Of a stretch of DNA of 64,000 bases, positions 1-64,000 are shown in pieces; the stretch's first letter is position 1; every line of letters begins with the position of its first letter. This DNA is from Litchfieldia alkalitelluris (GTDB taxonomy: Bacteria > Bacillota > Bacilli > Bacillales > Salisediminibacteriaceae): assembly GCF_002153425.1 (NCBI RefSeq), contig NZ_KZ119600.1:3810143-3874142 (forward strand). The letters run 5' to 3'. Made by a program: the position numbers and the translations under genes. Below the pieces are notes generated by a model, which saw only the letters and a program-made list of their open reading frames with translations, made no database searches and was not told the origin of the DNA.

Positions 1-264
1 AAAATAATAACCATCTCATGTTGGTCTATTTTTTCATAGAACTTTTGACACTACCCCAGGAATCCACCCCCTGGTAGCAACCTCAGAAAAAAGATGCACA
101 GAATAGTACCCCCCTTTTAAAAACTTCATAATAGTTTTTTCTAGAAAAAGCTCAAAAGCTCTAATAAAGCTCTAAAATCAAAGTCCATTTAATCACTCAA
201 AAAACTCCCAACTCAATTCCAAAATCATAGAATCAATCAATTAAACCTCTGAAACAAAACCACC

Positions 265-329
265 AAAAAAAGCCACTCCCTCATTTGAAATCTCGATAAA
301 AGATTCCAAATATAAAAGGAATGGCTTTC
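265..329 (-). terminator. Long-hairpin terminator of the sortase operon
   Basis: Read on the minus strand, an imperfect stem (AAAGCCATTCC pairing with GGAGTGGCTTT, with an inner TTTGGAATC/GATTTCAAA arm) is followed by a run of seven T. It lies about 200 bases past the sortase stop codon. The rest of bases 1-531 is AT-rich and I see no gene in it. Confidence 0.6.
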
Positions 330-531
330 TACTATGGCAACCAAAAACATTAGATTAGTATTCAAGTGCCATTTCGCTACAATCTCAATCTTTACTTTAT
401 ACTCAAAAAATCTCAAATTTGCTCTACACCTAACTAAAACCTAAAAGTGGTTGCCAGTTTCGCCATCCAACTCCGCAACCCATAATTCGCGCTCCAAACA
501 CGCGTCACCTATTACGACCTTCCCCACTTCA

Positions 532-1113
532 TCATTCCACTGGCTTAGCGTGAAGGATATATCTATCTGGCGCACTACCAACAAAGTTGAAAGGATAGCA
601 CGTGGAAACGGTCAACAATTCTTCATCAATGGAATAATCGATCACAGTTCGATCATCTGCATCAACGATATCTGTCTCCATGATTTCATACACGAAAGTT
701 CCATAATTCATGTGAATTTCAAAAGTGTCACCAAGCTCCAACTTACCTAAGTTACGAAATACTGTATCACGGTGTCCAGAAAGGAGAATCTGGCGCCCAT
801 CTGTTGGGTAAGCCGTTCCAGTATAATGTCCCACACCTCTAGCCAGGTCATCTTCATGAGTTCCCTGCACAATAGGTAAATCAGCATCTAGCCTTGGAAT
901 GTGCAGAATCCCTATAACATCACCATCACCAGGATCGAAGTCTTCCAACGTATCCTCGAATGACCGATCACTTTGTTCTTTTGAAAAAACGAGTTCCCTT
1001 GCCATTTCTAAAGCTTCCTTTTCCTTCGCCTGCGTCTGATAAATCTCATAGCCTGCAAATCCAATGATAATGAAGCCTGCCATAATAAAAAGTAAAGCTA
1101 TTGCCTTTTTCAT
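532..1113 (-). CDS. Class D sortase (transpeptidase)
   Basis: Membrane-anchored cysteine transpeptidase of about 193 residues. An N-terminal hydrophobic segment (about residues 5-22) is the signal anchor. The catalytic triad is visible: His in LSGHRDTVF, Cys in TVSTCYPF and Arg in SAPDRYIL near the C-terminus. Length and motif spacing fit class D sortases of the YhcS type, which join LPXTG-like proteins to the wall. I chose ATG 1113 because AGGTGG lies 9 bases upstream; an in-frame ATG at 1131 has no such site. It follows the PrcB-like lipoprotein by 90 bases on the same strand, so the two are probably co-transcribed. No LPXTG substrate gene is visible here, so its substrate is unknown. Confidence 0.9.
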   Translation of the reverse strand: MKKAIALLFIMAGFIIIGFAGYEIYQTQAKEKEALEMARELVFSKEQSDRSFEDTLEDFDPGDGDVIGILHIPRLDADLPIVQGTHEDDLARGVGHYTGTAYPTDGRQILLSGHRDTVFRNLGKLELGDTFEIHMNYGTFVYEIMETDIVDADDRTVIDYSIDEELLTVSTCYPFNFVGSAPDRYILHAKPVE

Positions 1114-1202
1114 TGATCGCCCACCTATCATATCGAAACTATTACTCTTATTGTATATGGATTTCGAGTTAAGGAAAAGTATGTTTTAAAGTTTTAGCAA
1201 AA

Positions 1203-2006
1203 CTATTTCAGCAAACCTGAAGAATTGCTCCAGTACGGGAAAGGTTCTCCCCGCTTCACATCCATTACAATCCAGTTTTGATCAGGAGTTACATCTGGAA
1301 ATTCAATCACTATCAACGGGTTTGTGAGCGCCATCGTCACCATGGCATCAGGAGCAGGCTCATGTTCCATTATGTCAACTCGGATTCCCCCATCTTCAGC
1401 ACTTGCCCCCACAATATTCAAGCTGTATCCCCCAGTCCTTCTCTCACCTGCTGAAACAATTAGAACCGTTCCCCCCCGATATTCCACCGTATTCCAACCA
1501 CGGATCTTCGTATTTTGATTGAGCCGGGCAATATAATCTGAGATATCAGGATCTTTACTTGCTTCCTCATGGGAAAGCACCCTATATTTTGACGGATCTT
1601 TTCTCACATCATCACTCCCTTCCTCTTGTTGCTCGCTTTCAGATTGTTCAGTTTCGGCTTTGTCTTTGTCCTCTTCCTCTGTTTTCGAAGCCCCTTCATC
1701 GTTTTGGCCACCAGAATTGTCCTGATCTTCTATCACTTGCTCCTCTTCCGCATGCTCTATCTTCTGTCCTTGTTCTTCCATTACTTCTTCCTTACCTTCA
1801 TCATCTTCTTGAGAATTTCCTGCTGATTTTTTCGAAAAAAATGGTGGCGGCTCTTCATAATATGGTAATGATAGCCGTTCCGTTCGCTCTAACAAATCCC
1901 CAAATCCTTTGCTATCTATTTCCACTATATTATCCGTCCCCTGTCCACATGCAGTAAGGATTGAAGCTATTATGATGCCTGAAAAAATGGAGTAAAATCT
2001 CTTCAT
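1203..2006 (-). CDS. Acidic lipoprotein with PrcB-like C-terminal domain
   Basis: Predicted secreted lipoprotein of about 267 residues. The signal peptide ends in a lipobox (LTACG), placing the lipidated Cys near residue 20. Residues about 60-140 form a Glu/Lys/Gln-rich low-complexity linker. The last about 125 residues form a compact domain with a GGYSLNIVGAS core and an NPLIVIEFPDV strand, which resembles the C-terminal domain of PrcB, a protease-complex subunit first described in Treponema. I recognise that family only by pattern. ATG 2006 is preferred over the adjoining TTG; AGGGGG lies upstream. It is first in a likely operon with the class D sortase. The highly acidic linker suits a surface protein of a salt- or alkali-tolerant cell. 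Confidence 0.75.
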   Translation of the reverse strand: MKRFYSIFSGIIIASILTACGQGTDNIVEIDSKGFGDLLERTERLSLPYYEEPPPFFSKKSAGNSQEDDEGKEEVMEEQGQKIEHAEEEQVIEDQDNSGGQNDEGASKTEEEDKDKAETEQSESEQQEEGSDDVRKDPSKYRVLSHEEASKDPDISDYIARLNQNTKIRGWNTVEYRGGTVLIVSAGERRTGGYSLNIVGASAEDGGIRVDIMEHEPAPDAMVTMALTNPLIVIEFPDVTPDQNWIVMDVKRGEPFPYWSNSSGLLK

Positions 2007-2431
2007 CAAAAGGAAGCCCCCTCTCTAGTGTTATTGACTGTTCAATGGTCCTAATAAATGGTAGGAATGTTAGTTGATTATATGTAGGTTAATAGGTACA
2101 AATTTGAATAATTCGGTCAGTTATTGTTTTGAAAAATTCAGTTTAGTAATTTTTAGTTTAACAACATTCAAAGGTTCGTTTTCATTCAATCTCATTGTTC
2201 GTACAAAGTAACGCTTTTATGTCTGAAAAATCGAAATTCTTCAAAAGGATTCAGCCAATAACTTTTTCGATACAATAAATAAGGACAGTTTCTCTCCTAA
2301 TTCTATTAACTTTACTTCCCTCATTGGTCGTAATTCGAAGCTAATTAGATTCCAACACACCAAGCATGTTTCTTTAGGACAATGAATAGGATTAGGTATA
2401 CAACCCTTATGGATATAAAGGAGGTTTTCCT

Positions 2432-2908
2432 TTGTATAATAGAAGTTCTCCATTCATTGTGTTTGTCTCAATCGGGAGCATCATCGCGGTCATTATCCTC
2501 GTTATCTATCTTTTATTTTTTCTTCCCGCTCAACAGGCTAAAAATACAGTGGATGATTTTTACGCTTACGAACAAGAGGCTAGGTACTCTTCTTCCTGGG
2601 ATATGTTCCACCCAAAAATGAAGGAGAAGTTCTCAAGGAATCATTATATGCAAGACCGAGCCCATGTTTTTATGAATCACTTTGAGGTAAAAACATTTGA
2701 CTATTCCTTAAGCAGGGCAAAACGAATCAAGAAATGGCAAATGACAGAGGAAGGAGAGGAACTTGATGTCTATAAAATCACTGTAACAAAAGATTATGGC
2801 GGAAAGTATGGCAATTTTAAGATGATCAAAGATGTTTTTGCCACAAAAGAAGAGGGGGAATGGTGGATCTTATGGGATTACAAAACAGGCGAGGAAGTTA
2901 GTCCTTAG
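2432..2908 (+). CDS. Membrane-anchored protein of unknown function
   Basis: Protein of 158 residues with a single N-terminal membrane segment (about residues 7-32, rich in Ile/Val/Leu/Phe) and a soluble, mixed-charge extracytoplasmic domain. The domain begins AKNTVDDFYAYEQEARYSSSW and has a low-charge C-terminal half ending in WWILWDYKTGEE. The shape recalls small DUF4878/NTF2-like exported domains, but I do not recognise a family. The start is TTG, fixed by AAAGGAGG 7 bases upstream. It is transcribed divergently from the sortase operon across a 425-base gap (2007-2431) in which I see no other gene. A hairpin terminator follows at 2955-2984. Confidence 0.75.
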   Translation: MYNRSSPFIVFVSIGSIIAVIILVIYLLFFLPAQQAKNTVDDFYAYEQEARYSSSWDMFHPKMKEKFSRNHYMQDRAHVFMNHFEVKTFDYSLSRAKRIKKWQMTEEGEELDVYKITVTKDYGGKYGNFKMIKDVFATKEEGEWWILWDYKTGEEVSP

Positions 2909-2954
2909 TTGCGTGAAGCCCTTCATGACTTCCTCAAAACTCCCTTTTACATAA

Positions 2955-2984
2955 AACAAAAGGTAGCAGTCATTGGCTGCTACC
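2955..2984 (+). terminator. Hairpin repeated at 8095-8125
   Basis: A perfect 8-bp stem GGTAGCAG/CTGCTACC with loop TCATTGG, preceded by an A-rich tract. It follows the 158-residue gene. The same roughly 30-base sequence occurs again at 8095-8125, beyond the other end of the lipase/lipoprotein locus. The downstream T-run is weak, so termination is likely but not certain. Confidence 0.5.
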
Positions 2985-3201
2985 TGTACCTCTTATTAAC
3001 CACACCTAAATCCCTAATTAACGACCATTATTGTAAGTAATTTTATATTTTAAACCCCTAACCCTACCAAACTCCCATTTTTCTCTTTTGTGGATAAAAA
3101 TGTAATTAAATCCTCCAAATTTTAACTTTTATCCCCTAAACTATAGATTAGAGTTGCAGCTGAAAGTTACTTAGAACATACATGGTTCAGGAGGATACGA
3201 C

Positions 3202-4122
3202 ATGAAAATGAAATCAATCATACTAGCAATCTCTTTATTAGTATCACTCATGATTGGAGGATGTGAAGTAATGGATGAAATAACGGAAACACCCGAAGAA
3301 AAACACTTCAGGGAAGCTTATGTCAGTGTGAATGAATACACCGGTGAAGAAAAGGATTTACCTGATGGGCAGAGAAATGACCCTATTGCTAAAGAGAAGT
3401 TCGACGAAATAGCAGAGGCAACCCATAAATTTTTCCTTGAGAAATATAAAACAGAAGTCATCGTTCATAACGCAGTTGGCGCCAAACACGGAATCATGGT
3501 GTTTGTAGAGTCGCCAAATGAGCCTAAGTTCCATACCTTTGCGATGATGCCTGTCGATGCTAAAGAAGAGAAAATATTCCCTGATAATATTTGGACAGTT
3601 GAGAATACAGTTGAACGGGATATTTTTACAGGAATTTTAGCGATGATTATGGAGGATGAAATCATGTCACTTGACAAATTTTTTATTGAAATAAAAGAGA
3701 AATACCCTGTTGTGGGATTTCGCCAAGAAGCAATTAATAATGCTACTTATAACGGCTATACAACACCATATTATTTTATTTCACATTTATTTATTAAGGA
3801 AGAATATCAACCAATTAACCAGTTATACTTTAGTAATCCTGAAATTAGTAAAGAGGAATTAAAAAAACAATTTGATAAATTAGATCATGATGCAGAGAAT
3901 TTAAGTTTTGTCATTAATTTGTTTATGAATGAACCTGATATGCAGCCAAATGATGCAATTTTCCAACAAATTATTTCAGATATTGAAAAGAGAGAAGGGC
4001 TCCCTAAAGGAAGGTACTCATTATTTTTACACGATAACAACATTAACAAATACTCAGGAATGGGAGATAAAGACAACAGTTTACAATTACATGGTCCAAA
4101 TAGAATAGTTAGAAGACATTAG
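3202..4122 (+). CDS. DUF1672-type lipoprotein, copy 1 (TilA-like immunity candidate)
   Basis: Lipoprotein of 306 residues. The signal peptide ends in a lipobox, IGGC, with the lipidated Cys at residue 21. The motifs AYVSVNEYTGEEKDLPDG, KFFLEKYKTEVIVHNAVGA and VFVESPNEPKFHTFAMMPVD are typical of DUF1672, found in staphylococci and bacilli. From published work, TilA lipoproteins of S. aureus, to my recollection members of this family, neutralise the type VII-secreted phospholipase TslA. Immunity function here is inferred from family and from the adjacent lipase-like gene, which starts 10 bases after this stop. Start ATG has AGGAGG 8 bases upstream. Its first about 130 residues nearly equal the second copy at 4929-5846; the rest differs markedly. 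Confidence 0.82.
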   Translation: MKMKSIILAISLLVSLMIGGCEVMDEITETPEEKHFREAYVSVNEYTGEEKDLPDGQRNDPIAKEKFDEIAEATHKFFLEKYKTEVIVHNAVGAKHGIMVFVESPNEPKFHTFAMMPVDAKEEKIFPDNIWTVENTVERDIFTGILAMIMEDEIMSLDKFFIEIKEKYPVVGFRQEAINNATYNGYTTPYYFISHLFIKEEYQPINQLYFSNPEISKEELKKQFDKLDHDAENLSFVINLFMNEPDMQPNDAIFQQIISDIEKREGLPKGRYSLFLHDNNINKYSGMGDKDNSLQLHGPNRIVRRH

Positions 4123-4132
4123 GAGGGAGAAT

Positions 4133-4852
4133 ATGAACAACTTAACTATACCACAGCTCAATCAGGATACTACAAAGGATCAAGAACTTGTTCAATTGGC
4201 AGGTCTTGAGGCATATCTTGAACGCCCTCAAGGTTACACAATTGAAATTGGTAGTTCTAGATTTGAGATATACCACACCAACTACGATCACCCCACCGGC
4301 CTTGACGCTTTGACTTTGCAGAACGTCGACACTGGTGAGTTTATTATTACCTATGTTGGGACAAATTTAGATGCCAAGTATGGAATACTAGACTTGTACA
4401 CAAATGTGAAGCTATTAAATGGACCTACTCCTCCCCAACTTCAAGCTGCAAACGACTATTTTTTACAAATGCAAGCGGAACTTGCAAAAAGCGAACATGA
4501 GATTTCTTACGTTTGTGGGAATTCATTAGGTGGCGCCCTTGCAAACAGCGTCGCAGTGAAAAATCCAGAGGTGAAATCAGTAACGATTAACCCTGCATTG
4601 GTGCCATATGAAATGGTTGTGGAGGACGCTGAATATCCCAATATTACAAATTATATCAGTCAATACGACATTCTCAATTTAAGTATCCGTGCTGGTCAAT
4701 TGGACCACCGTGTTCCTGCCTCCCTCTTATTAACCACACCTAAATCCCTAATAAAGGACCGTTATTATAAACATTCAAATTCCACTTCCCCTACCAAACT
4801 CCCATTTTTCTCTTTTATGGATAAAAATGTAATTAAAACCTCCACACTTTAA
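4133..4852 (+). CDS. Truncated TslA-like lipase, copy 1
   Basis: Residues 1-195 match the N-terminal lipase domain of the complete gene at 5866-7965, including the nucleophile elbow GNSLG (Ser131) and the Asp-bearing strand YISQYDILNLS. After DHRVP the frame runs into the duplicated leader DNA and adds 44 meaningless residues. It therefore lacks the family's C-terminal His region (DAHEHIVTSMW in the intact copy) and the entire helical tail. It is probably catalytically dead and not exportable, so it is a fossil of tandem duplication or a reservoir for recombination. Start ATG has AGGAGGGAGA upstream and lies 10 bases past the lipoprotein stop. Residues 1-50 differ from copy 2; residues 50-195 are almost identical. 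Confidence 0.8.
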   Translation: MNNLTIPQLNQDTTKDQELVQLAGLEAYLERPQGYTIEIGSSRFEIYHTNYDHPTGLDALTLQNVDTGEFIITYVGTNLDAKYGILDLYTNVKLLNGPTPPQLQAANDYFLQMQAELAKSEHEISYVCGNSLGGALANSVAVKNPEVKSVTINPALVPYEMVVEDAEYPNITNYISQYDILNLSIRAGQLDHRVPASLLLTTPKSLIKDRYYKHSNSTSPTKLPFFSFMDKNVIKTSTL

Positions 4853-4928
4853 CTTTTATCCGCTAAACTATAGATTAGAGTTGCAGGTCAAAGTTACTTA
4901 GAACATACATGGTTCAGGAGGATACGAC

Positions 4929-5846
4929 ATGAAAACGAAATCAATCATACTAGCAATCTCTTTACTAGTACTAATCATGATTGGAGGATGTGAAGTAATG
5001 GATGAAATAACCGAAACACCCGAAGAAAAACATGCCAGGGAAGCTTATGTCAGTGTTAACGACTACACAGGTGAAGAAAAGGACTTACCTGATGGGCAGA
5101 GAAATGACCCTATTGCTAAAGAGAAGTTTGATGAGATTGCAGAGGCAACACAAAAGTTTTTTCTTGAGGAATATAAAACAGAAGTCATCGTTCATAATGC
5201 AGTTGGTGCCAAACATGGAATCATGGTGTTTGTGGAGTCGCCAAATGAGCCTAAGTTTCATACTTTTGCGATGATGCCAGTCGATGCTATAGAAGAGAAG
5301 ATATTCCCAGATGATATTTGGACAGTAGAGATGCAGGTAGAACAAGCTCTCTATGGGGGGTTATTAGTGATGGTTATGGAGGAGGAATTTGCCTCCCTTG
5401 ATCAGTATTTTGAAGAGTTTAAAAAAAATTTCCCAGTGACAGGTTTACCTCAAACTGCGATAAATAATGTAAAAAGTTCAGGTTATACAACCCCCTATTA
5501 CTTTATACAAACTATGTCAATGAGGGAGGAGTTTGATCAATTAATTGAACCCTACTTTGATAACCCTAATATTTCAAATAGAGAGTTAAAGGAATATTTC
5601 GACGTAAGTAGTTATAATCCCGAAGACTTTTCACTTGTAATTAATTTATATATGAATGAACCAAATTCGGAACCAGATGATGTTATCTTTGAACAACTTC
5701 TTGAGGACATAAAATACTTAGATGTTTTTCCTAAAGGTTCATACACTGTTTCTTTACACGATAATAATATTAATAAATTTTCAGGAATGGGGCATAAGGA
5801 CAATACTTTAATTGAAGGCAATATTGCCCCAATCATAAAAAATTAA
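4929..5846 (+). CDS. DUF1672-type lipoprotein, copy 2 (TilA-like immunity candidate)
   Basis: Lipoprotein of 305 residues and paralogue of the gene at 3202-4122, with the same signal peptide and lipobox (IGGC) and the same DUF1672 motifs. The N-terminal about 130 residues are nearly identical to copy 1. Beyond WTVE the proteins diverge, with only short shared stretches such as NNxxYNGYTTPYYFI-like and LHDNNINKxSGMG. This copy sits 19 bases upstream of the only full-length lipase, so it is the better candidate for the cognate membrane-anchored immunity protein. Start ATG has an AGGAGG site identical to copy 1. The immunity role is inference from the TslA-TilA precedent. Confidence 0.82.
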   Translation: MKTKSIILAISLLVLIMIGGCEVMDEITETPEEKHAREAYVSVNDYTGEEKDLPDGQRNDPIAKEKFDEIAEATQKFFLEEYKTEVIVHNAVGAKHGIMVFVESPNEPKFHTFAMMPVDAIEEKIFPDDIWTVEMQVEQALYGGLLVMVMEEEFASLDQYFEEFKKNFPVTGLPQTAINNVKSSGYTTPYYFIQTMSMREEFDQLIEPYFDNPNISNRELKEYFDVSSYNPEDFSLVINLYMNEPNSEPDDVIFEQLLEDIKYLDVFPKGSYTVSLHDNNINKFSGMGHKDNTLIEGNIAPIIKN

Positions 5847-5865
5847 CATGAAAGGAAGAGGCATT

Positions 5866-7965
5866 ATGAGTAGTCTATATATGCCAGTTAATAAACTTAA
5901 CACTACTAGTGACCCAGAACTTGTTAAATTAGCTGGATTATACGCATATTTAGAACGATCCATCGGTGATAGAATATTAATAGATAATTCAACTTTTAGA
6001 GTCGTCGACACCAACTACGACCACCCCACCGGCCTTGACGCTTTGACTTTGCAGAACGTCGACACTGGTGAGTTTATTATTACCTATGTTGGGACAAATT
6101 TAGATGCCAAGTATGGAATACTAGATTTGTACACAAATGTGAAGCTATTAAATGGACCTACTCCTCCCCAACTTCAAGCTGCAAACGACTATTTTTTACA
6201 AATGCAAGCTGAACTTGAAAAAAGCGGACATGAGATTTCTTACGTTTGTGGGAACTCATTAGGTGGTGCCCTTGCAAACAGCGTTGCAGTGAAAAATCCA
6301 GAGGTGAAATCAGTAACGATTAACCCTGCATTGTTGCCATATGAAATGGTTGTGGAGGACGCTGAATATCCCAACATTACAAATTATATCAGCCAATACG
6401 ATATTCTCAATTTAAGTATCCGTGCTGGTCAATTGGACCACCGTGTTCCTGGGAATCAATATGATATTAATCATGGAATTCCCGCCTACCAGGCATTAGG
6501 ACCAAATCATACAGGCTATGTGCGTCAAGATGGGCAACACATCCCCTATTATGAGAGTGGTGATAAAGGTACTGTTGATCATGTGAAAATATATATGGAT
6601 GCCCATGAACATATTGTTACAAGCATGTGGACAGGAGAGCCTCTATATGGTGGAAATTCCATTCCTATCCGTATCGATCGAGAGCATTTACTTAAACTTG
6701 GTGATGGGTTGGAAACAAGAGTAATCGAAAGGCTGGAAAGAACACAGAGCTATATAAACAGCTCCGTTGCAATTGTAGAAGCGGAAGGAGCAGATATTAA
6801 CAATCGATTAAATACACTGCGAATTGTTTTCCAAGAAATGATACGACGGGAAACAAATAGTCTTCTAAATGAAAAGAATAGAAGGCTGAAAGAGATGGTT
6901 GCAGCACTACATAGCTTCGTCAATATTTTAGAAGTCAGGTGCCAAGCACTCAATTCTGTTTTGAATTCTCCTCCAATGGAACTGTTCGAATTTCTAGTAA
7001 AAAAAGATATTAGCGTAGAGAGCATTTGTCAAGAAATCAGAAACGCCCTTTACGAGTTAGAAGATGCTGTTGATAGACTTACAGACAGTCTCCAAACGAT
7101 AGTAATGGATCATATTGCAGATATCCTTCACGGAGGGCAAAACAAATTCTATGATTTTGTAGTTGGTGAGTTAAAATCACATTTGTATATCGTACAACAA
7201 AATCAGGAGAAGGCAATTGCACAAATAGAAGAGTACCAGTCACAAGTTGTTGCAACAGGAGAGAAATTCCATCTTCTTGACCTCAGCATAAGTCGGGGGA
7301 ACTCTATAAGCAGTGCTCTAAATCTATCTGATGTACTTAAGACAAGTATCGTTGAAATGGAAGAATCCCCCTATTTATTGATGCATATGAGAATAAAGCA
7401 GATAGCAGTAGACGGTGCCACTGAATTATTTAAGAAGGCAACACACCCGATTATAAATAATGTAATTTTTAAAATAGATTTCCTCCTTAAAAACTTGGAA
7501 CGTCTTGGGGACACCATTAAATTCACCATTAACACAGGAACGAATCTTGCTCTTTACGGCAGTGTACCTAGCCTAGCAATGAGCTTATTTACTGATTACA
7601 ATACTAGAGTGAAAAACGCGGTCAATGAAGCTTTGAAGCCAGTGGATGATATTTTGGAAATCATTGAAGGAATCAGAAACGGCTTGTCTGCGCTTCAAAA
7701 TAACTATCCGTCCCTCGTTGATGAATTAAGACCTTATATTGATTCAGCCATTTTTAGTAACCATCGCTTCCATAACGTGACTCTCTATAATTCTGCAGCT
7801 TGTTCTATTATTAAAGATATGCAACTCCTATTCAATGACATAGTCTATCAACTTTCTCATAATAAAGGGAAAGCCATTAGAGCCCTTCAAATATCTTCAA
7901 ACAGCGTCAAGCAAAAAATGAATAAGTTAGAAGAGCAACTAGAGCGTGGAACACTATTTGGGTGA
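5866..7965 (+). CDS. TslA-like lipase with C-terminal helical (reverse LXG-type) domain
   Basis: Protein of 699 residues. Residues about 1-265 form an alpha/beta-hydrolase lipase domain with nucleophile elbow CGNSLGGALA (Ser131), probable Asp179 in SQYDILN and probable His247 or His249 in DAHEHIVTSMW. Residues about 265-699 are almost wholly helical and rich in Leu, Glu, Lys and Asn, with no signal peptide. This order, enzyme first and helical targeting region last, is that of TslA, the S. aureus type VII-secreted phospholipase toxin. I place the start at ATG 5866, which has AAAGGAAGAGG upstream and aligns with the copy 1 start. An ATG at 5848 lies before that site. No WXG100-like partner gene is visible nearby. 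Toxin function is inferred. Confidence 0.78.
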   Translation: MSSLYMPVNKLNTTSDPELVKLAGLYAYLERSIGDRILIDNSTFRVVDTNYDHPTGLDALTLQNVDTGEFIITYVGTNLDAKYGILDLYTNVKLLNGPTPPQLQAANDYFLQMQAELEKSGHEISYVCGNSLGGALANSVAVKNPEVKSVTINPALLPYEMVVEDAEYPNITNYISQYDILNLSIRAGQLDHRVPGNQYDINHGIPAYQALGPNHTGYVRQDGQHIPYYESGDKGTVDHVKIYMDAHEHIVTSMWTGEPLYGGNSIPIRIDREHLLKLGDGLETRVIERLERTQSYINSSVAIVEAEGADINNRLNTLRIVFQEMIRRETNSLLNEKNRRLKEMVAALHSFVNILEVRCQALNSVLNSPPMELFEFLVKKDISVESICQEIRNALYELEDAVDRLTDSLQTIVMDHIADILHGGQNKFYDFVVGELKSHLYIVQQNQEKAIAQIEEYQSQVVATGEKFHLLDLSISRGNSISSALNLSDVLKTSIVEMEESPYLLMHMRIKQIAVDGATELFKKATHPIINNVIFKIDFLLKNLERLGDTIKFTINTGTNLALYGSVPSLAMSLFTDYNTRVKNAVNEALKPVDDILEIIEGIRNGLSALQNNYPSLVDELRPYIDSAIFSNHRFHNVTLYNSAACSIIKDMQLLFNDIVYQLSHNKGKAIRALQISSNSVKQKMNKLEEQLERGTLFG

Positions 7966-8045
7966 CTCTTAAAAACACGTTTTCTATGCAACTACTAGAT
8001 TGGAACCATTCCATGTTCCACTACGATGGTATATGGCTTACCAAG

Positions 8046-8087
8046 TAGAGAGATTTAATTGGCTGATAACCGCCAGTAACTCTCTTT
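8046..8087 (+). terminator. Possible terminator after the lipase gene
   Basis: Interrupted stem AGAGAG/CTCTCT with inner TTGGC/GCCAG, followed by TTTCATATT. It lies 80 bases past the lipase stop codon and just before the repeated hairpin at 8095-8125. Confidence 0.4.
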
Positions 8088-8094
8088 CATATTA

Positions 8095-8125
8095 AAACAG
8101 AAGGTAGCAGTCATTGGCTGCTACC
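8095..8125. terminator. Second copy of the 2955-2984 hairpin
   Basis: Stem AAGGTAGCAG/CTGCTACCTT with loop TCATTGG, the same as at 2955-2984 over about 30 bases. It is the convergent boundary between the lipase gene and the minus-strand zinc-ribbon gene. It overlaps that gene's stop and last five codons (E-G-S-S-Q). Confidence 0.5.
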
Positions 8126-8347
8126 TTCATGATTCATCTTCCAGCTCTCCATTGATCCAACTCCATTGCAACCCCTGCATTCAGCATGAGAGGAAACAAA
8201 AAAGTATTCATTACTATACATATGATAGCCATACCCATGGCAATCTGGGCAGGCCCCTTCCCCTCCAGTGTTATGAGCCGTTGGTGCCTGCTCCGATTCC
8301 TTTATCCTTTGGGCAAAGTAATCTGTAATAGATGATAATAGTCCCAT
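8111..8347 (-). CDS. Small CxxCxGxG zinc-ribbon protein
   Basis: Protein of 78 residues with two DnaJ-like cysteine knuckles, CPDCHGYG (with GYHMYSNEYF following) and CRGCNGVG, expected to bind one zinc. There is no J domain, so it is not a chaperone of the DnaJ type. The start ATG 8347 is set by GGAGGTG 7 bases upstream; longer in-frame readings lack a ribosome site. It is paralogous to the protein at 10007-10204, sharing CPDCxGxGxH, NEYF and CxGCNGxG in the same order. It follows the gene at 8464-8739 on the same strand. Function unknown. Confidence 0.75.
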   Translation of the reverse strand: MGLLSSITDYFAQRIKESEQAPTAHNTGGEGACPDCHGYGYHMYSNEYFFVSSHAECRGCNGVGSMESWKMNHEGSSQ

Positions 8348-8463
8348 CGTCCACACCTCCACTTTTACAAACCATTTTCCATATTTTGCGCAGACGATCG
8401 GAAAATTATGTAAAACCATAGAAGTAATTTTGTTAAAATTGATTAACTTTTCTTGCATTTTTC

Positions 8464-8739
8464 TTAAATGAGGTAATGTCTAGTCCTTAACTTTTTCACA
8501 GCTGCCATCACTTTATCTAGGTCAGTCAAACCATCTGGCGTATTTGGAGTTGTTAAAATGTGAGGCACACGACGGTACTTGAGCCCCTTTTCATCTCCCA
8601 TCAACACATAAATTGCACTTTTTAACTCCTGATTTTCATACCAATCCACGTCTCCAAATATCACGCGATAGTATGAGCTTTCCCCATGCTGAGGTGCCGG
8701 AATATCAATGAAATCATACGGTTCCTGATGAACTGCCAT
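8464..8739 (-). CDS. Conserved-looking hypothetical protein
   Basis: Soluble protein of 91 residues beginning MAVHQEPYDFIDIPAPQHGE, with a central VIFGDVDWYENQELKSAIY region and a C-terminal helix (LDKVMAAVKKL). No signal peptide, membrane segment or known motif is seen. The start is supported by TAGGAGGTG 7 bases upstream. It is followed on the same strand by the zinc-ribbon gene after 116 bases. I do not recognise the family. Confidence 0.7.
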   Translation of the reverse strand: MAVHQEPYDFIDIPAPQHGESSYYRVIFGDVDWYENQELKSAIYVLMGDEKGLKYRRVPHILTTPNTPDGLTDLDKVMAAVKKLRTRHYLI

Positions 8740-8789
8740 TACAATTCACCTCCTACCACTAGTTTAATTGGTGGTGACATTATTGATTT

Positions 8790-8912
8790 TTGGAAATATT
8801 TCATTTTGGAAAAATGGTTTTTTTTGGAAAATATTTTGTTTTTTGGGTAAAAATTTTGTTTTTGGAAAACATTTTGTTTTTTTGGAAAAAATTTGTTTTT
8901 TGGAAAAAGTAT
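8790..8912. repeat. Degenerate TTTTTGGAAAA repeat tract
   Basis: A low-complexity stretch made of about six drifting copies of TTTTTTGGAAAA-ATTTTGTTTTT, about 20-25 bases apart. It lies just upstream of the gene at 8464-8739 (minus strand), so it may be part of its promoter region. The short TTTTGGAAAA units are self-complementary. Confidence 0.6.
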
Positions 8913-9058
8913 TGGGAGGTTTGAGATAGAGTTTTGTTCAATTGGGTATTAGCGTACGCATCAATGGAGTTTTATTGAAGCTAAAAGAGGGACTATTATC
9001 ATATATATAATAGCACTTCTAAAAGTAAAAAGGAACTGTAGTTCTCATATTTTTTATT

Positions 9059-9800
9059 GTGACCGCAGTTTACGTTGCTGCGGACATTTACTCACTCTCT
9101 TTCATGTATTTTGTCCGCTGCGCTCACAGCTGCGGACAAATCTTCCTTCTCTTCCTTTACTTTTGTCCGCTGTGCTCACAGCTGCGGACAAATCTACCTT
9201 CTTTTCCTTTACTTTTGTCCGCTGAGATCATGGCTGCGGACATTTCAACGATCTTTCCTTTACTTTTGTCCGCTGAGATCACGGCTGCGGACATTTCAAA
9301 CTTCTTTTCCAGCACTTTTGTCCGCTGTGCTCACAGCTGCGGACAAATCTTCCTTCTTTTCCTTTACTTTTGTCCGCTGAGATCATGGCTGCGGACATTT
9401 CAACGCTCTTTTCCTTTACTTTTGTCCGCTGCGCTCACAGCTGCGGACATTTCAACGCTCTTTTCCTTTACTTTTGTCCGCTGCGCTCACGGCTGCGGAC
9501 AAATCAACCTTCGATTCCATGGCTTTTGTCCGCTGTGCTCACAGCTGCGGACAAATCTACGCTCTTTTCATTTACTTTTGTCCGCTGTGCTCACAGCTGC
9601 GGACAAATCTACGCTCTTTTCATTTACTTTTGTCCGCTGATCACACAACTGCGGACAAATCTACGCTCTTTTCATTTACTTTTGTCCGCTGATCACACAA
9701 CTGCGGACATTTCTACCTTCTTTTCCTTTACTTTTGTCCGCAGACCTCACAGCTACGGACAAATCCCCCTTCTCTTCCATCACTTTTGTCCGCAGACCGT
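9059..9800. repeat. 52-bp tandem array of TTTGTCCGC/GCGGACAAA palindromes
   Basis: About 13 to 14 units with starts 51-52 bases apart (for example 9111, 9163, 9215, 9266, 9318). Each unit carries TTTTGTCCGCTG, a short variable centre (TGCTCACA, AGATCATGG or ATCACACA), then GCTGCGGACAAAT or GCGGACATTT, and an AT/CT-rich spacer such as CTACGCTCTTTTCCTTTACT. The inverted arms could form hairpins or bind a dimeric protein. The long open frames across it have no ribosome site and are by-products of the repetition. Confidence 0.9.
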
Positions 9801-9904
9801 CCGCACTCCCCCCTCTAACTCCAGACAACGCAGAAATTACAGACACATTTTGATCATTTTCCAATTTAATTTCATAAAAGTTGTGAAAAAGTTTCAAAGT
9901 ATAC

Positions 9905-9933
9905 TTGACAATAATCTATGATGATATTATTAT
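9905..9933 (+). promoter_or_regulatory. Strong sigma-A type promoter
   Basis: TTGACA, a 17-base spacer, then TATTAT. Transcription would start near 9940. The only thing downstream is the terminator hairpin at 9951-9993; no gene follows on this strand. Confidence 0.6.
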
Positions 9934-9939
9934 AAAAGT

Positions 9940-9995
9940 ACCTTTTTTTTCCTCCGCAATTAGGTACTTCGGTACTTATTGCGGAGGTTTTTGTA
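9940..9995 (+). ncRNA. Candidate ~55-nt hairpin RNA, or promoter-proximal terminator
   Basis: Directly after a good promoter comes a near-perfect hairpin, CCTCCGCAAT pairing with ATTGCGGAGG. Its inner stem AGGTAC/GTACTT is capped by a C(UUCG)G tetraloop, and TTTTTG follows. The U-run is only on the plus-strand side. The 5' end (AAAGTACC) could also pair with the inner arm AGGTACTT, giving a second fold. The 5' arm contains CCTCC, complementary to a ribosome-binding site. Whether a stable RNA is made is inference. Confidence 0.45.
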
Positions 9996-10006
9996 TATAA
10001 AACACT

Positions 10007-10204
10007 TTATTTTTCCCAATCTGCAAATGCACCTGAGCCATTACACCCTGGACAGTCATATGTTGGTGCATAAAAATACTCATTTGGAAAGGTATGAAAT
10101 CCACGCCCACGGCAATCTGGGCAATATCCTTTAGATTCCATTTTCTCGATTTTCTTTTGGTACCGAGCATTTGTCCAATCTGAGAATGCTTTCATGATTC
10201 CCAT
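10007..10204 (-). CDS. Small CxxCxGxG zinc-ribbon protein, paralogue
   Basis: Protein of 65 residues with a charged helical N-terminus (MGIMKAFSDWTNARYQKKIE) and two DnaJ-like knuckles, CPDCRGRG and CPGCNGSG, separated by FHTFPNEYFYAPTYD. It shares the order and spacing of motifs with the protein at 8111-8347, so the two derive from one ancestor. The start is best placed at ATG 10204, 6 bases after GAGGTG; GTG 10213 is an alternative. Zinc binding is expected from the four cysteines; function is unknown. Confidence 0.72.
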   Translation of the reverse strand: MGIMKAFSDWTNARYQKKIEKMESKGYCPDCRGRGFHTFPNEYFYAPTYDCPGCNGSGAFADWEK

Positions 10205-10324
10205 TTCAATCACCTCAAGTTATTTTTCCATTAGTATCTGGAAAAATGAGGATTTTATACATATAATGAATAATTTATTAGTGTGATATTTTATGCATAA
10301 AGATTGGAAAATGCCTCAGCAAAA

Positions 10325-10490
10325 ATTTAATTTCCACCTAAAATTACTCTAATAAAATGTTTATTTCCCACATACAATTACCCTCAATAAACATTTATTT
10401 TTCCCATACAATTAAACATATCTCATTCATACAATTACTCTCAGAATACATATCCCATTCACACAATTGCTCGCATAAGCATTTATAATA
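10325..10490. repeat. Degenerate CATACAATTACTCTCA repeats
   Basis: About five decayed copies of a motif like CATACAATTACTCTCAATAAACATTTATTTCCC, spaced roughly 30-40 bases apart. No gene is seen in 10214-10499 apart from this tract. Confidence 0.5.
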
Positions 10491-10499
10491 CTTAAAAAA

Positions 10500-10628
10500 T
10501 CAAATATCTTCTTGTACCTGATTTGCCAGTTTCTCTTCGATGAAAGTTAGCAGCTCTACTGTCTCCATATCCCCTTCCCCCATATTTTTTATCTCAATCA
10601 TTAGTTCAGTAAGCTCCTCCGTGCCCAT
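10500..10628 (-). CDS. 42-residue acidic small protein
   Basis: A short, very acidic, probably helical protein (starts MGTEELTELMIEIKNMGEGD, ends QVQEDI). The start ATG has GGAAGGGGAGA 6 bases upstream. It overlaps by one base (TGATG) the stop of the start-less frame at 10628-10741, the arrangement seen in translationally coupled genes. No known family. Confidence 0.5.
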   Translation of the reverse strand: MGTEELTELMIEIKNMGEGDMETVELLTFIEEKLANQVQEDI

Positions 10629-10741
10629 CAATGATCTCCCCTTCCATCACAATAAAACAGATGACCATATAGATCATCTGCTTCGTTAATATCATATTCA
10701 GTTGTGTAAAAGATGTCATCTCCAATGACATAATAATTATC
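10628..10741 (-). pseudogene. Start-less 37-codon frame, probable gene remnant
   Basis: An open frame with protein-like composition (…YYVIGDDIFYTTEYDINEAD…) runs from immediately after an in-frame TGA inside the end of the Gfo/Idh gene to a TGA overlapping the next ATG. It contains no ATG, GTG or TTG. It may be the tail of a gene whose 5' part was lost, or may start at a rare codon. Confidence 0.35.
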
Positions 10742-11693
10742 TCATTGCAGCTTCAATCGTTTTCAAGTAAGTGAGGGTCAAGTCACTATATTTTTCTAAA
10801 GACCTGCCAGCAGTTACTGCTTCTGTTAATGCGTCAACTTCTAGCTTATACTGGTCACCAGTTACCACTTCTTCTCGCGTACCTTCGTCAGTTTCAATCA
10901 CGATTGTCCCTGGTCCGTCCTCTGCTACAACATCAGGACGATACGCTGCCAAAACTTTAATACGTCCCTTTGTCCCAATTACTTCATAACTTTGTTTAAA
11001 TGGCTGTTGGAAGCTGCAGTCTACTTGTGCAAGCACGCCATTTTCCATTTTCATTGAAATGAGGTCTGACAAGTCTACTTCAAGCTCAGAATGAATATCA
11101 GCCACGCGGTTAATCTCCACAGGCTTGGACTCTAACACGGCAAAAACTGAATGTAGACCATAACACCCAATATCAAAAATAGCCCCGCCGCCTTTTTCCT
11201 TATCAAGTCTAATGTTCTCTTCCGTAGTATCTAAATAGAAAGAAAAGCTAGCCTTCATTAGATTTACTTCCCCAATTTCTCCAGATTGAATAATTTCCCT
11301 CACGCATTCGTGCTGTGGGTGGAATTGATACATAAAGGCCTCTAGAAACTTCACACCATGTTTTTCACAAGCGTCGATCATTTCCTTAGCATCAGAGTAG
11401 GTCGTAGCAGCAGGTTTTTCACATAACACATGTTTTCCATGCTCTGCAGCCTTTATGGTCCATTCTTTGTGTAAGTCGTTCGGCAGTGATATGTAAACCG
11501 CATCAATCTCTTGATCTTGCAGCATTGCTTCATAGTCATTGTAAACTTTCGGTATGTTAAATTCTTCTGCAAATGCCTGCCCTTTGCCACTTAAACTAGC
11601 AACAGCAACTACTTCTGTATTTTCCGCTCTTTCAAATGCTGGCATTAAAGCACTCCTTGCAATACCAGATGCTCCTAATAATCCCCATTTCAT
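10737..11693 (-). CDS. Gfo/Idh/MocA-family oxidoreductase
   Basis: NAD(P)-dependent dehydrogenase of about 318 residues acting on a sugar, inositol or related substrate. The N-terminal Rossmann fold has GLLGASGIARSALMPA. The conserved CEKPAAT motif, with the Lys that contacts cofactor and substrate, is near residue 95. The C-terminal domain has the family's GGGAIFDIGCYGLHSV motif with the His used in catalysis. I start at ATG 11693, with AAAGGAGTGG 8 bases upstream; an in-frame GTG at 11702 falls within that site. It stands alone, followed by small frames on the same strand. The substrate cannot be told from sequence. Confidence 0.9.
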   Translation of the reverse strand: MKWGLLGASGIARSALMPAFERAENTEVVAVASLSGKGQAFAEEFNIPKVYNDYEAMLQDQEIDAVYISLPNDLHKEWTIKAAEHGKHVLCEKPAATTYSDAKEMIDACEKHGVKFLEAFMYQFHPQHECVREIIQSGEIGEVNLMKASFSFYLDTTEENIRLDKEKGGGAIFDIGCYGLHSVFAVLESKPVEINRVADIHSELEVDLSDLISMKMENGVLAQVDCSFQQPFKQSYEVIGTKGRIKVLAAYRPDVVAEDGPGTIVIETDEGTREEVVTGDQYKLEVDALTEAVTAGRSLEKYSDLTLTYLKTIEAAMR

Positions 11694-11742
11694 TCGAACC
11701 ACTCCTTTTTTTTAGGTATGTAAAACTTTAATGTTGCCTCTT

Positions 11743-11835
11743 TTATAAGTTCTCCCTTTTCCTTTGTAATGCCTTTTTTTCTGAGACTTTAAATACCCTT
11801 AATTTTGGAATAGGTTTAATCAGTATGTTCTTCAT
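11743..11835 (-). CDS. Possible 30-residue basic peptide
   Basis: Small Lys/Arg-rich frame (starts MKNILIKPIPKLRVFKVSEK) whose ATG is preceded by AAAGGGGGACATGATAA, a plausible ribosome site with a long spacer. No family recognised. Weak call. Confidence 0.3.
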   Translation of the reverse strand: MKNILIKPIPKLRVFKVSEKKALQRKRENL

Positions 11836-11988
11836 TTTATCATGTCCCCCTTTTGTATGTCCGATTGGTAATAGATCAAAAAAATCTATTATTTCCAACA
11901 AAATTACAGAAAAGTATTCCTTTTCCTTCAATAAAATACTATAATTATATCTATTGAACTGTTAGCTTATGTCGTAGGGGGGAAAAGC

Positions 11989-12213
11989 GTGGCAAAAGAA
12001 CAAGTGAACTTGACTGAAAAAGATTTAAAAGACTTATTAGAACAGTTATGGCAGATGGGGAATGACAAGGGAGCAACTACTGAAGGACTAATCGAAACTA
12101 TTAAAACTCGTCTCCTAAATCACATGGAAAATAGAAAAACTACAGATTCCATCGTTACAAGTGAACACCAATGGAATCGCTATGAGAAAACTAGGTCCGT
12201 CGTTTCTAAATAA
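11989..12213 (+). CDS. Small hypothetical protein
   Basis: Soluble, mostly helical protein of 74 residues beginning MAKEQVNLTEKDLKDLLEQL. The start is GTG, with TAGGGGGGAAAA upstream. A hairpin terminator follows at 12299-12331. It has no cysteine, signal peptide or membrane segment, and I do not recognise it. Confidence 0.6.
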   Translation: MAKEQVNLTEKDLKDLLEQLWQMGNDKGATTEGLIETIKTRLLNHMENRKTTDSIVTSEHQWNRYEKTRSVVSK

Positions 12214-12298
12214 GTCATACATAATTTAACCTGTGTCGAAGAAAACAGAATTACGTGAACAGATAATACAAATTTGTTTCTTACAAAATACATAAATC

Positions 12299-12331
12299 AG
12301 CCCCCGTAAATTAATTTTACGAGGGCTTTTC
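12299..12331 (+). terminator. Rho-independent terminator
   Basis: AGCCCCCGTAAA pairs with TTTTACGAGGGCT and is followed by TTTTCTTTTT. It lies 85 bases past the small gene at 11989-12213. Confidence 0.75.
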
Positions 12332-12385
12332 TTTTTCGGCATATATAACATCATATAAAGAGTGTGACTGTTAGAATATCTTTTC

Positions 12386-12625
12386 TTAATTGATACTTAA
12401 AGTATTTTCAGCGTATTCCCTTACAACAACTTCAGCATCCCCTAACGGAGCTTCATTGTAACAGTGACTGCACGTTGTATATGTGTCAGGATATAAAATT
12501 GTATAATCTACGTACGTATCAATTCTGTTAGTGTTGCCAATGAGGTCAATGTTACAATCAGGCTTCGTGTGCGTTGCTTTATGCACTTCTTTTCTCTCTC
12601 CAGTATTCACAATGAATTTAGCCAT
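12386..12625 (-). CDS. Small Ada-like zinc-binding hypothetical protein
   Basis: Protein of about 80 residues beginning MAKFIVNTGERKEVHKATHT. It holds a spaced His/Cys set, VHKATHTKPDCN and later TTCSHCYNEAP, which resembles the metal-binding module seen in Ada-like and micrococcal nuclease-associated domains. Zinc binding is inferred. The start is ATG 12625 (or the adjoining ATG 12628), preceded by GGAGAGGTG; longer readings lack a ribosome site. Function unknown. Confidence 0.65.
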   Translation of the reverse strand: MAKFIVNTGERKEVHKATHTKPDCNIDLIGNTNRIDTYVDYTILYPDTYTTCSHCYNEAPLGDAEVVVREYAENTLSIN

Positions 12626-12877
12626 CATTACCACACCTCTCCATCTGCTAATCTTGTAAAATGACCGCCGCCTCTGCACCAACATTCCTTACTTATATTT
12701 TACCCCTAATGAGCTTTCAATGCTCATGTTTTCACAATATTGTAAAGAAATCGTTTACAACAACCATTTCTAATATGTTATGACAAGTCTATTCCCCGAC
12801 TTTTCTAGAAGTAAACATGATTCACTTTCATTCTATGAATGAGAAAGATACGTTATTCAAAAAAATATGAGGCTGAT

Positions 12878-13597
12878 TTACAAACTCCCATTTTGAATAA
12901 CCTTCTTCATATTTAAATTAGGGTAACCCACATCTTCATAACGTTGTACAGTCTTTTCAACATCATAAGCCACTCGTTGAATTTGTATATTAAACTGCTT
13001 GCCTTGACCCTCAATTAGCAAATACGAAGCTTGTGGCAGTCCATCAAAAGGAACTCCAACACTTCCAAGATTCGCAACTGCTTTTCCTTTGAAAAAGCGT
13101 ATGTATGGAAAATGAATATGACCATATACAAAAATAGATGCGTCATCATTTCCCATTAGCTTTTCTTCCATTTCTTCATTGGAAGCACTTGCTGGAACGA
13201 CATCAAACAAACTGGAAGGTGTCGCGTGAAAAGCATGTATGGTCAATTCATCAGTAAGGGCAATGTTCGCTTCATGTGGAAGACTACGCAAATACTCTAG
13301 ATCTTCCTCGCTTAATTGGTTATACGTCCATTCCCGTTCTTTACGCATTAATTCTAAGGCTTTGTCAGGGACTTCCCCTTCCTTAATTCCCCTGAGTACC
13401 CACTCATCTGCATTACCCTTAAGCACTGTTGTATTAAGTGATCTTACTAGATCTAGAGACCTTTTTGGTTCTGGTCCGCGAAAACATAAGTCGCCTAAGA
13501 CAATCGTTTTATCTACGTTTTTAGAAGCAATATCTTGAAGCACTGCATCAAATGCTATTCCATTTCCATGTATGTCCGAAACAAATGCTATTTTCAT
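12878..13597 (-). CDS. Calcineurin-like metallophosphoesterase
   Basis: Two-metal phosphoesterase of 239 residues. The metal-binding motifs occur in order: DIHGN (Asp8, His10), GDLCFRGP, GNADEW and GHIHFPY near residue 155, with IHAFHATP between. This pattern is that of the small MJ0936/YfcE-type family, acting on phosphodiesters or serine/threonine phosphates. I start at ATG 13597, preceded by GGGGGAG; an in-frame ATG at 13612 overlaps that site. It appears monocistronic. The physiological substrate is unknown. Confidence 0.87.
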   Translation of the reverse strand: MKIAFVSDIHGNGIAFDAVLQDIASKNVDKTIVLGDLCFRGPEPKRSLDLVRSLNTTVLKGNADEWVLRGIKEGEVPDKALELMRKEREWTYNQLSEEDLEYLRSLPHEANIALTDELTIHAFHATPSSLFDVVPASASNEEMEEKLMGNDDASIFVYGHIHFPYIRFFKGKAVANLGSVGVPFDGLPQASYLLIEGQGKQFNIQIQRVAYDVEKTVQRYEDVGYPNLNMKKVIQNGSL

Positions 13598-13704
13598 CCT
13601 GTTCTCCCCCATGATTAAATTTAACTGTATATGTCATACCCTTATATTAATTGGAGTAATCTATTTTTTTCAAAACATTAATCATCACTAATCTCAAAAA
13701 TCAA

Positions 13705-13809
13705 TTAGGTAAATAAAAATCTTACTATACTTAAGAAAATTATCCACATGGGCAAACTGATCATGCCGCCAATTAGTAATCCCTTAAATACATTACTCTC
13801 TTCTCGCAT
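13705..13809 (-). CDS. 34-residue single-pass membrane peptide
   Basis: Very short protein with a charged N-terminus (MREESNVFKG) and one strongly hydrophobic segment, LLIGGMISLPMWIIFLSIVRF. The ATG at 13809 has AAAGGAG 9 bases upstream. Such micro-membrane proteins are common in bacilli; this one is not recognised. Confidence 0.5.
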   Translation of the reverse strand: MREESNVFKGLLIGGMISLPMWIIFLSIVRFLFT

Positions 13810-13956
13810 CTTTACAAAACTCCTTTCTTCTAGAAAGTATTTGTAAAAATCCACTAATTTAAACCAAAATGGAAGCACATGGTCGGTATAATTTACCATA
13901 GCTTATGCGAGAAAAATCGTATAAAGACTGTTAGATTGCATGCGCAACTAAAACAA

Positions 13957-14778
13957 TTAATTCCGAATGAGAAATTCAAATGGTTCTAGCTCCGTATTCA
14001 AATCATTTAAGGCTCCTTCAATGATAAATGAAGCCTCTGGAACTCCCTTATCTACTGGTGGAAACACAATGACACCATTTGTTTCTTCACCAGGGCGTAT
14101 AGTGGGTGTTAAATGTGCATAGCCCGTTTCCCGTTCCAGTGATACTGACTCATATGTATTTCCGTTCTGTATAAACTCAGAACTAAACTGCCTGACGAAA
14201 ACATCGTCCTCTGAACTATTCTCCGCATGAACAAATACCCTCGTCTCATCATCAGAGTACTCCACTTTCTCAACACTTATGAGTAAGCCAAATTGCTCTA
14301 TACCTTGATTCACAACCACAGAATGCTCTGTTGGAGATACAGCCTCTATGTAGTCAATTTTATTTACAGAATCACCTTTAACAACTGGAATTTCTCCTGA
14401 TTCACCATTCTGAGCTCTTACAGTTTCTGTCCCATTGATCGTTCCAGTCACAGATACATAATCACCATGTTCTACGTTAGCATCTAAATTTTCCCCCACA
14501 ACCATCATTGGGTTGTCTGCTCCTTCAATATTCGTCAAAACATGAATTGACTTCTTCTCATCTTCCTCATTCACGTAAAACACTTTTCCTGTAAACTCTA
14601 TTTCACCACCAATATAATCATCAATCGTTGCTAAAAAATTCTCATAATCCACATCACTAAAAGACACCTCATTAATGGAGATATTATCCATTTCTTGTCT
14701 TTGAGTTTGGTTTTCACAGGCCACTATAGTTCCCAACATGAGAATGATGCCTAGTGCAGCAACTTTGATTCGATTCAT
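13957..14778 (-). CDS. Lipoprotein with OB-fold-like and DUF4352-like domains
   Basis: Secreted lipoprotein of 273 residues. The lipobox IVAC places the lipidated Cys at residue 21. Residues about 40-140 resemble an OB-fold strand set (GGEIEFTGKVFYVNEE, HGDYVSVTGTINGTE). Residues about 150-265 resemble the immunoglobulin-like DUF4352 domain (LLISVEKVEYSDDETRVFVH, then RPGEETNGVIVFPPV). It is strongly acidic. The start ATG is preceded by GGAGTG 8 bases upstream. It is transcribed divergently from the Nudix gene across a 290-base gap in which I see no further gene. The function is probably an extracytoplasmic binding or stress protein, but that is a guess. Confidence 0.75.
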   Translation of the reverse strand: MNRIKVAALGIILMLGTIVACENQTQRQEMDNISINEVSFSDVDYENFLATIDDYIGGEIEFTGKVFYVNEEDEKKSIHVLTNIEGADNPMMVVGENLDANVEHGDYVSVTGTINGTETVRAQNGESGEIPVVKGDSVNKIDYIEAVSPTEHSVVVNQGIEQFGLLISVEKVEYSDDETRVFVHAENSSEDDVFVRQFSSEFIQNGNTYESVSLERETGYAHLTPTIRPGEETNGVIVFPPVDKGVPEASFIIEGALNDLNTELEPFEFLIRN

Positions 14779-15068
14779 ATGTAACGCACTCCTATTCTAT
14801 AGCTAATTAAATTTATGTATATTAGTCTTGTTCATGTACCCCATTCGTTTGAACTTTCTTAAGACTTCCTTTCATACTCTCACCTAATTTCCTTATTTTA
14901 ATCGATGACAGACTCAAATGGAACAGGTACTATAAAAATAGGAACATATAAGTGACTTTGTTTGGATAAGCACTTTATAATGGATATCTAATAATGGTGT
15001 TTGAAAAATCAAATGGACGAGTTTTATTTAAAATTTATGTAGGCGGATTATAATAGGGGGTTGCTTCA

Positions 15069-15602
15069 ATGTCACAAAGTAATTGGAAAGTGCAGCAATC
15101 GGATAATATTATCGTGGACCGGTTTCATATTCAAAAGGAACATATTCAATCTACAAGCGGGGAAATGGATATTTCCTTTATTAGCTTCGCTGATGGGGTT
15201 TGTATTCTAGCAATTACAAATGATAATGAGGTCGTTATTTCAAAGAAATATCGTCATGCCGTTAAAGAGTGGGAATGGGAGCTTCCATCTGGAACGATAG
15301 ACCAACATGAAGAACCTTTAGCTGCTGCAAAACGTGAGTTGGCTGCAGAAACTGGCTTTACAGCTGACCTGTGGAAATCCCTTGGCCATTTCCACCCTTC
15401 AGCAAGCGCCACATCTGAAACGATTCACTTATTTTTTGCTACTGCCTTAACAAAAATTGAGTCGCCAGCCACTGAATTGGATGAAAATACTACCCTTTTG
15501 AAAAAATGGAGTGAAGTTATGACACTCATTAATGAAGGTGAGTTTAAGCACGGTGCTGGATTAGCCGCAATATTGAAGTATCAATTAAAACAAAGTAATT
15601 AG
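15069..15602 (+). CDS. Nudix hydrolase, ADP-ribose pyrophosphatase type
   Basis: Hydrolase of nucleoside diphosphates linked to another group, 177 residues. The Nudix box is clear: G-x5-E in GTIDQHEE followed by KRELAAETGF. The first Glu of the usual EE pair is Ala here, which occurs in some members and may alter metal binding. The N-terminal strands (LAITNDNEVVISKKYRHAVKEWEWELPSG) match the ADP-ribose pyrophosphatase group (NudF-like). The ATG is preceded by TAGGGGG. The next gene is convergent, with a 51-bp palindrome array between them. Substrate assignment is inferred from family. Confidence 0.87.
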   Translation: MSQSNWKVQQSDNIIVDRFHIQKEHIQSTSGEMDISFISFADGVCILAITNDNEVVISKKYRHAVKEWEWELPSGTIDQHEEPLAAAKRELAAETGFTADLWKSLGHFHPSASATSETIHLFFATALTKIESPATELDENTTLLKKWSEVMTLINEGEFKHGAGLAAILKYQLKQSN

Positions 15603-15645
15603 ATTTTGTTGATTGGTCTCCCCGGGTGACGGTCAAATTTAGTTT

Positions 15646-15775
15646 TTTGCGAAATGAAGACTGAATTCGTCCTGTGATTGGTTTTCAGTCTTCATTTTCA
15701 CAAAATGGAGACTCAAATTGCCCTACAATCAGTTTTCAGTCCTCATTTTTACAAAATGAAGACTCGATAATCATC
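15646..15775. repeat. Short 51-bp palindrome array, family AATGRAGACT
   Basis: Two complete units and a third half-site (starts 15653, 15704, 15755, exactly 51 bases apart) between convergent genes. Each has AATGAAGACTGAAT or AATGGAGACTCAAAT, then about 17 bases, then TTTTCAGTCTTCATTTT. This is the same family as the large array at 50878-51475. Confidence 0.85.
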
Positions 15776-15778
15776 CAC

Positions 15779-17368
15779 TTACAAAATCAGCGCTAATATT
15801 TGTGCTGCGATTGCAATGAAAAATAGTGCAAAAGGGTAAGCAGCTGCATACGCAATTGTCGCATCGTCAGAATCAATTAAATTGTTGCAGGCTCCTAATC
15901 CAGGTGTACTTGTCATTCCACCACAAAGTGCACCAAGGGAATGGATGAAGCTTAACCTAAATAGTTTTTTCGCCACAACAAACCCGACAAACAAGGGAAC
16001 GAGCGTAATAATCGCCCCTCCTAATATTAATTGCAGCCCTTCGTTCATCACTACCTCAACAATTCCGTTTCCAGCCTTCGTTCCTGCGCCTGCAAGAAAT
16101 AGTACGAGTCCTAGATCCCGTATAACGTGATTCGATGGCTGAAAGTATCTCGCATGAATCGGACCTACCTTGCCAAAGTGCCCGATAATGATTGCAACAA
16201 ACAGAGGCCCACCTGCCACGCCTAAAGTCATCTGGCCAAGTCCAGGGACCGTTATTGGAATCATGCCAACAAGTATACCCATTAATAAGATCAGACTGAT
16301 GGAAAAAATATGAATATTCGTTTCTGCATATTGACGTAGACCAAAGAGCTTTTCTACTTCATTCAATCTTCTGTCACTGCCTACCACAGTTAGAACATCG
16401 CCACGCTCGAAGCGCCACCCTGGACTTTGGTTAAATTCGAATCCACCCCGTTCAATTCTCGTTACAGTAACACCATATTTTGCACGAAGCTTGATCTCCC
16501 GTAAACTTTTTCCAATCAAGTCATTTGCTTCAACCGTAATTCGTCTCAGCTTCAGATTATCTGCATACTTTACTTCAGAAGTCTCTTCAGAACCAACCTC
16601 ATTCTTGAAACGCTCAATATCTTCTGGATAACCAACGACTATTAAATCGTCTCCTTTTAAAAGTACAGTATCATTTCTTCCAAGGAAGCTCCTGTCTCCC
16701 CTGATTACCCTGCTAATAACAACCGCGCTGTTGTTATTGAGTCGTAACTCCTTCAACGTTTTCTTGTGAAACTCGTCCTTCTCTACTCTCACCATTAACG
16801 ATTGTGGAGATCCCTGATGTCTGACAGGACCAATCGTTTTTTTCAAATCTGCCTTCAAATCTACTTTAACTACCCTCGGAAACAGTTGAATAAACAAGAC
16901 CACAGCAATGACTCCAAACGGATAAGCAACACCGTATCCAACGGAAGCGATCGGGTTCTGTGTCGCTTCAAGGGCTGCGGCTAAACCCGGAGTACTCGTG
17001 AGGGCTCCTGTCATGAGACCAATACTTAAAGGTGCTGATAAATCAAAGACTTTAGAGACAATTATTGTCGTGACAGATGCAATAAAAACAACTAGAAATC
17101 CAATAATTCCAAAGACAATTCCACTGCTTTTCATCATTCGGAAAAAACGAGGTCCTGCCTGCAAACCAACTGCCACAATAAATAAACTCAATCCTAAGTT
17201 TTGTACAACACTTGATATTTCAAATCCATAGTGGCCGAAAAACATAGCTACGAGTAAAACACCAGAAGCCCCGAGACTAAGTCCTTTTATTTTAACTTGT
17301 CCGACTAATGACCCTAAAAATAAAATAATAAAGATAAGAATGAGTGGTTCATCTAATAGGTTTAGCAA
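15779..17368 (-). CDS. AspT/YidE-family membrane transporter with two TrkA-C domains
   Basis: Transporter of 529 residues of the aspartate:alanine exchanger family (AAE). The layout is six or so N-terminal membrane segments (residues 1-170), two RCK_C/TrkA-C domains in tandem (about 190-270 and 275-360, with VKYADNLKLRRITVEANDLI between), and a second membrane half (365-529). The duplicated signature GxLTSTPGLAAALE / GGMTSTPGLGACNN appears once in each half. The start is TTG, preceded by AAGGGGAG. The substrate may be an amino or organic acid, but family members such as E. coli YidE and YbjL are uncharacterised. It is convergent to the Nudix gene. Confidence 0.88.
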   Translation of the reverse strand: MLNLLDEPLILIFIILFLGSLVGQVKIKGLSLGASGVLLVAMFFGHYGFEISSVVQNLGLSLFIVAVGLQAGPRFFRMMKSSGIVFGIIGFLVVFIASVTTIIVSKVFDLSAPLSIGLMTGALTSTPGLAAALEATQNPIASVGYGVAYPFGVIAVVLFIQLFPRVVKVDLKADLKKTIGPVRHQGSPQSLMVRVEKDEFHKKTLKELRLNNNSAVVISRVIRGDRSFLGRNDTVLLKGDDLIVVGYPEDIERFKNEVGSEETSEVKYADNLKLRRITVEANDLIGKSLREIKLRAKYGVTVTRIERGGFEFNQSPGWRFERGDVLTVVGSDRRLNEVEKLFGLRQYAETNIHIFSISLILLMGILVGMIPITVPGLGQMTLGVAGGPLFVAIIIGHFGKVGPIHARYFQPSNHVIRDLGLVLFLAGAGTKAGNGIVEVVMNEGLQLILGGAIITLVPLFVGFVVAKKLFRLSFIHSLGALCGGMTSTPGLGACNNLIDSDDATIAYAAAYPFALFFIAIAAQILALIL

Positions 17369-17625
17369 TTGAAACTCCCCTTACAAATGTTCTGTTGTTA
17401 CTTTTTCCAGATCTATTTCCCTTTATTTCGTGCTCTGTCTAGACTTATTTTTAATTCCAATTATATAACTAAATATTCCCTTAATCTATCGCTATTTTGT
17501 TTTTGGCTTGTTAAAGAATAATGTTGATTTGGTAATCAACAAAAATACTAGCAGACCCTGATTTTGTATTGGTTACCCTTCATCTGTGCATTATACTAGG
17601 TAGCATGCACATTGTAGGTGATATG

Positions 17626-18519
17626 ATGAACAAGTTTGGAATGATGATCGGCAATGGCTTTACTATTGATTTTGGATCAAGATTCGGCTTAGATCCATCA
17701 AAGCCATTCTCTTATTTTAATCAACATCTTTCCTATGAAGAATTTATACATAACTATCCAGCAGTCCATGAGCTTTTTCAGCTCGCTCAACAAGAAAAAA
17801 ATGATTATGTAGCAATTGAAAGATATATGAAAAGTCCTAAATATAATAAAGAGAAAGATGAGGAGCTTCGAAAGTTCCTCGCTTCTTCTTATTCTCAGCT
17901 ACAGGTGCACTTAGAAAAACACAGTATATCCAATTGGAAATGGACGAAGTGGCTTCAACAAAATAAAGAGTACCTCTCTTTTGCTGTGTCCTTTAACTAC
18001 GATTTATTATTTGAAAAAGCGTTGCAAACAGCTGGAATCAACTATTACAGAACGGGTACAATGGAAGAAAAAAATGGGGTCCCTATTTCAAAGCCACATG
18101 GTTCTATTGACTTCGATATGAAGCTTGAGCAATCACTCACACACAATGAAAAGGTTTGGCTAGAATGGCGACATTTGTTTTCTCATATTAGTACAATCCC
18201 TAAGAAAAGTTGGCTTAAACCGCGCCATGAAGCAGATATTATCCCACCTCATAAGGTTAATGATCAGCGCACGCTCCACTGGGTTAAGGATGGGATTAAT
18301 GAATTTTTAACCCATGCTCGTGATTTTTCTCAGTTTATTATTGTAGGCTTATCTTACAGCGAAGCCGATCGTATGGAAGTGAATCAATATCTGGAACATC
18401 TTCCACCACACACAAAGGTGTATGTTATTGATCCAAATCCAAATGAGTTGTTGCTCACCAAGATTTCCTCCTTAAGATTGGAAACTCATCGTGGGACTAA
18501 TCAAGGGCTCCCCTGGTAA
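17626..18519 (+). CDS. SIR2-like NAD-binding domain protein
   Basis: Stand-alone protein of 297 residues with the signature of SIR2_2/SIR2-like domains. MMIGNGFTIDFG (residues 6-17) stands for the NAD-binding GxGxS loop, SFNYDLLFEKAL carries the conserved Asn124, ISKPHGSIDF carries His158, and FIIVGLSYSEADRM is near residue 255. Related domains act as NADases in anti-phage systems (ThsA, DSR, Sir2-Argonaute) or as deacetylases. There is no deacetylase zinc ribbon here, so NAD hydrolysis is the better guess. I start at ATG 17626, 5 bases after AGGTG; upstream in-frame TTG/ATG codons lack a site. No partner effector gene lies beside it, and palindrome arrays follow. Confidence 0.72.
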   Translation: MNKFGMMIGNGFTIDFGSRFGLDPSKPFSYFNQHLSYEEFIHNYPAVHELFQLAQQEKNDYVAIERYMKSPKYNKEKDEELRKFLASSYSQLQVHLEKHSISNWKWTKWLQQNKEYLSFAVSFNYDLLFEKALQTAGINYYRTGTMEEKNGVPISKPHGSIDFDMKLEQSLTHNEKVWLEWRHLFSHISTIPKKSWLKPRHEADIIPPHKVNDQRTLHWVKDGINEFLTHARDFSQFIIVGLSYSEADRMEVNQYLEHLPPHTKVYVIDPNPNELLLTKISSLRLETHRGTNQGLPW

Positions 18520-18564
18520 GTTACGGTAATAGCCTGATCAGGGGTCGGGGGCGGGGACGAGGAC

Positions 18565-18720
18565 GGTCAGGTATGAGATTTGATTTTTTCTGTTTTTCAT
18601 ACCTGATTAGGCGGCGATCTGGTATGAGATTTGGTTTTTTCTGTTTTTCATACCTAATCAGGCCTCGATCTGGTATGAGATTTTGTTTTTTCTATTTTTC
18701 GTACCTGATCAAGCTTCGAA
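18565..18720. repeat. 51-bp palindrome array, family GGTATGA/TCATACC
   Basis: Three units with GTATGAGATTT at 18571, 18622 and 18673, exactly 51 bases apart. Each unit reads CAGGTATGAGATTTGATTTT, then TTCTGTTTTTCATACCTGATCAGGC, giving inverted arms TCAGGTATGA/TCATACCTGA. Confidence 0.85.
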
Positions 18721-18740
18721 ACCCAAATATGGGCTTATGT

Positions 18741-18925
18741 TAAGGGGAGAAATTACCTTTATTTAAAATATGGCATCGAAAATAGTGAAAATAGAAGGAA
18801 AAATTACCGCTATTCTCTTAAAAAACATGATAATTTGAGTTCTGTGAATGCTTAAAGGGAAAAACTACTCTTATTTCCCCCTTCCAAGATAAATTCTGCA
18901 GCTTAAAGGGAAAAACTCCCCTTAA
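18741..18925. repeat. Degenerate AAAGGGAAAAACTACTCTTATTTCCCC repeats
   Basis: Four drifting copies start near 18742, 18795, 18855 and 18906. Each has an AAGGGGA-type arm and, in the best copy, a CCCC arm. Single copies of the same motif (GGGGGAATTACTACTATTATCCCC) stand at 36976-37007 and a decayed one at 43513-43545. No gene is supported in 18520-19174. Confidence 0.6.
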
Positions 18926-19004
18926 TTTTTTATTATTTTTGTTCACTAACCTACCAAACATTTGCAAATAAAATGTATATTTACTCTCTAGGCGAATAAA
19001 CGAA

Positions 19005-19047
19005 AAAAACGAGACAACAGAACCACTCTGTGAAAAGGTCTCGTTTT
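19005..19047. terminator. Long-loop hairpin, likely terminator
   Basis: AAAAACGAGAC pairs with GTCTCGTTTTC across a 21-base loop. The A-run on one side and T-run on the other allow use in both directions. It lies between the convergent SIR2-like gene and the membrane gene at 19175. Confidence 0.6.
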
Positions 19048-19174
19048 CCCTATATAATTTTTTCACCCTAGTTTTCACCATCTAACCCCTCTAAACAGAA
19101 CTACTAACATACCAGGCAGGACCTCTTGCTATTATATATTCCCTGGCTTACTGAGAGCTGAACGTGGACTTCAT

Positions 19175-19885
19175 TTATTTCACTTCAACTATAACCTGAT
19201 TAACCTTCTTAACAAGCTTCCCCTTTTTTGGTGTGATAACTATGTAAAAATGATTGGCCAAGTTTGTAGCCTTAATGGTTTGAGGCTTCCTCTTATAGTG
19301 CTTTTGACAATATCTACTTAGACTTAAGTACTCCTCAAATGGGACTTCTTTATTTTCGTCTATTTTTATATCAGACTTCCCAGCAGCTTTTATTTCCTTG
19401 GGCAGTTTGACTTTTTTGGGTTGTTTGACAACTTGGTCTTCCTTCTTCTTTGAAGATTTTATGTATTCCTTCCCCTTACTCTTTTTACTTTTTCTGCCCA
19501 TTTTCTCTTGCTCTAAGCGCTCTTTGCGACTCATCCCAATGACCGAGATCGTTCCATCTGATGATTTCAATTTATCTGTTACCTTTTCCTTCTGACTTTC
19601 TGATTTATTCCTTTGAACTGTTTCTTTTTGTTTTGTCATGTTTTCCTTATTTTTTCCATAGGATTTACTATAACCTTTACTTAAGTGAGTAATGATAAAG
19701 GCCATTCCAATCAACAATAGGCCGGACAAAAAACTCATATAAACCCACATAAATGAGAGGTGTAAGCCCCATTCAATGGAGTTCGCTCCCTGTACTGCAT
19801 AGTATATATAAATGGCAGCTACAGTCCCTACAAGAATTGCTAAATACCCCATTAACTTTAAAAAGGTTCCGAGATTATTTCTCAT
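19175..19885 (-). CDS. Two-span membrane protein with Lys-rich cytosolic tail
   Basis: Protein of 236 residues. Two hydrophobic segments lie near residues 10-32 and 45-67. A very basic, low-complexity region follows (about 70-180, many Lys/Ser/Glu), then a short folded-looking C-terminus (EYLSLSRYCQKHYKRKPQTI … ANHFYIVITPKKGKL). The basic tail could contact nucleic acid or the inner membrane face. The start ATG is preceded by GGAGAGGG. It is divergent from the L,D-transpeptidase gene. I do not recognise the family. Confidence 0.65.
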   Translation of the reverse strand: MRNNLGTFLKLMGYLAILVGTVAAIYIYYAVQGANSIEWGLHLSFMWVYMSFLSGLLLIGMAFIITHLSKGYSKSYGKNKENMTKQKETVQRNKSESQKEKVTDKLKSSDGTISVIGMSRKERLEQEKMGRKSKKSKGKEYIKSSKKKEDQVVKQPKKVKLPKEIKAAGKSDIKIDENKEVPFEEYLSLSRYCQKHYKRKPQTIKATNLANHFYIVITPKKGKLVKKVNQVIVEVK

Positions 19886-20162
19886 ATTGACCCTCTCCTA
19901 TTTTAGGCACTCTTTCCCTAATTATATATTCTACCATTTCTGTCTACAAGCTAATCTCATTCTTTAGTTAATAGTTTTTCAATAGTTAGCAAAATGTCGA
20001 TCTGACCCGAAATAATTTCTGAACATTTCATCACCTTATATTCTTTAAAAGGAACATTTAGTTCTTTATAACGTATATAATAAAGTAACAGAAAAGTGAC
20101 ATCTTTTTCCACAAAACTGACGTTATATAGGTGAAAGAAGAAACGGAAAGGAGGAAGTATAG

Positions 20163-21248
20163 ATGAAAAAACTCATAATGGTTGCTGTTACGCTACTCAT
20201 AACCATAATGTTTCTTCCTTACTTGACAAATGAAGCCTCTGCTTCAAGTAAACAGTTAATCATCATTGATAAAGCAACGAATCAACTAGCATACTATGAA
20301 AACAATGAATTAGTTCGAGTTTTCTCCGTCGGCACTGGTCGAAGCTCTGACTTAACACCAGAGGGAAGCTTTATTATCGTCAACAAAATAGTGAACCGAC
20401 CTTATTATAAAGAAGATATTCCAGGTGGTGATCCTGCCAATCCCCTTGGGAATCGCTGGTTAGGATTAGATGCTAGAGGTACTTGGGGGACTACTTACGC
20501 CATTCATGGAAACAACAATCCTAATTCCATTGGCCACTATGTCAGCGCCGGATGTATTAGGATGCACAATGAAGAAATCAAATGGCTTTTTGAACGTGTT
20601 GTGGAAAACACACCTGTCATCATTACCACTTCAGGCCAAGGCTTTCAAGCAATTGCAAAGGCAAATGGATACGACGTGTCACATACATCATATGAAGCAG
20701 AATCTCCAGCACCTCCACCACTTGATTGTTCTGCTTTGAGAGAAGGGTGTAGTGGGGAAAAAGTGAGGGAACTACAACATAAGCTGGACGAATTAGGTTA
20801 TTCTACAGGTGGGGCAGATGGGGATTTTGTGCCTGCCACAAATAAAGCAGTGCTTCAGTTTCAAAAAGATGCCAAGTTATCTGCTGATGGCGTTGTTGGT
20901 GCAAAAACATTGGAAGCACTTGATGCAGCATTAAAGGCAATGAAACAGGAGAAAGAAAACAAGAAGAAAGAATCAGAATCAGCTACAAAGGATAAAGATA
21001 AGGAAAAGGATAAGAAAGAAGAAAAAGAGGACACAGATGAAGCAGATGAAAAAGGAAATGAGCAGGAAAAGCCTGATGAGAACTTAGAAGATAACAATGC
21101 AGATGATAAAGGATTTTACAGGCTTACACTAGACGAGATGATCATTTACACCACCTCTAAAGAAACTTATGAAAGATTCAAAGCTTACGAGAACGGGCAT
21201 ATCGATATTCATTCACATCACAATATGAAAGTTGCCTTGAACTTTTAA
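20163..21248 (+). CDS. L,D-transpeptidase (YkuD) with peptidoglycan-binding domain
   Basis: Exported cell-wall enzyme of 361 residues. A signal peptide (residues 1-27, ending ASA) is followed by a YkuD domain (28-155) with His115 in AIHGNN and the active-site motif HYVSAGCIRMHN (Cys131). A PG_binding_1 domain spans about 185-252 (REGCSGEKVRELQHKLDELG, then GVVGAKTLEALDAAL). A Lys/Glu/Asp-rich linker (255-312) and a short C-terminal segment of unknown function finish the protein. It should make 3-3 cross-links in peptidoglycan or modify spore or envelope wall. AAAGGAGGAAG precedes the ATG and a terminator follows at 21268. Confidence 0.92.
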   Translation: MKKLIMVAVTLLITIMFLPYLTNEASASSKQLIIIDKATNQLAYYENNELVRVFSVGTGRSSDLTPEGSFIIVNKIVNRPYYKEDIPGGDPANPLGNRWLGLDARGTWGTTYAIHGNNNPNSIGHYVSAGCIRMHNEEIKWLFERVVENTPVIITTSGQGFQAIAKANGYDVSHTSYEAESPAPPPLDCSALREGCSGEKVRELQHKLDELGYSTGGADGDFVPATNKAVLQFQKDAKLSADGVVGAKTLEALDAALKAMKQEKENKKKESESATKDKDKEKDKKEEKEDTDEADEKGNEQEKPDENLEDNNADDKGFYRLTLDEMIIYTTSKETYERFKAYENGHIDIHSHHNMKVALNF

Positions 21249-21267
21249 GTGAATCATTCACCATTAT

Positions 21268-21310
21268 AAAAACATCCTCTTTGTTTTTAAAGCAAAAGAG
21301 GATGTTTTTT
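21268..21310 (+). terminator. Rho-independent terminator
   Basis: AAAACATCCTCTTT pairs with AAAGAGGATGTTTT and is followed by TTTTTT, 20 bases past the L,D-transpeptidase stop. Confidence 0.8.
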
Positions 21311-21397
21311 CATCTATTTTCAACTTACTTCAGAATGGCGTCACCCAATTCAAGTGTGGCTATTTATATGGTAAATACTTCTCAACTTCCCTTACTT

Positions 21398-22021
21398 CTA
21401 GTTCGCTTTGCTTACATCAGTTTTATCTGAATGAATATCTATTTCCACAGAACGACGAACCCTATCTAAAATAAGATAAACAGATTTAATTTCTTCCTTA
21501 AGTTGTTTATTCTCTTCCCTTAATTCTTTCAGTTCATTAGTTACCTTTGAAATCTCATCAAGGGATAACTCTTGATCAAGGGACTGCAATGTAGATAAAA
21601 TATGTTTTATTTTCACTTCAGATGTCTTGTCATTTTCTGAAGACTGCGTTCCACTCTCATTAGATGTTTGTACACTCATCAAGCTTGGCGTTTCGTTCGG
21701 GTTCGACACAGTAGCTTTTTTAGCATTAGCACCTTTACCTTTTATAGCCCCTTTATCTTCCTTCTTACTCGCAGGGCTGTTGAATTTACTATTACTCACT
21801 TTTTTCCTCTTTGCTTCTTTTAATTCCTTCTCATATTGTTTTCGTAATGTAGCATTCCAGCGGTATCCACATGCAGCAGCTGTCCGCTTCAGTTTTTCCC
21901 CTGCCTCTTTAAAGGCTTTCGTTTGTGTGCTCCCATTCATTAAGTGATCAAGTACTGTATTTGCTAAAAACTCATCATTTTCTTTCGTCCAAGTATCTTT
22001 TCTCTCTTTCGTTTTTGCCAT
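21398..22021 (-). CDS. RsfA-family prespore-type transcription regulator
   Basis: DNA-binding protein of 207 residues. The N-terminal Myb/SANT-like domain (residues about 8-65) carries the family pattern [20 protein letters not shown], then [20 protein letters not shown] and [14 protein letters not shown]. The middle is polar and low in complexity. Residues about 145-190 form a coiled coil ([20 protein letters not shown]). RsfA and GerR of B. subtilis, which have this architecture, tune sigma-F or sigma-E regulons in sporulation. The start ATG follows GGGAG. It is strong evidence that the host forms endospores. Confidence 0.88.
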
Positions 22022-22247
22022 TAATAAAAACTCCCTTCAAAGACGTTTGTTAGAATTATAGTCTTATAGAGAAAGTTTTATACTAGAAAATTTATTTAAT
22101 AGATTTAAATTTGATTTTTTAGAGACCGATCCACCTCGAGCGTGCGCCCCATTACACATGTCTAAACTAAAACTGTCACCACATCGTTTATATGACATGC
22201 ATTTAGGACACCTTAAAAATATCATCATGAAAAAGAGGTGTTTTACA

Positions 22248-22505
22248 ATGTCTGAACAGGAATTAATCACCATTAAAGATGAAGAAGGTAACGAAAAAGT
22301 TTTCCAAGTAGATGCAATGTTCGATATGGGAGACTACACCTATGCCATGATTACATCAGGCGATGAAACCTTGATCATGCGGGTGGAAGAGGATAATGGT
22401 GAACAGTCACTCATCTCTGCAACCGAAGAAGAAATTGAGAACTTATTAGCGGCTTATAACATCGCCCTAAATGCAGACTATGATGAGGATCCATTGATAC
22501 ATTAA
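22248..22505 (+). CDS. DUF1292 protein (YrzB-like)
   Basis: Small acidic cytosolic protein of 85 residues with the DUF1292 pattern: ITIKDEEGNEKVFQVDAMFD, then YTYAMITSGDETLIMRVEED and a C-terminal helix (ATEEEIENLLAAYN). Function of the family is unknown; it occurs across Bacillota. The start ATG 22248 is set by GAGGTG upstream. Earlier in-frame ATGs lack a ribosome site. A strong terminator follows at 22521. Confidence 0.85.
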   Translation: MSEQELITIKDEEGNEKVFQVDAMFDMGDYTYAMITSGDETLIMRVEEDNGEQSLISATEEEIENLLAAYNIALNADYDEDPLIH

Positions 22506-22520
22506 GCTTGGCTCACGGCT

Positions 22521-22566
22521 CGGTGGTGCTTCAAATATGAATATGAAATGCACCACCGCCCTTTTT
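22521..22566 (+). terminator. Rho-independent terminator
   Basis: CGGTGGTGC pairs perfectly with GCACCACCG and is followed by CCCTTTTT. It ends the DUF1292 gene and touches the last bases of the convergent msrA gene. Confidence 0.8.
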
Positions 22567-23206
22567 ACCAGCGTATCGAATCGATCATTCTAACTAACTC
22601 CCTTGCCGCATCCGTTGATAAGTTCCATTCATCTACTATTTCTTCCTTTATATGACGAATCGTTCCATACCCCTTAACAAATCCATTCAAGCGCGCTGCC
22701 AAGGTTGACGAAACTAGGTCCTCCTCAGAAGGATAGTGTCGTCTCAACGCCTCTACTGCAGATGGCCACCTTTTTAAATAATACTTTTGATGACGCTCTT
22801 CTGCGTTAAAAAAATGGTCGAGTGGGACAATCTCCGTTTCTATTTTCAAACTTAATTGCTGTTCCCATTCTAGTTTCTTTTTAGCTATGATCTCCTGTTG
22901 CTCCTGATCTTCATAAAAGAGGATCGACAAATACTGACGACCACCATATTCCCTAACTACTGGACGATGATTATTCCAAAACATATCAACAATATCAGCA
23001 AACGATATAATTGTTGGATCGAAATTCACTTGCAATGTTTCAGAATGATCGCCCATTTTTCTGTATGTGGGTGAGGGTGTTGTTCCCCCAGCATAGCCTA
23101 CTCTCGTACTGATGACTCCTCGTAGATGTCCAAACTGGGCATCTGGTCCCCAGAATCAGCCCATTCCAAATGTAGCTGTTTGAAATTGTTTTGAAGTACT
23201 GTACAT
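22565..23206 (-). CDS. msrA: Methionine sulfoxide reductase A with TGA (selenocysteine) at the catalytic position
   Basis: MsrA reduces methionine-S-sulfoxide. Reading from ATG 23206 (AAGGAG 8 bases upstream), 214 codons are open except codon 17, which is TGA (23158-23156). It falls exactly where the family has its catalytic Cys: FGMG-[TGA]-FWGPDAQFG matches the canonical GxGCFWGxE. The rest is intact: GVISTRVGYAGGTTPSPTY, MGDHSETLQVNFDP, DMFWNNHRP, SILFYEDQEQQ and EERHQKYYLKRWP. The protein has no cysteine anywhere, so no resolving Cys. A bSECIS-like hairpin follows the TGA. Selenoprotein MsrA is known in a few bacteria and in Chlamydomonas. The alternative, a recent nonsense mutation, would have to hit the catalytic codon by chance. 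A conventional call would begin at ATG 23056 and lack the active site. Confidence 0.85.
23124..23158 (-). promoter_or_regulatory. Candidate bacterial SECIS element in msrA
   Basis: On the minus strand TGA is followed by 11 bases and then AGATG-C-CC-AGTTT-GG-A-CATCT: a 5-bp stem, one C/A mismatch, 2 more pairs and a 5-base loop. The loop starts 19 bases after TGA and has G at its second position. Both fit the published bSECIS pattern (loop 16-37 bases away, G among the first two loop bases). A lower UUCU/AGGA helix is possible. Confidence 0.6.
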
Positions 23207-23301
23207 GTTCACAACTCCTTCCAAAACCGTAGTAATGAGAGATGTACATATGCTCCCTACCCAGCTCTATTACCACCGCAAGATTACTTCAAAATAAAAG
23301 G

Positions 23302-23327
23302 CCCGCGGAAAGCGAGTACCTGGATCA
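23302..23327. repeat. Fragment of the dispersed palindromic element
   Basis: CCCGCGGAAAGCGAGT plus flanking bases match the distal part of the full elements at 25251-25375 and 63560-63684. It stands alone upstream of msrA and looks like a decayed or partial copy. Confidence 0.5.
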
Positions 23328-23362
23328 AAAAATCAACATCAAGGTTAAACAGAACCTTATAC

Positions 23363-23400
23363 AAAATAAAGGTAGTATCACCTCATAAGATGATACTACC
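23363..23400 (-). terminator. Terminator of the xylosidase gene
   Basis: Perfect 10-bp stem GGTAGTATCA/TGATACTACC; on the minus strand it is followed by TTTATTTTG. It separates the xylosidase from msrA. Confidence 0.7.
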
Positions 23401-23465
23401 ATAATCAATTTATACATTTAAGCTAAGTGTCAAAACTCTAACTAAGTCCTAATCTGTTATACTTC

Positions 23466-25079
23466 TTACTCTTCTTCTGGCTTATATACGAAGTAGTCGA
23501 AGTCAGCATGCAGGTTTTCACCAGATGTATCTTGACAACGCATACCTACGAATGCACCTGTGAAGAATCCACCACCACGGATATAATCGTCAGACAGCTT
23601 GTAAGATTCAAATGTTAATGGAATCTCTGTCCAGTTTTCACCGTCGAAGGAGTAAGAGTACTTGTAAGTAGAAGTCTGCACATCAGAACGCATGTAAACG
23701 TACTCTACATCTTCAGGGATTACAATCTCTTGTCCTTGTAATGGCATTGCGAACTCGAAGTTATCGCAAGTCATAATTTCTAGGATACGACCTTTTTCTT
23801 CATGCCATGAGATATGAAGGGAATTCCAGTTCTCTGTATTGTAGTAATTAACTAATCCTGCAGACTGCTGGAACGTATCTGGACGGAATGCAACCTTCGT
23901 TTCCGCTCTGAAATTAAAGTGCTGCCAGCGACGTGCAACATAAGATTGTGTAAATTTAGACGTTAATGATCCTCTTCCGTGAATACGAAGGTGACCAGGG
24001 TTGTCCTTTAAGTTAACAATTTCTTCCCCTAGAGGAACACGTAATGTTTGGAAGTGTGGGTTCAATGTTTCAGAATCGAAATCATCTTTTTCTGGGTAAT
24101 CAGGGTCCCATTTCACTTCTGGAATGTTTGGTCCTTCAATTTCTAGTGATGGTTCGTTTCCACCAACAACATATGGCCAATCGTTTTTCCACTCTAAACG
24201 TTGAATGGCAGTTTCACGGCCTAATGGACAGTATCCACGTGGATCTAGTAAAGGTTGTCCCTCTCTTGGAAGTGGACGACCAGTTAGATGTACTAAGAAC
24301 CACTCATCAGTATGTGTTTGTACGATAGATGCGTGTCCAGCTTTTTGCAATGGATTACGCGGTGAATAGAAAGAAGAAATTAATGGATTTTCAGGGTGAA
24401 CCTCGTATGGTCCATTAATATTCTTTGAACGAGCAATCGTTGCATGATGGTCATACTTCGTTCCACCTTCTGCAGTTAATAGGTAGTAATATCCATTTAT
24501 TTTATAAAGATGAGGAGCTTCTGTTAATTTAACATCTGTTCCTTCGAAAATAATTTCCTTCTTACCTACTAATTTTTGTTGGCTATGATCATACTCTTGA
24601 AGCACGATACCATAGAAATTATGATGACCAACACGGTGATCCCATACCATATTTACAAACCATTTCTTCCCATCTTCATCATGGAATAAAGATGGATCAA
24701 ATCCTGATTGGTTCATAAAAATTGGTTCTGACCATTCACCATCGATTGTGTCACAAGTAACAAGGTAATTCGTTACGTCTTTCCAATTTCCATCAGTTAC
24801 TTTTACATCTGAGTAAATGAGGTAAAATTGTCCATCTGCATAGGAAATTTGTGGTGCCCAAACTCCACCAGAGTCAGGGTTACCCATCATATTTAATTGG
24901 CTAACACGATTTAAAGGACGAGACGCTAATCTCCAGTTCTTTAAATCTTTAGAATGATAAATTCCTACCCCAGGAAACCACTCAAATGTAGAAACAGCTA
25001 TGTAATAATCTTCCCCTACACGACAAATACTTGGATCTGGGTTGAATCCAGTTAAAATCGGGTTCGTAATTGTTGCCAT
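23466..25079 (-). CDS. xynB: GH43 beta-xylosidase
   Basis: Cytosolic exo-hydrolase of 537 residues that releases xylose from xylo-oligosaccharides; there is no signal peptide. The N-terminal five-bladed propeller has the GH43 acids at Asp15 (NPDPSICR), Asp128 (SGFDPSLF) and Glu187 ([10 protein letters not shown]). These positions equal those of the well-studied Geobacillus XynB3 enzyme. A C-terminal concanavalin-like domain (about 325-535) is complete. The start ATG lies upstream of [17 protein letters not shown]. It is last in a minus-strand series behind the importer at 25532-28810, which supports xylo-oligosaccharides as the imported sugar. Confidence 0.95.
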
Positions 25080-25250
25080 GAAATGTCCACCTCAATATGT
25101 TTAAATTCTTTTCTTCCACGTATCGAATATATCATATACATTCTTTCACATTCAATTGGTATATCGTTTTTATACAAAATTGTCGCAATTTGATCAGTTT
25201 TTTTCAGGCTATGTAAAATTATAGGTTGATTATTCATTCTAATAAAGTGT

Positions 25251-25375
25251 TTGATGAGACCTGCTCAAGCTCACTTTCCGCGGGCGTCTGGTAAGCCTCC
25301 TCGTTGCAATGCAACTGCGGGGTCTTACCCCTGCCTTCTATCCCGCAGGAGTCTCTCATGCTCAGGTCTCATCAA
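25251..25375. repeat. ~125-bp dispersed palindromic element
   Basis: Ends are inverted: GATGAGACCTG at one side and CAGGTCTCATCAA at the other. The inside holds TTTCCGCGGGCG, GGTAAGCCTCCTCG, GCGGGGTCTTACCCCTGCC and CCGCAGGAGTCTCTCATG. The same element, in opposite orientation, is at 63560-63684. Related GC-rich repeats are common in Bacillaceae. It has no coding capacity; mobilisation in trans is possible but unproven. Confidence 0.8.
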
Positions 25376-25531
25376 ATATCCTAAATTAAGGAATATATTG
25401 ATGCTATGACTAATCAACGTTATTAGTCTTCCACTAAAAAATCAACATTGAAAAAACACAAATCTCATTTACAAAGCCAATTTAACAACTTAAACATCCT
25501 CAGTTTTGGAAACCACCCACAAAATTAGCAT

Positions 25532-26413
25532 TTAACCTTTCACTGATCCAGCAGTAATCCCTTCAACAATACGATTACTTAAAATGAAGAATGCGATCAA
25601 GATCGGGATAATACTGATCATTAGCGTAGCACCAATCGCACCCCAGTCAGTGGAATATTGACCAACAAAGTTTTGAATACCTACGGTTAAAGTTTTCAAA
25701 TTATCTGAACTAATAAATGTTTGTACGAAAACAAACTCATTCCAATTATAAATCATATTAATGATCGCAGTTGTTGCTACAACTGGTGCCGTCATCGGTA
25801 AAATGATTTGGAAAAACAGTCTGTTAATACTACAACCATCCATAATAGCTGCCTCTTCAATCTCCCTAGGCAATGTATTATAAAAACCAAGGAGGATCAT
25901 GATGGTCAATGGCATATTAAAGGCTGTATAGGTCAAAATGATCGCCAACAGGTGGTCCATTAAATTGACATTTAAGAAGAAGTTAAATAATGGAATAAGT
26001 GTGGAGTGTACTGGGATCATTAATCCTACCATAAACAATCCAAGTACAGGTTTGCTTAATTTCCACCTCATTCTTGTAATTGCAAATGTTACAAGGCTTG
26101 CTGTAATTATCGTTAATAGAACGGCACTCCCTGTTACTAAAACACTGTTAAAGAAGTACTGACCAATATTACCTTGGGTCCAAACAGTGACGTAGTTTTC
26201 CCATCGTGGTGTTTCTGGTAGTGCCAATGGAGGTAGGTTAAATACTTCCTGATTGTTTTTTAACGAGAATAGAAACAACCATACTAATGGAAAAATTTGA
26301 AGAATCGCGACACCAATCAGGAATACATACAAAATAAATTTTGCAATAAGCATTACTGTAGGATTGTCCCACATTGTTTTATGCATATCCGGTGCAACAT
26401 CTGAATTTGCCAA
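25532..26413 (-). CDS. CUT1 sugar ABC permease (MalG/MsmG type), importer A
   Basis: Inner-membrane subunit of about 294 residues with six membrane segments. The EAA loop (EIEEAAIMDGCSINRLFFQIILPM) contacts the ATPase. The C-terminus ITAGSVKG is typical of the MalG side of CUT1 importers. TTG 26413 is the likelier start, 7 bases after AAAGGAGG; the ATG at 26419 abuts that site. It is nearly identical to the permeases at 32880 and 37254. It follows the partner permease by 14 bases. No ATPase gene lies in the window, so a shared MsmX-like ATPase elsewhere is expected. Confidence 0.92.
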   Translation of the reverse strand: MANSDVAPDMHKTMWDNPTVMLIAKFILYVFLIGVAILQIFPLVWLFLFSLKNNQEVFNLPPLALPETPRWENYVTVWTQGNIGQYFFNSVLVTGSAVLLTIITASLVTFAITRMRWKLSKPVLGLFMVGLMIPVHSTLIPLFNFFLNVNLMDHLLAIILTYTAFNMPLTIMILLGFYNTLPREIEEAAIMDGCSINRLFFQIILPMTAPVVATTAIINMIYNWNEFVFVQTFISSDNLKTLTVGIQNFVGQYSTDWGAIGATLMISIIPILIAFFILSNRIVEGITAGSVKG

Positions 26414-26427
26414 CTTCATCCCTCCTT

Positions 26428-27309
26428 TTAATATTGGACATTATCTTCTTTAGACTCTGTTACCTTTCGAATTAACCATGTAACTACAAGTGCAAGTAGA
26501 AGTAAGAAGAAACCAACCGCACTACCGTAGCCGAAGTTATATGTCCTAAAAGCCTGTTTATACATATAGGAGGCCATTACTTCACTGGCACCATTTGGTC
26601 CACCATCTGTCATTACATAGATCAAGTCAAAGTACTTTAATGAACCTACAACCGCAAGTACAATTGTTACTTTAATTACTCCCATAATGAGTGGTAGTTT
26701 TATTTTGTATCCAATCTGCCAAGGCGAGGCGCCATCAATTCTAGCCGCTTCAATTAGCTCATTTGGAACATTCTTTAATGCAGCGTAATAAATCAAAATG
26801 TAAAAACCTGCATACTGCCAAATGATTGGAATAAATATCGCATATAAAACGATGCTTGTATCAGCTAACCATAACGGTGGGTTCTCTATACCAATGGAAG
26901 TTAAAAGACGATTCATAACACCATTTGTTGGGTGGTAAATTCTCATCCATAACTGTGCGATTGCTACAGAGGATAAAAGCATCGGAATAAGATAAATTTT
27001 TCTGAAAAGGTCTGCCCCTTTTATTTTTCCAGCCAAGATCATGGATATAATTAAATAGCCGACTAAGCTCAACAATGAAAAAATAGCAAGTAAAAAGGAG
27101 TGGTAAGCACTACGCCAGAACATGCTATCACCCATCAAACGGGCATAATTGTCAAAGCCTACCCATACTCTTTCACCAATACCATCCCATCTAGTTAACC
27201 CATAGTATCCAGTCAGGAAGATCGGTACATATACAAGTACAACCAGTAAAGCAAATGCTGGAAGGACATAAAGTGCTATGATCTTCTTATTGGACATTAC
27301 TTTGTCCAT
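26428..27309 (-). CDS. CUT1 sugar ABC permease (MalF/MsmF type), importer A
   Basis: Membrane subunit of 293 residues with six predicted spans. The EAA loop is near residues 195-215 (LIEAARIDGASPWQIGYKIKLP), and the WMRIYHPTNGVMNRLLTSIG loop is shared with its paralogues at 33764 and 38146. The start ATG (MDKVMSNKK) is preceded by GGGAG. It forms the heterodimer partner of the 25532 permease and follows the binding-protein gene after an 85-base spacer holding a hairpin. Confidence 0.92.
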   Translation of the reverse strand: MDKVMSNKKIIALYVLPAFALLVVLVYVPIFLTGYYGLTRWDGIGERVWVGFDNYARLMGDSMFWRSAYHSFLLAIFSLLSLVGYLIISMILAGKIKGADLFRKIYLIPMLLSSVAIAQLWMRIYHPTNGVMNRLLTSIGIENPPLWLADTSIVLYAIFIPIIWQYAGFYILIYYAALKNVPNELIEAARIDGASPWQIGYKIKLPLIMGVIKVTIVLAVVGSLKYFDLIYVMTDGGPNGASEVMASYMYKQAFRTYNFGYGSAVGFFLLLLALVVTWLIRKVTESKEDNVQY

Positions 27310-27342
27310 TGAACGAACTCTCCCTTCCTAAATAGATTGGAA

Positions 27343-27379
27343 AGAGGCAGGACTTTAGTGTTGGTTTGTCCAAGCCTCT
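27343..27379 (-). other. Intercistronic hairpin, importer A
   Basis: AGAGGCTTGGAC pairs with GTCCTGCCTCT between the binding-protein and permease genes. Such hairpins commonly protect the upstream message and raise binding protein over permease. Similar ones stand at the same point in importers B and C. Confidence 0.6.
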
Positions 27380-27394
27380 CCCCATTAGTTAAAC

Positions 27395-28810
27395 CTATTC
27401 TTCGTCTACTTCTTCATCTACTGCTTCGTCTGCATCTGCATCATCTTCTGCATCATCAAAATCAACTTCATCTTCACCTTGATTCTCTTCTAATGCTTCT
27501 TCATGCTGTCTTGCAAAGTCTTCTGGCGTAACTTCATTACCAAATAGGCTTTGAATTAATGTTAAGTGTGTTTCTGCTACTGCTGCATTCATTTGAACAT
27601 CAGCGAATAAAGTAATATCTGAAGCATTGTTTAGCTCATCTAACACTTCAATAAATAATGGTGCTAATTCCACTTCGTCCGTATCAACTTGAGTACCAGG
27701 AATTACACCTGCATCTTCAACAGATTCTTCACCCCAACGCTGAACAAAGTATTTAACAAACTGCTTCGCTTCATCCTTAACATCAGAAGCTTCAGATACG
27801 AATAAACCAACACCAGGTCCACCAACCCAACTATCTATGTCACCTTCTCCACCTTCTACTTCTGGGAATTTAAAGAAGCCAACATTGTCACGGAACTCTT
27901 GTGGTACTTCTTCGTTTGTAGTGAAGTTAGGTAAATCCCATGAACCGATTAAATACATAGCTGCATTACCATTCATGAATTCAGCTTTTGCTTCTTGGTC
28001 TGAAAGTCCGTTAAACCCTCTAATAAATGCATTGCGGTCAACCATGTTTTGAATTTCAGCCGCAGCTTGAATTAACCCTTCATCTTCAAAAGATCCAGAA
28101 CGATCAATGGCATCATTCAATGCATTTGCACCATATCGGTCAGCAAGGTACATATACCACATAGACCCTGTCCAACGATCTCTGTTACCAAGTGCGATTG
28201 GAGTTACACCATTTTCTGCAAGTGTATCGATGACATTTAGAAACTCATCGTATGTTTCAGGAACATCTAATCCATTTTCTTCAAAAAGCTCTTGGTTGTA
28301 GAATACAGGTGCGATGTTAAGTTCAACAGGTAATGCATAAGTTTGTCCATCAAACTCATATGCCTCTCTTGTACCTGCAACGAAATCATCTTCATTTAAC
28401 TCTTCATCAAAAATATCATCTAATGTAGCAAAACGATTCCCATTAACATAAGGAACCATAAATCCTGCTGGCCAAGTCATCCCCACATCAGGTAGTTGGT
28501 TTGATGAAGAGATAATTTGTAGTTGATTTTTATATTGTTCATTTTCTAAAACTTCCATATTGATTGTTACACCAGGATTATCTGCTTCGAATTCAGCAAT
28601 AATGTCACTCACAATTCTGTGATGGTCTGGAGAGCTACCTGCAGGCCAAATGTGCATGAAGTCTACAACAGCTTCTCCTGCTGGTGCACCATCTCCAGTA
28701 TCACCTGTGCCTGTGTCACCTGGATCTGGATCTGCGTCACCTCCACAGGCAGCTAATCCTAATAATAAAGTTGCTGCCAATGTTCCTACTTTCAAACGAC
28801 TTTTAAACAT
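27395..28810 (-). CDS. Sugar-binding lipoprotein of ABC importer A
   Basis: Extracytoplasmic solute-binding protein (SBP_bac_1 type), 471 residues. The lipobox LAACG puts the lipidated Cys at residue 22. An acidic Gly/Asp spacer follows, then the binding lobes (FMHIWPAGSSPDHHRIVSDI, ALPVELNIAPVFYNQELF, AAMYLIGSWDLPNFTTNEE, DSWVGGPGVGLFVSEASD). It ends in about 30 almost purely acidic residues (DFDDAEDDADADEAVDEEV), a tail absent from its two paralogues. The start ATG follows TAGGAGG. The ligand is probably a xylo-oligosaccharide, judged from the adjacent GH43 gene. Confidence 0.92.
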   Translation of the reverse strand: MFKSRLKVGTLAATLLLGLAACGGDADPDPGDTGTGDTGDGAPAGEAVVDFMHIWPAGSSPDHHRIVSDIIAEFEADNPGVTINMEVLENEQYKNQLQIISSSNQLPDVGMTWPAGFMVPYVNGNRFATLDDIFDEELNEDDFVAGTREAYEFDGQTYALPVELNIAPVFYNQELFEENGLDVPETYDEFLNVIDTLAENGVTPIALGNRDRWTGSMWYMYLADRYGANALNDAIDRSGSFEDEGLIQAAAEIQNMVDRNAFIRGFNGLSDQEAKAEFMNGNAAMYLIGSWDLPNFTTNEEVPQEFRDNVGFFKFPEVEGGEGDIDSWVGGPGVGLFVSEASDVKDEAKQFVKYFVQRWGEESVEDAGVIPGTQVDTDEVELAPLFIEVLDELNNASDITLFADVQMNAAVAETHLTLIQSLFGNEVTPEDFARQHEEALEENQGEDEVDFDDAEDDADADEAVDEEVDEE

Positions 28811-29292
28811 AAAAAATACCTCCTACATTCAATTAAATTAAGTATTCCAATTCGTTAGGCGAAAAATGAATGAAAAGTTCGCCTGCCTTGTTAATACTTA
28901 CATGTACCTTCGACCTTTGCTCATTAACGGACATACATATTTTTTAATAAAACCTTGAAAAATATTCAACGAATGTAAGAAAGAATAAAGAAACGGCATA
29001 AATAACGTGTTTTTAACTCAAAAGCCTATCATTTAATTTGAATTTTGTAGGAAGGTGGGAGGAACTTAACGGTTGTAAGTTCGTAATGTTTACTGCGGAA
29101 GGCGGTGGTGAACACATGAGGTTTTCGGGCATATAGGAAAGCATGTGGAAAGTTAACAATTATGTGTTGATCGTGGTCCAGGTGAGGTCTAGGTGCAAAG
29201 GGAACTAAAAATAACCCAAATGAAAGTGCCCGATGCATTTATCTGAACTACCTCTGACACTCCTCTAGTTAAGTTATTTAGAATTTTTCCCA

Positions 29293-29376
29293 TAAAAAAA
29301 AGTACCTAACTTCTCCAACCTAGGTTATATACAAAATGAATTGTATATATGGTGCACTTGGAGTTTAGCTAGGTAC
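29293..29376 (-). terminator. Large hairpin plus U-run: terminator or leader attenuator
   Basis: On the minus strand AGTACCTAGC…TTGGAG and TATATACAA pair with TTGTATATA…CTCCAA and TAGGTACT in one long interrupted stem, followed by eight T. It lies between the regulator genes (ending 29691) and the binding-protein gene (start 28810). It could end the regulator mRNA or attenuate a transcript from the promoter at 29544. Elsewhere in 28811-29690 I see only promoter-like sequence and a small AGGCGAA/TTCGCCT hairpin at 28857-28884. Confidence 0.55.
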
Positions 29377-29490
29377 TGTGAATAAGAAATGCAATTGCGT
29401 CTAAAAGCGACAGGGGCTAATCCATCTACCTTAATTATGACGCCTTAATTGCATTCTTATCGCAAACATTATAAATGAAACTACAATAAA

Positions 29491-29504
29491 AGTAAGCGCT
29501 TTCT
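29491..29504 (-). promoter_or_regulatory. Candidate cre (CcpA) site
   Basis: AGAAAGCGCTTACT on the minus strand matches the catabolite-response consensus TGWAAGCGNTTWCA at all but the outer bases. It lies just downstream of the putative promoter of importer A, where CcpA would act as a roadblock. Confidence 0.4.
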
Positions 29505-29543
29505 CGACAAAGTCAGACAAATACTTTTATTACTTAACTATTC

Positions 29544-29556
29544 ATAGAATACCATG
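29544..29556 (-). promoter_or_regulatory. Shared promoter motif, importer A
   Basis: The 13-mer CATGGTATTCTAT (minus strand) recurs exactly upstream of importer B at 36204-36216. It contains an extended -10 (TGGTATTCT). It may be the promoter core or part of the response-regulator site. Confidence 0.4.
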
Positions 29557-29690
29557 TTCCTTAATCATGAAAAGGGTACAGTCATTGGGTGAAATACCAC
29601 TTTTTTTGGATTATTTCCAAGAATTCATACTTTTAATTCTAATTCCAATGAATCAACCTCTTCAAAAGTGCTCTTTCATTTACTTCACTT

Positions 29691-30500
29691 TCACTTCACT
29701 TTCCTTTCCTCTTCCTTGGCTAGTTGTTTTCTATATTGGCTAGGTGTAAACCCTTCAAATTCTTTAAAGATTTTAATAAAGTATTTCGCAGTTTGATACC
29801 CTACTTTTTCAGCAATTACTACTATTGGTAAATCAGTGGAGTAGAGTAGCTTTTTAGCAACTTGAAGCCTACGTCTAGTAATATATTCGCTAAAGGTCAA
29901 TCCTGTTTGCTCTTTAAATAAAACACTAAAATAACTAGCATTTAAATGAACTAAATCTGCCACTTCTTTTTGATTAAGTCTCTCATGAAGATTATTATCA
30001 ATGAATTGAATGGCTTCCTTTATTAATGCGTGTGTTTGATTTTCATTTTCCTCAATATTTAAAAGTTGTTCATCTACAACCTTTTTGATTAATCCTGAAT
30101 GCTCTCTACTTTCTTCTATCTTTTTCGCTTTCTCAATAGCTTCTATCAGTTTCGCTTTGCTAATTGGCTTTAGTAGATAATTAACAACACCTAGTTGAAT
30201 TGCTTTTTGTGCATAATCAAATTCAGAGTACGCTGACATGACAATAACAACAGGAGCCTCCTCCTTCTGTTCTATTAACTTCACAAGCTCTAAACCTGTC
30301 ATTTCTGGCATACGTATATCGGTTAGGAGGATATGAACCTTTTTTTCTTTTAAAATTTGAAAACCCTCTTTCCCACTCGATGCACAAAGGATCTCAACTA
30401 ATTCCCCATTGTCTTCTGACCAGATCTCTAATGTTTTCTTTAACCCATTTAATGTAGTAGGCTCATCATCGACGATTAAAATAGTTTTCCAGTAATTCAT
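29691..30500 (-). CDS. YesN-type response regulator with AraC DNA-binding domain
   Basis: Transcription regulator of 269 residues. The receiver domain (1-120) has the acidic pocket DDE (11-13), phospho-acceptor Asp61 in LLTDIRMPEMTG, and the Lys in YLLKPIS. After a helical linker, two AraC-type helix-turn-helix motifs fill residues about 165-262 (EVADLVHLNASYFSVLFKEQ, IAEKVGYQTAKYFIKIFKE). Its ATG overlaps the kinase stop by four bases (ATGA), so the pair is translationally coupled. It probably activates the neighbouring sugar importers, as YesN-like regulators do in other bacilli. Confidence 0.93.
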   Translation of the reverse strand: MNYWKTILIVDDEPTTLNGLKKTLEIWSEDNGELVEILCASSGKEGFQILKEKKVHILLTDIRMPEMTGLELVKLIEQKEEAPVVIVMSAYSEFDYAQKAIQLGVVNYLLKPISKAKLIEAIEKAKKIEESREHSGLIKKVVDEQLLNIEENENQTHALIKEAIQFIDNNLHERLNQKEVADLVHLNASYFSVLFKEQTGLTFSEYITRRRLQVAKKLLYSTDLPIVVIAEKVGYQTAKYFIKIFKEFEGFTPSQYRKQLAKEEERKVK

Positions 30501-32236
30501 TGGTCCCCTCCCTTAAAAGGTATTTCAAACGACACTGTTGTTCCTTCCCCTAATGAACTGTGAATGGTAATTCCTCTAATTGATGATTCATTGTAATATA
30601 AATTAAGTCTACGATTACAGTTAACTATCGCCATTCCAGTACCATTTGTATCGAATGATGATTCTTCCATATCAAATGAGTTCATGATTTTTTCTACAGT
30701 ATCCTTTGTCATTCCTACACCATTATCCTTTACTTCAACTCTTAATCTAGATGAATGGTTGGTAGAAGGTTTAATAATAATTTCAACACACCCAGGTCCT
30801 GTTTTGTTGCCAACACCATGTAAGATGGCATTCTCTACTAATGGTTGAATTAAAAGCTTCGGTAGTTTTACATGATAATGCTCCGATGAGACAGATAAAC
30901 GCCAAATTAACCTTGAGCCAAATCTTACCCTCATAATTTTCAGATAACGTTCGATATGATTTATTTCTTCCTTTAATTCAACCCAGTCATCTTCCTTTGG
31001 GTGACTGATGGTATAACGAAACAAATCAGACATATCCAATACATAATCAGCAAGCTTTTCTTCTCCCTTTGCTTCCAAAGACCAATACAATGCATCTAAA
31101 GTATTATAAAGAAAATGAGGGTTAATTTGAGCTTGGAGTGCTTTTAATTCAGATCGACTTTTATTTAGCTCTTTTTCATAAACTTCTTGAATTAATGAAT
31201 TCATCGTTTCTACCATTTGATTATATGTATTATTTAACTCATTAATCTCATAGGTAGAAGACGTTTCGCTGTGAGCCTTCAACGAACCTAGTTTTCCATA
31301 TCGCATCGTCTTTGTTAATTTTAAGATTGGCCTCGTTATCATCGTAGAAAAGAAGATAGAAAATAATAGATAAATAACAAATCCTAATGCACCTGAAATG
31401 ATAATCGCTGTTTTTAAAACAGGTAAATCCCTAGTAACAGCTTGGACCGGAGTCAATATGATCGTCTTCCAGCCTGTTTTCTCAGACATATGACTGACCA
31501 TCATATATTCCTGATCGTCTATGTGAATGTGATTCTCGTTTGTCAAAAACTTGCTAGTGTCTCCTATATAATTGGACGTAACAGGTTCCTCTGAGGAATC
31601 AAAAAGGATCATATACTCCTCCTCTTGATTCGTGTCCTCAAATTCAAAGTAATTATCTTTCATTCTAACTAGTAAATAACCACCATGGGAAAACCAGCGT
31701 TCCATTAAAGTAATTTGTTTAATTGCTATGAAATAGTTCGGATCAGCAGGATCTGTCCCCACCCAAACCGTTCTCCCTTTCACTTCTTCTGCCTGTTGAA
31801 TCCATTGTTCATCAATTCGATGGGACAATTCCCCTTCATGTAATGGAAATAATCTTTTATGATCAGCTCGATAAATCTCAATATTATCAACATTGTTGTA
31901 ATAGGCTAGATATGAATTTACGAGATACATTAACGATTGTCTTTGTTGAAATGAAGGGGGATTACCCTTAACATCATGAAGGAGTATGTGCTGAATATTT
32001 GCATTCGTTGATATTTGTGTCATCAAAGACTCAAGCTGCTCATAAAGCGCTTCCATTTTCCCGCTAGCTTGAATGGCAGTCTGCTGGATTTGCTTTTCTG
32101 CATTATCTTTCAACACAGCAGAAACCCAATTATAAGTATTAACACCTACAATTAATAAAACAATAACCATAACTGATATGAAAACTACGGAAATTTGATT
32201 TCTTAAGGTGTTCCACTTTCTTAATCGCGTCCACAA
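30497..32236 (-). CDS. YesM-type sensor histidine kinase
   Basis: Membrane kinase of about 579 residues: membrane segment near residues 15-38, an extracytoplasmic Cache-like sensor (about 40-280), a second span (about 282-305), HAMP (305-360), His_kinase (PF06580 type) with His374 in QINPHFLYNTLDALYW, and an HATPase domain with NAILHGVGNKTG and DNGVGM. The kinase senses the sugar directly or via the binding protein. The start is uncertain: the assigned codon is TTG with AAAGG some distance upstream. It is followed with overlap by the response regulator. Confidence 0.92.
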   Translation of the reverse strand: MWTRLRKWNTLRNQISVVFISVMVIVLLIVGVNTYNWVSAVLKDNAEKQIQQTAIQASGKMEALYEQLESLMTQISTNANIQHILLHDVKGNPPSFQQRQSLMYLVNSYLAYYNNVDNIEIYRADHKRLFPLHEGELSHRIDEQWIQQAEEVKGRTVWVGTDPADPNYFIAIKQITLMERWFSHGGYLLVRMKDNYFEFEDTNQEEEYMILFDSSEEPVTSNYIGDTSKFLTNENHIHIDDQEYMMVSHMSEKTGWKTIILTPVQAVTRDLPVLKTAIIISGALGFVIYLLFSIFFSTMITRPILKLTKTMRYGKLGSLKAHSETSSTYEINELNNTYNQMVETMNSLIQEVYEKELNKSRSELKALQAQINPHFLYNTLDALYWSLEAKGEEKLADYVLDMSDLFRYTISHPKEDDWVELKEEINHIERYLKIMRVRFGSRLIWRLSVSSEHYHVKLPKLLIQPLVENAILHGVGNKTGPGCVEIIIKPSTNHSSRLRVEVKDNGVGMTKDTVEKIMNSFDMEESSFDTNGTGMAIVNCNRRLNLYYNESSIRGITIHSSLGEGTTVSFEIPFKGGDQ

Positions 32237-32426
32237 AGCATTTTCCAGCCTTTCTATCTATAATACTTTTATGTCACAAGTTTAGCATATTATTTTTTTC
32301 AATGATATACTTTCCCTCATTTAAAATTATGCTAGTAAATCTAATAGGATACTAGACAAAATTCTTTAAATTCTTTAGATTCATCCACCCTTTTTTCTGT
32401 CCGCAAGCGTTAAATATATAAATAGT

Positions 32427-32458
32427 AAGAACCAACTACTGAGCAGCAGTTGGTTCTT
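32427..32458. other. 11-bp perfect hairpin
   Basis: AAGAACCAACT pairs with AGTTGGTTCTT around a 10-base loop. There is no strong T-run on either side. It lies between the small membrane gene and the promoter side of the kinase gene, so it could be a weak terminator or an operator. Confidence 0.45.
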
Positions 32459-32533
32459 AGGTATATATCAATTAATATCCTCCTCATAAATGCAACCTCA
32501 TAAGTAGATATACTTAATAGCATCATCGTTGGT

Positions 32534-32692
32534 TCATTTTTTACGACCTCCATAAATTATTAAAAAAATAGCAACTAAAAGTAACAGCATGGCAATTAGA
32601 TTGGGGATATGTGTAATAAAGCGTTCAACTAATTGTACGGTTACAAATATAAGAAGGCCTATTACCAAAAAGGGAGATAATGTTTTTTTCAT
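32534..32692 (-). CDS. 52-residue two-span membrane protein
   Basis: Small hydrophobic protein starting MKKTLSPFLVIGLLIFVTVQ, with a second span LIAMLLLLVAIFLIIYGG and a basic end (RKK). The ATG has AAAGGAGTG 9 bases upstream. It sits alone between importer B and the kinase of system A, and a hairpin terminator lies on its upstream side. No family recognised. Confidence 0.65.
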   Translation of the reverse strand: MKKTLSPFLVIGLLIFVTVQLVERFITHIPNLIAMLLLLVAIFLIIYGGRKK

Positions 32693-32760
32693 TATCAATT
32701 CACTCCTTTACAATTATTCTCTTTTTCAATTAACAGTGTTACTGGAATTACATAGCTACG

Positions 32761-32802
32761 AAAAAAAGAGACAAATTCACTTAGTCAATTAGTCTCTTTT
32801 TT
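32761..32802. terminator. Bidirectional-type terminator
   Basis: AAAAAAGAGAC pairs with GTCTCTTTTTT around a 19-base loop. It lies about 80 bases past the end of importer B on the minus strand. Confidence 0.65.
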
Positions 32803-32879
32803 ATGCCATATAAATATTTAGTTTTACCCCTACTAATGTATCTATCTACTAAATATGGGGCTCTATTCACTAATTTATA

Positions 32880-33746
32880 TTAACCTTTTATAGAACCTGC
32901 AGTAATCCCTTCCACAATACGATTACTTAAAATGAAGAACGCAATGAGTATCGGCAAAATACTAATCATCAACGTTGCACCAATTGCTCCCCAGTCCGTT
33001 TGATACTGGCCAATAAAGTTTTGAATACCTACCGTTAACGTCTTGAATTTATCCGAACTGATAAACGTATTAACAAATACATATTCATTCCAATTGTAAA
33101 TCATATTGATAATCGCCGTCGTGGCAACAACTGGCGCTGTCATTGGTAAGGTTATCTGGAAGAACAACCTGTGTACAGAACAACCATCCATGATTGCTGC
33201 TTCCTCAATATCCCTTGGGAGTGTATAGTAAAAACCTAACAATATCATGATCGTGATTGGCATGTTAAAGGCTGTATAGGTTAATATAATCGCTAATGGA
33301 TGGTCCATCAAATTTACATTTAAAAAGAAATTAAAGAGGGGAATAAGCGTCGAGTGTACTGGAATCATGAGTCCAACCATAAACATTCCTAATACTAAAC
33401 TACTTAACTTCCATTTCATCCTAGTAATTGCAAAAGTTACAAAGCTTGCGAATATCACAGTTAATATGACAGCAGAAGCCGTGATGTATACACTGTTAAA
33501 GAAATACTGTCCAATGTTCCCTTCTGTCCAAACCCTTGCATAGTTTCCCCATTGAGGATCCTGTGGTAGGGCAAGTGGAGGAAGGTTAAATACTTCTTGA
33601 TTATTCTTAAGTGAAAAAAGAAAGAGCCATACTAGAGGGAGTACTTGGACAACAGCAATAACGATTAAAAACGTATAAAGGAACAGTTTGGCTACCTTCT
33701 GAAGCACTGGTTTCTCTGTCGAACTAGGTTTGTGGTCTTTTTCCAT
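32880..33746 (-). CDS. CUT1 sugar ABC permease (MalG type), importer B
   Basis: Six-span permease of about 288 residues, closely similar to those at 25532 and 37254, with the EAA loop DIEEAAIMDGCSVHRLFFQI and C-terminus ITAGSIKG. ATG 33746 is taken as start; AAAGGAGG lies 10 bases upstream, and a TTG at 33752 is possible. It follows the partner permease after 17 bases and ends importer operon B, which has no glycosidase or regulator gene of its own. Confidence 0.91.
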   Translation of the reverse strand: MEKDHKPSSTEKPVLQKVAKLFLYTFLIVIAVVQVLPLVWLFLFSLKNNQEVFNLPPLALPQDPQWGNYARVWTEGNIGQYFFNSVYITASAVILTVIFASFVTFAITRMKWKLSSLVLGMFMVGLMIPVHSTLIPLFNFFLNVNLMDHPLAIILTYTAFNMPITIMILLGFYYTLPRDIEEAAIMDGCSVHRLFFQITLPMTAPVVATTAIINMIYNWNEYVFVNTFISSDKFKTLTVGIQNFIGQYQTDWGAIGATLMISILPILIAFFILSNRIVEGITAGSIKG

Positions 33747-33763
33747 TTCCAAGGAACCTCCTT

Positions 33764-34642
33764 TTAGTATTGTACTTCTTCTTTCGTTGCCGTTAATTTA
33801 CGAATAATATAAGTAATTATTAAACATAAGATTAGTAGGAAAAACCCTACAGCACTACCATATCCAAAATTGTAGGTAGTAAATGCTTGCTTATACATAT
33901 AAGATGCAATAACTTCACTGGCACCATTTGGGCCACCCTGGGTCATCACCCATATTAGATCGAAGTATTTTAATGACCCTACAACTGCTAAAACAATCGT
34001 CACCTTAATTACGCCTGCAATTAAAGGCAATTTTATTTTATATCCAATTTGCCATGGACTTGCACCATCTATTCTTGCAGATTCTACCAATTCATTTGGA
34101 ACATTCCTTAAAGCAGCATAATAAATTAGAATATAGAAACCTGCATACTGCCAAATAATCGGAATGAAGATAGAATATAATACGATATTTGTATCAGCTA
34201 GCCATAGGGGCGGTTGCTCAATGCCTATAGATGTTAAAAGTCTATTCATTACCCCATTTGTCGGGTGATAAATTCTCATCCATAACTGGGCAATAGCCAC
34301 AGAAGATAAGAGCATTGGTATTAAATACACTTTCCTGAATAAGTCTGCACCTTTAATCCTTCCCGATAAAACAAGGGATACTAAAAGGTATCCAATGAGA
34401 CTAATAACAGAGAAGATGGCAAGTAATAATGAGTGCCTGGCACTTCGCCAAAAAGCTGAATCCACGATGAGATTTCTATAGTTTTCTAACCCTATAAATT
34501 CCATCGATCCTATTCCATCCCACTTCATCAGACCATAATAACCAGTAAGGACGATTGGTATATAAACAAGTAACATTAATAGAAGGAATGCAGGGAGTAC
34601 ATAAAGGGCTATTACCTTTTTGTCAGACATAACTTTGTTCAT
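33764..34642 (-). CDS. CUT1 sugar ABC permease (MalF type), importer B
   Basis: Six-span permease of 292 residues. The start at ATG 34642 (MNKVMSDKKVIALYV) matches both paralogues and has GGGAGAG upstream; a longer in-frame reading from 34741 runs into the intercistronic hairpin and is rejected. The EAA loop is LVESARIDGASPWQIGYKIK. It is almost the same as the permease at 38146. Confidence 0.91.
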   Translation of the reverse strand: MNKVMSDKKVIALYVLPAFLLLMLLVYIPIVLTGYYGLMKWDGIGSMEFIGLENYRNLIVDSAFWRSARHSLLLAIFSVISLIGYLLVSLVLSGRIKGADLFRKVYLIPMLLSSVAIAQLWMRIYHPTNGVMNRLLTSIGIEQPPLWLADTNIVLYSIFIPIIWQYAGFYILIYYAALRNVPNELVESARIDGASPWQIGYKIKLPLIAGVIKVTIVLAVVGSLKYFDLIWVMTQGGPNGASEVIASYMYKQAFTTYNFGYGSAVGFFLLILCLIITYIIRKLTATKEEVQY

Positions 34643-34670
34643 AAAAACTTCTCTCCCTTCCTGCAATGAA

Positions 34671-34724
34671 GGAGGGCGCCTCATATTGTAAAAGGCTATC
34701 CTACAGCCTTTAGAGACACCCTCC
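34671..34724 (-). other. Intercistronic hairpin, importer B
   Basis: GGAGGGTGTCTC pairs with GAGGCGCCCTCC (two G-U pairs), enclosing a second stem AAAGGCT/AGCCTTT. It stands between the binding-protein and permease genes, as in importers A and C. Confidence 0.65.
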
Positions 34725-34783
34725 CCATGCAATGCTATCACTGATTTTTCAACAAGTTTTATGAGATTTTACATTACACAACT

Positions 34784-36169
34784 TTACTCTTCAGCTGCCA
34801 GAGCTTCTTCGTGCTGCTTCGCATAATCTTCCGGAGTTACTTCGTTTCCGAATAATGCCTGAATTAAATCTAAATGGACTTCTGCTACACTAGCACTCAT
34901 CTGAACATCTGCAAACAGTGTAAGGTTATTTGCATTATTCAACTCATCTAATACTTGGATAAATAGATCTGGAAGATCCACAGCATCTGTATCAACCTGC
35001 GTTCCTGGAATTACACCAGCGTCAACAACTGCTTGCTCTCCCCAACGCTCAACGAAATATTTAACAAACTGTTTTGCTTCCTCTTTCACATCAGAATCTT
35101 CAGCTACGAACAATCCAACACCAGGTCCACCAACCCAGCTGTTAATGTTTCCTTCACCACCGTCAACTTCAGGGAATTTGAAGAAATTAACACTATCCCT
35201 AAACTCTTGATCCACCTCTTCATTTGTAGTGTAGTTTGGTAGATCCCAAGAACCGATTAGATACATAGCAGCATTTTCATTCATAAACTCAGATTTTGCC
35301 TCTTGATCAGTTAAACCATTAAATCCACGAATGAACGCGTCACGATCTACAAGATTTTGAATTTCTTCAGCTGCCTCAATTAAGGCTGCGTTTTCAAAGC
35401 TACCAGATCGATCGATAGCATTGTTAAGTGCCGAATCTCCACCAATACGGTCTGCTAGGTACATGTACCATAGAGATCCAGTCCATCTCTCTCTGTTACC
35501 TAAAGCGATTGGTGTTACACCATTCTCTACTAATGTATCTACAACATTCAGAAAATCGTCGTATGTTTCTGGAGCACCGAGTCCATACTCGTCAAATATT
35601 GCTGTGTTATAGAAGACTGGTGCAATATTTAACTCTAATGGAAGTGCATATGTTACACCGTCTACTTCGTAAGCTTCCCTTACGCCACCTACGAATGAGC
35701 TCCTAAATTCATCATCTAAAATATCTTCTAGTGATGCAAACCTTTCACCACGTACGTACGGCTCCATAAATCCAGCTGCCCAAGTCATCCCAACGTCAGG
35801 AAGTTGGTTTGCTGAGGAAACGATTTGTAGTTGATCTTTATATTGTTCATTTTCTAAAATCTCTAATTCTACTGTTACATGGGAATGCATGTCTTCGAAT
35901 TCAGCAATGATTTCATCAACGATACGCTTATGGTCTGGTGAACTACCTTGAGGCCATAAATGCATAAAGTTAATAACTACATCCTCTTGTTCCGTTGCAT
36001 CTTCTCCACTATCACCATCATCTTCTTCCACATCATCAGTACCTTCATCTACTGTACCCGTGTCATCAGGTTCTGAGTCCGAATCTGCTTCGTCGTCACC
36101 GCATGCTGCTAAAACAAAAACTGTCATTAAAAGCAACACCGCCAATAAAGTAAACGCTTTCTTGAACAA
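34784..36169 (-). CDS. Sugar-binding lipoprotein of ABC importer B
   Basis: SBP_bac_1-type binding protein of about 461 residues with lipobox VLAAC, an acidic Ser/Asp/Glu spacer and the shared lobes (FMHLWPQGSSPDHKRIVDEI, ALPLELNIAPVFYNTAIF, MYLIGSWDLPNYTTNEEV). The best start is TTG 36169: it gives MFKKAFT, as in importer C, and lies 8 bases after AAAGGGGG. The codons for KKAFT contain a cre-like sequence. It heads operon B, with a promoter-like 13-mer 35 bases upstream. The ligand is probably related to that of importers A and C. Confidence 0.92.
   Translation of the reverse strand: MFKKAFTLLAVLLLMTVFVLAACGDDEADSDSEPDDTGTVDEGTDDVEEDDGDSGEDATEQEDVVINFMHLWPQGSSPDHKRIVDEIIAEFEDMHSHVTVELEILENEQYKDQLQIVSSANQLPDVGMTWAAGFMEPYVRGERFASLEDILDDEFRSSFVGGVREAYEVDGVTYALPLELNIAPVFYNTAIFDEYGLGAPETYDDFLNVVDTLVENGVTPIALGNRERWTGSLWYMYLADRIGGDSALNNAIDRSGSFENAALIEAAEEIQNLVDRDAFIRGFNGLTDQEAKSEFMNENAAMYLIGSWDLPNYTTNEEVDQEFRDSVNFFKFPEVDGGEGNINSWVGGPGVGLFVAEDSDVKEEAKQFVKYFVERWGEQAVVDAGVIPGTQVDTDAVDLPDLFIQVLDELNNANNLTLFADVQMSASVAEVHLDLIQALFGNEVTPEDYAKQHEEALAAEE
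36149..36162 (-). promoter_or_regulatory. Candidate cre site inside the binding-protein start
   Basis: AGAAAGCGTTTACT (minus strand) lies in codons 3-7 of binding protein B. The same sequence encodes the start of binding protein C at 40434-40447. It may serve CcpA roadblock repression, but codon conservation alone could explain it. Confidence 0.35.
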
Positions 36170-36203
36170 TTGCAAAACCCCCTTTGATTTCTTTGAATCA
36201 CTA

Positions 36204-36216
36204 ATAGAATACCATG
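36204..36216 (-). promoter_or_regulatory. Shared promoter motif, importer B
   Basis: CATGGTATTCTAT on the minus strand, identical to 29544-29556. Its -10-like TATTCT would start transcription near 36199, about 30 bases before the TTG start of binding protein B. Confidence 0.45.
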
Positions 36217-36340
36217 GGAAATCCCTTCCAAGAGGGCATGTTGTTTGGTAGAAATTCCATTATTATTAGAATATTTTTACAAAGGGTGCGCAGGCAATAT
36301 GCTGCAGTACTCTCTGCAACTTTGTTCGACAATTTTCTTT

Positions 36341-36840
36341 TCTGAAACTAGGAATCTGTGGTTATGAGACTGGCTTATTGACTGTTTTCATGTGCAAAAC
36401 TTGGGATCTGTGATTATCGAGCCTGGCTTATTGACAGATTTCCTTCGCAAAACTTCAAATCTGTCAATATTGCCTTGCCTTATCGACAGATTTTACTCCT
36501 AAAACTTCGAATCTGTCGGTATCACGCTCTCTTATCGACTGTTTTGCTTAGTTTCAATGCAAATCTGTCGGTATCACGCTCTCTTATCGACAGTTTTACT
36601 TAGTTTCTATGCAAATCTGTCGGTATTACGCTCTCTTATCGACTGTTTTGCTTAGTTTCAATGCAAATCTGTCGGTATCACGCTCTCTTATCGACTGTTT
36701 TGCTTAGTTTCAATGCAAATCTGTCGGTATTACGCTCTCTTATCGACAGTTTTGCTTAGTTTCAATGCAAATCTGCCGGTATCACCTTGACTTATCGACA
36801 GATTTTACTCCTAAAACTTCAAATCTGTCGGTATGAACTC
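36341..36840. repeat. 52-bp palindrome array, family AATCTGTCGGTA/TATCGACAG
   Basis: About ten units; ATCTGTC starts at 36354, 36406, 36459, 36511, 36563, 36615, 36667, 36719, 36771 and 36823. Each unit has AAATCTGTCGGTATCACGCT, CTTATCGACTGTTTTGCTTA and GTTTCAATGC. The left units are more diverged (TTATTGACAG). The array lies between importer B's promoter and importer C's end. A terminator follows at 36912, and nothing else is seen in 36176-37253. Confidence 0.9.
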
Positions 36841-36911
36841 ATCTTCTTAAAAACAAGATATTACAACGCTCCCCCTCTCCCCCTCCATGATATAAACTAT
36901 CTTTAACAACG

Positions 36912-36945
36912 CAAAAAAGGCCCCCACAACTAGGGAGCTTTTTTC
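36912..36945. terminator. Terminator hairpin
   Basis: AAAAAAGGCCCCC pairs with GGGAGCTTTTTT around a 7-base loop. It lies 310 bases past the end of operon C. Confidence 0.6.
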
Positions 36946-37253
36946 ACAGTGAACATTTTAAATCACTATATATAAAAATGGGGGAATTACTACTATTATC
37001 CCCTTCTCGCCATTTATTTAAACGCGAAGAGCACAATTAAACCCAATTATTTTGCGATAATCTGATTAACGTTGTTTGATTTGTTACTTCCCTGATCAAA
37101 CTTTACTTTTTATTAATCAATTTTACCCCTTTTGCTCAACTCCACACCCTCTTACTAAATTAATTTACCTCATTATCGAATTCACTTTCGTTCAGCTTTC
37201 TTCAATTTCCACATACTAATCGCTTTTCACAAAACCTAATAAACCAAACCAAT

Positions 37254-38132
37254 TTACCCTTTCACTGATCCTGCAGTAATCCCTTCTACAATACGATTAC
37301 TTAATACGAGGAACGCAATAAGGATTGGAATAATACTGATCATTAATGTGGCACCAATGGCACCCCAGTCCGTTTGGTATTGACCGATAAAGTTTTGAAT
37401 ACCAACCGTAAGTGTCTTAAATTTATCTGAACTGATGAATGTGTTTACAAATACAAACTCATTCCAATTGTAAATCATGTTGATGATCGCTGTTGTTGCA
37501 ACTACTGGAGCTGTCATAGGCAACGTAATTTGGAAAAACAGTCTGTGGACAGAGCACCCGTCCATAATAGCTGCTTCTTCAATCTCACGTGGCAACGTGT
37601 AATAGAAGCCTAACAGAATCATGATCGTAATTGGTAAATTAAAGGCCGTATATGTCAGTATGATCGCTAATGGATGATCCATTAAATTGATGTTTAAAAA
37701 GAAATTAAATAACGGTATCAGTGTTGAATGTACTGGAATCATTAAACCTACCATGAATAGCCCTAACACCAAAGTACTCAATTTCCACTGCATACGCGTG
37801 ATTGCAAAAGTTACTAAACTAGCAAATAGTACCGTTAAGATTACAGCTGATGCCGTTATATAAACACTGTTAAAAAAGTACTGTCCTATATTCCCCTGCG
37901 TCCAAACATTCACATAGTTCCCCCACTGAGGGTCCTGCGGAAGTGCCAATGGCGGCAGGTTAAATACTTCCTGGTTATTCTTTAGTGAAAAGAGAAACAA
38001 CCATACTAAAGGAAGAAGTTGGAGAACAGCGACACCAATTAAAAATACGTATAATATTATTTTTGCCACGCGCTGAAAGATGGGTTTATCAGACAGCCGT
38101 TTTGGCATTTCTGTAGATTGATCTATTCCCAT
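37254..38132 (-). CDS. CUT1 sugar ABC permease (MalG type), importer C
   Basis: Six-span permease of 292 residues and close paralogue of the genes at 25532 and 32880. The EAA loop is EIEEAAIMDGCSVHRLFFQI and the C-terminus ITAGSVKG. I start at ATG 38132, 8 bases after AAGGAGG. An in-frame ATG at 38159 would overlap the upstream permease and precedes that site. It is the last gene of the five-gene operon running from the kinase at 43159. Confidence 0.91.
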   Translation of the reverse strand: MGIDQSTEMPKRLSDKPIFQRVAKIILYVFLIGVAVLQLLPLVWLFLFSLKNNQEVFNLPPLALPQDPQWGNYVNVWTQGNIGQYFFNSVYITASAVILTVLFASLVTFAITRMQWKLSTLVLGLFMVGLMIPVHSTLIPLFNFFLNINLMDHPLAIILTYTAFNLPITIMILLGFYYTLPREIEEAAIMDGCSVHRLFFQITLPMTAPVVATTAIINMIYNWNEFVFVNTFISSDKFKTLTVGIQNFIGQYQTDWGAIGATLMISIIPILIAFLVLSNRIVEGITAGSVKG

Positions 38133-38145
38133 TTCCAAGACCTCC

Positions 38146-39024
38146 TTAGTATTGTACATCTTCTTTACTAGCAGTTAATTTACGGATGAAATAAGTAACA
38201 ATCAGACATAGAATTAATAAAAAGAAACCAATGGCACTACCGTATCCAAAGTTATAAGTATTGAATGCCTGCTTATACATGTAAGAGGCAATTACCTCAC
38301 TGGCACCATTAGGTCCACCCTGTGTCATTACCCAGATGAGGTCGAAATATTTCAATGATCCAACTACGGCTAAAACGATAGTAACTTTAATGACTCCTGC
38401 AATTAATGGTAGCTTAATTTTGTAGCCAATCTGCCATGGTGTTGCACCATCAATCCGAGCTGCTTCTACCAACTCGTTCGGTACATTTTTCAGTGCTGCA
38501 TAATAAATCAAAATGTAGAAACCTGCATACTGCCAAATGATCGGAATGAATATGGAATACAATACAATATTCGTGTCAGCGAGCCATAATGGCGTATTTT
38601 CTATACCAATGGACTCTAGGAATCTATTTATTACCCCGTTTGTTGGGTGATAAATGCGCATCCATAGCTGTGCAATGGCAACAGATGACAGGAGCATTGG
38701 AATTAAATAAATTTTACGGAATAAATCTGCACCCTTTATTTTTCCAGCTAAAACCATAGATATAATCAAGTAACCTACTAAACTTAAAACAGAGAATATT
38801 GCTAGTAATCCAGAGTGACCCGCACTTCTCCAAAAGGTAGAATCCTGAAGCAGTCGCTGATAGTTATCTAGGCCAATAAATTCCATTGCACCAATACCAT
38901 CCCAGCGCATTAAACCATAGTACCCTGTCAATATGATTGGGATATAAACAAGTACCATGAGTAAAAGGAATGCAGGGAGGACATACAGTGCAATGACCTT
39001 TTTATCTGACATGACTTTATTCAT
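38146..39024 (-). CDS. CUT1 sugar ABC permease (MalF type), importer C
   Basis: Six-span permease of 292 residues with the EAA loop LVEAARIDGATPWQIGYKIK and the family's WMRIYHPTNGVINRFLESIG loop. The ATG start (MNKVMSDKK) has GGGAGAG upstream. It follows the binding-protein gene after a 104-base spacer with a hairpin and precedes its partner permease by 13 bases. Confidence 0.92.
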   Translation of the reverse strand: MNKVMSDKKVIALYVLPAFLLLMVLVYIPIILTGYYGLMRWDGIGAMEFIGLDNYQRLLQDSTFWRSAGHSGLLAIFSVLSLVGYLIISMVLAGKIKGADLFRKIYLIPMLLSSVAIAQLWMRIYHPTNGVINRFLESIGIENTPLWLADTNIVLYSIFIPIIWQYAGFYILIYYAALKNVPNELVEAARIDGATPWQIGYKIKLPLIAGVIKVTIVLAVVGSLKYFDLIWVMTQGGPNGASEVIASYMYKQAFNTYNFGYGSAIGFFLLILCLIVTYFIRKLTASKEDVQY

Positions 39025-39056
39025 TTAAGTTTCTCTCCCTTCATTTTATAAGAGAA

Positions 39057-39102
39057 AGGGTGCCTAAAAAGGCTGCATTCTTTTGGCCTCTTAAGACACC
39101 CT
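39057..39102 (-). other. Intercistronic hairpin, importer C
   Basis: AGGGTGTCTTAAGAGGC pairs with GCCTTTTTAGGCACCCT, a stem of up to 17 pairs with few mismatches. It has the same position as in importers A and B, but its sequence is only partly similar, so the structure rather than the sequence is kept. Confidence 0.65.
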
Positions 39103-39128
39103 CATTACGCACTAGACGTGCCCCTTTT

Positions 39129-40454
39129 CTACTCTTCTTCTAGCAGTGCCTGTTCGTGTTGTTGTGCAAACTCTTCAGGAGTTATTTCAAGACCATATAA
39201 CGCCTGAATTAAATCAAGATGTGTGTCCGCTACATTGGCACTCATTTGAACATCTGCATACATTGTAATGTTTGTTGCATTATTTAACTCATTTAATACG
39301 TCAATAAACAAATCAGGTAAATCGACAGCGCTTGTATCCACTTGCGTTCCAGGAATGATACCAGCTTCCTCTACGGATTGTTCACCCCAACGCTCTACAA
39401 AGTGCTTAACAAAGTCCTTCGCTTCCTCTTTTACATCTGAGTTTTCAGCAACGAAAAGGCCTACACCAGGTCCACCGACCCAGCTGTCAACATCACCTGC
39501 TCCGCCTTCTACTGCTGGGAATCGAAAAAAGTCAATGCTGTCTCTGAACTCTTGTGGAACATCTTCATTCGTTGTGAAGTTTGGTAAATCCCAAGAACCA
39601 ATCATATACATGGCGGAATTACCATTCATAAATTCTGATTTCGCTTCTTGGTCGGATAAACCGTTGAAGCCTCGAATAAATGCATCTCGTTCAACCATTG
39701 TTTGTATTTCCCTTGCCGCATCGATTAATGCATCGTTTTCAAAGCTACCTGTACGGTCAATGGCTTCATTTAAAGCTGTTTCCCCACCAAAACGGTCAGC
39801 AAGGTACATATACCACATGGATCCCGTCCAAGCATCTCTGTTTCCAAGTGTGATTGGCGTCTCGCCATTTTCTACTAATGTATCAATAACCTGTAAAAAT
39901 TCATCGTATGTCTTAGGTACTTCTAAACCGTATTCTGCAAAAATTGCTTGATTGTAGAAAACAGGAGCAATATTTAACTCAACAGGAAGGGCATATGTTT
40001 CTCCGTCCACTTGATATCCGTCAAGAACTCCTCCTACAAAGGAATCTCTAAATTCATCATCAAAAATATCTTCTAAAGAAGCAAAACGCTCGCCCCTTAC
40101 ATACGGCTCCATAAACCCTGCAGCCCATGTCATTCCCACATCAGGTAACTGATTAGAGGAAGAAATAACTTGAAGTTGGTTTCTATACTGTTCATTCTCT
40201 AATGTTTCCACTTCCACCGTTACATGTGGATGCATCTCTTCAAATTCAGCAATAATGCCATCTACTATTCTATTATGGTCTGGTGAACTTCCAGACGGCC
40301 AAAGGTGCATAAAGTCAATCGTTACATCCTCTTGCCCGTTTCCAGCTTGATCACCACTGCCAGTTTCAGTCGGCTCATCCCCTGAGCAGGCAGCAAATAA
40401 AAGGACTGATGTAAATCCTACAGCCATTACTTTCGTAAACGCTTTCTTAAACAT
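39129..40454 (-). CDS. Sugar-binding lipoprotein of ABC importer C
   Basis: SBP_bac_1-type protein of about 441 residues. The lipobox LFAAC is followed by a short acidic spacer and the shared lobes (FMHLWPSGSSPDHNRIVDGI, ALPVELNIAPVFYNQAIF, MYMIGSWDLPNFTTNEDV). ATG 40454 (MFKKAFTKV) is the start, with AGGGGGA upstream; a longer in-frame reading from 40538 has no ribosome site. It is third in the operon kinase-regulator-binding protein-permease-permease. The ligand is presumably an oligosaccharide sensed by its own two-component system. Confidence 0.92.
   Translation of the reverse strand: MFKKAFTKVMAVGFTSVLLFAACSGDEPTETGSGDQAGNGQEDVTIDFMHLWPSGSSPDHNRIVDGIIAEFEEMHPHVTVEVETLENEQYRNQLQVISSSNQLPDVGMTWAAGFMEPYVRGERFASLEDIFDDEFRDSFVGGVLDGYQVDGETYALPVELNIAPVFYNQAIFAEYGLEVPKTYDEFLQVIDTLVENGETPITLGNRDAWTGSMWYMYLADRFGGETALNEAIDRTGSFENDALIDAAREIQTMVERDAFIRGFNGLSDQEAKSEFMNGNSAMYMIGSWDLPNFTTNEDVPQEFRDSIDFFRFPAVEGGAGDVDSWVGGPGVGLFVAENSDVKEEAKDFVKHFVERWGEQSVEEAGIIPGTQVDTSAVDLPDLFIDVLNELNNATNITMYADVQMSANVADTHLDLIQALYGLEITPEEFAQQHEQALLEEE
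40434..40447 (-). promoter_or_regulatory. Candidate cre-like sequence at the start of binding protein C
   Basis: AGAAAGCGTTTACG on the minus strand overlaps codons 3-7 of the gene, as in importer B. Weak evidence for CcpA control. Confidence 0.3.
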
Positions 40455-40570
40455 GTCAAAATCCCCCTGATCGTCAAGTTGTGTTGTAAGTACGCTTACA
40501 AGTTTAGCATCACAACTCAGGGGGAGGTAAGGGAACACTATTTAGGAATTAGTGCACAATATTTAGAAAA

Positions 40571-41377
40571 CTAGAAAACATTCCTCTCTTTTTTATACTC
40601 TTTTCTAAACTGGTTCGGAGTCATTTCCACACTTTCCTTAAAAAGTCTTGTAAAATACTTTGGCGTCTGATAACCTACAGCTTCAGAAATTTCATTAATC
40701 GTTAACTCTGTAGTCAACAATAAATGCTTTGCCTTCTGGATCCTGCTACGAGTCACATACTGACTAAAATTCAAATTTGTTTTTTCCTTAAATAAGGCAC
40801 TCAAATAACTAGGATTTAAATGGACTCGCTCCGCAACCTCACTCAGGCTAAGCTGATGATCTAGATTGTCATCGATATATGTCATCACTTCTTTAATGGG
40901 AGAAGCCGATGCCATTCCTTCTATGTCCCCATCTTCTTTACCTTGCACTAAGTCCTCATCAAAAGCTACTTGCATTAAAACTGCACGCTCTCGCATCTCG
41001 TCCTCTTTCAACGCCTTCTCTACCGCATCAACCAATTTATCCTTCGCTACAGGTTTTAGGAGATAATTAACGACTCCCAATCGAATCGCTTCCTGGGCAT
41101 AATCAAACTCAGAGTATGCAGACATGATAATGACAACCGGCTTATGTTTTTTTAGAACATCAAGCATACCCAACCCCGTCATCTCAGGCATTTTAATATC
41201 AGTAATGATTAAATTGACTTTTTTGTTGGTGAAAACTTGAATCGCTTCCGCTGCACTGGACGCTGTAATTAATTCCAGCTTATCCCCTGCCCAAGCATCC
41301 AGTACTTTCATAACCCCTCTCCTAGTTCGAGGTTCATCATCTACGATTAAAACTGTTTTCGTCTGGTTAATTTTCAT
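40571..41377 (-). CDS. YesN-type response regulator with AraC domain, system C
   Basis: Response regulator of 268 residues with receiver pocket DDE (13-15), phospho-acceptor Asp60 in LIITDIKMPEMTG, and the YLLKPVA Lys loop. A helical linker and two AraC helix-turn-helix motifs follow (EVAERVHLNPSYLSALFKEK, ISEAVGYQTPKYFTRLFKE). I take ATG 41377 as start; GGAGGG lies 10 bases upstream, and the in-frame ATG at 41395 adjoins the kinase stop. It is a paralogue of the regulator at 29691 and lies between its kinase and importer C. Confidence 0.92.
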   Translation of the reverse strand: MKINQTKTVLIVDDEPRTRRGVMKVLDAWAGDKLELITASSAAEAIQVFTNKKVNLIITDIKMPEMTGLGMLDVLKKHKPVVIIMSAYSEFDYAQEAIRLGVVNYLLKPVAKDKLVDAVEKALKEDEMRERAVLMQVAFDEDLVQGKEDGDIEGMASASPIKEVMTYIDDNLDHQLSLSEVAERVHLNPSYLSALFKEKTNLNFSQYVTRSRIQKAKHLLLTTELTINEISEAVGYQTPKYFTRLFKESVEMTPNQFRKEYKKERNVF

Positions 41378-41395
41378 TGACCCTGATCCCTCCAT

Positions 41396-43159
41396 TCATC
41401 CATTCAAAGGCAATCTAATGAAAACACACGTCCCTTTCCCAAGTGCACTTTCCAACTTTATTCCGTTTTGTCCATCATCAGGAAATGAAAGACGCAATCT
41501 CTGATTAACATTCACTAATGCCATACCATGTTTTGTCGTTACTGAATGATTTGTATCTGTATCCGTTAGTCTAGCTGTGACCTCATGAAGAGTTCCTTCT
41601 TCCATTCCAGCACCATCATCTTTTACTTCAATAACTAAATAACCCTTTCCATTCCAGTCTTCAGGTCTCACATTGACCTCAACTGAACCAACTCCCACCT
41701 TATTTCCAATACCATGTAAAATAGCGTTTTCCACAATGGGTTGAATAATTAGCTTAGGAATTTCCACTATTTCGAACTCCTTAGGCATGTTAACCTTCCA
41801 TGTTAACCGATCTTCAAACCGGATTTTCATAATTCGCATATACCGCTCCACATGGGTTATCTCTTCTTTCAAAGTCACCCAATCTTCCTTTTGTGAATTA
41901 CTGATCGTATAGCGAAACAAGTCAGCCATGTCTAATACATATTCGGAGAGCTCATCCTCTCCTTTTTCCAACAGATCCCAATAAAGAGCTTCTAATGTGT
42001 TAAAAAGAAAGTGTGGATTGATTTGTGCTTGAAGGGCTTTCAGCTCAGCCCTACTACGATGAAGCTCTTTTTCATAAACTACTTGAATAAGATGATTCAT
42101 CGTTCCAACCATGGTATTATACGTTGCATTTAATTCATCTATCTCAATAGTCGATGGAATAGACGGGTTTTCCTTAAGTGCACCTGCACTACCATCACGC
42201 ATCGTCTCCGTCAACTTTTGAATCGGTCTTGTTATCATTGTCGACAGTGGATAAGTAACTACAATGAATAATACACAACCTAATCCAACAGCGATCATAA
42301 GGGCTGTCCTAAGAACAGATACATCCTTTGTTACTGTACTAACTGGCGTTAAAAATATCGTTTCCCAACCAGTTATTTCTGAATGGTGACTTACCAGCAT
42401 ATATTCTTCATCATCAATGATTATATTTTCCCTGGATTCATTTAAAATAAGCTCATGATCTCCATCAAAATTAGATGAAATTAGGGAAGATTCTTGATCT
42501 AAAACGATAATATACTCTCCTTGATCTTGAGAATCCTCTACACTTAAATAATCCTGCTTCACTCTAGCAACTAAATAACCTCCTGGAGAAAACCATCTTT
42601 CTAATAACGTTACTTGTTTGATGGCGAGGTAGTAATTTTCGTCCCACGGATCCTCTCCTGCAAAAACCATTTCTCCTTTGTTTTCATCGGCCTTCTCGAT
42701 CCATTTCCGATCTACTACACTATACAAATTTCCATGATTCAGTGGAAGGATTCGATCCCCATCATTTAAATATAGCTCAAAGGATTCAATTCCTTTTGTA
42801 TATGCCAAAAACAAATCAACTACTTGCATCAAATACTGGCGTTCCTCAAAATTAGTTGTATATCCGTCAAGCTCTTTTAACAGTAATTCTTGTACATTTA
42901 TATTTGTTGACACTTGGCTTGATAATAGCTCCACTTGCTCATAAAGCGCCTCCATCCTCCCACTAGCTTGGACTGCAGTCTGCTGAATTTGCCGTTCTGC
43001 ATTATCCTGTAACATAGAAGAAACGATTTGAAATGTAATGATACTTACAATCGAAAAAACAAAAATCATCACAATCAAAAAAACTATTAATATTTGATTA
43101 CGTAAAGTATTGCGTTTTTTTAAAAAAGAAAGCACTGCACCAAACCGCCTTTCTAGCAC
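41396..43159 (-). CDS. YesM-type sensor histidine kinase, system C
   Basis: Membrane kinase of 587 residues with the same plan as the gene at 30497: first span (about 20-45), extracytoplasmic Cache-like sensor, second span (about 290-315), HAMP, His_kinase with His383 in QINPHFLFNTLEALYW, and HATPase (NAILHGIGNKVG, DDGAGM). The first gene of operon C. The assigned start is GTG; a second in-frame GTG about 8 codons on, with AAAGGCGG before it, is also possible. The bases upstream, 43160-43645, hold only a terminator and a stray repeat copy. Confidence 0.91.
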   Translation of the reverse strand: MLERRFGAVLSFLKKRNTLRNQILIVFLIVMIFVFSIVSIITFQIVSSMLQDNAERQIQQTAVQASGRMEALYEQVELLSSQVSTNINVQELLLKELDGYTTNFEERQYLMQVVDLFLAYTKGIESFELYLNDGDRILPLNHGNLYSVVDRKWIEKADENKGEMVFAGEDPWDENYYLAIKQVTLLERWFSPGGYLVARVKQDYLSVEDSQDQGEYIIVLDQESSLISSNFDGDHELILNESRENIIIDDEEYMLVSHHSEITGWETIFLTPVSTVTKDVSVLRTALMIAVGLGCVLFIVVTYPLSTMITRPIQKLTETMRDGSAGALKENPSIPSTIEIDELNATYNTMVGTMNHLIQVVYEKELHRSRAELKALQAQINPHFLFNTLEALYWDLLEKGEDELSEYVLDMADLFRYTISNSQKEDWVTLKEEITHVERYMRIMKIRFEDRLTWKVNMPKEFEIVEIPKLIIQPIVENAILHGIGNKVGVGSVEVNVRPEDWNGKGYLVIEVKDDGAGMEEGTLHEVTARLTDTDTNHSVTTKHGMALVNVNQRLRLSFPDDGQNGIKLESALGKGTCVFIRLPLNG

Positions 43160-43431
43160 TTCTAGTTGTTATATTAAATCTAATATCCCTGAGTTCTCCT
43201 TGGAATACACTGCATAAAAATACACTTTGAATTAAGTAATATACGAACTTTGTGAGACAGAGTACATTATAACATTTATCATAATTTGTTGTGTCTTAAG
43301 AGCTTTTATATGAATGAGGGAATGGATGGGAAAGGGGGGCTAGAAACAATGTACTTGACTTAGGAATTACCATTTTATTTGATTGTGAGCTTACTATGAA
43401 AAGGGCCCTTTGTTTTGTTTGCAATAGCACA

Positions 43432-43464
43432 CAAAAAAAGCCGCCATAGAAGGCGACTTTTTTT
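43432..43464. terminator. Terminator hairpin
   Basis: AAAAAAAGCCGCC pairs with GGCGACTTTTTTT around a 6-base loop. It lies past the ppc gene on the minus strand and can work in either direction. Confidence 0.7.
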
Positions 43465-43645
43465 GATTGGGAGATAGGCATACTATACAACCAACAAAAA
43501 CAAATATATTAAAATGGGGGAATTTAATAACTAGTATCCCCAGTCCCAAATTATTTATACATCTAATTAATGAATAAATTAATTTGTTCTAAACGTCCAT
43601 TTGATTGAAGGCTTAAATCGACCTTGGACCTTAGTACAATCTCCA

Positions 43646-46414
43646 TCAACCTGTATTTACAAGGCCTGCAGCTAGTCCACTAATGGTCAACAGTACTTCT
43701 GTTAAGATGTCCTCTGATTGATCATCATCTGACTCACGCATTTTTTGTATAAGATCAACTTGAAGGAAGTTTAACGGATCAATATACGGATTACGTCTGT
43801 ACACAGTTTCCTGAATAACTGGCGTATGGTCAAGCAGCTCTTTGTTCCCTGAAATCTTCAGCAACACTTCTCGAGTAAGCTTGTACTCATCAGAAATATC
43901 TCCAAAAATACGCGCTGCCATCTCCTTATCTTCTACTAAATTCAAATACTCTTTAGACGTTGCTAAGTCAGCCTTCAACAATGCTAATTGAAGATTATTA
44001 ATCGTTACCTGGAAGAATGGCCATTTTAGATACATTTTTTGTAATAACTCTAAATTCTCAGGTCCCTGAGATGCAAAGGCATTTAGTCCAGTACCTGCTG
44101 CATACCATGCTGGTAAGAATTGACGACATTGCGTCCAAGCAAATACCCATGGAATCGCACGTAAGTCTTCAAAGCGTTCACTACCCTTACGACTCATAGG
44201 GCGAGAACCTATATTCAATGAACCAAGCTCTTGTAATGGCGTCGTTTGCTTGAAATAAGTTAAGAAGTCTTTATCTCCGAAAACAAGGGATTGATACTTA
44301 GTTAATGCAGCGTCAGAAATGACTTCCATCGCTTTTTCCCAATCTTTCTTGAGGAAACGGTCTTCCTCATCGGCCTCACCTTCTTTTCGATAAGCCCATG
44401 CTGAAGCTTCTAATAACGCAGACGATGCTTGCTCTAGATTACGGAATGCAATATCACCAAGTAAGTATCTTGAAGATAACACTTCCCCTTGCTCCGTTAT
44501 TTTCACACCGTCCCCTAATGTTTCAGCAGGCTGAGATAAAATACTTCTATTAAGTGGTCCGCCGCCTCGCCCTAAGGATCCACCACGGCCATGGAAATAT
44601 TTCAGTCGGATGTTATATTGACTAGCCATTTTATGAATTTCACGCTGTGCTTTAAAGAGCTTCCAATTAGCAGTAAGGGTTCCTCCGTCCTTACTTCCAT
44701 CTGAATAGCCAAGCATGATCTCCTGAAGGTTCCCTCTCTCATTTAAGTGTTTGCGGTAAACATCCATTTCAAATAATGTTTTCATAATCTCTGGTCCAGC
44801 TACTAAGTCATCCACCGTTTCTAGAAGAGGTGCCACATTGAGACCAGTCTCAACTTTACCATCAGAATGAAGGCGATAAATTCCAGCTTCTTTGGCTAAA
44901 ACTAGAACCTCTAATAAATCACTTGGTGATTGGGTCATACTCACGAGATAGACATCAATAGACCTGCTTCCAAATTCCTTATGAGCTTTTTTAATAAGAC
45001 GGAAAACATTAAAAATCTCTTGTGTACTCTCTGAATAATCTTCTTCCAAAAGCATTAATGGACGAGGGTCAGATAGAACATTTTCCAAAAGTGCCTGCTT
45101 CTTTTCTTCCGTCAATGAAGCATAATCTTTTTCAACACCGACTACTTTCAATATTTCAGCAACAGCTGCTTCATGCTCTCCACTGTGGTTACGAATATCT
45201 AAAGTAGCAAGGTGGAAACCAAACAATTTCACTTGACGAATCAGTTTACGAATTGTTTTCAAACGGTTATGTGATGGTTGGTGTGTCTCGGCACTTTCTT
45301 TAATTTGCTCAAGATCCCTTAACAGGTCATCAGCATGTCGATATCCAACATCTGATTTCCCAACATGCTTCAACCTTTTAATCATAATTGCAAATTTACG
45401 ACGGTATACTTCAGATTTGATTGGCCAGCCTTCACCTAATTCCATAAATTCTGCTTCTTCATCCCTAACTGTAGCAATGAAGTCCTCACTTATAGCTACA
45501 CGTTCTGTTGACTGACTGAATCGCTTCATTAATTCAACAAGTGACGCTTCGTACTTACGAAGCACAAGGTCTCGCTGTAACTCTAAAGTTTTCCAAGTAA
45601 TGTCTGGTGTTACATTCGGATTTCCATCACGGTCCCCACCTATCCATGAACCGAAATAGAGGAAATTTGGGACGTCCCAGTTTTTGTCAGGATAAAACGT
45701 ATTCAATTGCTCTTCCATTTCACCATGAATCTCTGGAATCACATCAAATAAAGTCTGATCAAAATAATAGAGACCATTTTTCACTTCATCCATTACCGTT
45801 GGCTTTCGATGACGAAGCTCGTCCGTTTGCCATAATGCCGTAATTTCATTAAATAAGCTTTCTTCTAATCCTTTTCTTTCTTTAGATGTTAATAAAGGAT
45901 TATCAAATTTCTGAAGAATTGCTGATATTCGCTTTTGAATCTCTAAAACTGTACGTTTAGTCGCCTCAGTAGGATGGGCAGTAATTATCAGTTCTAGGGA
46001 TAAATTCTCTAAAATTTGTTGAATGGTTTCTTCTGATGTATTTTTTTCCTTAATGTATGATACGGCACTCTCGATAGATACAGGCTGTACAACTGTCTCA
46101 TCCTGTAACTGATATTGCCTACGCCGGCGCACCCGATGGTTCTGCTCCGCAATATTAACTAGATGGAAGTATACAGAAAATGCACGAATAACATGGCTCC
46201 GTGTTGGTGACTTAAGATTACTAATTTCTTTCTTCAGTTTGTCGTAAGCTTCTTCGTTGTAGTTATTCCTTAATTCCTTTGTAAGCTCTCTAATTTCTTC
46301 CACCTTGTTAAATAGGGAGATACCACCGTGATGTACTAATAGCTCACCTAAAATATTTCCAAGCATTTTTACATCATTACGTAATAAAGAAGTATTATCT
46401 GCTACGTTGATCAT
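43646..46414 (-). CDS. ppc: Phosphoenolpyruvate carboxylase
   Basis: Cytosolic enzyme of 922 residues that adds bicarbonate to PEP to make oxaloacetate, refilling the TCA cycle. Catalytic motifs are intact: His147 in ITAHPTEATKR, FGSWIGGDRDGNPNV, GYSDGSKDGG and the glycine-rich FHGRGGSLGRGGGPLNRS loop. The C-terminus ends SGLAAGLVNTG, as in the family. Full length. The start ATG follows TTAGGAGG. It appears monocistronic. Many bacilli rely on pyruvate carboxylase, so ppc may reflect the bicarbonate-rich habitat of alkaliphiles (inference). Confidence 0.97.
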   Translation of the reverse strand: MINVADNTSLLRNDVKMLGNILGELLVHHGGISLFNKVEEIRELTKELRNNYNEEAYDKLKKEISNLKSPTRSHVIRAFSVYFHLVNIAEQNHRVRRRRQYQLQDETVVQPVSIESAVSYIKEKNTSEETIQQILENLSLELIITAHPTEATKRTVLEIQKRISAILQKFDNPLLTSKERKGLEESLFNEITALWQTDELRHRKPTVMDEVKNGLYYFDQTLFDVIPEIHGEMEEQLNTFYPDKNWDVPNFLYFGSWIGGDRDGNPNVTPDITWKTLELQRDLVLRKYEASLVELMKRFSQSTERVAISEDFIATVRDEEAEFMELGEGWPIKSEVYRRKFAIMIKRLKHVGKSDVGYRHADDLLRDLEQIKESAETHQPSHNRLKTIRKLIRQVKLFGFHLATLDIRNHSGEHEAAVAEILKVVGVEKDYASLTEEKKQALLENVLSDPRPLMLLEEDYSESTQEIFNVFRLIKKAHKEFGSRSIDVYLVSMTQSPSDLLEVLVLAKEAGIYRLHSDGKVETGLNVAPLLETVDDLVAGPEIMKTLFEMDVYRKHLNERGNLQEIMLGYSDGSKDGGTLTANWKLFKAQREIHKMASQYNIRLKYFHGRGGSLGRGGGPLNRSILSQPAETLGDGVKITEQGEVLSSRYLLGDIAFRNLEQASSALLEASAWAYRKEGEADEEDRFLKKDWEKAMEVISDAALTKYQSLVFGDKDFLTYFKQTTPLQELGSLNIGSRPMSRKGSERFEDLRAIPWVFAWTQCRQFLPAWYAAGTGLNAFASQGPENLELLQKMYLKWPFFQVTINNLQLALLKADLATSKEYLNLVEDKEMAARIFGDISDEYKLTREVLLKISGNKELLDHTPVIQETVYRRNPYIDPLNFLQVDLIQKMRESDDDQSEDILTEVLLTISGLAAGLVNTG

Positions 46415-46566
46415 GTTTTTACCTCCTAAGGGTGCCTGACCCCCACCGCGTTAATTTTATAAAGCAGTCCGGGTCAAACACTCGTTTTTTATTCTGTAAA
46501 AATATTTTGTGAATGCTAGAAATCAATTGAACAAAAACACACCATTTGTAATTTATAAGTAGCAAA

Positions 46567-46601
46567 ATAAAAAAGCAGTCCATGTAACACTAACACGAAC
46601 T
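46567..46601 (-). terminator. Terminator after the SDR-like gene
   Basis: On the minus strand AGTTCGTGT pairs with ACATGGACT (two G-U pairs), loop TAGTGTT, followed by GCTTTTTTATTTT. The rest of 46415-46766 has no gene. Confidence 0.6.
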
Positions 46602-46766
46602 ACCTTTAAATGAAAAATACAAAGCATTCAGCCTAAGATTTCCCAATTACATCATCTTATGTCTACTAAATTAATATAAATGATGAGAGCTCCTGTTAGT
46701 TGTATTATTTTATAATACCAAAAAGTAGACAATAAGATCAATTATTTTCTGATAATTTAGCATATA

Positions 46767-47375
46767 TTAATTGTATTCTATAACTCCCATTTTTTCACCT
46801 TTACTGCTATCAATGGCTAAAATGGCGTTATCTTTCCCATCAGGTCGAAGTATCTTAATATCCATATTATATCTCTTATAATACTCATAGCAGAAGATTT
46901 CCCCAAGTCTCATTTCAGCTTCGTAATCATGCATATTAAATATCTCCGCGTTACAACTCTGTTGAGATGCATTCCCTAATAACGTGTTTGTTAGATCATT
47001 ACCCGGTCCACTAACATATGTAAATTTCGCTTGATTTCGATGGGCAAGCTTTAATAAATTCTTTGTTCCACTTGTGTTTCCAGCATTCTTGAATAGCATC
47101 TCCATATTTTCAATACGGTTTTTATATGAAGAATCAAATGGAAGGTGATAAATCTCCGTAACATCATGAAAGGCGGGGTCTAGCAAAAACAAATGGTTCG
47201 ATACGTCCCCTTCCAATAGCTCAAATCTTGGGTGTTCCCTAAGTTTTAAATCTACATCATGTCCATTTATAACGTGTAACGTAACACCAATTACATCATT
47301 ATCCCCCTCCAGTAAATCTATAGCTAATTGTAAGCCAACTTTGCTCAACACCCCAGTGACTAATATTTTCCCCAT
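46767..47375 (-). CDS. NAD-dependent epimerase/dehydratase-like protein, atypical
   Basis: Extended-SDR-like protein of 202 residues. The N-terminus has a Rossmann strand and loop, MGKILVTGVLSKVGLQLAID, close to but not exactly GxxGxxG. An HDVTEIYHLPFDSSYKN region matches the HLAA-like second motif. Where active enzymes have YxxxK, this has YEAEM (in NMHDYEAEMRLGEIFCYEYY), so the catalytic Lys is missing. It is also shorter than the usual 300 residues. A regulatory or binding role is possible. ATG 47375 is set by GGGAGGTG; the in-frame TTG upstream is less likely. Confidence 0.75.
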   Translation of the reverse strand: MGKILVTGVLSKVGLQLAIDLLEGDNDVIGVTLHVINGHDVDLKLREHPRFELLEGDVSNHLFLLDPAFHDVTEIYHLPFDSSYKNRIENMEMLFKNAGNTSGTKNLLKLAHRNQAKFTYVSGPGNDLTNTLLGNASQQSCNAEIFNMHDYEAEMRLGEIFCYEYYKRYNMDIKILRPDGKDNAILAIDSSKGEKMGVIEYN

Positions 47376-47645
47376 GTTTCCACCTCCCTGAATATTCAAT
47401 CTATTCTAATTACTAATTCGTAAAAGAAAAGTATTTTATGTCGTAAAATAGTAAATTTAAGTCAAACATTCGTTATTCTTTCTTTTAATGTGTACTATAT
47501 ATGATGTAAAAAAGAAACGGTTTGTACTTTATATAGAACAACATATTAAGTATAGACTAGCCCATTTCTAATCATTTGTAAAGCTCTTTTTTCAACATAT
47601 CATGAACTGTGGTACTATATTCATAGAAGGGTAGGGGGGATAAAT

Positions 47646-48398
47646 ATGAAAAATAATAATAAGTACCCTAATGGAAATAGAATGATCCAAAGTGATTCTA
47701 ATGCTAATAAAGTCGTAGCCTTCCCATCCGACAAAATCTATCATGATATCTTAGTATCTCAAGAGGAAATACTCGATTTTGCATATAGTAATTATTCTGA
47801 TGAATTATTACTATTTATAGAGGAACAATTACATACTCTCTCAGAAGATGCATATCTTAATCAAATAACCACCTTCTTCTCATCTATTTGGGCCATTTTT
47901 TATATGCCCATAGAGAATAAAGGGCAAACTATATTTGATAAATTTATTATAAAAAAGAGAAATATGATTAAACGTCAAATTGTGCTAGATAATATAATGG
48001 GTTGGAAGGGGTTCTTCACGCCTGTTTTTGGCGTTTTAAAGCAAATTAATGGAAATGACTTGGTAGTGGAATGTCTTTTTTCTAACAAAACTTATACTAT
48101 TCCTGCGGACCGTGGTAATCTTCCCATTCTTGGAGACTATCTATTATTTTTCTCCATTCAGGTTCTTGGAAAACAAGATAAATTCCTATCCTACATAAAA
48201 ATATCTGGTAAAGTGAAAGATTCTATCCTGCAATCCATTGAAGAATCACTACTATCGATTCAGGTGGAAAATGGAATTGAAAAACTAAGTCCTGAGACTT
48301 ACATTAATAACTACTTCCCCCAATTTTTAAGTACATTAATAATAGAAGTAACGGAAAAGAAACTTCATTTAAATGTAATGGATTCAAACCAAAAATAA
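47646..48398 (+). CDS. Hypothetical cytosolic protein
   Basis: Protein of 250 residues rich in Ile, Asn and Lys, with no signal peptide or convincing membrane span. A helical N-terminal half (QEEILDFAYSNYSDELLLFI, FFSSIWAIFYMPIENKG) precedes a strand-rich middle (GVLKQINGNDLVVECLFSNK, ILGDYLLFFSIQVLGK). The ATG follows GGTAGGGGGGAT. It is AT-richer than its neighbours. I do not recognise the family. It is convergent with the sensor kinase. Confidence 0.7.
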   Translation: MKNNNKYPNGNRMIQSDSNANKVVAFPSDKIYHDILVSQEEILDFAYSNYSDELLLFIEEQLHTLSEDAYLNQITTFFSSIWAIFYMPIENKGQTIFDKFIIKKRNMIKRQIVLDNIMGWKGFFTPVFGVLKQINGNDLVVECLFSNKTYTIPADRGNLPILGDYLLFFSIQVLGKQDKFLSYIKISGKVKDSILQSIEESLLSIQVENGIEKLSPETYINNYFPQFLSTLIIEVTEKKLHLNVMDSNQK

Positions 48399-48436
48399 AA
48401 TGAGGGCCATTATTTAATGGACACCTCATTTTTGTT
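48397..48436. terminator. Bidirectional terminator
   Basis: AAAATGAGG pairs with CCTCATTTTT, with an inner CCATTA/TAATGG stem, followed by TTTTGTTTT. It serves the convergent genes at 47646 and 48426. Confidence 0.75.
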
Positions 48437-49574
48437 TTACGGTCATAGAAGCTAACTGAATAGAGAAGATTGTTTCATTTTCATTTGATTCACAGCTTAT
48501 GTTTCCATTCAGTTTTTCTACAATTTTCTTACACACGAATAACCCTATACCTGTTCCTGTTTCTTTTGTAGTATAAAATGGTTCGAAAATAGTTTCTCTA
48601 ATACTTGTTGGAATTACTGGGCCGTTATTAATAATTTTTATTTGAAAACTTTGACCATTTCCGGATACTTTGCAAATTACTTCAATGTTTCTTTCTTTAT
48701 GATTCTGTTTGACGGCATCAATAGAATTAAATAAAATATTCAAGAAAACTTGCTTTAGTTCTTCTTTATTTGCCACTAACTTCAGGTTTCTTTCTAGATG
48801 GGCGTTTATTTTTACATCATTACTTACAATGCTTGGATATAAAAACTTTAAAATATCCTCCAGTAAATCACATAGGTCCACTTCTTCGTAAGTGTTGTCA
48901 GCCGCGTCCATTTTAGAAGTGTGCAAAAATTGTGTGATTCGAAAGTTGAGTTGGTCTAACTCCTTATCAATAATATCTAAATAAGGATGAGAAGAGAATT
49001 CTTTTCTTAAAAGCTTACTGAAGCCGATCACAGATGTTAAAGGGTTTCGAAATTCATGTACAAAACTGGAAGATATTTGCCCCAGTATCGCTAGCCTGTC
49101 CTTATGCGTCTGCTGGATAAAAGACGTCTTTTCCTTTAATTCAAGATCTTTAAGCTTTGTATATTCTGAAACGACTTGATAGCAGAATAGATTAAACTGA
49201 TCATTTGTTTTACCAAGTACTAACGAAAGAGTGTGATGGGTAACGCCAGACTCAATGATGAATTTTGTTATTGTACTTCTAGCAAGATTAATATTGAACA
49301 CAAAATCACCAATATTAACTCCAGCCCCCATCCTCTCCAGCGCCACTTCATATGCTAATTGTTTTACATACTCTTCAGATATTTCATCATTAATTGTTTC
49401 AATGACAAGCTGGACAATCAATCTGACATTCTCTTTCATTTTTTCCTTTAAGATGTCATTCTCCGAGACTAACAAATCTCTCTCCAGTTCATATAATAAG
49501 TGAGATTCATTCCTTAATAAATGATAAGTAATCACCTTTGAGCAATCCTTTGAATGATCAATAGTCGGCTCCAA
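48426..49574 (-). CDS. Cytosolic sensor histidine kinase
   Basis: Histidine kinase of 382 residues without membrane segments. Residues 1-145 form a helical sensor (VRLIVQLVIETINDEISEEY, MGAGVNIGDFVFNINLARST) resembling the N-terminal domain of some Bacillus sporulation-type kinases. HisKA has His173 in SSSFVHEFRNPLTSVIGFSK. The HATPase has NILFNSIDAVKQN and GTGIGLFVCKKIVEKLNG. The start is TTG with GGGAGGGG upstream. No response regulator adjoins it, so it may feed the sporulation phosphorelay (inference). It lies downstream of the cyclic-di-GMP riboswitch on the same strand. Confidence 0.88.
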   Translation of the reverse strand: MEPTIDHSKDCSKVITYHLLRNESHLLYELERDLLVSENDILKEKMKENVRLIVQLVIETINDEISEEYVKQLAYEVALERMGAGVNIGDFVFNINLARSTITKFIIESGVTHHTLSLVLGKTNDQFNLFCYQVVSEYTKLKDLELKEKTSFIQQTHKDRLAILGQISSSFVHEFRNPLTSVIGFSKLLRKEFSSHPYLDIIDKELDQLNFRITQFLHTSKMDAADNTYEEVDLCDLLEDILKFLYPSIVSNDVKINAHLERNLKLVANKEELKQVFLNILFNSIDAVKQNHKERNIEVICKVSGNGQSFQIKIINNGPVIPTSIRETIFEPFYTTKETGTGIGLFVCKKIVEKLNGNISCESNENETIFSIQLASMTVKQK

Positions 49575-49668
49575 ACAAGCCCCTCCCTTCTTTCCTTTTT
49601 CTTATTAACTTGCATGTATAAAGCTTTATTGTAATTAAACTCGTTTCCTAGTTTATTGAATTACTATG

Positions 49669-49800
49669 TTAGTAACTTTCATTCGCCTTGTACTCAATTA
49701 TTTGCTTGGGATCTTCTATGGCGATTAGAACACCTAATTTATTATTGGACAACAGCACAAATAGCACCTCATTTTTAAAATAGGTGCAACGGTTAGTCAA
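49669..49800 (-). CDS. Small frame between riboswitch ORF and kinase, uncertain
   Basis: A 43-codon frame with protein-like sequence (…VLFVLLSNNKLGVLIAIEDP…) that can start at TTG 49800 or at internal GTGs. A GCACCT/AGGTGC hairpin overlaps its early part. It might be the second half of a broken gene with the 41-residue frame upstream, or only a fragment. Confidence 0.3.
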   Translation of the reverse strand: MTNRCTYFKNEVLFVLLSNNKLGVLIAIEDPKQIIEYKANESY

Positions 49801-49922
49801 TTATAGGATAAAACGATCATGTTATTAATACTCTTGCAATCAGCAGAGCTTTGGTTACGATATACCTCTACAAACCACTGGTATCTTTTACTAATAATCC
49901 TATCCCATTTTTTTCTCACCAT
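49797..49922 (-). CDS. 41-residue basic micro-protein behind a cyclic-di-GMP riboswitch
   Basis: Frame of 41 codons starting MVRKKWDRIISKRYQWFVEV. The ATG is preceded by CTAGGAGGG, with a short spacer. It is the first reading frame after the riboswitch. CTCCT about 28 bases upstream could pair with AGGAG and hide the ribosome site, which would fit translational control. It has a run of seven A in its early codons. No family is recognised; it could also be the 5' part of a frame-shifted gene. Confidence 0.45.
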   Translation of the reverse strand: MVRKKWDRIISKRYQWFVEVYRNQSSADCKSINNMIVLSYN

Positions 49923-49967
49923 TATCCCTCCTAGTAACGTACCTAAAATCGTCGCAAGGAGTGTATT

Positions 49968-50050
49968 CGACAGCTGGCTGGCATATCTTCTAGACTTAGC
50001 CCCTTTAGCTTTGCGTCGTCATCTTTCAATGACTTTGCCCTTTCGTACGA
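49968..50050 (-). promoter_or_regulatory. Class I cyclic-di-GMP riboswitch (GEMM-I)
   Basis: The minus strand shows the GEMM-I landmarks in order. AGGGCAAA comes first, then the GTCATTGAAAGATGAC hairpin with a GAAA tetraloop, then GACGCAAAGC, AGGGGCTAAG and finally ATGCCAGCCAGCTGTCG. A promoter-like TTTACA-N17-TAGAAT lies 50 bases upstream. No clear terminator follows, so control is more likely at translation. The diguanylate cyclase at 54368-56416 is a nearby source of the ligand class. Confidence 0.88.
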
Positions 50051-50097
50051 TTCTATGGCAGATATAAATCATATATCTATTAATGATAGTCCCTTTC

Positions 50098-50126
50098 ATT
50101 CTATGTCAGAATATTGGAAATGTAAA
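50098..50126 (-). promoter_or_regulatory. Sigma-A type promoter of the riboswitch transcript
   Basis: On the minus strand TTTACA, 17 bases, TAGAAT. Transcription would start near 50091, about 40 bases before the riboswitch core. Confidence 0.55.
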
Positions 50127-50366
50127 TAGATTAATAGTTAGATATTTATAAAATTCTTAAAAATCACTTTATTAGGAGGATATCCTCATTATATGAAGAA
50201 CTAAACTAACACAGGACTGGAATAAGGGGGATACATAAGTACTACTGAGGCTTTAATATAATGGGGTTGGTCGCTGGGGAACGACTTACCATTATTCCTT
50301 TTAGTTTCAATTAATTGTATGCAAATCAAGGGCATAATCACTTTTATGTACAGGGGGAGGTACATG

Positions 50367-50573
50367 ATGGAACAATATGTTTTAGGGGTATCTGTAGAAA
50401 ATTTGAGCAAGCAAGTAAATTCAGGAGAATTGCACATCGGATGTCATGGGGAAATTTATCATATTTATGTTAACGGAGATTGGACTTACACTGGAAACTG
50501 GCTCCAAGATAGACATGACATATTTAACGACGGAGTTATAAGGAAAAATACAAAAATAAGTCTAAATAACTAA
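50367..50573 (+). CDS. Small hypothetical protein
   Basis: Protein of 68 residues (MEQYVLGVSVENLSKQVNSG…) with a Gly/Trp-rich middle (ELHIGCHGEIYHIYVNGDWT). No signal peptide or known motif. ATG 50367 (or the adjoining ATG 50364) is set by AGGGGGAGG upstream. A terminator-like hairpin is at 50771, beyond a repeat-like element. Confidence 0.6.
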   Translation: MEQYVLGVSVENLSKQVNSGELHIGCHGEIYHIYVNGDWTYTGNWLQDRHDIFNDGVIRKNTKISLNN

Positions 50574-50602
50574 TTATTTTTGAGAAGAGTGTAATCGCCT
50601 TG

Positions 50603-50725
50603 ATCATCGGCCACAAAAACTGGACTGAACCGAGTGAGATAAAGGAAACACAACGAACAGAGTGAATTGATGTTGACTTATCGTAGACGAGGTGAGGGAA
50701 GTTTCTTGGGCCGATAGGCGATAGA
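50603..50725. repeat. Possible dispersed element with ATCGGCC/GGCCGAT ends
   Basis: About 120 non-coding bases whose ends are inverted (ATCGGCC and GGCCGAT). Inside are GGACTGAACCGAGTGAGATA and GACTTATCGTAGACGAGGTG. It resembles intergenic repeats I associate with Bacillus genomes, but only one copy is in this window. Confidence 0.4.
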
Positions 50726-50770
50726 GCTAGACAATGATTTGATAAATTATACTTTCTTGTTATTTGAGAA

Positions 50771-50801
50771 AAGCCAGGCAAAAGCGCCTGGTCTTTTTTT
50801 A
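50771..50801 (+). terminator. Rho-independent terminator
   Basis: AAGCCAGGC pairs with GCCTGGTCTT around AAAAGC and is followed by seven T. Confidence 0.7.
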
Positions 50802-50877
50802 AAAGATTAGAATTAGAATTTAGTATATTTTTCACTATGACAGGTTTTTTCGGCGTCTATGAATGGCTTTTTAAATC

Positions 50878-51475
50878 AAAATGGAGACTCAAATGTGGTG
50901 GCAAAGCGATTTCAGTCTTCATTTTTCCAGAATGGAGACTCAAATCGAGGCGCCAAGCGATTTCAGTCTTCATTTTCTCAGAATGGAGACTCAAATCCAG
51001 GTGCCAAGCCATTTCAGTCTTCATTTTTTCAGAATGGAGACTCAAATCGAGACGCCAAGCGATTTCAGTCTTCATTTTCTCAGAATGGCGACTGAAATCC
51101 AGGTGCAAAGCGATTTCAGTCTTCATTTTTCCAGAATGGAGACTCAAATCCAGGTGCCAAGTGATTTCAGTCTTCATTTTTCCAGAATGGAGACTCAAAT
51201 CGAGGCGCCAAGCGATTTCAGTCTTCATTTTCTCAGAATGGAGACTCAAATCGAGGCGCAAAGCAATTTCAGTCTTCATTTTCTCAGAATGGGGACTCAA
51301 ATCGAGGCGCAAAGCAATTTCAGTCTTCATTTTCTCAGAATGGGGACTCAAATCGAGGCGCAAAGCAATTTCAGTCTTCATTTTCTCAGAATGGGGACTC
51401 AAATCGAGGCGCAAAGCAATTTCAGTCTTCATTTTCTCAGAATGGCGACTGAAATGACACAGCAAAGCTAATTGA
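50878..51475. repeat. 51-bp palindrome array, family AATGGAGACT
   Basis: About twelve units of exactly 51 bases: AATGGAGACTCAAATCGAGG, CGCCAAGCGATTTCAGTCTT, CATTTTCTCAG. Arms AATGGAGACTCAAAT and ATTTCAGTCTTCATT are inverted, so each unit can form a 15-bp hairpin. The last four units are nearly identical, which implies recent expansion. Because 51 is 17 codons, several frames stay open on both strands, but none has a ribosome site. Same family as 15646-15775. Confidence 0.92.
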
Positions 51476-51803
51476 GTCTTCATCTTCGTAATTCAAATGG
51501 AACACGCTAGAGCTTTCAAGTGCCAAGAATCATTATCGCATTCATTCCAAAGTAAACGACCAGGACCCATAACAACAAAGACCGGGCGTTTTTTGCCCGT
51601 TCCCTCTAATGTTAAACCCGGTTTTACACCCCCACACCAATGGAGTATAATGAGTATGTTTATATAGGAATCTATTGAACTCTTATTCTTACATAAACTT
51701 AGTCTGTAGCAGGATCGATTACATCTTGCCTATTTCAACGGTAGACAAGACAAATAATAAAATTTCCATTACATATAAAAAAACAAAAAGGGGTCAAACA
51801 GCT

Positions 51804-53096
51804 ATGCAAGCGCGCCACCCACAGCAACAGGAAGCACAAAACAAGAATCAATCTGCAGGAGCAGCACAAGAACAAGCCATCCAAGGCCAACCAGAACAAC
51901 AGCAAACCATGTATAAAATCCTGTTTATCATTGGATTCGTGCACTTATTAAATGATTCGATCCAAGCGATCATACCAGCGATGTTCCCTATCCTTGAAAA
52001 CTCTATGGGACTTACGTTTACACAGCTTGGATTCATTGCCTTTGCATTAAACCTGACTGCTTCCCTCATTCAGCCACTTGTAGGGTTATATACAGATAAA
52101 AGACCGTCACCGTATGCCTTACCGATTGGACTTTGCTTTACTTTCGTTGGTATTATCGGTCTAGCCTTCGCACCAACATTTTGGTTCGTAATGGGATCAG
52201 TTATTTTCATTGGAATCGGCTCGGCCACCTTCCATCCTGAAGGGTCACGTGTGGCGTACATGGCAGCAGGTGATCGCCGTGGTCTAGCCCAGTCCATCTA
52301 TCAAGTTGGGGGAAACGGTGGCCAGGCCCTTGCACCACTAATTACGGCACTCATTCTCGTGCCATTCGGTCAGTTCGGTGCCATCTGGTTTACGATTGTT
52401 GCAGCACTTGCTATTGGATTATTATTTTATATTGCACGCTGGTACTCTCAGCAAATTAAAATCCAACAATCTATGAAAACAGCAGTAAAAAAAGCTAAGA
52501 CCAATACTAAGAACGCGATACAGAATAGAAAAATAGTAAAAGGTGCCATTATCCTACTAGTTTTTATCGTCTTTGCACGTTCATGGTTTCATGCAGCCAT
52601 TACAAATTTCTATGCCTTTTACATTATTGAACAATTTAATATGACGATTCCTCAAGCACAAGTTTACATCTTTATTTTTCTAGCAGCAGGAGCAGCTGGG
52701 ACCTTCGCCGGAGGACCACTGTCCGATAAATTTGGCAAACGAAATATGATCATGATATCCATGCTTGGCGCCGCACCACTGGCACTCATCATGCCACACG
52801 CAGGACCAGTACTGACCTACCCACTCATGGCCGTGATTGGTTTTATCGTCTTATCGAGCTTTTCTGTGAGTGTTGTGTATGCCCAAGAGCTTGTTCCGGG
52901 AAAAATAGGTACCGTGTCTGGTCTCATTGTCGGCCTTGCATTTGGCATGGGTGCCGTGGGCTCCGTCGCCCTCGGCTCACTCATTGACTGGATTGGCCTC
53001 ACAAACACCATGTTGCTTGCCGTCTCACTCCCGTTACTTGGGGTCCTTACCATGTTCCTGCCATCAGATCAGAAGCTGCAGGAAATGAACAATTAA
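51804..53096 (+). CDS. MFS exporter, fosmidomycin-resistance (Fsr) type
   Basis: Major-facilitator transporter of 430 residues with about 12 membrane segments after an unusual Gln/Ala-rich cytosolic N-terminus (MQARHPQQQEAQNKNQSAGA). The Fsr-like signatures FVHLLNDSIQAIIPAMFPIL, GIGSATFHPEGSRVAYMAAG and IYQVGGNGGQALAPLI are clear; the F-H-P-E-G motif is typical of this subfamily. It probably exports a toxic or signalling small molecule in exchange for protons. I start at ATG 51804, after AAAAGGGG. A reading from 51675 has no ribosome site. It is followed closely by a DUF456 gene. Confidence 0.92.
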   Translation: MQARHPQQQEAQNKNQSAGAAQEQAIQGQPEQQQTMYKILFIIGFVHLLNDSIQAIIPAMFPILENSMGLTFTQLGFIAFALNLTASLIQPLVGLYTDKRPSPYALPIGLCFTFVGIIGLAFAPTFWFVMGSVIFIGIGSATFHPEGSRVAYMAAGDRRGLAQSIYQVGGNGGQALAPLITALILVPFGQFGAIWFTIVAALAIGLLFYIARWYSQQIKIQQSMKTAVKKAKTNTKNAIQNRKIVKGAIILLVFIVFARSWFHAAITNFYAFYIIEQFNMTIPQAQVYIFIFLAAGAAGTFAGGPLSDKFGKRNMIMISMLGAAPLALIMPHAGPVLTYPLMAVIGFIVLSSFSVSVVYAQELVPGKIGTVSGLIVGLAFGMGAVGSVALGSLIDWIGLTNTMLLAVSLPLLGVLTMFLPSDQKLQEMNN

Positions 53097-53132
53097 AAAC
53101 CGAAAATGTCCTCAAGAGAAGGAGGGTTCCAT

Positions 53133-53618
53133 TTGGAAATATTACTATGGATCCTAATTAGTTTACTTTTCATTATAAGTTTTATCGGATTATTCTACCC
53201 TATCATCCCAGGTGTTTTACTCATCTGGCTTGGGGTGTTAACGTATCATTTCTTTATATCTGCTACAGGACTATCGTGGTGGTTGTGGATTTGCATCGTT
53301 TTACTAACCATTCTCATTTTTATCGCAGATATTATGGCCAACTTATTTTTCGTAAAAAAATACGGTGGATCACAGCAAGGGATGCGCGCAGCAACACTCG
53401 GTTTGATCGTAGGTTGCTTTGTTATTCCCCCATTCGGCGTTATAGTCGTTCCATTTATCTTTGTATTTGTCACTGAAATGCTTCAACAGAAAACATCTCA
53501 AGAAGCGTTGAAAGTTTCTGTTGGAACCCTATTAGCCTTTTTAAGCGGAACTTTTGCTAAAGCCCTTATCCAATTAACCATTATCATCGTGTTTCTAATC
53601 GACGCATTACTTTTTTAA
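53133..53618 (+). CDS. DUF456-family membrane protein
   Basis: Membrane protein of 161 residues with four or five spans and the DUF456 pattern: GLFYPIIPGVLLIWLGVLTY, then DIMANLFFVKKYGGSQQGMR, then GCFVIPPFGVIVVPFIFVFV. Family function unknown. The start is TTG 53133, 7 bases after GAAGGAGG; the ATG at 53106 is upstream of that site. It lies 36 bases behind the exporter gene, so co-transcription is likely. Confidence 0.85.
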   Translation: MEILLWILISLLFIISFIGLFYPIIPGVLLIWLGVLTYHFFISATGLSWWLWICIVLLTILIFIADIMANLFFVKKYGGSQQGMRAATLGLIVGCFVIPPFGVIVVPFIFVFVTEMLQQKTSQEALKVSVGTLLAFLSGTFAKALIQLTIIIVFLIDALLF

Positions 53619-53688
53619 AGGCTGTATAGAATACCTCCTTCTAAATTTGGCAATGATGCTATTACTTAGCTGATAGGAAGTATGAAAA

Positions 53689-54258
53689 ATGAGTAAGAAG
53701 CTATTCGTAGCAATGGGGCTTCTCATAGCATTGAGTACAGTAGCAGTAATTGGATCAATGACATTACCAACTGCTAATGAGCCCTTACCAGAATTAGAAT
53801 CCCCTACTGAACATGAAATAGAGGAAACCGAAGCTACCGTAAAAAATGAGTACATGGAATCTAATGAGATTGTAGAAACGGAACATACATCATCTACATC
53901 TGCCATGACACTTGAAGATATTAAAGATAAATATGAAAATAAGTTTGAAATCTTAGAGTCTGAAGCCCTAGTTGAAGTACAGAAACTTGTGGATATAGCC
54001 ATTTCCGACATTCAAGTTTATATGGAAGATGGAAAAATGCCTTCTATTATTGAATTATATAGCACCTACTACCGTGGTGGAACAGAGCTATTAGATGAAA
54101 TCGATAGTCGGTTTGAAACAAAGTACAATAACTTAACAGAGGAATTGACTGAGAATGGCTTTGATCCCAATGAAGCAGTTTTTTTTCAGGAAATTTTTAA
54201 CGAAACGAAAAGAAACTATTTAGTGGAATTAGTGGATTCATTGATGGAAGAAATCTGA
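53689..54258 (+). CDS. Secreted acidic helical protein
   Basis: Exported or membrane-anchored protein of 189 residues. The N-terminal hydrophobic segment (residues 4-25) is a signal peptide or anchor without a lipobox. A Glu/Thr-rich linker (30-75) leads to a helical domain (MTLEDIKDKYENKFEILESE, LTEELTENGFDPNEAVFFQE). No family recognised. It has no clear AGGAGG; TAGGAAGT lies before the ATG. It may be third in the exporter-DUF456 transcription unit, and the terminator at 54322 ends it. Confidence 0.7.
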   Translation: MSKKLFVAMGLLIALSTVAVIGSMTLPTANEPLPELESPTEHEIEETEATVKNEYMESNEIVETEHTSSTSAMTLEDIKDKYENKFEILESEALVEVQKLVDIAISDIQVYMEDGKMPSIIELYSTYYRGGTELLDEIDSRFETKYNNLTEELTENGFDPNEAVFFQEIFNETKRNYLVELVDSLMEEI

Positions 54259-54321
54259 TACTCCCAGACCTAAAGGAGTGGGGTTCTAGTTTACTGATAT
54301 ACTTCTCCAATGCTCTCACTA

Positions 54322-54370
54322 AAAAAGCACTCAAACCCTTAGACAATATCAAAGGTTTGAGTGTTTTTTA
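54322..54370. terminator. Bidirectional terminator
   Basis: AAAAAGCACTCAAACC pairs with GGTTTGAGTGTTTTTT around a 15-base loop, between convergent genes. Confidence 0.8.
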
Positions 54371-56416
54371 CTCATTATAAAAGCTGTACATGTTTTTTCC
54401 ATCGTTCTTTACCCCATACATTGCCATGTCTGCTTTTTTAATGAGGGTTTTCTGGGTTGTCCCATCTTTAGGATATATGGCGATACCAATACTTAAAGTC
54501 ACGCCCCATTCTTGACCTTCGTAATTCCACGGTTGGTTAGCTGCTCGGTGCAATTTTTCCACAGCAATTTTTATCTGATCTCGGTCCGTTATCCCTGTTA
54601 AGATGATATTAAATTCATCCCCACCAACCCTTGCTACAGTATCCCTCTTGCTGACACTCCTTTTTAGTCGTTCAGCTAGTACTTTTAAAAAGAGGTCTCC
54701 AGCGTCATGACCAAGTTCATCATTAATCGGTTTAAAGTTATCACAGTCTACGTACATGATAGCTAATTCTTGCCCGTTTTTTAGCGCCGCCTCCATACCT
54801 TCTTTCAGTTTTTCCTTGAACAGACTACGATTTGGAAGGGTTGTTAGTGGGTCGTAAAAAGCCATTTGGTGAATTTTGAGCTCATAAGCCTTTTTTTCTG
54901 TAATTTCTTCCCCTACTAACAAGACTTTCTCCACTTTGCCGTATTCATCTTTGATGGAAATCATATCAATGTTTATCCATAGCCACTCTCCATTAGCATG
55001 TTTGGCCCTTAGTTCGATTGATGCATGTCCATAGTTAGTCGATACTTCTTTAAGGGTGGTCTGAAACTTATTAAGGTCATTTGCATGTATGCAAGTTCCA
55101 AGACTATGCTTCATCAAAACTTGAGTATCATATCCTAATACTTTTTTATGGGAAGGAGAAACGTATAGTACTTCACCCGTTACACTTACAAGTTGAATTA
55201 AATCCTTGGAATTCTCAGCAATAAGTCTATATCTTAATTCACTTTTTTTGAGTTCTTCCTCGATCCTTTTTCGTCCAGAAATATTTCGAATGACAGAATG
55301 GACCGCCCTTTCCCCCTTCTCCATGATTTCAATTCTCGAAACTTCCACATCTAGTTCTTTGCCATTGACCGTTTGAACTTTTTCTTCAACCAACTTTAAA
55401 TGATCTTCTCCATTATACAGACGCTGTATATTTTCTCTCACTTTAGCTCTCACTCTTATTGGGTGGAAGTCATAAATGGATTTTCCTACTAACTGCTCTT
55501 TACCTGGTAACTCTAATAGGCACGCTGCCGCTTTATTTGCGTATAAAATAAAGCCATCACGATGAATGAGTGTCGCGTCAGGGGAATAGTCAATTAGTCT
55601 TCTTAACCGTTCCTCATTTTCTTTAATTGCCCTGTTTATACTTTTTTCTCTCGTTATATCTTTAGCTATTCCAAAGATTCCTACAACTTCCTGTTCAACC
55701 GTTATGGGAATATAAGTGATAGCCATCTCTTTTGTTTGACCATTCCCTAGTATTATTTTCGTCTCATATTCAACCGATTCACCATTTCTTGCTTTCGAAA
55801 AAAAAGTGAAAACTCGCTCCCTTTCAGCTTGTGGTATCATCGGTGTAAATGGCTTCCCTTCAAAATCGTTTAAGTTGTAACCTGTTAATTCTTCTGCCGC
55901 ACGATTAGCACTTCGAAAGTTACCATTCAAATCTAAGGAAAAAACTGCTGATGGGTGATTTTCTACTAATGATTTAAACTTTTGCTCACTCTGTTGAAGT
56001 CTTTTTTCCGCTGTTTTTCTTTTCGTAATATTTCTTGTCACACCTAATATATGGGTGACTTTTTCCCCCTCCACAATTGGAGTTAAAACCGTTTCACCAT
56101 AACTACCATTCATACTTGAATCAACATACATTCGAGATTCTTTTGAGAGACAAACTTCCCCATATTCCCTTTGAAGTTTCCTTACTACACCTTCATCCAT
56201 TACCTCATGTATTAATTTCCCCACCGCATCTTTAGACAAGCCTGCTACCTTCATAGCCTCATCATTAAATGCCATGTAACGAAAGTCAGCCCCCTCGTCA
56301 ACCACCTCCATGACAAAGATGGCATCTTTCATATAATTTATTAATGAAATAAAGTCACCTTTATTTTCCTTCAGTAAGTTGGCTAGCAATTCCAAAAACC
56401 CCTCTTTAATCTTCAC
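54368..56416 (-). CDS. Multi-PAS diguanylate cyclase (GGDEF)
   Basis: Cytosolic signalling enzyme of 682 residues that should make cyclic-di-GMP. Four PAS domains (about 20-135, 140-260, 265-385, 390-510) are followed by a GGDEF domain (520-682) with intact GGDEF at 598-602 and LTTLPNRSLFKEKL at its start. The inhibitory RxxD site is replaced by SKRD, so product feedback may be lost. No EAL domain and no membrane span. The assigned start is GTG without a good ribosome site; a TTG about eight codons later, after AAAGAGGGG, is possible. The cyclic-di-GMP riboswitch at 50.0 kb shows that the ligand is used in this genome. Confidence 0.92.
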   Translation of the reverse strand: MKIKEGFLELLANLLKENKGDFISLINYMKDAIFVMEVVDEGADFRYMAFNDEAMKVAGLSKDAVGKLIHEVMDEGVVRKLQREYGEVCLSKESRMYVDSSMNGSYGETVLTPIVEGEKVTHILGVTRNITKRKTAEKRLQQSEQKFKSLVENHPSAVFSLDLNGNFRSANRAAEELTGYNLNDFEGKPFTPMIPQAERERVFTFFSKARNGESVEYETKIILGNGQTKEMAITYIPITVEQEVVGIFGIAKDITREKSINRAIKENEERLRRLIDYSPDATLIHRDGFILYANKAAACLLELPGKEQLVGKSIYDFHPIRVRAKVRENIQRLYNGEDHLKLVEEKVQTVNGKELDVEVSRIEIMEKGERAVHSVIRNISGRKRIEEELKKSELRYRLIAENSKDLIQLVSVTGEVLYVSPSHKKVLGYDTQVLMKHSLGTCIHANDLNKFQTTLKEVSTNYGHASIELRAKHANGEWLWINIDMISIKDEYGKVEKVLLVGEEITEKKAYELKIHQMAFYDPLTTLPNRSLFKEKLKEGMEAALKNGQELAIMYVDCDNFKPINDELGHDAGDLFLKVLAERLKRSVSKRDTVARVGGDEFNIILTGITDRDQIKIAVEKLHRAANQPWNYEGQEWGVTLSIGIAIYPKDGTTQKTLIKKADMAMYGVKNDGKNMYSFYNE

Positions 56417-56479
56417 AGTCGATACGAGTTTCTATATAGTAGCTATATCTCCATTTATTGTTGCTGTTCAAGCAATAGT

Positions 56480-57526
56480 TTATTCCATTTCTGTTTGCAC
56501 GTAATGATACAAAAGCTTAGCTGTATTTTCAATAGATGAGACATGGGTTCTTTCATATGCATGGGAGGAGTCAATCCCGGGACCGATTAAGCCATGAACA
56601 ATATCACTTCCTGACCGAATGGCAGCAGATGCATCAGAACCATAGTAAGGATAGATATCCAGTTTATATTCCACATTATTTTCCACAGCGAGTTTCACTA
56701 ATTTTTTCCGAAGGCCTAAGTGGTATGGTCCACTTGCATCTTTCACACAAATGGAAACTGTATACTCATCCGTAGACTGACCATCGCCCATTGCTCCCAT
56801 ATCCACTGCAAGATATTCCACTGTTTCTGGGCTAATGTTCGAATTCCCACCATATCCAATCTCCTCATTGTTTGAGATAAGGAAATGTGTAGTATAAGGC
56901 AGAGTTAATTCCTCAGTAACCACTTGCTTAATCAACTGTAGCAATATTCCCACACTCGCCTTATCATCTAAGTGCCTAGACTTAATAAAACCATTCGGGA
57001 GGACCTGGACTCTCGGGTCAAAGGAAACAAAGTCACCCACTTCAATTCCTAAGGCGCGTACCTCTTCTGCACTATGTACTTTTTCATCTATACGGACTTC
57101 CATATTCGCCTGATTTCGCTCCGCTTTGCCCGCCTCTTTATATACGTGAACGGAGGTTTGATGCATAAGGATCGTTCCTGTGAAAACATCACCCGAAGCC
57201 GTTTCAATTTGACAATACTCCCCTTCAATGGCGTTATAACGAAAACCCCCAATTAAATCAAGTTTCAGTCGCCCGCTTGGCTTAATTTCTTTCACCATCG
57301 CACCAAGGGTATCCACATGTGCTGTCATCATCCGATGCTTCGAATCATCTTTCCCTCGAATCGTTGCAATCAAACCTCCTTTTCGGTTCCGATAAGTATC
57401 TACACTCAGTTCATGTAAGAATTTCTCTACAAAGGTAATCACATCACCTGTATTTCCTGATGGACTAGGTATAGATACCAGTTCTTTAATTAAACTTACT
57501 GTTTCTTGCCCATTTGGATAACTCAT
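56480..57526 (-). CDS. M42-family aminopeptidase
   Basis: Zinc or cobalt aminopeptidase of 348 residues of the glutamyl aminopeptidase/YsdC type. Metal and catalytic residues are in place: MMTAHVDTLGAMV (His70, Asp72), RHLDDKASVGILL (bridging Asp), NNEEIGYGGNSN (catalytic Glu), VDMGAMGDGQ and SSHAYERTH near the C-terminus. It likely forms dodecameric shells that trim peptides in the cytosol. ATG 57526 is set by GGAGGAG 6 bases upstream; an in-frame start at 57592 has no site. It precedes the cyclase gene on the same strand by 60 bases. Confidence 0.92.
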   Translation of the reverse strand: MSYPNGQETVSLIKELVSIPSPSGNTGDVITFVEKFLHELSVDTYRNRKGGLIATIRGKDDSKHRMMTAHVDTLGAMVKEIKPSGRLKLDLIGGFRYNAIEGEYCQIETASGDVFTGTILMHQTSVHVYKEAGKAERNQANMEVRIDEKVHSAEEVRALGIEVGDFVSFDPRVQVLPNGFIKSRHLDDKASVGILLQLIKQVVTEELTLPYTTHFLISNNEEIGYGGNSNISPETVEYLAVDMGAMGDGQSTDEYTVSICVKDASGPYHLGLRKKLVKLAVENNVEYKLDIYPYYGSDASAAIRSGSDIVHGLIGPGIDSSHAYERTHVSSIENTAKLLYHYVQTEME

Positions 57527-57717
57527 TAAGCACTCCTCCATTTTATTTATATTTTGGTTCTTTATATCTATTTTACTTTGCAAATATAACATAGTATAGT
57601 GACGTCCATCCTATTCCAGAAAAACTAAGTATAATGTAGACTTCATAGCTTCACCTCACCCGAAAATAGAAAGCCTATGTTGGGAGATTATTCTGGTTTG
57701 TATTGCAAAAAGGATAG

Positions 57718-57877
57718 TTACTGAAGCCTTGGAAGATCTTCTTTCCGGGTACTATCCCATACATAAATACCAATACATTTTGCACCATTCCCTAGGATAA
57801 ACACACCAAATGAACCAATAGCCCTATGTAAAAATAATTTCTCCCCTCTTCCCCACTCAAAAAACCTGCTTGTCCAT
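57718..57877 (-). pseudogene. Possible frame-shifted small gene
   Basis: ATG 57877 reads M-D-K-Q-V-F and meets TGA at a run of six T. Skipping one T opens 46 further codons of protein-like sequence (EWGRGEKLFLHRAIGSFGVF, then NGAKCIGIYVWDSTRKEDLP) to a TAA at 57718. There is no good ribosome site. It could be a decayed gene or chance. Nothing else is seen in 57527-58123 besides the leader of the protease gene. Confidence 0.3.
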
Positions 57878-58123
57878 CAAATTAATCATTTTTTTCATAT
57901 ATCAAATGTTTACAAACAGAATGAAACACATATCGATTCAAAATGACGAGAGTCACTAGCATATCAATTACAAATTACCTAAACCTAAGAATTTCCTCGA
58001 ATTTCCAACATTGTATTATCAGAAAATTTTAACTAATATACACATGAACGAATGACAGGAAGTTCCAATTAGGAAGGAGGAATCATACCTCATGTTTTAC
58101 TATAACACCTGTCAATCGTCTAA

Positions 58124-61100
58124 ATGAAGGAGGGATCTACTATTTTTAAACGGAAGAATACTAAAAAACTATCCATTATTCTCGTTCTAATCCTGCTCTT
58201 CACACCGTTTACTAGTGTTGCAGCAAATAGTGCCCAACAGAACGGAAGCTCCTCGGACTTCACTACAATGCTCGACTCTAAGAAAAAGTCACCATCAGAA
58301 AAAGTCGATAGCAACGTAGCTAAAATGCTCGAAAAGGAAGAATTCGTTACTGTATTAATCGAACTGGAAGAACAGGTAGATACGACAAAAGTTGCTGCTG
58401 AGGCAAAGCAACAACTAGGTACCCAAGCCACATCTTATAATCAAAAAATGGCTGCCCGTTATGCTGTGGTAGATTCACTACAAGAAGCTGCAGCAAACAC
58501 ACAAGCCCCTCTTATTTCAGCCCTTGAAAAAGCACAAGAGGCTGGAGATGTAAAATCATTTGAAAGCTTTTATATCATGAATGTCATCTCTGTAACTGCC
58601 TCAAAAGAGGTTATTGAAAAAATCTCTTCATATCCCGAAGTAAAGCGCATAAAAGAAAACGAACAGGTAGATATAATCTTACCTGAAAAATCAGAACAAC
58701 TTCCATTAGTAACAGCTGATGGCGTGGAATGGAACATCGATCGTGTCCAGGCACCAGAAGTTTGGAATGAATTTGGTGTTACTGGAGAAGGTATCGTCGT
58801 TGGTGTCATTGACACTGGTGTGGAATATACACACGAAGCACTAATGGAAAACTATCGTGGATACAATCCAAATGATCCAGATAACCCAGATTCCAATGGT
58901 AACTGGCTAGATCGCATTGGGAATAGTACGCACCCAGCCGATACACATGGACACGGAACCCATGTAGCAGGTACCGTCATGGGACAAGATTCAGCTGGAT
59001 TAAACAAAGTTGGGGTTGCACCAGATGCACAGTGGATTGCAGCTAGAGTTTTCTCAGATGCAGGAGGTACACAAGCAGATTTACTAGCTGCTGGTGAATA
59101 CATGATCGCACCTGATGGGGATCCAAGTTTAGCACCAGATATTGTACAAAACTCTTGGGGTGGACAACCTGGAGTGGATGATTGGTATCGACCTATCGTT
59201 ACTGCTTGGCGTGATGCTGGACAATTACCAGTTTTTTCAGCAGGTAATTCCGGTCCAGGTGCATCGACAGTAACTCCGCCAGCTAACTATCCTGAAAGCT
59301 ATGCTGTAGCTGCAACAGATAGTAATGATGGTGTAGCAAGCTTCTCTAGTAGAGGTCCTTCCCAATATGACGGAGACCAGAAGCCTAACATCTCTGCTCC
59401 TGGTGTAAACATCCGCTCATCTGTACCAGGGAATGGCTATGAAGGTGGTTGGAATGGGACATCGATGGCCTCTCCACACATAGCTGGCGTTGCTGCGATG
59501 CTCTTATCTATTGATGCATCACTATCACCTGATGAGCTCGAAGAAATAATGAACGAGACAGCCATTCCATTGACAGACAGTCAGTATACAGATGTCCCTA
59601 ACGATGGGTATGGGGTTGGTTTAGTCAACGCATATGAAGCCGTAGCAATGATCGCAGATGGAACTGGCTTTATTAGTGGACATGTTTTGACAGAAGGGTC
59701 TGATGAAGAGCCACCTGTCCTTGAGCACAGTCCAATCGACTTTACTTTCTCAGGGCTTGATGTACCTATTGAAGCTGTCATTTCAGATAATGTAGCTGTT
59801 ACTGATGCAGAAATTATTATCAGTCATGATAGCTGGGAGGACGATACTTCCATTCCAATGACTCTTACTTCAGGTGATCATCAAGTAGGAACATATCAAG
59901 GAGTTATCGCACCTGATTTAGTGCTTGAACCAGGATTTACTTATCAAATTCTTGCCCATGATTTTGGTGGAAACACAACTGCTTCTGATGAAGTTTGGGT
60001 AGATGTTGAATTTGGTATCGTACCTGATGAATACACGCAAGATTTTTCAGAATTCCCAATTGGTTGGGACATGAATGGTAGCTGGGAATGGGGCGAGCCT
60101 TCTGGCGAGAGTCCAGAACCTGTTGTTGGGGAAAAACTCATTGGGACTAACCTTTCTGGGAATTATCCTCCCAATGCAGCTGATCTTTTAGTATTACCAC
60201 CATTAGATCTGCGTGATGCAGAGGAAGCTTCATTAAGAATGCACCATTGGTATGACATTGAAGCAAACTGGGATTATGGATACATTGGAATTTCTAGCGA
60301 CCTTGGCGAAACTTGGGAAGTAATTGAAACCATTTCAGCAAGGGATCAAGAATGGAAAAACTTATTTATCGATTTAAACCCATATGTAGGTTCTGAGAAT
60401 CCTATATTAGTAGCTTTTGAATTGACTTCAGATAGTATAATTGAATATTTAGGTTGGTATATCGATAACGTTGAGTTAGTTGGTGAAGATACGGAAGCAC
60501 CTGATGCACCTACGAATTTAGAAGCAACGGCAAGCTCGACTGGTATCTCATTAAACTGGGAAGCTTCAGTTGCCCCTGATACTAACGGGTACAATATTTA
60601 TCGATCAACAACATCCGGCTCTGGATACGAATTAATTGGTGAAACTACAAATACTAGTTTTGCAGATAATACAACTGAAGCTGGAGAAGTATATTACTAT
60701 GTCGTGACAGCCTTTGATTACTCTAATAATGAAAGTGAGTTTTCTAACGAGGCTTCCGCTACTCCGCCACAAGTAGAAGTTCTCTTCCATACTGATTTCA
60801 ATGAAGATGACGGTGGGTTTACAACAGACGGAACTAATAATAGTTGGGAATGGGGCACACCAACTTCTGGACCAGGAGAAGCATTTACTGGTGACAATCT
60901 TTGGGCCACCAATCTCGATGGAGATTATAACAACAATGAAGACAGCTGGATAGTGAGTCCTGAAATTGACTTAAGCCCTGAGCTAAGTACGGCTGAACTT
61001 AACTTTACGTACTGGCAAAATATCGAAAACAATTGGGATTTCGGCTATGTAGAAGTGACAACCGATGGTGGAGATACATGGGATACGTTAGAAACATATA

Positions 61101-63454
61101 CAAATGTTTTCGAATATTGGGAGACAGATGAAATTTCCCTTAACGAATACATTGGAGAAACGATTCAATTCCGCTTTGCTCTAGACACGGACGGTTCTGT
61201 CACTAGAACAGGTTGGTATATTGACGATGTCTATGTCCTAGGCTCCACGGAAAGTGATCATGTATTATCATTACCAGGCTCAGGCCCTTCCTTAGAACGC
61301 ATGACTATTGATGAGACAAGAGTAAAAGCTGCTGAACCTACTTTTGAGACCGCCACAGCTGAGATGGTTGAGCTTAAAGAAGTATCAGGTGGCGTAAACC
61401 TTCAATCTGTTGAGGGCTTACCAGTAGCAGGTACAGTCACAATCGTAGAATCTGATCGCACAACACATACAAACCCAATTAATGGTGAGTATACACTGAG
61501 AAGCTCGGCAACAGCAGATGGAGAAACTGTCACAATTCTTGCTGAAGCATACGGTTACTATTCTCAAACAGCAACAGTTGAAGTGACTGAGGACGAAACG
61601 ACTTACCATAACTTTATGCTGGATCCTTTACCAACTGGAGATATTGAAGGAACAGTTACAAACCTTTACACGGAATTACCAGTTGATGAGGCATCCATTC
61701 GTCTAGTGGAAGATCCACAAGTCCCAGTTGCCTACACAGATGAGACAGGCTCCTTCACGATGTCTGATGTTTATGAAGGAGATTACACTCTCCGCATTTC
61801 AGCACAAGGATATCATCCTTCTGATGTAAGTATTTCCGTAGAAGGCGGAGAAATTGTTGAACTGGATGTTAACCTCGAGCAATTTGTAGGTTATGAAGAT
61901 GAAATTGCTTACGATAACGGCGTTGCTGAAAATGCTTTAGTTTTAAATGCTGCTGGTAACGGTTTAGGGGTAAAATTCACTCCAGATGGCACAGCTGAAG
62001 TACGTGGCGTAAACATGTACGTCTGGGACACAGACTTCCCTACTCCAGGAGGCAATGAAATAAACATTGTCGTTTATAGTACAGATGATAACGGTAATCC
62101 TGCAGAACGTGTCATCGGTCCTGTTCCTGTAGAAGTGGAGCGAGGTACATGGAACTATATCGACTTATCCGACCACAGCTTTGTAACAGACGGTGACTTC
62201 TTCATTGCTACATTACAGGATGAAATTGGTGACTTATCACCTGCAGTCGGTACAGATGAGGAGTTCCCTAACGCTGAGAGATCATACCTTTATGTAGACG
62301 GGGCATTTGAACCTCATTTTGATAATGGTAACTTCATGATTCGTGCAAATGTTGCCTACTCATTGGATGCGCCAAGTTTGACAGCACCAAGTGACGGTAC
62401 CATTACTGCAGATGAAACAATTGAAATAACAGGATCATTTGACGGTGATGGCGATGTTACAATATACAATAACGGCGAAGAAGCTGCTATTGCTGATAAA
62501 GAAGGTAATCAATTTAGTGCGACCATCTCCCTATTCGAAGGGTTAAATGAGATTTTTGCAGAAGGAGATGCAGAAGGATTACCATTACCTTCTGAGACCA
62601 TTACAGTCATTAAAGACACTGTTGCTCCTGAAATCACACTAGACTCACCTGTTGATGGTTTGAGTACAAACAGCCAAGTAGTGGATGTGAGTGGTACGGT
62701 TTCGGATGAAAACTTAGATGTTGTTACTGTCAATGGGTCAGCTGTCGAAGTGGACGCTGACGGAGCATTCCTTAAACGGGTGATCGTCGATGAAGGGGAA
62801 AATACATTTACAGTGGAAGCAGTTGACCTAGCAGGTAACACTGCAACCGAATCAGTAACTGTTTATGTAGATTGGACTGACCCAACCATTGAAAATATAC
62901 AGCCTTCAGAAGACGTGACCATCGCACCAGGTGAAACGGTTACTGTCTCCTTTGAAAGTGATTCTGAAGGTGGAGAAGCAACCTTTGTTGTGACACTTCC
63001 AAGCGGTTTTGCACAAACAGCTGCAGTTAATGATATGGAAGAAGTGGAGCCAGGTTACTATGTAGGAACTTGGACAGCTCCAGAAGCCAACTTTGAAAAT
63101 GGTGTCATTGAAATAACGATGACTGATGCAGCTGGCAACTTCACAAGAACGACAGCTGATGGAAGAGTTTCAGTTGTCATGGAGGATCCAATTCCTTCTA
63201 CACCAACAGAATTGCACGACTTAATTGATGCTTTTGAAGAAAAGGGTGAGATCTCAAGCAAAGCAGCAGATCAACTATCAGGCGCCCTATCAAATGCTGA
63301 AAAACATTATGAGAATGGCAGACTAAAACCTGCATTGAATCAGATGGATAGGTTCATAGACAGAATTGATAGCAATCAGATGAGAGATGCTTCTGAAGAA
63401 GTCAAATCTATCCTAAGAGAAAGTGCGAATATGATTATCGAATCTTGGAGCTAG
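58124..63454 (+). CDS. Giant multidomain subtilisin-like protease (bacillopeptidase F type)
   Basis: Secreted serine protease of about 1,776 residues. After the signal peptide (hydrophobic near 16-34) comes an I9-type propeptide (about 70-190) and an S8 domain (about 210-515) with Asp230 (VIDTGVEYTHEAL), His277 (DTHGHGTHVAGT) and Ser447 (NGTSMASPHIAG). The C-terminal 1,250 residues hold two similar jelly-roll modules (NGSWEWGEPSG and NNSWEWGTPTSG with WYIDNVEL/WYIDDVYV), a fibronectin III domain, two carboxypeptidase-regulatory-like repeats, and Ig-like repeats. A helical end has no LPXTG. The ATG at 58124 has no ribosome site before it. AAGGAGGG lies inside codons 2-4 and points to an ATT at 58142 as possible true start. 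Extremely acidic. Confidence 0.93.
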   Translation: MKEGSTIFKRKNTKKLSIILVLILLFTPFTSVAANSAQQNGSSSDFTTMLDSKKKSPSEKVDSNVAKMLEKEEFVTVLIELEEQVDTTKVAAEAKQQLGTQATSYNQKMAARYAVVDSLQEAAANTQAPLISALEKAQEAGDVKSFESFYIMNVISVTASKEVIEKISSYPEVKRIKENEQVDIILPEKSEQLPLVTADGVEWNIDRVQAPEVWNEFGVTGEGIVVGVIDTGVEYTHEALMENYRGYNPNDPDNPDSNGNWLDRIGNSTHPADTHGHGTHVAGTVMGQDSAGLNKVGVAPDAQWIAARVFSDAGGTQADLLAAGEYMIAPDGDPSLAPDIVQNSWGGQPGVDDWYRPIVTAWRDAGQLPVFSAGNSGPGASTVTPPANYPESYAVAATDSNDGVASFSSRGPSQYDGDQKPNISAPGVNIRSSVPGNGYEGGWNGTSMASPHIAGVAAMLLSIDASLSPDELEEIMNETAIPLTDSQYTDVPNDGYGVGLVNAYEAVAMIADGTGFISGHVLTEGSDEEPPVLEHSPIDFTFSGLDVPIEAVISDNVAVTDAEIIISHDSWEDDTSIPMTLTSGDHQVGTYQGVIAPDLVLEPGFTYQILAHDFGGNTTASDEVWVDVEFGIVPDEYTQDFSEFPIGWDMNGSWEWGEPSGESPEPVVGEKLIGTNLSGNYPPNAADLLVLPPLDLRDAEEASLRMHHWYDIEANWDYGYIGISSDLGETWEVIETISARDQEWKNLFIDLNPYVGSENPILVAFELTSDSIIEYLGWYIDNVELVGEDTEAPDAPTNLEATASSTGISLNWEASVAPDTNGYNIYRSTTSGSGYELIGETTNTSFADNTTEAGEVYYYVVTAFDYSNNESEFSNEASATPPQVEVLFHTDFNEDDGGFTTDGTNNSWEWGTPTSGPGEAFTGDNLWATNLDGDYNNNEDSWIVSPEIDLSPELSTAELNFTYWQNIENNWDFGYVEVTTDGGDTWDTLETYTNVFEYWETDEISLNEYIGETIQFRFALDTDGSVTRTGWYIDDVYVLGSTESDHVLSLPGSGPSLERMTIDETRVKAAEPTFETATAEMVELKEVSGGVNLQSVEGLPVAGTVTIVESDRTTHTNPINGEYTLRSSATADGETVTILAEAYGYYSQTATVEVTEDETTYHNFMLDPLPTGDIEGTVTNLYTELPVDEASIRLVEDPQVPVAYTDETGSFTMSDVYEGDYTLRISAQGYHPSDVSISVEGGEIVELDVNLEQFVGYEDEIAYDNGVAENALVLNAAGNGLGVKFTPDGTAEVRGVNMYVWDTDFPTPGGNEINIVVYSTDDNGNPAERVIGPVPVEVERGTWNYIDLSDHSFVTDGDFFIATLQDEIGDLSPAVGTDEEFPNAERSYLYVDGAFEPHFDNGNFMIRANVAYSLDAPSLTAPSDGTITADETIEITGSFDGDGDVTIYNNGEEAAIADKEGNQFSATISLFEGLNEIFAEGDAEGLPLPSETITVIKDTVAPEITLDSPVDGLSTNSQVVDVSGTVSDENLDVVTVNGSAVEVDADGAFLKRVIVDEGENTFTVEAVDLAGNTATESVTVYVDWTDPTIENIQPSEDVTIAPGETVTVSFESDSEGGEATFVVTLPSGFAQTAAVNDMEEVEPGYYVGTWTAPEANFENGVIEITMTDAAGNFTRTTADGRVSVVMEDPIPSTPTELHDLIDAFEEKGEISSKAADQLSGALSNAEKHYENGRLKPALNQMDRFIDRIDSNQMRDASEEVKSILRESANMIIESWS

Positions 63455-63559
63455 ACAATAACTCAAAAGGGGTTGCCTTATTAGGTGTTTGTAACTGAAA
63501 ATCTCAAGGATACATTACTTTAGCGAAGGAATATACGAAGATTACTAATTTAAGGAAAG

Positions 63560-63684
63560 TTGATGAGACTGGAGCAAGCGAGACTCCTGCGGGATCGAAG
63601 GCAGGGGTAAGACCCCGCAGACGCAACGCGTCGAGGAGGCTTACCAGCCGCCCGCGGAAAGCGAGTTTGCGCAGGTCTCATCAA
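63560..63684. repeat. ~125-bp dispersed palindromic element, second copy
   Basis: TTGATGAGACTGGAGCAAGC at one end and GCGCAGGTCTCATCAA at the other, with GACTCCTGCGGGAT, GGCAGGGGTAAGACCCCGCA, GAGGAGGCTTACCAG and CCCGCGGAAAGCGAGT between. It is the reverse complement of 25251-25375 with scattered changes. Confidence 0.8.
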
Positions 63685-63947
63685 CACCTTTATACGAATG
63701 AAAGCTATAAATGATAGCCAATTCTTCAAATATTGGTTATTTTCATTGGTCTCTGCATAGGCTTACCATTCGTCCGTGAAAAACGAAGTATATTTCTGAA
63801 GCGATTTATATACATATTCTTACCCTTGAGATTTTCTATGATAAAACACTAGTGTCCCAGCCTTTCCATTGTTTTCCCAATATAATTTATATTGCAGTCC
63901 TTCCTCTCCCCCATTTATAATTAACTCACATACTTTGGGGGTGCACC

Positions 63948-64000
63948 ATGAAAATACTGCAAATAAAATTCTTCATATTCATCTTATTTTTTCTATTTCC
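63948..64000 (+). CDS. Start of an exported protein, cut by the window end
   Basis: ATG after TTTGGGGGTG, then 17 codons of a signal-peptide-like sequence (MKILQIKFFIFILFFLF). The product cannot be told. Confidence 0.5.
   Translation, partial: MKILQIKFFIFILFFLF

Follow-up and report, generated by a model that had tools for sequence, protein, structure and literature searches.

The stretch of DNA analysed here, 64,000 nucleotides of Litchfieldia alkalitelluris (hereafter the window), carries on its minus strand an msrA gene in which a TGA codon occupies the position of the catalytic cysteine residue. The features of this locus, and the selD gene located elsewhere in the genome, are as follows.

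22565..23206, minus strand: msrA, 213 aa, its TGA predicted to be read as selenocysteine (U17); frame translation plus domain and structure matches
23156..23158, minus strand: TGA of codon 17, in frame, where the catalytic Cys belongs; same alignment column in 27/27 family copies
23124..23144, minus strand: SECIS-like stem-loop of eight pairs with one C.A mismatch and the apical loop GUU, which begins after 20 nt from the UGA
23215..23220, minus strand: AAGGAG as ribosome-binding site, located by eye 8 nt upstream of the ATG
22610..22726, minus strand: C-terminal helical domain, residues 161-199, PF20939 match
L011 / L015:14325-15395 (genome C1:2558363-2559289), plus strand: selD with an in-frame TGA, KAG-TGA-GCKIG

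The msrA frame runs from the ATG at 23206-23204 to the TAA at 22567-22565 (213 residues plus the stop), and the sole in-frame stop ahead of the TAA is the TGA at codon 17 (23158-23156), in the context FGMG-TGA-FWGPD. A 214-codon frame with one TGA in this context had been claimed in the preliminary description, made from the letters alone, and was confirmed here on the minus strand, the strand being missing from that description. The good ribosome site claimed there corresponds to AAGGAG at 23220-23215, and the protein was correctly said to lack cysteine, with zero Cys codons in the frame. The ordinary ORF listed at this locus is, as also predicted, a fragment of 163 aa (22565-23056) that begins past the active-site motif, and a gene caller unaware of selenocysteine (Sec) would probably trim msrA to this fragment. 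Five adjacent ORFs that were scanned look unrelated (L,D-transpeptidase-like, Myb-like DNA-binding, DUF1292, GH43 enzyme and ABC permease). The gap separating the 3' end of msrA from that of the DUF1292 gene, which converges on it, was seen by eye to hold a GGTGGTGC/GCACCACC hairpin with a T run after it (22522-22566), a probable terminator of the DUF1292 gene.

The window protein matched PF01625 over residues 10-146 (3e-40) and PF20939, the 'Selenoprotein MsrA helical domain', over residues 161-199 (9e-7), and scored 124.7 bits with the NCBIfam model TIGR00401 msrA (cut-off 108.1). Its best match among solved structures was 4LWJ (residues 4-211, E 1.1e-55), which, like 4LWK, 4LWM and 4U66, is the MsrA of Clostridium oremlandii (CoMsrA) according to PMC4479559. 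Alignment to the CoMsrA residues named in the literature assigned the active-site landmarks to G16-U17-F18-W19, Y48, G52-D-H-S-E56, R90-Q91, H139 and Y142-Y143, with residues matching CoMsrA Tyr47, Glu55, Arg88, Gln89, His137, Tyr140 and Tyr141; the active-site landmarks are in place, in agreement with the earlier view that the other MsrA motifs are intact. The GUFWG motif with UGA at the catalytic Cys is given as a mark of selenoprotein MsrA in PMC13188914.

A search for the Sec-decoding genes had been proposed in the preliminary description, and in the host genome (4.88 Mb, six contigs) selA, selB, selC and selD were all found. SelA scored 526.9 bits, SelB 389.2 bits with SelB-wing domains, and SelD 413.3 bits. 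The tRNA-Sec gene scored 55.1 bits against a cut-off of 47, and ARAGORN reports it as SeC tca. The same profile search gave matches in 14/14 control genomes, above the cut-off in 5/14, and in genome G000 one match of 23 was above it; weak matches of other tRNAs presumably explain why every control was hit. The full set that makes up the Sec-decoding trait (SelA, SelB, SelD and tRNA-Sec) is therefore present in the host. selA and selD are adjacent on opposite strands, and selB and the tRNA-Sec gene lie approximately 10 kb further, with other genes between (genome C1:2555824-2571426). SelD has an in-frame TGA of its own (KAG-U-GCKIG), and it is therefore likely to be a second selenoprotein of the host.

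Beside the tRNA-Sec gene, a phage-type integrase gene (PF00589) ends approximately 120 bp away (L009:9331-10829 and L169; genome C1:2571330-2600955), followed by a restriction gene of the Mrr type and by a replication-relaxation match below threshold. Approximately 29.5 kb downstream, the final 64 nt of tRNA-Sec recur as a near copy, at a place for which ARAGORN reports no tRNA. This arrangement resembles an integrative element that entered at selC and left the tRNA gene whole.

Other selenium and thiol genes were searched in the same genome. Sec formate dehydrogenase was rejected as the keeper of the Sec trait, as all three TIGR01591 matches had zero stops within the matched stretch; the site could be assigned in one of them, L140, which has Cys at a Sec-like site. 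Selenouridine synthase was not found (highest score 20.6 bits, cut-off 219.75). The search for a Sec glutaredoxin covered the glutaredoxin family, in which ten PF00462 matches (E up to 1) had zero stops inside the match; four matches of the family were above the cut-off, with zero internal TGA. The bacillithiol gene bshC is present. A filtered scan for frames with exactly one TGA, covering the window and two sel stretches, returned three candidates in the window, none in L009 and two in L015, among which MsrA and SelD are real. The candidate at 40571-43159 was seen by eye to be two adjacent genes in one frame, a histidine kinase and then a response regulator, and the remaining two look like chance frames.

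In the host's family, 27 of 35 genomes (a count that covers the host) were found to have a Sec-MsrA gene with TGA (E up to 1e-20). The host belongs to the same genus as Evansella, which NCBI taxonomy places within Bacillaceae. All 27 copies have the TGA at alignment column 17; as the same column carries it in 26 further family genomes, it is not a matter of chance. The phylum sample of 398 genomes gave 20 matches including the host (E 1e-36 or better), 17 with TGA and three with TGT/TGC at column 17, or 16/19 and 3/19 without the host. Sec-MsrA relatives in the family and the phylum sample share 38-59% protein identity with the window MsrA. In a named genome collection, scanned with six peptide patterns of which one holds Cys at the site and so favours Cys forms, the best 80 of 330 loci comprised two with TGA, 77 with TGT/TGC and one (L123) unreadable at column 17; the two TGA loci, from Evansella clarkii and E. 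tamaricis, are identical with the genes L030 and L034. In the alignment with Sec and Cys homologues proposed beforehand, column 17 itself is thus filled by either TGA or a codon for Cys.

These data bear on whether msrA is a pseudogene, or its TGA a sequencing error, with the cell relying on three Cys-MsrA paralogues. The genome does hold three more MsrA matches without TGA, all with TGT/TGC at the column-17 site, and two of the 27 family copies are damaged, perhaps as an early stage of loss of the Sec-MsrA gene: L045 has a frame disturbance plus one more TGA, and the frame of L054 stops prematurely. However, the TGA is kept throughout the family copies and in 16 of the 19 further matches at the identities given above, and the frame is otherwise open, for 183-196 codons past the TGA, in 25/27 copies. 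Further stops or frameshifts in relatives, named earlier as a sign against a selenoprotein, are thus seen in those two copies and absent from the rest. We consider a pseudogene or a sequencing error highly improbable, and favour a functional selenoprotein gene.

The presence of SelA (over the cut-off) and of Sec-MsrA in the 35 family genomes was tallied by hand: both were found in 25, Sec-MsrA only in two, SelA only in three and neither in five. The two genomes with Sec-MsrA but without SelA are 76% and 80% complete, and the three that carry SelA without Sec-MsrA count against the selenoprotein reading. The co-occurrence gave a Fisher p of 0.003, or 0.0003 when restricted to the 32 genomes with a completeness of 90% or more, with the kinship of the genomes still in the statistic. 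A different reading of the codon would be that a different tRNA decodes UGA (readthrough as Trp or Cys), or that the internal-ATG fragment of 163 aa is all that is made. Although this downstream ORF exists, it starts after the active-site motif; homologues carry Cys, not Trp, at codon 17; SelA, SelB, SelD and tRNA-Sec are all in the genome, with SelA co-occurring; and pairing downstream of the codon exceeds the codon control in TGA genes only (see below). Readthrough or a lone fragment would thus be very surprising. The earlier proposal that UGA is read as Sec draws support from the decoding genes, the conserved TGA, the Cys at the same column in homologues and the hairpin.

Across the 27 TGA genes, a stem can form between columns 16-22 and 28-34 (numbering starts at the U of UGA), enclosing a loop of the form [A/G]GUU[U/C], or GGUAC in one copy. 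The mean was 6.44 of 7 pairs compared with 4.62±0.19 in codon shuffles (0/1000 as high), whereas the 77 Cys genes from the best 80 of 330 loci had 2.75 pairs at the same columns compared with 2.95 in the codon control; the control was a random synonymous recoding with the codon usage of the TGA genes, also for the Cys genes, and the relatedness of the sequences is kept in the statistic. Paired cells made up 92.1% at the hairpin columns compared with 18.5-46.6% when the columns were slid. The covariation score was above 500/500 shuffles; double-sided covariation was modest (two pairs, reached by 298/500 shuffles). The pair 20-30 is missing in 11/27 copies, including the window, where it is the C.A mismatch.

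The bSECIS consensus given in PMC13188914 requires 16-37 nt from the UGA, a stem of 4-16 bp and a free energy at or below -7.5 kcal/mol. The window hairpin agrees with the spacing and stem rules, its GUU following after 20 nt and its eight pairs being broken by one internal mismatch; its energy is borderline, at -7.0 kcal/mol for the 24 nt alone and -7.7 in a 39-nt context, and the minimum-energy fold of the window's 60 nt pairs the hairpin region otherwise, across the UGA. The hairpin alone reaches -7.5 in 17/27 family copies. A stricter energy scan was passed by 15/27 family TGA genes (the window copy fails), 6/16 phylum TGA genes and 13/80 Cys genes. Energy-based SECIS calling was therefore rejected as too blunt to discriminate Sec from Cys genes, and the pairing against codon shuffles was relied on. 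We read the hairpin as weak but selected; the tests favour a SECIS, which is borderline for the window copy.

A quick tree built from 41 Sec and 78 Cys rows (119 in all) had five state changes, two of which are forced by starred branches; duplicates (L027, L058 and L059), damaged copies (L123, L045 and L054), L126, L127 and, by the E cut-off, the ordinary MsrA rows were left out of it. A careful outgroup-rooted tree of 68 rows comprised 38 of the 41 Sec rows (three long ones left out), 24 of the 78 Cys rows, chosen by hand, and six ordinary MsrA as the outgroup. It also had five changes, four of them in the ingroup and three forced by starred branches, and 0/200 bootstrap trees had only one change. 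The Sec/Cys codon was masked as X, several backbone branches have bootstrap values of 86-91, and counts of state changes alone do not separate gain from loss. Cys groups fall inside Sec groups in the Carnobacteriaceae, in the kin of Domibacillus, Paenibacillaceae and Planococcus, in Haloarcula and in one further family. The exchange of Sec and Cys, like the gene, the decoding genes and the conserved hairpin, comes directly out of the computation; a hand parsimony reading of the tree would make the ingroup ancestor a Sec form, with Cys arising about four times.

In both trees the Haloarcula archaea (L130-L137) have a Cys-form MsrA amid bacterial Sec forms, a placement suggestive of transfer from bacteria; two of the Haloarcula Cys-MsrA were scanned, and neither had PF20939 at threshold.

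Taken together, the sequence comparisons make it close to certain that the window gene is a functional selenoprotein gene encoding an MsrA of the C. oremlandii type, with Sec inserted at UGA codon 17. We infer Sec incorporation, enzyme activity and the reductant as follows. A Sec-tRNA with a UCA anticodon, carried by SelB, would be inserted at the UGA, aided by the hairpin just downstream. Sec17 would then act as the nucleophile, attacking methionine-S-sulfoxide to give a selenenic acid. Since this MsrA lacks a resolving Cys, its reduction must come from an external thiol; analogy suggests a glutaredoxin, or perhaps in this host bacillithiol, a bacilliredoxin or another redoxin, with bacillithiol or bacilliredoxin our candidate for the recycling.

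A wider scheme is conceivable, though we hold it a little short of probable: Sec would be ancestral in this MsrA subfamily and Cys would have replaced it at least four times (in two Bacilli lineages, in Haloarcula and in another family from the phylum sample), the hairpin being lost as well, and in the Evansella family MsrA and SelD would keep the Sec trait, recycling going via bacillithiol rather than a Sec glutaredoxin. Bacterial Sec-to-Cys replacement is described in PMC13188914 as rare, with FdhA and SelD the main documented cases; its repeated exchange in MsrA therefore deserves a proper test.

The enzyme type is known from other bacteria and ordinary in kind, selenoprotein MsrA appearing already in surveys (PMC1794560, PMC13188914 and PMC9312934). 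The most interest lies in the host range and the repeated Sec/Cys exchange. The earlier expectation that a selenoprotein would be unusual in a Bacillaceae-like host is only partly borne out, as this known selenoenzyme is present in most sampled species of one Bacilli family and the 2006 survey had counted three selenoproteins in Bacillales (PMC1794560). Our literature search found no paper joining Evansella with selenocysteine. The close Sec and Cys homologues offer a natural experiment on the reasons for which selenocysteine is retained or given up in bacteria, and on the way in which a bacillithiol-type cell recycles a reductase that lacks a resolving Cys.

Among the best 80 of 330 loci, Cys homologues came from Planococcus, Sporosarcina, Paenibacillus, Cohnella, Domibacillus, Carnobacteriaceae and Haloarcula, with 42-57% identity. 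They resemble the window MsrA in that most alignments reach residue 204-213 and 66/77 are without another Cys in the aligned stretch, but differ in having TGT/TGC for TGA and hairpin pairing without excess. We had assumed the Pfam helical domain to be common to them, which was not borne out: PF20939 was at threshold in only one of the eight scanned, and their helical domain and subfamily status therefore rest on alignment. The closest known system is CoMsrA, described in PMC4479559 and PMC4333827 as a Sec enzyme without a resolving Cys, 20-fold more active than its Cys form, reduced by glutaredoxin but not by thioredoxin and dependent on its helical domain. The window host differs from that system in belonging to the genus of Evansella and in having bshC. 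Its glutaredoxin-family matches lack an internal TGA, whereas a selenoprotein glutaredoxin is reportedly, by the title of one paper, the reductant of a selenoprotein MsrA, a pair that we take to be that of C. oremlandii. In common with CoMsrA, the window protein has homology over residues 4-211, Sec predicted at the GUFWG site, zero Cys and the C-terminal helical domain, and thus it carries the marks of the CoMsrA type: PF01625 with PF20939, UGA at the catalytic Cys and zero resolving Cys.
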